This document shows, piece by piece, positions 1 to 35,943 of a stretch of 35,943 nt of DNA. The position numbers and the translations under genes are program-made. The stretch is from Zancudomyces culisetae. Taxonomy: Eukaryota > Kickxellomycota > Harpellomycetes > Harpellales > Legeriomycetaceae. The stretch lies in contig LSSK01000270.1 of the NCBI GenBank assembly GCA_001969505.1, positions 1-35,943 on the forward strand. Direction: 5' to 3'. The notes under the pieces are model-generated. The model saw nothing but the letters and a program-made list of their open reading frames with translations. It made no database searches and was not told where the DNA came from. Each line of letters opens with the position of its first letter. Position 1 is the stretch's first letter.

Positions 1-324
1 TGGCTGTCCCTTACATCCTCTCATTTTGAAAAATCATTCCAAACAACCTAGCTATGAGTACAAGGCTTGTCATCCACCATGCTACAGTTAATTACTTGTT
101 TTAATGTGCAAGTTTTTGGACATTTTCTGTACTACTGCATCACGTTGCAAAAGTGTGTTTTAGTTGTATAAATTGGTAGAATTTACTTCAAGTTTATTAT
201 TATTTGCTCATAAATAAATATTAATTAGTAACGCTATTAAATATGGTCTGATAGCAGCATGCTCGCTATTCTGCCAATTTAAGGCTGGATCCATTGGCAT
301 ATTTTAAGTTATTTGGAAAGCCAG
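1..324. other. 3' flank of the first gene, non-coding
   Basis: AT-rich sequence between the window edge and the stop codon of the minus-strand surface protein. It presumably holds that gene's 3' UTR. I see no coding frame with protein-like composition and no RNA gene. Confidence 0.5.
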
Positions 325-2631
325 TTACACATTACTTTGTAATCGTGGCTCGCCCTGGTAACGTGGACGGTATGGATTCGGAATTCGTACGTAATATGGC
401 GAATCATACTCCGAATCAGAATATTTTGTGTTTTCATCCATTCTCATTGGTTTATTTGGTCTTTTTTGAGGGTACTTGTCATCATTGGGTCTTTTGGGTC
501 TAATAGGCTCATTGGTATCATAACGCCCATAATAATCATTATATCCATTATATCCATTATATCCATTATATCCATTATGTCCATTGTGTCCATTGTGTCC
601 ATTTTTTTTGTCATCATCATCATCATCATCACCATCATCATAATCATAATCAGGCCTGGATGATCCATTTGGTCTTTGTGGTCTTTGTGGTTTTTGTGGT
701 CTTTGTGGTTTTTGTGGATCATATGAAGGTCGTCCTTCGCTGTCATACGCATCCTTTGTACTCACATAATTTTTAACTGCCGAGGTTGTATAATTGATTG
801 CACTTGTAGTTGTATAATCAACTGTGGTTACAATCACACACTCAGTAACACTAGACGTTGTATATGCAACGATATTTGATGTAACATACTCAGAGGTTCT
901 TGATGTGATATTCTCACTGATAGATGTCGTTTTGTAGAACACAGTACTTGTTTCTGTGTATTTGATAACTGTTGGCTCTGTATAGTAAATGCATGTTGGT
1001 GTCACATAGTACACAACGCTGGAGGTTTTATAATAAACTGTGCTTGGTGATGTGTAGCTTATATCCGATGTTGTTGTGTAATAAACAGTGCTAGATGCTG
1101 TATAGTCGGTAGAAGAGGAGAGTATACAATCTGTGGTGCTAAACGTAGGATGCTCAACGGTTTCAACTTTTGTATAGTAAATAACATTCGATTCGGTATT
1201 ACAAACCGTACTGCTTTCTGTGTTGTATACCACACTTGGTGTTGTGTAATATACTGTGCTTTCTGATGAACCATATACTGTACTTGTTTTGGTGTGACAT
1301 GCTATGCTTGTTGAGGTATAACAAGTCGTGGTTTGTGTTGTATAGTGAATTATACTTGGTGTTGTGTAATATAATGTGGTCGATGTAGTATAGTAACTCG
1401 TACTCTGTGTTGTGTAGTTTATACTGGTTGTTGATGTGTAGAAAATACTGGGTGTTCCATAGTAAATTGCACTGGGGAGTGTGCGGTAAAGCTCAGATGT
1501 TTTTGTGTTATTGATGACAGTATATGTAACATAGTAGGAGACACTAGATGTTGTGCAGTAGCTAGTACTAAGTGCTGTGTCGTAGATGGTGCTAGTTTTT
1601 GTATCGTAGATGGTACTACATTTCGTATCATAAGTAATACTGGTTATTGTGCAATGTGTTACACTTGAATCTGTAACATAGATTGTGGTTGGCTGTGTAT
1701 AGTAGATTGTACTTGTTTCTGTGGTATATACAGTGCTTGACTCTGTATGGTTAATTGTACTATATGTTTTGTAGAATACAGTAGATGTTGATGTGTACTG
1801 TACAATAGATGTTGTTGTGTACACAACAATGCTAGATGTTGTATAATCTGTTGTGCTTGTCAGTATACAGTCTGTGATGCTCGATGTTGTATATTCTACA
1901 ACGCTTGATGTTGTGTACTCTACAGTTTTAGATGTTGTATACTCACTGGTGCTAGATGTTTTATAAAGACTGACGCTGGATGTTGTGTACTCAACTACGC
2001 TTGGATAGGTGTACTCAACAACAGTGGATGTGATATAACTAGTGGTGCTGGATGTTGTGTAATATACGGTGGATGGCGTTGTATAAGATACGACTGATGA
2101 TGTCACATAAGTAATTACGCTCGAAGTTGCATATTCTGTTTTGGTTGGGGTTGTTGTGTTATAAACGGTTTTGCTTGTGTTATATTTCTGAGATTGTGAC
2201 TGTGGCTCATAAGGCGCTCGTTTTATATCAGTGACTGGTTTATATCCCATTTTTTGCTTATCCATTGGGTACTCTACCTTGGGATAACCAGGTTTGTATA
2301 CAGGATATCTTGGATAGGGTTCGTACTCATCGATATCGTAATCAGGAATTGCCATCTCATCCTGAATATTGTTTCTATCCTGAATATTGTTTCTATCCTG
2401 GATGTTGTTTCTATCCTGGATGTTGTTTCTATCCTGGATGTTGTTTCTATCCTGGATGTTGTTTCTATCCTGGATGTTGTTTCTATCCTGGATGTTGTTT
2501 CTATCCTGGATATTCTCTCTATCCTGAATATTGTTTCTATCCATATCTCTTCCAATCACAGCGGCGTTTGCTAGGTTTGCCGCAAACAACAAACAGCCTA
2601 TAACACTGCTAAAACCAGCCTTTGGTTTCAT
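325..2631 (-). CDS. Secreted octapeptide-repeat surface protein
   Basis: An intronless 768-aa protein. Residues 1-23 form a signal peptide (basic start, hydrophobic core, likely cut after ANA). Residues 32-91 hold about ten near-identical RNNIQD hexapeptides. A Tyr/Pro-rich linker follows. Residues ~155-623 consist of about 58 diverged octads with consensus close to TSSVVEYT: Ser/Thr pair, two beta-branched residues, a variable residue, an almost invariant Tyr, then Thr. The tail has QKPQRP repeats, a run of seven Asp, NGH/NGY triplets and a Tyr/Pro/Arg-rich end. There is no transmembrane or GPI-type hydrophobic C-terminus, so release to the wall or matrix is inferred. The octads could make beta-rich or amyloid-like fibres and are rich O-glycosylation substrates. 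I recognise no named family; a spore- or cell-wall adhesin is the best guess. The start is the only Met placed before the signal peptide. Confidence 0.85.
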   Translation of the reverse strand: MKPKAGFSSVIGCLLFAANLANAAVIGRDMDRNNIQDRENIQDRNNIQDRNNIQDRNNIQDRNNIQDRNNIQDRNNIQDRNNIQDRNNIQDEMAIPDYDIDEYEPYPRYPVYKPGYPKVEYPMDKQKMGYKPVTDIKRAPYEPQSQSQKYNTSKTVYNTTTPTKTEYATSSVITYVTSSVVSYTTPSTVYYTTSSTTSYITSTVVEYTYPSVVEYTTSSVSLYKTSSTSEYTTSKTVEYTTSSVVEYTTSSITDCILTSTTDYTTSSIVVYTTTSIVQYTSTSTVFYKTYSTINHTESSTVYTTETSTIYYTQPTTIYVTDSSVTHCTITSITYDTKCSTIYDTKTSTIYDTALSTSYCTTSSVSYYVTYTVINNTKTSELYRTLPSAIYYGTPSIFYTSTTSINYTTQSTSYYTTSTTLYYTTPSIIHYTTQTTTCYTSTSIACHTKTSTVYGSSESTVYYTTPSVVYNTESSTVCNTESNVIYYTKVETVEHPTFSTTDCILSSSTDYTASSTVYYTTTSDISYTSPSTVYYKTSSVVYYVTPTCIYYTEPTVIKYTETSTVFYKTTSISENITSRTSEYVTSNIVAYTTSSVTECVIVTTVDYTTTSAINYTTSAVKNYVSTKDAYDSEGRPSYDPQKPQRPQKPQRPQRPNGSSRPDYDYDDGDDDDDDDKKNGHNGHNGHNGYNGYNGYNGYNDYYGRYDTNEPIRPKRPNDDKYPQKRPNKPMRMDENTKYSDSEYDSPYYVRIPNPYRPRYQGEPRLQSNV
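541..603 (-). repeat. 9-bp tandem repeat coding NGH/NGY
   Basis: About seven copies of a 9-bp unit (ATATCCATT on the plus strand, with G variants). On the minus strand it encodes Asn-Gly-His and Asn-Gly-Tyr triplets in the tail of the surface protein. It lies next to a run of Asp codons. Length polymorphism between strains is likely. Confidence 0.85.
2361..2542 (-). repeat. 18-bp tandem repeat coding RNNIQD
   Basis: About ten head-to-tail copies of an 18-bp unit (CTATCCTGGATGTTGTTT on the plus strand). The central copies are identical and the edge copies carry a few substitutions. The period is a multiple of three, so copy-number changes stay in frame and alter the length of the RNNIQD block just after the signal peptide. 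Confidence 0.95.
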
Positions 2632-5063
2632 ATTTGCTTTTATTATTCTTACTATTGTTTTATTTTTGTATTACTTATTATAATAACTGTTAATGTTGCT
2701 ATATATAATATTTTTAGCTTAGTGGCTTTTACACTAAAACCAAAAAAAAATATTGCGGCTATATATACTAAATTTGCTTCAGCCTTCATACATTAGCATT
2801 AATAAAATATAATACAAAATGTAACATATACATATTTTTTTGTATTTATTGCTTAATGGGTTTTGTAGCGGCACGATGTTGTGTCAAATTCTTTGATATA
2901 TCTAGGGATTGACCGGAAAATGCATGTGCTGTATATTGAAGGAGTTCTGATCCATACACTTGTCGTTTACAGTAAAAGATGAAATACTAAGATATTTGAT
3001 ATACATTTTTAATGACTTCACCAATCTCATTGAGCAATATTTACTCTTGTCTTAAACAATAACTTTGTATGTGTATGTAACCGCTAAATACATACACCTC
3101 TTGTTTTCGATTTTCCAGAGTGAACCTATTCCAGCTTTGTAAAATTAGACAATGGAAAAAATGACTTTCGATTCAATTTTTTTGGCACAGGAAATTGACT
3201 TTTAAAATGTGATGGAGGGAGAAGGAAAGGAATCGGTAAAAATGTTCAAAATTCTTTAAGCCTTCGTAAGTACTAATTAGTTAACTGTCTTTGTTTGAAG
3301 TCTGTTGAGGGAAAGTGTTAGTACGGAGTAGGTTTAGTTTTGTTATGCTCATATTTTTTCGAAGGTTGTACTACGCGTAATACAAGAAATATGCAAATAC
3401 ATAATCAAAATTAGCATATCTTGTACCAGAACCATTTTATGACTGTAAAATCATTATTTAGTACACTCATATTGACTTTTTTTGACAATATTTTCCTGAA
3501 AATCCCTAAAACAGAAAAATTTTATCTTTGCACTATTCAGTATTCAGCTGCGGATGCACAAAGAGGCCCATTTACTTGTAAATATTAGGGTTGAAGAATA
3601 AACTATATCTTTGTTATCTTACAGTTTAGCGTATATTAATAACAGTGTATTGAAAGAAAAATTCAATAATTCAACTCGTAAAATTCACATTTCCATAATA
3701 AAATATAATACGTTCGCATACGTATCTAAATTTTTGCTTAGCTAGTAAATACACTATAAGCAAGTAGACAGGTAATCAAGTAAAAAGTGGAAAAGAGAAG
3801 ATTGCTTTTGCTACGTTATTTTATCACTAAAATCTTTTTTTTTTAAAAAAAGTGACTGTGTTCAAACTAAATAGTTGTTAGAAATAATCATCTGTCCAAA
3901 AATACACATATCTGGATATTCACTTGCTGATAATTCCATATCATTGTGTAAAGGACACGGAGGCTATGAAAAAGCGTAGTGTTTATCTGATAGTGTAATC
4001 AGAAGCTATAACAGAATACGTATATTCACAGTTCATAGGTCTGAGTGGTAAATTCTTTTCTGATTAATATGTATTTGCGTGTATTCACCAATATATAAAA
4101 ACGAATGAAAATTACGTTAAAGTCAGTGCTAGTGGGGAACACTTATCTCGTAAATAGATCAACTATGTTTCCAACGAGTAAAGTTATTCACATTCAAAGA
4201 TGTGATTGGTGGGGTGGGGAGTAGAGGAGCAATACAAAAAAAAATGAATGAAATGGTCTAATTCTGACTGATATGCAACCATCTAACAAGCACGTACTCT
4301 TATGGGCTTTACGCACTTTGAGTATTTCTGTATAAATGTACAGCTTCGTAAAGAGATGGAGACAAAAGATAGTTTGAATAATATTCACTAATCCTCCTGT
4401 CTTTTATCCAATTGGATCTTTTTGAATATACTATTGTTACACAAAAAAAAAAGATATTTGTACTTTACATCTCCCAAAAAACACATGAAACGAGTTTCAC
4501 TGTTAAATTGCACATTTACATGTAACTGCTGTTGACAGGTTCAAACCAATTTATGAACCGCAATAGCTTAAAGCTAATTGTTTATAAATTCAACATAGAT
4601 CATAGTAAATGATCTCGTAGTCATACAACGTATTAACCGTTAATGCGGTTTCTAAATTTCAGAGTGTAATACCTTTTAATTTTATCAGCTTGTTTGGTTT
4701 TCTGTTTCACGTATATTTCTTCCCTCATTAAACTAAAGCGTTGAGAATAAAATCCGGTAACTAGCTCCTATCTTATTGGATAAATTTTTGTTTTAATGAT
4801 GAAAATGGGATATAATATTGATGTAAATTACGTTTAGATCTATTTAGCAATTTAGTACTGGCTAAAACATAATCTCAGCTAAGAATGCTCAAACTATATT
4901 TTGGTTTTGTAAAGTCAAGCTTTTGATACGCAGGATCAGAGAGAGAGAGAAAAAAAGTAATCTATAGTTAAAAACACTCTTCCCCTATAATAAGATGTAA
5001 AGAAAGCCGAGAAAAAAAAATGTTTCTTTAATTATTTATTTTTGTCAGAGCTATAAAGAAAGT
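2632..5063. other. Intergenic region, 2.4 kb, no gene seen
   Basis: Divergent intergenic DNA between the minus-strand surface protein and the plus-strand reader/methyltransferase gene, so it holds both promoters. I find no protein-like frame, tRNA or mobile element. There is a T10A7 dyad at 3835-3851. A pyrimidine tract ending in TTTTTGTCAG just before 5049 resembles a 3' splice site, so the downstream gene may have a 5' UTR intron. Confidence 0.6.
2759..2770 (-). promoter_or_regulatory. Possible TATA element of the surface-protein gene
   Basis: The minus strand reads TAGTATATATAG about 128 bp upstream of the ATG at 2631. A similar stretch lies at 2700-2710. In such AT-rich DNA this is only suggestive. 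Confidence 0.25.
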
Positions 5064-8000
5064 ATGAGCGAAATCACACAGGTGAAAAGAAAAAGGGGTC
5101 GACCTAAGCGCATTCTGGAGCCACAGCGAGTAGAAGTAGAGCAAAGTATAAAAAGGAAAAGGGGTAGACCAAAGAAAACAAATCTGCATGAAGGGGCGGC
5201 GGGGCCTGAAAACGTCGAAGGGAACGAAAATGTGGATATAGATACCACAAAAGTATGTAATGACGCGGTATTTATTAAAAAGCACAACAATGGTAACCCA
5301 CAAATGGAGTATATCCAGACAAAATGCGAGGAGTGTAACAAAACAACAGGTACTACTCAAAGGTATGGTGATACAAATGGTTCTTTTGATATCTGTAGTG
5401 ACTGCATGGCGTCGGCCATCAATACACTGCCATTATGGAAGACCGACCTAATACGAAAGGGGTCAAGCGAATCGCTACCAGTTTATAATCCGAGCGTGTC
5501 CAGCTCCATTGAACACACTCGTGAAGAGAATAGCGTAAATGCTAATATAAAGATACTTGAGCATGTAGCTGAGGACGGGTTACAAGAGCTAAAGAAACAA
5601 CATGATGTTGTAGCTATGGGGTGTGGGTTTTTGAATGAAAAAAAAACTACGATGGGTGTTGAAGATAGCGTTAACGAGACTACAAACGCTAAAAAGAAGA
5701 AAAACTGGCACAAAGAGCTCGAAATGATAACAACAGGAGCGTTTATAACACGAGCGGCGTCACGATTCCTAACAAACAAAGATGGATTCACGGAAATCAA
5801 TGAAACTTACAGCAAATATAAGCCAGGAGCAAGATTGTTGGTGCTTTCTGTGGATAAAAAGTGGTATAAGGGCACAGCGGTAAAACTGGAAAAAGGAAAA
5901 ATAAAGGTTCATTATTTGGGATGGAGTAGTCAGTATGATGAGTGGGTAGATAGTGATTCAAAAAGAATAAAAATCGATGAGCAAGCAGGTGCGGGTGAAG
6001 AAGAAATGGAGGGTGAAGGGGGTGAAGGGGAAATGGAGGGGGAAGGGGAAGGGGAAGGGGGTGGTGAATACAAAGAAGAGGTGTATAAGGAGGAGGAAGT
6101 GTTCATGAACCAAACTGAAAGTAATAATAGCATTAGCAGCCAGATAGGTAAAAGAAATGCTTCCTCAAGCTCAGCCAAAAACGCACAAAAATCGGCTATA
6201 AAAAGAAAAATTAGACCCAGCAGCGGTAGCAATGTCCCCAATACACAAAAACCACTTGAAAGCAGCAACAAAAACACAGAACTTAGCTGGAAAACCTTAA
6301 AAACAGAGAGGCAAAGTGAGTTTTACGGGGAATCTAGCAAAGTTGGTGATATAAGCATTGGGCAGCTGATCGAAGTATTAGGTTTGGATCGAAAATACTA
6401 TTTCTGCAGAGCATTATCATTTTGGAAAGGTAAAATGTTGGTTAAGTATGAGGAATGGGAGATGGAGTACAACGAATGGATCAATGTCGAAAGTCGAAGA
6501 ATACGAACAATACCAAGAAATAGTGAATTATGGAATAAGCTAAAACTTGATGAAGAAACTGAAAGAGAAAGAGTAAAAACTGCATTAAAACATTTGAGAG
6601 AGTATAATGAATATCTAAACCAAAAAAGACAGGAAAGTCTTGCTGAGAAGAGAAGAAAAGCCGATTTCCAAAATAGAAATAAAAAAAGCAGTGCAAAAGT
6701 AGCCAAAAAGGTTCAGTTTTATACTGATTCTGATGAGACTGAGAGTAACGAACAATCGACCCATTCAGCCACTGATGATAGTGACTGTGTAACCTATCCA
6801 CATGCAGCACGAAAGAAGCGCAAGGTAATAAATGATGTGGTAACCCCCGGTCGAAAATTTAGAGTATTCAATGGAAATTTTGATGAGATAAGCAAGAATG
6901 AAAAGCCGCTTTCAAAGGCAGTACTCGAGGATGAGTATCATGTAGTTCCCTCTCAGCTCAAGCTATCAAGCTACGCACTACATTTCTATATTGGGTTATA
7001 CGTGGCAGTACGGGGTGGTAAGTCCAAGGGACAAGACGAGTGTTGGTGGCTGGGGAAAGTAGAAAATAAGCTGAAATATCGGGTTTTCATAAAATATGAA
7101 GGTTGGCCTGACGAATATAACGAGTGGATTGATGTAAACTCGCCAAGATTGAGAATAAACATTAAAATGGCAACAGAAATGGCTATTTCCATTCGAATGA
7201 ACGACGAGAATCACAAAAAAAGAGGCATGCTTGGACTCAGTAACAAAAATGTAAAAAATATTGGAAACAGCAGTAATCAGAGGCAGCACCAACAACCTCT
7301 CTCCATGAGGCTTGCCGTAAAAGAAATTATAGCTGATGCTTTTGTAAACCAAAAATATAAGGCGATCTATCCGGAAGATGTTGGCGCAATACAACTGGCA
7401 CATAAAGAGATGGACATGAAGGATTACAAATTCTTTTTCCGAATTGGAGACAAAATCAGGGCCAGAATAAACTGCAAGGGGTACATGACCGACACTACAG
7501 AAAACTTGTGGAAAGAAGGGCATATATCTACAATTTCTCAAGGCAGAATACTAATAAATTTCGGAGAGCTAAAAGAGCTTGAGAATTCAGGTCATATCGG
7601 CAAGAGCAAGAATAGTGGAAAGGATGGATCCGAAAAGTGCTTTAAGCAGTGGTTCGATTTTAACTCGAAGCAATTACGTATATTGGCGGAGACTGTAAAT
7701 AAAGACGGAAGGTTACTTGGAATTTCTGATATGGCATCAAAAAAGTCTAAAAGCAAAAAAAAAACGCATAATCACAATTCCAAATCCGCATCGGGCAGTA
7801 GAGCTGAAAGAAACAACTCGTTGCTATCAACTATTGAGGTGCTTGAAAAGAGTTTGGTGTTTATTGATACAGATAACAAGGTGGATAGCCTTGAGGAGTC
7901 TAAATCGTGGATGGTCTATTGTAATGTTTGTAACGTTGTTATAAATTGTTTTAGATATTATTGCAGCGTCTGTGAGGTGCCAACCGATAACTATGACTAT

Positions 8001-11000
8001 TACAGCTTTGATCTCTGTTTTGTGTAAGTATTTATCAGCAAGGAAGTGCTTTTTATTTTGTACTGGTTGATAACAGGACAAGAATATGTGTAAACAAATT
8101 TATAAACTAAAATATTAACATTTTAAACTATTTACGTGGATAGGTGCTACACAAATGCTTTTCCAAAAGATCATCCTCATCCACCAACAGAGTTCATTAG
8201 AGCACCTATAACAACTGTTCAGCGTATAGTTGAGCAAGTAAACAATGAAACAAAAAATATTCTAGCATCAACAACGAACATTTCGGAATTTAATCATGAG
8301 CCACAACGTCCAGAGGCACGCAAATCGAGCAACAAGGTTTATAACCAGGCAGTCAAGGTTACACAAGCTATATTTTCGATATCTGTTACTGAATACGAAA
8401 AGGATGTATTTGATTATAACGCATTCAGCTTTGGCCACACAATGTTGAACGATGGGTTAAAAAATATTGATCAAAATAATGGAGATGTGTCTATCTCGGA
8501 GGAGATTAACAGCGACGGAAATGATGGTGGGTTCGAAAATGGTGATGAATCTGTCCGATATACCAACCAACAGCTAATACGATCAACCTACCATTCTCAG
8601 CGTGTTTGTGCTCTTTGTAGTGAGAAAGAAAACGAAATGATCAATTATTTTGAATACAATGACAAGAAGGTTGGCCAATTCATTAGTAAATTTCCATTTG
8701 TTATCTATTCTCAGCCAAAGCCTAAACCAAATACATTAACTACAAACTCAGAAGGCACAAAGAAAACAAACGATACAAAGCAACCAAACGATACAAAGCA
8801 ACCAAACGACATGAACGACACAAATGGCACAGATGGCACAAATGGCACAAATGATACAAATGACACAAATGACACAAACGAAATTGATCGCGCTAATGAG
8901 CCAGACCCTCTTGTTCAGAAACTACAAAGAAGATTTTGGGTTCATGATATTTGCGCCAGGTATTCTCCAGAGGTACTTGTGGATTCGGTGAGTGGAGGTA
9001 TTAAAAATACGGCTACCGGTCTGAATGCCGTTTGGTATAATGTTACTAAAGCTGTTATCAGAGGTAGACTAATAAAATGCTCCAGGTGTAAAAACAATGG
9101 AGCTACGATAGGTTGTTTTGAACCTAAGTGTCACCGTAGCTATCACGTCATGTGTTCGGGAATGCCGCTAGAAAAGTTTGAAAAGGGGTTTGTGTTTTAT
9201 TGTCCAGTTCACTATTTCAACTACAGTTTGAAACAGGAATTACCAAACGACGACCAAGCCAGGGATATGCTGGCACGGAAAATCAACTACAAAATAAATA
9301 AACTGAGGTGTAATGTATGTAATACAAGTTTAAAAGAGGCAATTTCTTGGTGGACTTGTAGTGAGTGTATCAGCACAACATATACCAGCACGACTTCCGG
9401 TGACTACTCAGAAAGAATAACTATTGGCGGGGGTATTGGTGGAGAGGGGTATAGCGTGTGTATGGATTGCTATAATTATGACTTTCCAGAGGCACACCCG
9501 CACAAAAGGTCTTGCTTTAAGCCCTCATATGCTAAAGAAGCAATAACCTGGGACCAAAATGAACTCTATAATCAATTCACTGATAGTGAGGGCGAGTTTA
9601 TAGATGAGGACAAGGATTACACTAATGAAAAGTATGGTGTCGAAAGAAATGGCGTTTCTAGCTCCTTTAGTAAAGGCACAGGAGTGGGCGTCAATAATCC
9701 TGTTTGTTGTTCGTATTGCTGGACTACTGAATGCAAAAATTGGAGAACGGGTTATGGTCAACTTATTATGTGTGAATCTTGCTACAACAGCGCAAGTTCT
9801 TGGATGTTTGATAGTGAGGGTACTGGTCGAACCGACCACATTAGCTTAGAGGCGTTAAATCCATTCGGTACCTCTGACCCCCAATTGCTATTTTCAGAGA
9901 AAGGTGAAAACAACAAAAAAAATACAGGAATCGGTAAGGATAACAATAGTGGTGGTAGTAGTAGCGGCGATGGCAAAGGTAATGTTGATACTGGTATCAA
10001 TGAGAATGCAGGCGAACCACTGAGCTTAAAAAATACCACAGGATCGGATGGTTTTGAGAGTGCAGATTTAAGTTTTTTGGATAAGGCAGCAGGTGAATAT
10101 ATTGGGGCTGTTGAAGATTATCTACACAATCCCTACTTTACACGTGATTCGTGTTTTCCAAAGCCTACATCAATAAATGGCCAGCTTATAACACCAGAAC
10201 TGGATTATCTTAATCCAAGACCAACTTATTTGAGATCTGCAGCACCTTTAGGGTTGCTAAGTTCGTATGGACCCACAAAGGCAATGGTATGGTCGCTGCC
10301 CGTCACGAGCACGTACTTCAATATTCCAGGAAGGGCTCCCAGATGGGCATCGCATTCGGGTACTGACTATCACGGAACATGGCTTCCTCAGACTGTCCGA
10401 AGGGCGCTGTTAAGATATACTCGACCTGGAAATTTGGTTTTATCCAACTTTCTGGGTCGTGGAACTGATGCTATCGAAAGCTTTTTGCTGCGAAGAAAGT
10501 GTATTGGTATTGATATAAACCCTGTAGCTGTAGCTCTTTCACAAAGAAATTGTTCTTTTGCTGTTCCAGTTGGGCTGGCTCAAAAACTCACGGCAAAGCT
10601 GAGACCCATAATCCTTAATGGTGATTCAAGGAGTCTAAAGTTTATCACAGGAGGCGACCATACTGTCAAATATACCGATGGTACTAACACATCAGAGCCC
10701 GCAGGCGATGGTGTAGATAAAGCTAATGGCACGACAAGTATCAAGGCTAGTGATGGCATTTTTGATCATGTTTTGAGCCACCCACCTTACAAAGACTGTG
10801 TTTCATACTCCTCACACATTAATGGGGATCTTAGTAGGTTCCCAAATCCTGATGAATTCCAGTCACAAATGACCGCGGTGGCTAATGAAACTTGGCGGCT
10901 TCTAAAACCAGGCAGGTATTGTACATTGGGGATAGGTGATAACCGGTCTCAATGCTTTTACATTCCTGTTGGTTTTCAGCTAGCAAGAACGTATCTTGAC

Positions 11001-12549
11001 CGTGGATTTGAAATCGACGAACTCATTGTGAAAAGGCAGAGATACTGCCAGGCATTTGGGTTGGGCACTCACTTGTGTGTTCAGTTTGATTTCCTAGTGT
11101 TTACGCACGAGTACATAATAACTCTTCGTAAAGTTTCCCGCACTTTGACACATCGACTATCATCCCCAGCTACTTTGGACAGAGATACATCTGGACTTGT
11201 GGAAAAAGCTCGGATTGCCTCCAGCTGCAACGAATTGTGTAACGCATTTGGTTTTGATTGCAATGTCCAAACGCTACCTGTACAACCCTCACCGATAGAT
11301 AGGAAATCTGTGGTAATGGGAACTGTTTGGACTTTTCAGCAAACTGCGAGCACTCCATATAACACAGAATTTTCCAAGCTGATAGTATCAAGAATGGTGC
11401 AGAGGTTTGGTAGAGATTATTCGTACTGGGAGCTATTAGAACTTGAGCCAACCCTGCTATGTGGTACACGGGGTGGAAAAGTTGACAAGAAAAACTCAGA
11501 AAATTGTCGCAAAGACTCCCCCACAGATCTGGTAAACAAATTGGACTCACAATCTTTAGATTACACCAGTAAAAAACCTAACTCAAAGCTTAACAATAGT
11601 TACGAGGAAAAAAGGCTAAAAAATATTCAAAACAACAAACAAACGTTGCTTTCACTTGGCTTGGTATCTGAGCTTACACAAGAGGCTAATGATGATTTCA
11701 CCTACTTGAAGTCACTAGGGATTTCGTCAAACGCATCTACAAAGCACACCTCTAATACCAGGTTAGATATTTCTATGGATAAAAACTCTGTGGGTTCGGG
11801 CGTAAAATACAACGATTTTGAAGATGCGAGTACTATATTATTGGAACAGAAAGACAAGGTATCACTTCCCTCCCTTGCTATAATTCCACATATCCCGTTT
11901 GAGTATCTCAACGAGCAATCACTTGATTCACCGGCTCTTAGAGATACCGTGTTTAATATTCCTAGCAATAAAGCGGCCGATACCAACCAGCATCCCATTG
12001 CATCCTCAACAATATCGAATGGTAGTGGAAAAGCTGACGACTTGTTTGCTGATAAAATCTCAAACTATCGGCGACTTTTGCTTTCCCTGGCAAGCTACTA
12101 CGAAGAACGACTCAGCCTGGGTGGCCTGCTAATAATTGGTGTTCAAGATGTTAGAGATCCTACAACAAATCTACTCTGGCCTCTAGGAATGCTTGTAAAT
12201 GAAGATATTACTTTATCATCAACTCGTTTAAAACTCAAAGAGCTCATAGTCACCGTCCCTGATGGTTACGAAAATTCTCGAGACAGATCATATTACAAGA
12301 ATACTCCGTCTTCATCATCACTTTGCGTCCTGAATTGCAAAATAGATGAAATGCCGCATGTACCAATTGTTCATGTAAGTTACGAATAACCCTTATTTTT
12401 TTTTAAAAAAAAATTATATTATTTTACAAAAGGCCGATTTAAACGAACATACATATACTCGCAAATCAAATTTTTATTTCCGTTTTTCTAACCTACATAT
12501 TTTTGGTAATATATAGGCTTACTATCTGGTTTACATGAAGCTATCATAG
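5064..12549 (+). CDS. Chromatin-reader and DNA N6A/N4C methyltransferase fusion
   Basis: Exons 5064-8023, 8144-12374 and 12517-12549 give about 2407 aa. Both introns start GTAAGT and end TAG. The first is inside the Val codon between paired zinc cysteines (LCFVC); the second restores a methylase-like end (HAYYLVYMK). Order: AT-hooks (KRKRGRPK) at 8-15 and 30-37; CX2C-X19-CX2C finger 88-114; chromo-barrel/Tudor-knot domains ~251-305, ~428-483 and ~640-700, each with a W-x3-Y-x-EW core; a divergent fourth ~790-875; ZZ-like finger ~953-999; extended PHD ~1142-1343 with an Asn/Asp/Thr-rich insert; second ZZ-like finger ~1376-1445; GATA-spaced finger 1509-1533; methyltransferase module ~1710-1983 with NFLGRGTD (1755), IGIDINP (1774) and HPPY (1866-1869); second, degenerate module to the end with HIPF (2236-2239). 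The inferred role is nuclear DNA methylation of adenine N6 or cytosine N4 guided by histone marks. Residue modified and activity are unproven. Confidence 0.85.
8024..8143 (+). other. Intron 1 of the reader/methyltransferase gene
   Basis: A 120-nt intron with donor GTAAGT and acceptor GGATAG. Without splicing the upstream frame stops at 8025-8027 and the downstream frame has no ATG here. Splicing completes a Val codon and joins C985 to C988 of one zinc finger, with a downstream HPH. That continuity is the main evidence that this is one gene and not two. Confidence 0.9.
12375..12516 (+). other. Intron 2 of the reader/methyltransferase gene
   Basis: A 142-nt phase-0 intron with donor GTAAGT, a CTAAC branch-like motif at 12488-12492 and acceptor ATATAG. 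Retention would end the protein five residues after HV. Splicing adds an 11-codon exon giving HAYYLVYMKLS, which parallels HEYIITLRK at the end of the first module. The intron contains a T9A9 dyad at 12396-12413. Confidence 0.75.
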
Positions 12550-14009
12550 ACCTCACAAATTTCCGCGTAGGGAGAGACAAAAAGAGACAGAGAGTGGGTT
12601 AACGTACTGTAGCATTTTGCTCACTATATAAACTCTCAAAAATACACACGCGGTTTTTCATACAGGAATGTTAACTATAATCTGGGTCAAATATGTGTAT
12701 GGTACTAGATGAAATTAGTTTTTGTTTTATGCTTTCCGTTTTAATTCAAAAGGGTGTTAATGTTCACAAAATTTATAACGAGAAACACAAAAGTTATAAT
12801 TTATGTGTCGGGATTACTAAACGCTATGGGGGAAAAAACACATTTGGTTCATAAAAACAGCATTTGGGTCTGTTTTACGCTCACAAAACTCTATATCCTA
12901 AACCACTATGTTAATTTTTAAATGAGCCTTGTTTGTTTCATTTTACCAAAGTTTATCTGGGATGAGAGAGAAGACTCATTTCAATATAAACACACTACTA
13001 AATGCTACACCTTTTGTTATAAAAATTATTCAGTAAACACTACAAAGACACCTTTTAGGCAAAATTGGAAAAGTAAAATAAAAAAATGGGTAAGTTTGGG
13101 TTTGATACAGTATATCCAAGGTACAAAATGGTACATAGGACAAACTACTCTATTATTACTATTTCTATTCACATTATAAACTATATTACAAACTCATCTT
13201 CATTGGGACACATTTTAATATTTAAAATACATCAGAAGGTGCGAACTGATAAAAATACGCATGCTCATTGATTATAGAAGCAAAGTTTTAGAAGAGGTTA
13301 CGCACATTGGTCGAGTGCTCAAATATCAAACCTATACAAGAGGGCAGCAAAATTTCAAAAGCAAACTAAAGGTTGTCAAAGAACCCAAAGATATATCTAA
13401 AGGGAGTTAAGGGTTGCTACATATCAGCGATTTTATCCACTACTTTTTTTTTTGTTAGAATAAAGGAATATAAAGTATTATATTATTTATACATTGTACA
13501 AGCTCCAATAAATACATAGTGTATTAGCCAAGATTGATAGTATACATCTGCATCTGTACAAAAGTATACCTTTCACAGTTATTTTAGATACACTTACTGT
13601 GGTATTATTACTATAGAATAATCGGTAAAATACATATTTACATATATACAATTATATATACAACAGTGTAAGAATATCACTATATGTTCAATTTTTTACC
13701 GTTTTATAAATATATAATTATTAAGTGTCTTATTGTATCTCAAATGCCGGAAATAATTATGGATAAATAATTATAATAAAATACTAAATAGGGAATAGGG
13801 AATAGGGAATCGAGTTTTGCGTTTTTTCTCAAAGTTTTTATTCATCTACATTAGCGCAAACGAGCGAAACTGACAATATATTGTTTTATATTCAAAAATT
13901 CATGTGGTTTATGAGTAAAAAGTAGTACAGTCACAAACTAGCTAAAGATTAATAATAACGAGATATTTAGAAAGACCAACAAAACACACACGTATATAAA
14001 ATACACATA
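12550..14009. other. Intergenic region, 1.5 kb, no gene seen
   Basis: Downstream flank of the methyltransferase gene and promoter region of the RTA1-like gene, which run in the same direction. The only repeat I see is GGGAATA, three times in tandem near 13792-13812. The short open frames here have no protein-like features. A TATATAAAA stretch lies about 15 bp from the next ATG, too close to be a normal TATA box. Confidence 0.6.
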
Positions 14010-16148
14010 ATGGATCCATTGATTGGCGCACCGCCGGAAAACATTGGTATGGTTACCTTTGATACACCCTACTTGCAATATTGGCCAAATCCTTCAAAGG
14101 CGTATGGTGCAGCAAGCGGGTTTTTTATAATGATAATTGTGGTGGTTAGCGCAACAGTCATGTCAAAAAACTCTGTTTTCTTCTGTAGTGCTATTTCATG
14201 TTTTGGTAAGTCAGCAAAAAAATACATTCACTTAAACGAGCATAATTGCCCTTTTATATATTCTACTTGGCTACCAAGAAGCCACTTGTGTAAACTAAAA
14301 TATCGTACTTTGCTAAACGTAGTTTCTTTCATCTCTCTGATACTAAGGGGTGCAATGGTTACTACAAGCGAGAGAGCAATACAAATGTATCAGATATCAT
14401 TAGCACTTGACGCACTATCTGCATATCTAGTACACTTTTTAATATATCTATTTTTGTCGATGTGGTAAGAATCTTATAACACTGCTACTATATATCTCGT
14501 ATTATATCTCGTGTTCTTCGAGATAGGCTTTTGCTCATAATATCTCTCCTTTCCCTCCCTAGCATAGTTTTGAGTTAATTTTAATTTTGATACTTACTCG
14601 GTGTAAAAAATTTATTATTTGTAATATGTGTCTAACACTGGACAATATTTCACACACATTAACAGGCATTAACATATACTATTTAGGGCATTACATACTA
14701 CAAAGCGAGACAAGTATGCTTCAGGTTTGAGATATCTAGGCGTATTCACCATAATTGCAAGTACAATTCTATTCCTCATGGGTGTGTCAGTAATTTTCAG
14801 TGACTCTGCGATAACTAGAGGCGTTGGTTACTCGCTCATAGTTTCAACACTAGCAATAAATGTCGGAACAAGCATAACAGTTATCGGAATCATAGTATAT
14901 ACAAATAACATAAAGGTTACAAGTGTTAACGGCAAAAACATCATTTTGATATTATTCCCAAGTCTACTACTGGGAGTTTGGGCGGTAAACAAATTCATAT
15001 TTTGGAGTCAACCTCAAGACAATGCCTATAACACAACTGAACTGTACTTTTACATCTTTGGACCTTTGATAACTGGGTTTATACACGCCTTATGGATAAT
15101 TTTCAACGCCCCAAAGGCGTTTATCTTTATGAATGCAAAGCCAATGGTAGAGAATGTTATTTCTGAGCCCATGATCAAACCACCTGAAAGGGCCATGGGA
15201 GAAAATTTCTTGGAAACGCCCACATTAATGTCACCTCAGCATCTATCAAAACCAAAGGATTCTCCATTTTCATTATCTTCATCTTTGTCATTGTCACCGC
15301 TACCACTGAACCTTCAGAGTACACAGCAACTTAGCGCACATTCACCTTTAAAAACGCAGCAAAAACAGAAAAAACCTCAACTACAAGCCAAGTCTCAGAA
15401 AAAAACTCAAAAACCTGGTCAAAGGCAAAAGCCTTCACAAGAAACTCAACCTTCACAAAAGCAGCAACAAAATCCATTACTATTACCACATTCACAAATG
15501 CAAAATTTACCAAAGCAAAAAACTACGCAAGAGCAGGATCTGGACAATGGGTTTGATGCTGACCCAAAACAATGGCGGACACCAACACAAAGGAGTAGGC
15601 AAATTTCAAACATTCAAGAGGGTGGGCAGGTAGGGGATAAGGGTGATGGTACTGAGCATGGAAATCTCGACAAAAAAGATACAGAAATAAACAAAAATCA
15701 GGGTAAAGATAGGGAGAAAGCACAGGACAGTGTTGGTGATAAAGAGAAAGAACAAGAAAAAGAAAAGGATAAAGATAAAGATAAAGAAAAGGAGAACGAA
15801 GGGGAGGAAAAAGGAAAAATAAAGGGGAGAGATGGTAGTAGTGACAAGAATAAGGATAAAGACAAGGATAAAAATTTGGACCAAAGCCATAATATCAACT
15901 ACAGTGGCCACAACAATAGCAATAGTAATGGCCATAGTTATGGTTATGGCCATGGCCATAGTCACAGTCAAACGCGAGGATCCTCGATCTTCCCGCAAAG
16001 CATCTTTGGGCCGGAAGAAAGACTGTCTAGAGATAGGCTGACCCCAGTGACAAAAAAGAAGGAGTATTGGCCCCTAATCAAATCTAAAAAAGATAAAACA
16101 GGAAATCTCAAACCCTTGGCCGTTAAATTAAGAAACGATTTTCTTTGA
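14010..16148 (+). CDS. RTA1-like seven-helix membrane protein with low-complexity tail
   Basis: Exons 14010-14464 and 14687-16148 (donor GTAAGA, acceptor TTTAG, 222-nt intron) give 638 aa. About seven hydrophobic segments lie at ~34-52, 55-66 (short), 101-115, 130-151, 166-188, 200-223, 236-254 and 272-292; the short second one is uncertain. YWPNPS before helix 1 and ELYFYIF (270-276) entering the last helix resemble RTA1/lipid-translocating exporter proteins of fungi. The Arg and Asp residues usual in that last region are absent, so the family call is tentative; another fungal seven-helix family is possible. Residues ~300-638 are a cytosolic-type tail: Ser/Pro/Leu, then Lys/Gln, then alternating Lys/Asp/Glu, then an Asn/Gly/His/Tyr block, then a basic end. 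A strong donor-like GGTAAGT at 14205-14211 lies within exon 1, but reading through keeps the frame and the later helices. Confidence 0.6.
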
Positions 16149-16176
16149 GTTCATTCAGCTTAATATGGAACCCCGT

Positions 16177-16348
16177 TCAAATTTCATCTGCTGTCACACT
16201 GTCCTGTTTGTTTTTTGTTTTTCCATATTTGGTATTATTATTAGTATTACTATATTTCCCTCTTTTAGGAGGCCATCCTCCTTCAAGCCCCAAATCATTA
16301 TCATGTATGATCTGATGAGCACGACTTTGCATGCTTTTGCTTAGAATA
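16177..16348 (-). CDS. Candidate 3' terminal exon of the TPR-like gene
   Basis: A minus-strand frame ending in TAA or TAG-type stop at 16177 with protein-like content (AHQIIHDNDLGLEGGWPPKR, then Asn/Lys-rich). An AG acceptor lies at 16349-16350, giving phase 2. It is on the same strand as the TPR-like gene whose C-terminus falls in the N gap, and its stop is only 28 bp from the stop of the convergent RTA1-like gene. It could also be chance. Confidence 0.3.
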
Positions 16349-16462
16349 CTGCTCGCATTTATAATAAATAACAAGTATCATATACTACAGCACACATTTG
16401 ACTAGAGTCTAGAGTCTTTTTTTACCATGACATAAATCTATATTTATATCTATATCTAAAAG

Positions 16463-17097
16463 NNNNNNNNNNNNNNNNNNNNNNNNNNNNNNNNNNNNNN
16501 NNNNNNNNNNNNNNNNNNNNNNNNNNNNNNNNNNNNNNNNNNNNNNNNNNNNNNNNNNNNNNNNNNNNNNNNNNNNNNNNNNNNNNNNNNNNNNNNNNNN
16601 NNNNNNNNNNNNNNNNNNNNNNNNNNNNNNNNNNNNNNNNNNNNNNNNNNNNNNNNNNNNNNNNNNNNNNNNNNNNNNNNNNNNNNNNNNNNNNNNNNNN
16701 NNNNNNNNNNNNNNNNNNNNNNNNNNNNNNNNNNNNNNNNNNNNNNNNNNNNNNNNNNNNNNNNNNNNNNNNNNNNNNNNNNNNNNNNNNNNNNNNNNNN
16801 NNNNNNNNNNNNNNNNNNNNNNNNNNNNNNNNNNNNNNNNNNNNNNNNNNNNNNNNNNNNNNNNNNNNNNNNNNNNNNNNNNNNNNNNNNNNNNNNNNNN
16901 NNNNNNNNNNNNNNNNNNNNNNNNNNNNNNNNNNNNNNNNNNNNNNNNNNNNNNNNNNNNNNNNNNNNNNNNNNNNNNNNNNNNNNNNNNNNNNNNNNNN
17001 NNNNNNNNNNNNNNNNNNNNNNNNNNNNNNNNNNNNNNNNNNNNNNNNNNNNNNNNNNNNNNNNNNNNNNNNNNNNNNNNNNNNNNNNNNNNNNNNN
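16463..17097. other. Assembly gap (635 N)
   Basis: An unsequenced stretch. It removes the C-terminal part of the minus-strand TPR-like gene. The stated size may be an estimate. Confidence 1.
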
Positions 17098-18670
17098 GAA
17101 AAGGAGTTATCTACATGTTTATCACTTGCGAGATAAATATTGTCACAAATCCAGTGCAGCGCGTCGTGAATATCCTTGGTGTATATACCATTTGTAGTAG
17201 TTTTGGGATCCTTGTCCAGCTCTTTTAGTCCAAGAAAAAGTGATTTTTGAAGTTCAACCAACATCGTGTTTTCATGTACTAGTATTTGCGAAAATCCAGG
17301 GCAAGGTTGTTTAAAGTGATTTGAGAAAACCAGAAGCGTAGAGATGTGTGATTCCAGATCAGAAAGCCGTTTCTCTCTTCTCAATTTAACAAAGTCTGGG
17401 GAATTTGGATTTGCTGAGCTGTCAATAACTGCCTTTGCCTTGTACTGACAACTCATTGCTGTGTAAACCACTACATATGTACAGTTTAACGTATTTATCG
17501 CTTCTTCGTTGACAGGTTCAATACCAAAAGGTTCGGAAATAGGTTGAGGATGGTTAATATTCATACGGTTTAAAGAAGGATACATTTCGAAGGATAGTTG
17601 GTAAAGAGCACGACCAAGGTAATGCCACACCTGTGTATCGTTTTTTCTTTGCTTTAAGTAACTTATATAATTGGTTATCGACTCTATGGTGGTACCGTTT
17701 TTTTTTATCAGTGTTTATACACATTTATTCACCATACTATCGCAACAATTAATAAAGTGGAAATCGTAAAATATTAAAAAAAATATTTCCATACCTCGGT
17801 TAAGATGGCATTCGCGATAGATGTTTCCTCTAAAATAGTAGTGACCTGGGTCCTTGTTTCCATGCTATAATGGATTTTCAATTAATTTTAGCGCATTGTG
17901 CCAATAAAAGGGATTTAATCAAAAACGATAAAATGGATAATATCAAAAATGTATAAAATAATATATATATATATATAAAGAGAAAAAGTATATTTATGTG
18001 TTTGTGTGAAGGTACACAAATGTTGGAATAAAAATGTGGTGCTTACCTTTTCATGGATTTGGGTAAATTCTAAAGCCTCTTTCTTTTTTCCGAGTTTAAT
18101 ACAGCACAACGAAGCCATCTCCAGTATTTCTCTAACCAATGCCTTCTTTGGATCTAAACCCTTTTTTATTTTCATAAATTCCAAATATTCCTGGCAAAGC
18201 TCTAGCGACCGTTCATAGTTCTGCATAAAATAATACCTCTCAATTGCAAACTTGACTTCAGAAGGTCCGGTTCTACGCCCTATCCATTCGCGAAAACCGA
18301 TGCTCTCTCTATTGTACCACTATTCTAGTCATGTAATTTATGGGGTGAGTTTGGATGGTGATCAACTCATTCATATAGGAAAAGTAGAATTTCGCAAAAC
18401 AAAAAACAGTTTTGCATAAATAATAGGAATCCAGTCAAAAATAAATAAATGAATGAATGAATAGATTACGTTGTCTACTTCTGATTTGGGTTCGTACTGA
18501 ATTTGATCAAGAGAAATGACCTTTTTGGATTTTGGTTCGGCAAAGATACTGTACTTTTCTTTTTCATCTTCTTCATCCTCTGTTGTATCTAATACACTTT
18601 CATTAGTGTTGCTCTTGTTTTTGAGCTGTATTAGACCATGGAATAGGTGGGCATCGTCTTCATTGTCCAT
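17098..18670 (-). CDS. TPR-like helical repeat protein (3' end in the gap)
   Basis: Four visible exons on the minus strand: 18670-18470, 18319-18047, 17864-17795 and 17683-17098, which then runs into the N gap. Introns are 150, 182 and 111 nt, with donors GTAATC, GTAAGC and GTATGG and acceptors all TAG. About 377 residues are visible. Residues 1-67 are acidic and disordered. Next comes FREWIGRRTGPSEVKFAI, then helix pairs with TPR spacing: an IERYYFMQNYERSLELC helix, REILEMASLCCIKLGKKKEAL, DPGHYYFRGNIYRECHLN and QVWHYLGRALYQL. The rest is helical with no motif I can name. The layout recalls small eukaryotic TPR proteins such as vertebrate C8orf76, but that is from memory and weak. The gene is divergent from RPN9. 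The start is the only in-frame ATG before the acidic region. Confidence 0.75.
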
Positions 18671-19075
18671 TGTTGTGTTATACTATTTTTGCAAAATTGT
18701 ACAATACTTATAATAAAAAAGGATGCAGGGATCAATTGGTTCTATTGGTGCAATAATTCTTGCGAAAAGTTTTTCGTTTTTTTTTTTGACAAGAAAAGTT
18801 TACGTCATTTAAACACGTTTAATAAATAAGAACAAATTTCAGAGCTTCCATTGGAAGTTGAGCCAATAAACCTGAGAAGCTTTGAATGTTTCTGGATAGA
18901 ATAAACAAAAAAAAGTAATAATAAAGCAACTCCTCCGTTTAGTTCAGATTTTGGCTAAGATACAGAAATCAAAATAGCGCTAATACACTTTCACAAACTG
19001 ACAATCTCTACGAACATCTAAGTGAGTAAATTTAATTAGAAAACATTTGATCGGCTTACACAAGGAAAGAAAAAG
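18671..19075. promoter_or_regulatory. Shared promoter region between the TPR-like gene and RPN9
   Basis: The 405 bp between the two divergent start codons must hold both promoters and 5' UTRs. I see no clear TATA box and no GGTGGCAAA-type proteasome control element on either strand. It has T/A tracts, including a T10 run near 18778-18787. Confidence 0.5.
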
Positions 19076-20505
19076 ATGGAAGTAGATAATCCTGTGCACG
19101 AATATTTGAAGCTCCTTCACCAACGCGTTCCAGAAAATCTGAAGCCCTGGTGTGTGGAGTTTATGGAGCTGTATGAGCAAAAGTAAGGATATTAATGTAT
19201 ACTTTTTTATGATCGGGGTCTGAGAGGTGGGGAGTAAAGATAAAAGGGATTTCATATAACAATACTAAGACATGCTCTAATTTAATAGATTATGGCACCA
19301 GCTTACAATAAAAACAGAAGAATTTATGCAACTACCAGGAACTGAAGAGTACCGCATTGAAGTGTATAAAAGTTTTATATCAGAGTGGGAAAAGTATATG
19401 AATAAGATCAAGATGATTTTGTTGGGGTTGGTTGCAGCGCGGCAGTTTAAAGGTAATGACAATGATAAAACTACATTTATTCCGTAGTCCCCCCCCCCAC
19501 ATACACACACATTTATTTATAAGTATTATTGTAGAGGGATTTTTAGTTGGGGTAACAACAAAAGCAAGCTAAACTTAACAACTAATCATAAAAATGAAAC
19601 AAACAATAGGTGTTAAGGATGCTCGAGACTTTTTAGCAACTCTGGCGGAAAAAGTGAACAAAGCAGAGAGTCGGGATGCATATATTTTGGCAAAACTTGA
19701 AGAGGCACACTTTAACCTGTTGCTTAATGAAATTGACTTGGCAAAGGAAACAATAGAAAATGCGGACAAAGTTATTACAGGACTGGAAAAAATGGAACCA
19801 GTAGTCTATGGGAGCTACTATCGAGTGAGTGCAGATTATTACAAAGTAAAGGCTGAGTTTGGACAATACTATAAAAACGCCCTGTTGCTGTTGGCGTGTA
19901 TAAATTTATCAGAGCTTAGTGAAGAGGAGAAACTTGGTAGAACCATTGACCTATCGCTAGCCGCGCTTCTTAGCGATACAATATATAACTTTGGAGACTT
20001 GTTATCTCATCCCATTATCGAGACTCTGAAAAACTCGGAGTCAGGCTGGCTTTATGAACTTATATTTGCTTTTAACGGTGGCGACATCGGAAAGCTAGAG
20101 GGATTGGTACCTAAATTCAAATCACAACCTCTGCTTCTGGAGAACATTGAATTTTTACGCCACAAGATCAGATTGATGGCATTAATTGAGTCTGTATTCA
20201 GAAGGCAAGGAAGTTCAGATACTAGCGATCGTAATATTCCGTTTGAAACGCTAGCACAGGAAACCCAGCTACCAGTTTCTGAAATTGAACATCTTGTTAT
20301 GTCAGCTTTATCACTTGGCTTGATAAGGGGGAAAATTGACGAAGTTGATAGGACAGTATTTTTCCAATGGGTGCAACCAAGGTATCTAGGAAAGGCTCAG
20401 ATCGAGGGGATGAGCTCCAGACTTAAACAGTGGGCACAGAGAACGGGTGATATGAAGTCGACTTTGGAAAACTTTATCACATTGGAAGGACTGGTTAAGC
20501 AATAG
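19076..20505 (+). CDS. RPN9: 26S proteasome lid subunit Rpn9 (PSMD13)
   Basis: Exons 19076-19182, 19289-19452 and 19610-20505 give 388 aa, close to the 376-393 aa usual for Rpn9/PSMD13. Introns are 106 and 157 nt, donors GTAAGG and GTAATG, acceptors TAG; an ACTAAT branch-like site precedes the last acceptor. Both junctions keep the frame and rebuild YEQKLWHQLTIKTEEF and a Gly codon before VKDARDFL. The N-terminal two thirds are helical repeats (KLEEAHFNLLLNEIDLAKE, YYKVKAEFGQYYKNALLLL). The C-terminal ~170 residues are a PCI domain with winged-helix features (IPFETLAQETQLPVSEIEHL, then ALSLGLIRGKIDEVDRTVFF). Rpn9 is a scaffold of the 19S regulatory lid and helps hold the lid, including Rpn10, in place. 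Nothing in the sequence looks unusual. The 19594 ATG seen in a longer open frame is inside intron 2. Confidence 0.95.
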
Positions 20506-20774
20506 TTATATCCATTTCTTACTCATTTCTGTCTTATTCTATTATTTCAGCCTCACGTGGCATTGTTTAATATTAATTTTCATCACGAAAAAATACGCTT
20601 GAATAAACTGATTGATATATCCGAACTGGGGGTTTTACTATTTTGGCTTTTGTGGCTTATTGATGTGTGAACTAATTTGATAATTGTATTAAATATAAAA
20701 ACGAGAAAAACGGGGAAAATTAAACTATAGGGTATTTTTGAAAAAAAAAAGGAATGTGTAAACTAATACTATAC

Positions 20775-21680
20775 TCAAAGTTCGAAAGCCGGGACAAGTA
20801 AAAAACCATCTGATGATAGGATGGTGGGAAGTGATGTGTCTATAGGTAGAGTGGAAGAAGTCGATCCTGAACTAGAAGTAGAGGGTAAATCGCTAGTTGT
20901 CTCAGAGCTGCTTGTGGGTGTGGATTTGGACTTAGAGGTAGGAATAGAAGTAGAAGTAGAAGTAGAAGTAGAAGTAGAAGTAGAAGTAGAAGTAGAAGTA
21001 GAAGTAGAGATAATAGTTGACTGTGTGTTTGATTGTTCACAAACACTAGCTGTCTTTGTCGAAAGTATGGTTGATGTTTTGTATGTGATAGAACCTTCTG
21101 CGGTATTTGATACTGCAGAGCTAGCTTTTACGGTTATCGTTTTATCTTGGTACACCGTTTGTGTCTGATAAACGTAAGAAGTACCACAATTGAACTGGGT
21201 GCTCGTGAAAAATATCCAGCTTTCATTGAATACAGTGACAAAACCTGTTTCAAAAATGATGGGTGTTAAGCGACCAAAAAATCTCTTGAACATGTTTTGT
21301 GATTTATTACTTGGTTGAAATATGCCATCGTCTGAGGTGTGTGCGTTGGATAATTCGTTGGAGTTGGCCTGAAAATCATTCGAAATTCTAGCTGTTCTCT
21401 TGACCTGTGTTGCTTTATATCGTGGTTTATCTTTGGCTATCTTTTTTGTAACCGTCTTCAATACTTGCTGCGTCTGGGCAGGTTTGTTTTCAATTATTCT
21501 ACTTGGTTCGGTTTCATTTATGTTCATTGTTTTTGTCAATACAAGTGTTGACGTGGTATAATTTTTCCCATTTTTTACATTCTCAAGAGAATATACATCA
21601 TGTGCAACGTTTTTTGCTTCAGTTAGAAGCAATAGACTCCACAGAACGGATACAAATATGACATTGTACTTTGTAAACAT
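20775..21680 (-). CDS. Secreted Ser/Thr-rich protein
   Basis: An intronless 301-aa protein. The N-terminus (MFTKYNVIFVSVLWSLLLLTEA) is a signal peptide. Residues ~24-125 are polar and basic (KTVTKKIAKDKPRYK), with N-glycosylation sequons such as NYT and NET. A middle part (~130-200) has aromatic and hydrophobic strands (FETGFVTVFNESWIFFTSTQF) with one cysteine, then a second cysteine at VCEQ. It is followed by a (ST)n tract and a Ser/Thr/Pro-rich end. The short hydrophobic C-terminus is too weak for a GPI signal. A wall-associated or secreted glycoprotein is inferred. It starts 52 bp downstream of the stop of another minus-strand gene, so it may be transcribed from within that gene. No known family recognised. 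Confidence 0.75.
   Translation of the reverse strand: MFTKYNVIFVSVLWSLLLLTEAKNVAHDVYSLENVKNGKNYTTSTLVLTKTMNINETEPSRIIENKPAQTQQVLKTVTKKIAKDKPRYKATQVKRTARISNDFQANSNELSNAHTSDDGIFQPSNKSQNMFKRFFGRLTPIIFETGFVTVFNESWIFFTSTQFNCGTSYVYQTQTVYQDKTITVKASSAVSNTAEGSITYKTSTILSTKTASVCEQSNTQSTIISTSTSTSTSTSTSTSTSTSTSIPTSKSKSTPTSSSETTSDLPSTSSSGSTSSTLPIDTSLPTILSSDGFLLVPAFEL
20946..21008 (-). repeat. (GAAGTA)n microsatellite coding Ser-Thr
   Basis: About ten perfect 6-bp units on the plus strand. On the minus strand they read as alternating Ser and Thr codons in the secreted protein. Expansion or contraction by whole units keeps the frame. Confidence 0.95.
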
Positions 21681-21732
21681 TATACATTTAGGTCGTTATT
21701 AAGTATCGCTTCTTGTAAAGTAAAAAGTTTAT

Positions 21733-22297
21733 CTATTTTTTGGCGGCTCCTTGTACCGTCTCGATATTTTGTATATCGCCCTCGCAAATAAAGTTGATTG
21801 AATGCAAATGCGTGGTTGAATAAAGCTCTCTAGTAGTAAGAGTATCTATGCAAAAGGGTGTTTAACTTGTTTTTATTGATAATATATGTGTGTAGCACCT
21901 TCAAAAAAGTTCAAAAGTATAATGAATTAAATTGAAACTGTTGGGTCTCTTTTTTGGATTTGATGGGGTTTTTTTTTCCATACAAAACAAAAATAACACA
22001 AACATCTTGAAAACATTCTACGTACCCTATTGTCTACTTATCATAAACACCTCTCTCTCACCCCCATAATTGTTGATTTCATGATGAAATATAGCAGTAC
22101 TAAAAAAAGAATTAGTATTGATGCTTATAGGACATAATTCCCGCGAATTAGATAACTTGTACTTTTGAACAAAAGTGCTAAAATTGGAGCCTGTGGGCAT
22201 TTTATCTTTGACCTCCCACGCCTTAAGCAGCAATCCTCCAAAAAATCTGTAAAAGGGCTTAACGGATGCACTAGTTTCTTGATAGGTTTTTTTATGA
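21733..22297 (-). CDS. Unrecognised protein, last two exons (5' part unresolved)
   Basis: Two minus-strand exons fit well. The first, 22297-22062, follows an acceptor TTTTAACAATTATTAG and contains FYRFFGGLLLKAWEVKDKMP and NSRELCPISINTN. It ends in phase 1 at a GTGAGA donor. The second, 21845-21733, follows GCATAG and encodes RELYSTTHLHSINFICEGD, then a short end and TAG. The phases match across the 216-nt intron and the joined frame is balanced and protein-like, unlike the surrounding AT-rich DNA. I do not recognise the family. Upstream exons must exist because the frame closes with TGA above 22360 and no start is evident; a stretch at about 22450-22545 (DYLHFHSHLFPQQKYW) might be one. Its stop is 52 bp before the start of the secreted protein gene on the same strand. 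Confidence 0.55.
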
Positions 22298-25200
22298 CTA
22301 ATAATTGTTAAAAGAAAATGTGGGCCTTGTGCATAGCCAAAGAAATTTGTATATCACTGAATTGGTTCTAATTATGTATTAGCAATTACAAAACTCTCAA
22401 TAATTATATGCTAATAGGGAATTACAATTTTTATATCACACTAATCTATTTATGGATAGTATAAGTAGGAAAATTGGCACATTCCAGTATTTTTGCTGAG
22501 GAAAAAGATGGCTATGGAAATGCAAGTAGTCAGATATCCCTTGTAATGATAATGAAGTAACCCGTTTTAGCTGTTGTGGGAAATGAAGGTAACATATTTT
22601 TTCTTTTACTAAATACGCTATCCTTTTTTTGCAATGTGGATTTGCTATACGCTATTTGAAAAAAAGGTAAATATCTTTTATTAAGATGGGTTTAAAACAG
22701 CTGATGTTTATTAAATTAGAAGGGACCAACTAGTAAATATACTAAAATCAAACCATGCAAGTGGTATTTTAATGAAAATATAATTGTATATCCGCTTTTA
22801 TATTATGTAGTTCCCGAATTGCTCTCACTTTGTACAGTTCTTCGTTTTCATTTTCATTTTGAATTTAATACCAGCTTTGAAGTATCTTGTGGACGAATAA
22901 AGACAACAGAACAAGATCAAAATTGATGTGAGAGAGGTGTCGAGGGTGAAATACTGCAGCAGTATTAGGTTTATGTTTGTTGAATCTACAAGGACCTTGC
23001 ATATTAATAGCCGTACTAACTAACTCAAGTTAGATGTGTTATAAAATTTTGCACCTGGAATTCAGTTTTTAATGAAAAAATACATAATACAACACGTTCT
23101 GTGTAATTTAAGCAATCCTATTAGATAAGATATAAAGTATAACTAGTGATAATGACAGAAATGGTGATAGAGATAGTGGTAGAGATAGTGGTAAGTATCG
23201 GGTATTACCTTGACTTTTGCTATTAATTGTGTTACATACAACTACAACACACGGGATTTACCAACATAGCATCATCCTTTTCATACTCTTCATCAACCTT
23301 TCAAATAAAAGTATTTCAAAATGTAAATAAATGTACCAATCAATGTACCAATCAATGGGAACTGTATCAGTTTATAACTTTCAGATTGGGGGGGGGGTGT
23401 GTGGTAGCCGTATGTGACTTCACTGCTAGTAGACCTATTTTTCTACTCGAGCTTTGTAGATACTGCTTCACAAGAGGCTTTTATTCTGCTACTATTCTAA
23501 TTAACCTAAAATTCAAGGAGTGGTTATTTTCATTTGCATTTATATTTGATGTATTGTGTCGAATTTCCGGAAACTTGCTACCAGGAAAATTTTTGCGGGG
23601 TCCATTACATCTGTCCTTGTAACAAATGTTAAGCAATTCATGCTTATGTATCATCATCAACCGCATAAACTAGTAGATGGCTATCCAGTTACTCTTCTTT
23701 GTGTGTAACATATTTCTTCTTTTTCTTTTAAAAAAAGAGTCTTTATTGGATCAAAGTGGAAAATAATATAAAGTTTCAAAGACATCGCCGATTCCATCAA
23801 AACCAGGTTAATGATAATTTCTTATTGATCCTAGAAAACAAATACCCACAAGTACAACACTCAAGCACTCTTTGTAGCCGTATTTTAATAGCCGGTTTCT
23901 CATCTGTAATGTTATGTTATGTTCTTCAACTACATGTGCAAGTTTAACCCAGCTCTTGTTTGTATAATAAATTGATGTTGATTTTACTTCAAGGAGTGAT
24001 GTAATACTCATAATTGGTTTAAACGACAACAAAATCCCCAGTAAAATGATACTTGGTTTATACACTTGCCCCTCTCTCAACCCAAAAAATGAATATCAGT
24101 AGTAGTTTTTCTTACCTTTTACTCACACTCAATAATCTTTCAAGACTTGCTACTTTTATGTATGCTTGTATGATTTAATGAAAAAAATACGCTATGTAAA
24201 AATCATAAACGATATATGGACACAGAGCTCACCCCGGAATGCTCAGTTTGAAACCTTCTACACATTTTAGTGCATTATGTAACTAAACTGGTTTATTTTT
24301 GTACAGGACCAGTTTGAGCTTAATTTTTATTTACGGATTGTTAACTACACTAGTTATAATGTCGGAAAGGCTCTTAGAAGAAAAATACGGGAAAATATTG
24401 TTCTTTGTGCATAATGTTTCCCAGCAATAGAGTATTACCCATTATCAAATGTTTAGGTGTCGGTACATATTTGTATTGAGTCATTGTTATATTATCTGGT
24501 CTATAGTTTAAGAGAATTTTCTCGCCGATTAACAAATAAAAAGAATGGCAGATATTAATGTGGTTAATATTAGACCGGAACGTTTATAAAAAGGAAAGCT
24601 GACAGCTCCGATCCCGCGCACGGTTCGAATATTGGGGCCAATAAGGTTATTGATGCCTAAATTGCAATTTTTTGGATGGTTCTATTTCGCTAATAGACCA
24701 TACAATCGGAGTATTCAAAAAAGGAGAATAAAACAACCAGGTGATAAACATGGTTTGTAATAGCAAGGTATTATTTCTCCAGCTGCCAAATACCTGTAGA
24801 AAACGTTAACAAACCAGAAACCAGCTATTCTGTTGTTACAAAAAAGCAACTTTGGTGGCTATTAAATACTCTACTTAAGATGCAGATGTATTTTGTATTA
24901 GTGGCTCGTTTGGGTTGTATCCCATTCTATATGGTAGGAAAAAGTATTTATAGTGATAAAAAAAAAAGGAAATGGCAAAGTAGTTTCTTTGAACCAAAAT
25001 CCGGTAAGGATGGACTCCCTAGAGGGGTGGAGCGGGATAAAGTAGATATATATTATTATTTAGGATTATTTGTGTAGTTTTATGAATCTTTATATAATAA
25101 ACTCATCAAAGCAAAAAGAAAATGGCAAAGTGGTACTTTTGAGCTATATTTACTCTAGCTTTGTTTTGACGCACTAGCCCAAGTAAAAAAAGTTTAAAAA

Positions 25201-27784
25201 TAAAAATAAAAACAAAAATAAAAATAAAAAACGTTGTTTAAACAATGGAAAGAAATTTCATGAATAAAAAAATTTTTTATGAGAATTCGATAATTGTAAT
25301 TTCATCGATAAACTCAAAACACTTACAATTTCACGTACGTTTTTTTTGTTTTCATTTTTCTTTCCAGTTGAATAGGCCAAAACATATTTATCATTAAAGG
25401 ATCAAGATTAATCAAATAATGAGATTGCCGTGTAGAAATATCGGCAAATCGGATTCGAGATAAAGTTCACTTTGAGCTTGGTAATCTTCATCGATATTCC
25501 AATTAGAGAAATTAAGTGCAATTGTTCAATTTTCATAGAGTATATTGCGTATGTGATTAATTGATCTATTATGCCAAAAGCAAAAGATTATATCAAAAAG
25601 CCACCAAATCAAGAGTTAAATTAAATCTGAAAATGGCAGAGATGGGAATGTTTAGCAGAGTTGTTAATTGAAATAGCAACGTAAGCATGTTCTCTAAGAA
25701 TAAGTAGCTTCCACAAGGATGGGCATGCATAAAATACGGCTAGTCTATAGGGCAAAAAATAGACATCAACAAAGACTAGAAAGAGACAGTCACGTTTTTG
25801 ATTCCATTTTTGGTTAATGAAATGGTAATCTTAATTATGGCGTCAGTTAATTTTTTTTTTGAAAAAAAGACGTGTAAGATAATTAGAACATGTTTTAAAT
25901 TGATCTAGAACGCAGAAAAAAAGTAAAATACGATAGTAATCTAGACGTACAAAAAGAAAACGGAGAAAGAGGTGTAAAGTTGGCCTCATAAATCTAGTTA
26001 ACCAGAATATGAAACAGTACTGGTTGGCATGTTAAGGACGAACGAGGCCGAGTCTACTCAATATTACCGAAAAAGAAAACCTATAGTTAGATGAATTGTT
26101 CCAAAGAAAGGTGTGCTTTGAGAAACGCAATAACAAAATAAAATGGTGCTTACCAATATTTGTAAATCATACGATTTTCATCTTCTTGCACTTGAGGGGA
26201 AACACCAGGAAGGATGGTGGGGGTTTTTCGGAGGGAGTAGATGGTGTGTGGTTTGTTTTATGTTATTTTTATTAATGCCGAATAAATGGCATATTCGGTG
26301 GTGATTTGAATATGGTAACCAATACACCCTCAAAGGTACAGTACCATTATGTTATTTCCGAATTGTACAATTGTAACTTTGGGGGGGAGAGTGTAGGTGG
26401 GAATGTGCACCACACGTTAGTTTTTATAAAATATTGGCAAGTCAAAAAGCTCTAAAGATGCTACAAGCCAAAAAAAGCCAAAGAAACTCATTCGTGATAA
26501 AATAACGTGATAAGAAATCGACAAATGCAAGGGAGGAGACAGCTTTCATGATAATTTATAAACGTTATTGATAGGTAAATCCGAAATGAGAGAATAATTC
26601 TTAGTGTGTGTTTATTATATGGCCAATAATATTAACCGGTAACTCAATGTAATCAAAGTATCTGATAGCATTAAATTCCATCACCAAATCGTCAGGCATT
26701 TTAAAAAACGAAACAAGAAAAAAATAAAAGCAATTTGCTAATAATATGGGCTACAAACGAGCATCTGAAAAAAAAATGTACAAAATGTGATTCTCAGATA
26801 CATTTGACAAAAATCAGTAAAAATGTTAAATAAATCGGAGAATCCATTGGATAAATGTTGTTGCGGGTCATTTGCGGGTTTACATAAATTCTAGGACAAT
26901 TTTTTTAATTGCCTAGTTGGTAGTTTCATATACGTAATTCTCGTACTTGCCTACGCAAACTCTTGATAATGCCTTTGATTATGTAAATAGTCACAAACAA
27001 ATTTCTTGTTGATATAACCAAACTGGAAAAAATAAAAAAACCCACGGGAAAAAAATACAATGGTAAAAATATATATATAATTTTTTTTGGTGGATAGGAT
27101 GTACTTAGAGTTTTCTGGCAATCAAAACAGAATAAAATTGACAATAGAATGTCCATCGATACTATCAAGTTTGATCTAAAATTTGGGAATTTATTAGCAA
27201 AAAAAAAAAGGTAATGGAGAAAGGTAATAGGATGAAAAAGAGAGGGAGGATTGTGTAGTAACGAAAAAAAGTGGAAAAACTACAAAGTTTACCAAAGAAA
27301 AAGCCACCAATTTTGGATGGTATAAATCGTTGCTCTTTTTTGTAATTTTTTACGTAATTTTTGGGGAGGGGGAGAGGAAGAAGAAATTTTTTTTTGAATT
27401 GCATCTAAGTTTGCCTAGCCACTTTCAAATCTTAAATGATGCCTTGCAAATAAAGAAAAATATAAAAGCCTTTGTATGATGGCGTTTAGAAAACAAAGCA
27501 AAGGTACAATACATTTTCTTTGAATGAAAAATATATAAAAAGAGAACTTGTGTATTATGTTATAAGAGCCTAGTAAACTATAAAAGTTGAAAACACACTA
27601 GTGATACCAAAATAACTTATTGAAAACCAAGTGTGGATTTTTAGTGAAGAGGAATAAAAATATACATTTTTGGAAATACTAATATACCCAAGAAGGCGTA
27701 AATAAAAGCATTACAAACGAGGAGAAAACAATACTGAGGGTACATGATTGGTAACTAAATAGAACAAACGCAATCATATAAAAA
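22298..27784. other. Gene-poor region, 5.5 kb
   Basis: AT-rich DNA with only short, composition-driven open frames (for example 23227-23622 and 24880-25077), none with recognisable domains. The left end must hold the 5' exons and promoter of the minus-strand gene ending at 21733. The right end holds the promoter of the gene at 27785, with TATATAAAA at 27532-27540. Small direct repeats occur: AATGTACCAATC twice near 23328-23352, and a diverged pair around AAATGGCAAAGT at ~24970 and ~25119. I see no tRNA or transposon. Confidence 0.5.
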
Positions 27785-29128
27785 ATGCATATAAAGAGCT
27801 ATAATAGAGGTGGCCTAGTCCACTATAAAGTTACAGACTCGCTAGGCGCCATGTCGAGTGAAAGCGTGCGAAGAAACTCGGAACCTTTTGGAATGAATAC
27901 AGGAGGATATACAGACATAGTAAACATGCTTCCATTGAAACTTGCTTTAAGCAGTGCCATGGAGAACAGGAGGCGGAATTCATTCAGTAGCGTATATAAG
28001 CCGACATACGGCTTAGGGGGTGTAGAAACGGGAATGCAAACAGTGACATTTGTAGCTGGTATAAAGTTAAAGCCAATACTGAAGAAAGGTAGACTCGGTA
28101 ACCACTATAACCGAAGTAATTTTAATATATCACCAACAAATACTGCGAAAACAGGGATGTCGCCCACGAGAAAAGTTTCGTTTGATAACGAGGTTGAAGT
28201 TGTCGAGTTTTCGCAGAAGGATTCCGAGGCAGTGAGTGTAAAAAAGCGAATCATGGATGGTCTTGGTTGCCTAGATTTCAACAATGGTAGTCGTACATTA
28301 ACCAACTACCGTAGTAGCCGTTGTAGGAAGCCAGTGGTGGAGTATCTAATAAGTAGTGATTCGGACAAAGATGTGCCAGAGAACATCGCGTTAAGCAGTC
28401 ACCCTACAAGCAATGAATCTGGTAGTAGCAAAGACGGGCTGAATGGGCGTCACAGCGATTGGAATTATGGTAATTTAGGATATCTATCAGAAAAAAGTAC
28501 CACTACACAAAAAACAAAGGGAGCAAAGGCGGATATATCAGCGACTATTGAGAAAAAGACTATTACTAGTCCTATAGAAAACAGATACAGGTCTATCAGC
28601 TCAAGCGGTAGCAGGAATATCAAGTGGGGAAAACCGCAACAAGTTCAAAACAGTCTTAGGACTATTCAAGTGATACGAGGGCCACAGTATGCCCAGAGCG
28701 GGTTATCAATGATTGGATTGAACCAGGAGGTGGAATTGCAATCGATAAATTACGATAAGGATATGAATGTATTATACGGAAACATCATGGTCAAGAACAT
28801 ATGTTTTGAAAAGTCTGTAGTAATACGCTATACCACCAACAACTGGGAGGAATCGAGTATTAGGGAAGTAAATGCCAAGTACAACACTTCGTTAACAAGT
28901 AACGGTAGTGATTTATTTTTGTATGTCTTGGATTTGAACGAAATTCAACAAAACAACAGCATTAGTGGGCTAAGAAGCGGAGGTGGTGTTGGCGGCGGGT
29001 ATGTAACTAGTACTATTGATCTCGAGTTTTGTATCCGATATAGAGCCGGCCAGTGTGTAGCTAACGAGTTTTGGGATAACAATAACAACCAAAACTACTT
29101 TGTTCGAGTTTTTACTTTTCCACAATGA
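27785..29128 (+). CDS. Glycogen-targeting protein phosphatase 1 regulatory subunit (CBM21)
   Basis: An intronless 447-aa protein. It belongs to the Gac1/Pig1/PPP1R3 type, which brings protein phosphatase 1 catalytic subunit to glycogen and promotes dephosphorylation of glycogen synthase. Evidence: a PP1-docking RVxF-type motif RKVSFD at 129-134 with an acidic, hydrophobic follow-on (EVEVVEF); a Ser-rich linker (~145-290); and a C-terminal CBM21 domain (~310-443) with VELQSINY, NIMVKNICFEKSVVIRYTT, NNWEES and the typical end LEFCIRYR with NEFWDNNNNQNY. RRNSF at 64-68 is a possible kinase site near the docking motif. The first Met is used here; Met23 (27851, MSSESVRRNS) is an equally good start. 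An Arg/Gly-rich loop in the CBM21 domain (SGLRSGGGVGGG) is longer than usual. Confidence 0.85.
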   Translation: MHIKSYNRGGLVHYKVTDSLGAMSSESVRRNSEPFGMNTGGYTDIVNMLPLKLALSSAMENRRRNSFSSVYKPTYGLGGVETGMQTVTFVAGIKLKPILKKGRLGNHYNRSNFNISPTNTAKTGMSPTRKVSFDNEVEVVEFSQKDSEAVSVKKRIMDGLGCLDFNNGSRTLTNYRSSRCRKPVVEYLISSDSDKDVPENIALSSHPTSNESGSSKDGLNGRHSDWNYGNLGYLSEKSTTTQKTKGAKADISATIEKKTITSPIENRYRSISSSGSRNIKWGKPQQVQNSLRTIQVIRGPQYAQSGLSMIGLNQEVELQSINYDKDMNVLYGNIMVKNICFEKSVVIRYTTNNWEESSIREVNAKYNTSLTSNGSDLFLYVLDLNEIQQNNSISGLRSGGGVGGGYVTSTIDLEFCIRYRAGQCVANEFWDNNNNQNYFVRVFTFPQ

Positions 29129-29830
29129 TCATATCCTTCATAAGTGCACAATAACTAATGCATGTAGCTGTATGTTTAAACTAATATTCTCGCTTTTATT
29201 TTAGTTACAAGTAATATTCTTGATGTTTTAACAAGGCAGTCAAACTCTTTTGTAGCTACTAATCAATTATTTGTAATTATAACAAGCCCTCCATTATTTT
29301 ACCATGTTATTTTTCTATAGAACATTTTTAGAGTTTTTAATTTTCATCCAAAAGTTTATGGTTAACTGTGATCAATGAATTTGAATAAATCGATGAGACG
29401 TAAATAATGGAATGATTTTTTTTTAGTTTTAAATAATGGAATGTTTAATGGCCTTAGAAAACTCAAATCCCAGTTACGAGAAAAAGAAAGGTGACGATTT
29501 GGATGACAGAAAGTGAGAAAGGGATTGGAGGAGAAAAATTGGGATGGTTGGGGGAGAGAGGGAATGAGAGGGAATAAATACTGTAAAATTAGGAACTGTG
29601 TGAGCAACATCAGAATGAACAAAAAAAAACGGGGAACGCCAAGAAGCATAATTTAGGTTTACATTTACGAATATAAAAAAATGAATAATATAATGTGAAT
29701 GGATAACAAGCTATAAAAAAAAAAGACTAATACACATATAATTTAACAAACTTAAAACATAAAGCACAAACATAGATACAGAAAAAAGCAAAAAATGACA
29801 GCGCGAGAAAGCAGACGGAGAATATTGAGA
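29129..29830. other. Convergent 3' intergenic region
   Basis: DNA between the converging PP1-subunit and transcription-factor genes, presumably both 3' UTRs. A direct repeat of TAAATAATGGAATG occurs at ~29402-29443. No coding frame with protein-like features was seen. Confidence 0.6.
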
Positions 29831-32611
29831 TCAAGAATGCCTAAACAATGCAGAGGAAATCCGGTTATCGGTAGTAAACGTGTTTGTTTCTAAAGAAGAT
29901 AATGGGGTAGCTGTAGTAGGAGCAGACACTGGAGTCAAGGCAGTTGAATCTATAATTGAAGTAGGAGGGGGAGGTGAAGAAGATGAAGAGGAGACAGAAG
30001 TTGGAATTGAAGAAGTAGTAGTGGCTGGTAGAGGGATGTTCCGTAAGAAATAGGGTAGAATCAATGATTTGACAAAGAAACTAGGTAGAGGAGAAACAAA
30101 ATAAGAGTCGAGATTATCGTTTAAAAAGACACCAAGTTTGTTGGTTAGTGAGCAGGTGGCAGCCAAAGCGCGAGCTCGAGATAAAGGAATCCAAGTTCCG
30201 TTTAATAGACTGCCAGATTTTCTCCACTTGAAACGACCAACCTGTAGAGATAAAACTATGTTGCGTTCGTGGTCATTCAAAATGCCGCCAAGTTGGAGCA
30301 AAGTTGTGGCATTTATATAGTCGTTTTCTACTAGGCGCATTAGTGAATAGGTTTGATTGTGATTGTTGGTGTGGTTTTTACTGGAATATGGTTTGTTTAA
30401 AACAGTTAGATAGACAGGAACAGACTCAATTATGGTTAGGACAGTATATGGATAAATCGTTGAAGGTTTTAGCGGATGAACTAAAGGATAGTTTTTTAAA
30501 TAATCTTTGAACAATATTGATATATCTTGAGATTGAAAATTTGTGTTTTTTGGATTTGACCTAATCAGTTTCGCTGTAATAGCTGTATCATCCTTGCGTG
30601 TATTACCAGGATCACTGCTACTGCCTTTGCTACTTTCGCTGGGTTTCACCGCAGTCAAGGTATGAACAACATTATTGACGCATTCTGGTCGTTTATTTCC
30701 ACTATCAGCAATTTCAGGTTTATTAGTGGGAAGATTTTTATTGGTCGATTGGGAAAATCTAGGTAAATCCGCAGCTGACTCATCATTAGTGGTATTGATC
30801 TGAGTATGGGTGTGGGTGTGGGTGTGGGTGTGGGTGTGGGTGTGGGCATGAGTTAGCAAAGTGGCTGCAGCTTGGTGAGCCTTGGTTAAAAACTCTACTC
30901 CAACTATACATTTTTCTTTATTGTCAAGGTTAAAGGTGACATTGCTATTTTCAGCATTACTAGTATTACAAATTGAATCCATTTCCATGACATCTTGTGA
31001 ATTGACGTCTATTTTTGCTTGAGTCTGTTCATTCCCATCTCCAATCTTTTCTTTTTCATTTTCCTTTTCTTCTATCCCCTCTTCCTCTTCTTCAGTAGTT
31101 GTACAGCCACTGTCAGTATAGGTGTTTTCAGCTGATAGTAAATTATCCAGCTCAGAAATTGACATTATTTCGTTCCCATCTAGTTCATTACATATATCTG
31201 CTGCGCTAGCTAGTGGTGGGAGGTCTGATGTTTCTAACGTGCAAGTTGAGGCCGTGGAGGAGAGTGGTGATTGTGGAATAGAAAATGCTAGTTTTATTGG
31301 TTCTTCTAGATTCATTATCAAATCGTTTCCTGACTCGAACGTGCATTCACAACCGTCTTCAGCATTTGGGTTTGGGTTTGGGTTTGGGTTCGGGTTTGAA
31401 TTTGGGTTTGAACTTGCGTTTGAATTTGCGTTTGTAGCTGCATTCAAATTCATACCGCATTCTACTTTAGTTTGATTTTCAGCTATACTTTCACTTGCGC
31501 TTTTATCTATTCTATCTTCCATATTTTCAAGTAAACCTTCGCTATAAATATCAGCATCAACATCCGCATCAACATCAGCATCAGTATTAACATCAGCATC
31601 AGCATCAGTATCGTTATCGTTATCGTTATCGTTATCTGTCTCAGTATCAATACCATTGATAATATTGCTTTCACTCTCGTCTTTATCTGTTTGCTCATCG
31701 TGGAATAATATCATTTCATTGTCACTGCTTGTACACTCCCGCCTGGCGTTTTTAATCTTCCCAAACGTATTAGTAGTATCTACAAGCTCTACAAGTTCTA
31801 CAGTATCTACAGTATCTACAGTATCTATAGTATCTATAGTATTTACAACGTCCATAGAGTATACAAAATTTCCGCCTCGAATCTTACCACCACTAGGAAT
31901 ATTCGATGTTCGTCGTGGTGTTCTATCAATACTCTCTTCATTTTCCGACTCTTCAGATTGTATAAAATCAAGTTTTCTCTTTTTTTCTTGCCGGTTTTCC
32001 GCTCCCTCATCCATTATTATATAATAGAGTATTTTTCTTGGGTTCCCATCCTTATAATACCGACCTAAAATCTTACTTTCATCTCCGCTTCTTTTGAAAT
32101 GCTGTGATATTCGTGATGATACTGTAGCAAATGGTGTAGCTCCTCCCAATAATGTAAGTTTGTTTGCTATGATTGTATTTGCCAGTTCCTTCGGTGAACT
32201 CGGCCTGTTTCCATTCAAATCAAGTGCTGCTAGTATTGCCATAAACACCTTGTCTCTAATATCTTCGCGACATAATCGCTTGAGTAGTTTGTTTCCGATA
32301 CTACAACTTTTGTATTTTGTCATTATTTGTTTCTTGTTTTCTTTGGATCCTATAACCACCTCTTGTACACTTTTCTTTTCCTCTTCATTTTCATTTTCAT
32401 TGCTCTTTTCGTTACCATTTTCAACTCCCATGCAGCTATCTTTTCTTTCAACATCTTTTACCTTTTCCTTTTCCTTTTCCTTTTCCTTCTCCTTTTCCTT
32501 TCTTTCTTTCAAGTTACTCTTCGCCATCATATTCTTCTCAAATATCGATTCGTTTCGATCTATTTCTTTTCCCTTATATACTATTTTCCTTTTCCCTGTC
32601 CTACTACTCAT
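29831..32611 (-). CDS. Gds1-type winged helix and KilA-N/APSES transcription factor
   Basis: An intronless 926-aa protein starting at the ATG at 32611 (MSSRTGKRKIVYKGK); an in-frame GTG three codons upstream is not needed. The order is: basic start, a Lys/Glu repeat (~37-50), then a winged-helix domain (~117-202) with NRPSSPKELANTIIANKLT and GGATPFATVSSRISQHFKR, characteristic of yeast Gds1-like proteins. Next is a long acidic, repeat-rich linker (Asp/Ala, Asn/Pro and His/Thr runs, poly-Glu). The C-terminal KilA-N/APSES-like DNA-binding domain spans ~722-842 with SLMRLVENDYINATTLLQLG and a GTWIPLSRARALA core. It ends in a Ser/Thr/Pro tail. It is probably a nuclear sequence-specific regulator with two DNA-binding domains; targets are unknown. 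Low-complexity runs are encoded by short tandem repeats and probably vary in length. Confidence 0.85.
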   Translation of the reverse strand: MSSRTGKRKIVYKGKEIDRNESIFEKNMMAKSNLKERKEKEKEKEKEKEKVKDVERKDSCMGVENGNEKSNENENEEEKKSVQEVVIGSKENKKQIMTKYKSCSIGNKLLKRLCREDIRDKVFMAILAALDLNGNRPSSPKELANTIIANKLTLLGGATPFATVSSRISQHFKRSGDESKILGRYYKDGNPRKILYYIIMDEGAENRQEKKRKLDFIQSEESENEESIDRTPRRTSNIPSGGKIRGGNFVYSMDVVNTIDTIDTVDTVDTVELVELVDTTNTFGKIKNARRECTSSDNEMILFHDEQTDKDESESNIINGIDTETDNDNDNDNDTDADADVNTDADVDADVDADIYSEGLLENMEDRIDKSASESIAENQTKVECGMNLNAATNANSNASSNPNSNPNPNPNPNPNAEDGCECTFESGNDLIMNLEEPIKLAFSIPQSPLSSTASTCTLETSDLPPLASAADICNELDGNEIMSISELDNLLSAENTYTDSGCTTTEEEEEGIEEKENEKEKIGDGNEQTQAKIDVNSQDVMEMDSICNTSNAENSNVTFNLDNKEKCIVGVEFLTKAHQAAATLLTHAHTHTHTHTHTHTHTQINTTNDESAADLPRFSQSTNKNLPTNKPEIADSGNKRPECVNNVVHTLTAVKPSESSKGSSSDPGNTRKDDTAITAKLIRSNPKNTNFQSQDISILFKDYLKNYPLVHPLKPSTIYPYTVLTIIESVPVYLTVLNKPYSSKNHTNNHNQTYSLMRLVENDYINATTLLQLGGILNDHERNIVLSLQVGRFKWRKSGSLLNGTWIPLSRARALAATCSLTNKLGVFLNDNLDSYFVSPLPSFFVKSLILPYFLRNIPLPATTTSSIPTSVSSSSSSPPPPTSIIDSTALTPVSAPTTATPLSSLETNTFTTDNRISSALFRHS
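30807..30846 (-). repeat. GGGTGT repeat coding (His-Thr)n
   Basis: At least seven GGG runs separated by TGT on the plus strand, the template strand of the transcription-factor gene. It encodes alternating His and Thr. The pattern fits a G-quadruplex-forming motif. Confidence 0.9.
31367..31393 (-). repeat. GGGTTT repeat coding (Asn-Pro)n
   Basis: Five GGG runs separated by TTT or TTC on the plus strand, followed by diverged copies to about 31435. It encodes Asn-Pro and then Asn-Ala/Ser repeats in the linker of the transcription factor. It resembles telomere repeats by chance of codon choice but is coding. Confidence 0.9.
32459..32510 (-). repeat. CTTTTC-type repeat coding (Lys-Glu)n
   Basis: A pyrimidine-rich run of imperfect CCTTTT units on the plus strand. 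On the minus strand it reads as alternating Lys and Glu near the N-terminus of the transcription factor. It probably forms a single charged helix. Confidence 0.85.
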
Positions 32612-35600
32612 TTTTCTCACCTTTATCTTCCATTTACCCTAAAACTCGTCTAACTCGTACCTTTATAGTATGATGTTTATCTATACCTATTGTATTTACT
32701 TTTTTTCTTCACTTGTAAAACTCAAAAAAGCTACAATAGTACTCTTTCTTTTTCTTTTCTTGTTATATAAGACTTGTGTTTGATAGTTTATTCGACCCTT
32801 TCCTTTATATTAGCGTCCTAATATTCGTCTAGCTTGATGCCGGTTCGATTATATTCTGCCTGTGGTATTATACTTTATTGAATATACTATCAAAAATATC
32901 GCTAAAGTTGTCCCTTCTCTTTTTCGCTTTAAAAAAACGCTTTAAAATTGTTTTATCCCACCCCTCTTGTACTTAATATTTCTTTACTCTTTAATATTTA
33001 CTCTAGTTTGACCAAAGTCCCAAGGTTAAATAAAAGATATAAAAAAAAGGAGGGGGAGAAAAAAAAGCGACGTGATAAACTAAACCCTGTTGTTCTAATA
33101 GTGCTGTGCAGTTATTTTGCTAATTTTTAGCCTGGTACTTTCACCGTTAATATGGTACAATATGCCTTCGATTTGAAATTTAAAAGGTTTCTATGATCTC
33201 ACAAATAGCTTCAATATACAAAACCAATATGTTCCCTTTATAATATCTATTTTATAAACATGATATATTAAACAAAATAAAAAACAAAGGCCAAGCGAAA
33301 TATTATAAATATCTTCTACATTTATTTTTTCTAAAATTTATTTTATTCTCGTGCTTTTTTTGGTTGCTATTAATTGATTTTACTAGGAAATAATTTGCGC
33401 TTTTTAGGATTTTCAAAAAATAAAATATATTAAATAACCCTATTCTGAGAAATTTACTAAAAAGTAAATAGTATTAATTAGCTATTTTGGAATACTCTTA
33501 TTATTATTTTACATTATTACTTTTTTTGCTCCTATAATCCTGCGAAAAAAAATTTTTTTTTTGTATTAGTTCTTATGGCTCTTACAAATAAAACCATTGT
33601 AATTTCCCTAGTTTTCAAACTGCACTCCATAAAACACACTAAAATATTTTTTTAATATTATACAAGGTGCTTCAATGGAATGAGTGCAACAATGGAAAAC
33701 GCAAGCACAAGTGGGGGGGAGGAAGCAGGGAAAATATTGGGTAAACAAGGAACAGGAATGAGTACATTATGCTCCCTCACATCCCCCCCTTACACCAAGC
33801 TCTGTGTCTTTTGGACCCTACCTTCCAGTTGGTGTTTCTGGATAAACATCTCAGACCTTTTTTTTTTTCATCATCTGGCTCGATTTTGCCCACTATTACA
33901 TTTTGAATTGTGGTTAAAAATTCAACAGGAAAAAAATTATGAAAAAACACTTTTCATGCCCTGTTACCTAAAATATGTACCATTTTTTATCACTAATGGC
34001 TGAAAACAATTCTTTATTATTAATTCAAATGTAAGACCATTAACCTTTTCCACATGTATTTTGACGACCATTTATAATTTTCTGCTTATCCTCACTTCTT
34101 GCAAAAACATGCTCTTCAGTATCCCTTAATGTTTTTATTTTCAATGTACTGATTTGATAGTTTAAAGAAGTAACCAATCACAAATTAATAAAATTATCTT
34201 GAAGTGAACACCAATGCTTTACAAAAAATAAGTGCTTGAGTTATTGCTCACTTTATATTTTCTTGACATTTCTTAGTATTCATCAGGAACTTGCGGATTC
34301 ATAAACCACTTGGAATTCAGATTCAGATTAGCGTTTAGTTGCTGCTATTGGTTTGTTTATATTTCTTTTTTCACTTTTGTTTGTAAAAGTTTAACGCTAA
34401 AACGTAAAATTAAAAAAATATTATGCAAATTTTAATTGCAAAAAAATAATGCATTCGCAACGTAATCTTGCCTATTTACTTGTAAATGGTTTTTGTTAAA
34501 TGATCTCCATCAAAATGCTAGTTAAAGTTTGGAACAAATCGACTATTGTTTGGATATAGATTTTCAATTTCCAAATCGAAGAGCTCTTATTGGAAAAATT
34601 AATTTACATAAACAAAAAAACTAATTTTTTTTTAAAAAAAGAACTTTTAGTATTGAATACATATTTAACAGACTATAAATTAAGAGCTAATAATGTTTAC
34701 AAGACTAAGGGAAGAGATAAATGATGGGAAAGGAATGAGAAAAAAATAGAAAAATTCCACAGTTCTTCGTGTCTTTGAAAAGGAGAATGCAAAATAAATG
34801 CCGTGTTGGTTAGTTGTAAGATATTATTGTGCTTTTCAACCAAGCAGTACCAGGTCAATATTTTAGTATGATATATTAAAGTTCAAAACCAGGAAAGAAA
34901 TAAAAAATTGAAAATTGAAAATACGAATTTCCGCTTCCTCCCCTCCACCTTATCAAACAATTTCAGTTCAGCATACAATCCAAGCTAAGCCCTAACATAA
35001 ACTTTCCATTTAGTTGTTACTTGAAAGTGATTGCCAAAACGAATTTGTAATAAAGTTGAGCATCGTGAAATAACAAATCACAAATCGTATACAACATATT
35101 TTAGCTAATGTTTTTTTTGCTCCAATTAAAGTATTAAAGAGTGGCGGAAATAAATATGGTGGTAGAAAACGGAGGATGAAGGATGGAGATAAGAGTAAAA
35201 TTGATTAATACTAAAGAATTCAAGAAAACTCTGTTCAGCTCAATAATGGAAAACCAGTTGTGGTGTTGATTTCCCCAAATACCTAGCGGCTTCACTGTAT
35301 TTGCAAAAATGTTCATATTATTTAATCATCTTAATTTTAATTAAGCGCATAAAACGCCACTTTGTTAGTAGCAACCAATCATTCTCGTGGATTAGAAAAT
35401 AAATCTTTAAAGCATTTTTATAAAACCCATATAATTGCAGGAAAGAACTAGAAAGTATGAGTTAAATTGATTTATTAGACATGCTAAAATAAATTTATAT
35501 ATATCTTTCTTTGATAAACAAACTTAAAATTTACATTATTTATAATCAAATGCTAAAAAAAAAGTTAAACTCCAAAATAGCATCAATATAAATATATTTT

Positions 35601-35679
35601 TTTAAAGTTGCATAAAAAAATGTTGTATGCTTAGTTCTACCCAAGCTAAACTATTGGATGAACAGCATACAGCTTCTCA

Positions 35680-35751
35680 AACACCGAATAACCACCGTTA
35701 TCTCGGGTGTTCGAGCAAGAAATCTGGGATTTCTTGGGTAATAAATTACCC
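35680..35751. other. Three adjacent hairpins, possible structured RNA
   Basis: Hairpin 1 has outer arms AACACC (35680-35685) and GGTGTT (35706-35711) and inner arms ATAAC (35688-35692) and GTTAT (35697-35701). Hairpin 2 has arms AAGAAATC (35717-35724) and GATTTCTT (35728-35735). Hairpin 3 has arms GGGTAAT (35736-35742) and ATTACCC (35745-35751). All arms pair perfectly. It could be a structured RNA, a 3' UTR element of a gene beyond the window, or part of a small repeat element. No known RNA family recognised. Confidence 0.35.
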
Positions 35752-35854
35752 AAATGTCGGAGAAATATTCAGTTTTAATTGTTTTATTTTAAGTTTCTAT
35801 TATATAAAGTTCTAATAAAATAGCTAGTCAGGTACTAGTATATTACTAGTAACC

Positions 35855-35872
35855 CCACCACAAGTTTGGTGG
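35855..35872. other. GC-rich hairpin followed by a T-rich stretch
   Basis: Arms CCACCA (35855-35860) and TGGTGG (35867-35872) with a 6-nt loop, followed by TTTTATCTTTTTATTTTT. Just upstream the palindrome TACTAGTA occurs twice, 3 bp apart (35833-35851). The T-run could serve as an RNA polymerase III-type stop, but this is speculative. Confidence 0.25.
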
Positions 35873-35943
35873 TTTTATCTTTTTATTTTTAAAAGTTATT
35901 CATTAAATAAAATACAAATTAGCTCTAAAATACTTGATTTTAC

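Follow-up and report, generated by a model that had tools for sequence, protein, structure and literature searches.

A spliced fungal protein joins multiple chromatin-reader modules to a restriction-modification type methyltransferase domain and a degenerate second half

A single-chain reader and methyltransferase gene

We analyzed a 35,943-nucleotide stretch of the Zancudomyces culisetae genome (assembly GCA_001969505.1, contig LSSK01000270.1, positions 1 to 35,943; hereafter the window). One gene on the forward strand, at 5064-12549, encodes a protein of 2,407 aa from three exons, with a joined frame free of internal stops. The original prediction had placed chromatin-reader modules and a methyltransferase in one spliced frame, and this is confirmed. 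Both introns are supported by the alignment of orthologs (of 120 listed homologs, the 101 with a length of 1,500 aa or more), since the junction at intron 1 interrupts a conserved Cys/His zinc-finger block and exon 3 encodes the conserved ortholog end PIVHAxYLVF. Domain scans and structure-profile searches used 22 orthologs. The features are:

5064..8023, + strand: exon 1, residues 1-986 and part of 987, with ATG at 5064 and donor GTAAGT at 8024
5085..5111, + strand: AT-hook motif 1, KRKRGRPKR, by sequence (Pfam AT_hook E 0.72, under cut-off)
5151..5177, + strand: AT-hook motif 2, KRKRGRPKK, by sequence (Pfam AT_hook E 0.72, under cut-off)
5814..5966, + strand: Royal-type barrel 1, SAWADEE and MORC2-chromo matches at residues 262-305
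6351..6506, + strand: Royal-type barrel 2, placed by pattern; W472 column Trp in 86/101 orthologs
6981..7154, + strand: Royal-type barrel 3, where residues 660-696 give the best Pfam MBT stretch
7428..7676, + strand: Royal-type barrel 4, placed by pattern; W816 kept in 77/101 orthologs
7920..8183, + strand: ZZ-like zinc finger 1, C2-C2-C2-HxH ligands, interrupted by intron 1
8024..8143, + strand: intron 1, GTAAGT...AG
8144..12374, + strand: exon 2, open frame
8607..9212, + strand: extended PHD, PF13771 (zf-HC5HC2H) E 4.7e-9 and PF13832 E 1.9e-7
9309..9512, + strand: ZZ-like zinc finger 2, C2-C2-C2-HxH ligands invariant in 22 orthologs
9708..9782, + strand: GATA-spaced finger CX2CX17CX2C, ligands invariant in 22 orthologs
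10251..11138, + strand: catalytic methyltransferase domain, PF01555 44.9 bits, PADLOC model PDLC03376 E 2.8e-38
10440..10469, + strand: motif I, LSNFLGRGTD, at the SAM site; Ser stands where prokaryotic relatives have Asp
10776..10790, + strand: motif IV, SHPPY, invariant in 101/101 orthologs
11304..12374, continuing into exon 3, + strand: degenerate second methyltransferase half, start set by eye
12375..12516, + strand: intron 2, GTAAGT...AG
12517..12549, + strand: exon 3, final 10 residues and stop

The predicted AT-hooks hold up as two sequence motifs, with Pfam scores under cut-off, and their RGRP core is present in 46/101 orthologs. The repeats earlier described as chromo-barrels are Royal-type barrels (MBT/Tudor/chromo-barrel), and their number is corrected to probably four on the evidence of sequence matches and patterns. 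Pfam reports MBT (E 3.1e-14) and SAWADEE (E 9.9e-7) in the Z. culisetae protein, each in three stretches, with the MBT position given for the best stretch only and the remaining barrels placed by pattern. The 22-ortholog profile, compared with solved structures, matches the L3MBTL3 MBT (1e-17) and the PHF20L1 Tudor (2e-9), so that membership in the Royal family is well founded by sequence. Trp/Tyr positions of a possible aromatic cage are mostly kept across the ortholog alignment in barrels 1 (W267 in 80/101, W294 in 84/101), 2 and 4, and poorly in barrel 3, where the alignment is sparsely filled.

The extended PHD is likewise borne out, with the ortholog profile matching the KMT2D extended PHD (E 1.4e-13) and a further match to PHF6. 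The ligands of ZZ-like finger 1 are invariant or nearly so in the 22 orthologs. At E 0.1, Pfam ZZ matches 3/22 orthologs and Pfam GATA 6/22 (GATA-3 at E 0.003 with the ortholog profile), and the Pfam scan lists neither for the Z. culisetae protein itself; the ZZ-like and GATA-spaced fingers are thus assigned mainly by conserved Cys/His spacing.

The methyltransferase domain and its degenerate second half

The predicted methyltransferase core matches PF01555 (N6_N4_Mtase) at E 1.7e-11, its 44.9 bits comparing with a curated cut-off of 26.7, and at E 0.1 this family and both extended-PHD models match 22/22 orthologs, with MBT matching 20/22. The best match overall is the PADLOC Type II restriction-modification methyltransferase model PDLC03376 (130 bits over two stretches), a second such model following at E 2.9e-28. 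Of the two Pfam families named in advance, PF01555 therefore stands and PF02384 does not: the latter is not listed to E 10 with HMMER filters on, and we reject identity with MetB. PF02384 reaches E 0.14 against the metagenome relative P0127, and its two matches in the Z. culisetae genome resemble, by eye, HemK and Trm11 rather than MetB. The expectation that this writer would be distinct from MT-A70 enzymes also held, since PF05063 is not listed for the protein and motif IV reads HPPY rather than DPPW; the MT-A70 matches of this genome sit on other contigs. Judged by eye only, no partner restriction enzyme was recognised among the open frames neighbouring the fungal gene.

Motif IV of PF01555 is typically (D/N/S)PP(Y/F/W), and its first position is Asp, Asn or Ser in DNA amino-methyltransferases that have been characterised. 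The fungal domain, in which motif I (residue 1753) precedes motif IV (residue 1865), departs from this consensus in having His first, and HPPY is found in 101/101 orthologs and 119/119 prokaryotic relatives.

Judged from profile comparisons, the catalytic domain is followed by a degenerate second methyltransferase half, which corrects the earlier reading and is clearly a catalytically empty copy of the domain. This C-terminus matches the degenerate half of rare two-domain prokaryotic enzymes, a new finding: residues ~2150-2406 (from 11631) match it with a probability of 98.8% (E 6e-17). Compared directly, the two fungal halves match each other weakly (probability 6.8% and 11.6%). The fungal C half matches the catalytic half found in the two-domain prokaryotic enzymes at 84.5%, and the duplication becomes clear only through those enzymes as intermediates.

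The eight two-domain forms (L127, L131, L132, L134, L135, L175, L177 and L178) come from an Asgard phylum, Chloroflexota and Bacteroidota and group with the fungal clade. They likewise combine a catalytic HPPY domain with the same degenerate C-terminal half, but are without eukaryotic readers and keep the motif I Asp in 8/8. The tree separates fungal, metagenome and two-domain prokaryotic sequences from every other prokaryotic row with a support of 99/98, and the branch to the eukaryotic-type clade is long (1.27). Two-domain forms from Asgard, Chloroflexota and Bacteroidota are interspersed within the tree, which leaves the lineage of origin unsettled. Prokaryotic HPPY relatives have a same-strand gene from one of three recurrent families next downstream at 35/79 loci, and these partner genes carry no curated nuclease annotation. 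Among eight scanned neighbour proteins, a NucS C-terminal nuclease model matched three (at L127, L134 and L135; E 0.002-0.01, all under cut-off), and a D12 adenine methyltransferase was found among the eight scanned neighbours of two-domain relatives at one (L127). A Fusobacterium record near a short form is without annotation.

Predicted function and competing readings

We consider it probable that early-diverging fungi use this protein as a chromatin-targeted DNA amino-methyltransferase, with DNA as the likely substrate given the restriction-modification kinship and the gene context. Under this model, the C-terminal ~700 residues would share ancestry with the prokaryotic two-domain restriction-modification type methyltransferase, and that unit would have been fused to a multi-reader N-terminus, probably early in fungal evolution, a timing suggested by its distribution. 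The putative methyl-lysine-binding barrels, extended PHD and ZZ-like fingers would dock on modified nucleosomes, the AT-hooks and GATA-like finger would hold DNA, the empty half would help position it, and the HPPY domain would use SAM to methylate adenine N6 or cytosine N4.

Among the points against a DNA writer are the His in motif IV and the loss of the motif I Asp. The second also favors an alternative in which the methyltransferase half no longer transfers methyl groups and acts within a chromatin reader complex as a platform that binds DNA or SAM, as a double pseudo-enzyme. The acid is replaced clade-wide: 135 of 136 eukaryotic-type proteins carry Ser and the remaining one Ala, against Asp in 174/174 prokaryotic relatives, and both the plainly empty C-terminal half and the long branch to this clade fit the same account. 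However, a dead enzyme need not have retained HPPY, the motif II Asp and GDNR (each invariant in 101/101 orthologs) or the HSGTDYHGTW positions (conserved in 90-101 of 101 each), and the D-to-S change is accompanied by T-to-D within motif I in 136/136 eukaryotic-type proteins, suggesting rewiring instead. The SAM site of this clade thus looks rewired, catalysis being only predicted given the Asp-to-Ser change, and we judge loss of activity to be unlikely.

Less likely again is that RNA or protein, and not DNA, is the substrate. In its favor, the names 'TRM11 family SAM-dependent methyltransferase' or 'RsmD' are carried by some prokaryotic relatives, there are weak L11/TIGR01177 matches, and the close metagenome relative P0127 weakly matches general and RNA-type methyltransferase models, including PF01170 (UPF0020, RMKL-like) at E 0.056, under cut-off. 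For the fungal protein itself, however, PF01555 is the only methyltransferase family listed and is over cut-off, PF01170 is not listed (HMMER filters drop most matches above E 0.1), nor is a THUMP domain in the Pfam scan, and the domain is fused to DNA- and histone-reader domains. The best match is not to a tRNA/rRNA methylase, the outcome that would have told against the original prediction, and given the Pfam listing and the scores of the Type II models we reject a Trm11/RMKL-type identity.

A search with the joined protein recovered the same fusion across early-diverging fungi among the matches listed, which included no named homolog from Dikarya. The gene region also has a near-copy on contig C817 (99.4% identity over 13.3 kb), gapless and identical in coding frame, and its coding differences, 3 replacement and 0 silent, are too few for measuring selection. 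The notion that a gene-model or assembly artefact has joined separate reader and methyltransferase genes, to which the separate open frames of the two large exons lend some color, is largely refuted by the same single-chain architecture in many independent genomes and by the gap-free frame of the near-copy, and we give it almost no credence. A profile search of the genome with PF01555 (E 0.001) matched only the window gene and its near-copy, so that further paralogs are rejected; bacterial contamination is rejected on the spliceosomal-type introns, the fungal orthologs and the C817 near-copy.

Relation to known DNA methylation systems

The chromatin-targeted methyltransferase that we favor had been likened to the bdelloid rotifer enzyme N4CMT, and the likeness extends to targeting logic, not to the enzyme. 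In the available part of its description, N4CMT is also a eukaryotic fusion of a PF01555 restriction-modification type domain with a Royal-family histone reader, but its catalytic domain precedes its AdoMet domain, its motif is SPPY and its single reader is an HP1-type chromodomain, with reports from bdelloids (PMC8885841). The fungal protein, in contrast, has unpermuted motifs, HPPY, MBT/Tudor, PHD and ZZ-like readers and an extra empty half, and is spread over the main early-diverging fungal groups. MetB is likewise a prokaryote-derived DNA methyltransferase of early-diverging fungi, but belongs to PF02384 with a Type IIL-like target domain, according to the portions available (PMC11258239), whereas the present protein combines PF01555 with chromatin readers. 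The MT-A70 complex MTA1c/AMT1 similarly pairs a catalytic with a catalytically empty unit, but with DPPW and on separate chains, as far as the excerpts go (PMC11258239, PMC12695648); here both halves lie on one chain with restriction-modification kinship, the two-domain form offering a natural parallel to MTA1/MTA9.

Lax et al. examined Mucor genes of the families PF05175, PF02384 and PF05063, and their main text contains no mention of PF01555 (PMC11258239). From the same portions, metB deletion lowers 6mA by 70-75%, with the discussion stating complete loss of asymmetric 6mA, and mta1 deletion removes symmetric sites (PMC11258239), which leaves limited room in Mucor for an abundant third 6mA writer. 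More tentatively, early-diverging fungi may have a third, so far unnoticed DNA-writing system, a single-chain enzyme that reads histones and writes DNA. Its SAM site would be rewired, an empty twin domain would be built in, its ancestor would be a two-domain methyltransferase as in Asgard archaea and a few bacteria, and it would place sparse 6mA or 4mC at specific chromatin. We found no description of the family in the titles and abstract openings listed or in the accessible parts of PMC8885841, PMC12695648, PMC11258239, PMC13297926 and PMC12344493, an earlier mention being possible, and it may be an overlooked enzyme marking fungal DNA at particular histone marks. If active, it would add a conserved DNA writer that recent 6mA studies in fungi have overlooked, would link histone marks directly to DNA methylation in early-diverging fungi, and would show the capture and rebuilding of a restriction-modification type enzyme in eukaryotes.

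Matches were also found in 26 phage records, with identity at most ~31% among the 15 matches listed, and a scan of viral contigs gave at least 35 loci, most of them short matches in the region of motif I, with two longer ones at L012 and L014.

Gene structure and homologs of the candidate enzyme

The Zancudomyces culisetae genome (23.1 Mb, 859 contigs) carries the candidate enzyme in a three-exon gene with introns of the form GTAAGT...AG, whose joined frame encodes 2,407 aa. The features of the window discussed here are:

5064-12549, + strand: the gene of the candidate methyltransferase
325-2670, - strand: a protein of low complexity that contains (NNIQDR)n and long repeats rich in Thr/Ser/Tyr, and that may be secreted or belong to the wall
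16463-17097, downstream of the gene: a run of N; the aligned copy on contig C817 has only ~62 bases between the flanking matches
29831-32638, - strand: long protein with low-complexity tracts, one region of which we take to resemble a fungal KilA-N/APSES-type domain

Searching ~5.8 billion proteins, we found 158 homologs, of which 120 were listed; a second search, using the domain alone, gave 44. Aligned with the 101 listed homologs that reach 1,500 aa, the gene has its intron 1 junction inside a conserved zinc-finger block, and exon 3 contributes the conserved terminal residues. With the joined frame, this places the two halves of the original prediction in one protein. Contig C817 carries a second, near-identical copy (99.4% over 13.3 kb), whose gap-free coding sequence differs by 3 replacement and 0 silent changes; the simplest reading of this copy is the other haplotype. 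A PF01555 scan of the genome at E 0.001 returned nothing beyond these two copies.

Wherever an organism was named among the listed homologs—usually labeled hypothetical protein, and including unnamed metagenome proteins—it was an early-diverging fungus. The groups, assigned from the genera, include Kickxellales, Harpellales, Dimargaritales, Zoopagales, Entomophthorales, Mucorales, Umbelopsidales, Mortierellales, Glomeromycotina and Spizellomycetales. No Dikarya or non-fungal eukaryote was named among the 120 of 158 matches listed, in a search that needs shared words, so that absence of the family from Dikarya is put no higher than likely. Among the 15 fungal rows of the gene tree, the window protein is sister to that of Smittium megazygosporum (Harpellales; 100/94), which, on this single gene, makes a kickxellomycotine host probable.

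Reader domains and catalytic site

Scanning its two large exons against Pfam, we detected MBT (E 3.1e-14, three stretches), SAWADEE (E 9.9e-7) and two extended-PHD models (E 4.7e-9 and 1.9e-7), fold assignments that are made from sequence profiles. Across 22 diverse orthologs picked from the listed homologs and scanned at E 0.1, both extended-PHD models and PF01555 matched all 22, with MBT in 20, MORC2-chromo in 17 and Agenet in 15, and solved structures matched by the 22-ortholog profile include L3MBTL3, PHF20L1, EAF3/MRG15, KMT2D, PHF6 and GATA-3. Barrels 2 and 4 were positioned by pattern, and the barrel 3 region is poorly filled in the ortholog alignment. Of the fingers in the original prediction, the second ZZ-like and the GATA-spaced one have invariant Cys/His ligands in 22/22 orthologs; in the first ZZ-like one the ligands vary little or not at all. 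The AT_hook match is below the Pfam cut-off, and ZZ and GATA are absent from the Pfam matches listed for the window protein; among the orthologs they match 3/22 and 6/22, respectively, at E 0.1. RGRP occurs in 46/101 orthologs, making AT-hooks common rather than universal.

The predicted methyltransferase core held up against PF01555, with N6_N4_Mtase above the Pfam cut-off (E 1.7e-11), and the domain is also recognized by Type II methyltransferase models from PADLOC (PDLC03376, E 2.8e-38; PDLC03351, E 2.9e-28). All 101 orthologs retain HPPYK, the motif II Asp and GDNR unchanged. The first residue of motif I, the SAM site, is Asp in 174/174 prokaryotic relatives and Ser (135/136) or Ala (1/136) in eukaryotic-type proteins, and its last residue is Asp in 136/136 eukaryotic-type proteins and Thr or Ser in prokaryotes. 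Of the first 164 proteins behind the eukaryotic-type counts, P0158 was counted as prokaryotic and 18 lack HPPY: in 17 the sequence does not extend over the site, and P0151 breaks at it. A further 9 of 145 HPPY proteins were dropped where the pattern missed motif I. Although the eukaryotic-type enzyme may possibly have lost methyl transfer, such strict conservation suggests a rewired working site. An Asp or Ser in motif IV usually hints at 6mA or 4mC; with His in its place, the motif gives no hint of the target base.

Other methyltransferases and known systems

The same genome carries one MT-A70 gene with DPPW, plus a weaker MT-A70 match in which DPPW is lost. By eye, its PF02384 matches resemble HemK and Trm11, not MetB, and we take two C5 methylase genes (contigs C494 and C348) to be DNMT2-like; the C494 match spans three stops, perhaps introns. 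Given the MT-A70 gene and the other matches, the window enzyme may coexist with the standard machinery for ApT 6mA. In Mucor, Lax et al. 2024 tested metA (PF05175), metB (PF02384), metC and mta1 (PF05063), and PF01555 appears nowhere in the main text; there, 70-75% of 6mA was gone without metB, and the symmetric sites without mta1 (PMC11258239), so any 6mA from the present enzyme in Mucor would be a minority. Passages of a review from 2026 on DNA methylation in fungi mention neither 4mC nor N6_N4, and another study searched three non-fungal protists for PF01555 with no match. The likeness to bdelloid N4CMT drawn by the original prediction holds at the level of logic, in which that enzyme is the closest known system, whereas motif order, motif IV and readers all differ (PMC8885841).

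Prokaryotic relatives and their neighborhoods

From the domain-only search came a single clear relative among prokaryotes, P0158 (30% identity), whose family is large (6,934 of 8,000 scored candidates pass E 0.001; 120 listed). HPPY is present in all 119 listed members other than P0158, and names among these matches include DNA methyltransferase and DNA modification methylase, as well as TRM11 family and RsmD.

Using the eukaryotic-type alignment, we sought closer relatives in genomes of four phyla, named from record titles, and found them in 16/227 genomes from the phylum that includes a Thorarchaeota genome (Asgard in this text; E 1e-30), 24/398 of that of a Peptococcaceae bin, 2/395 of that of a Bacteroidetes bin and 6/301 of that of Chloroploca (Chloroflexi; E 1e-45). 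Frames of at least 486 aa occurred in 6, 0, 1 and 2 genomes, respectively, the others spanning 160-408 aa. Eight long forms were extracted, leaving out the copy from genome G091, for which the short form of the same locus was taken. Their C-terminal half lacks a PPY or FxGxG pattern in 8/8 cases and matches fungal residues ~2150-2406 (98.8%, E 6e-17) and, more weakly, its own catalytic half (95%, E 3.5e-8). Because it matches both, the fungal C-terminus is, by profile, a degenerate second methyltransferase half common to the two-domain prokaryotic enzymes. Mechanistically, the reader domains would probably dock on modified nucleosomes, with DNA gripped by AT-hooks and fingers and likely seated with help from the empty C-terminal half, and the HPPY half would probably methylate an amino group.

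In a tree of 81 rows (254/658 columns kept), fungal and metagenome proteins form one clade (100/100), and these plus the two-domain rows split from all other prokaryotic rows (99/98); in 5/8 two-domain rows the cut-out extended into the C half, in columns too rare to be kept. The two-domain group itself (80/82) mixes members from Asgard, Chloroflexota and Bacteroidota, and the tree therefore does not fix the donor lineage.

More broadly, 35 of 79 prokaryotic HPPY-methyltransferase loci (80 minus one without a recognized methyltransferase frame), such as L049, L051, L075 and L106, carry a following same-strand gene from one of three families at +1 or +2, although many of the 79 derive from Ignavibacteria and Bacteroidetes bins and the loci are thus not independent. 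Two of the families, a and c, are mutually related (98.9%); one family b member contains an EVE domain and one family c member a weak SAP match. No curated nuclease label was found for these three families, so we infer their role, as candidate unannotated restriction enzymes. Three two-domain genes each have a neighbor with a weak NucS C-terminal match under the cut-off (E 0.002-0.01), and the remaining four scanned neighbors of two-domain genes held nothing informative. One Thorarchaeota locus (L127; 38-916, 2501-3661) brings together a D12 adenine methyltransferase, the two-domain HPPY methyltransferase and the NucS-C-like gene. By eye, an N-terminal stretch of the two-domain enzymes at loci L131 and L132 resembles a C2H2 zinc finger.
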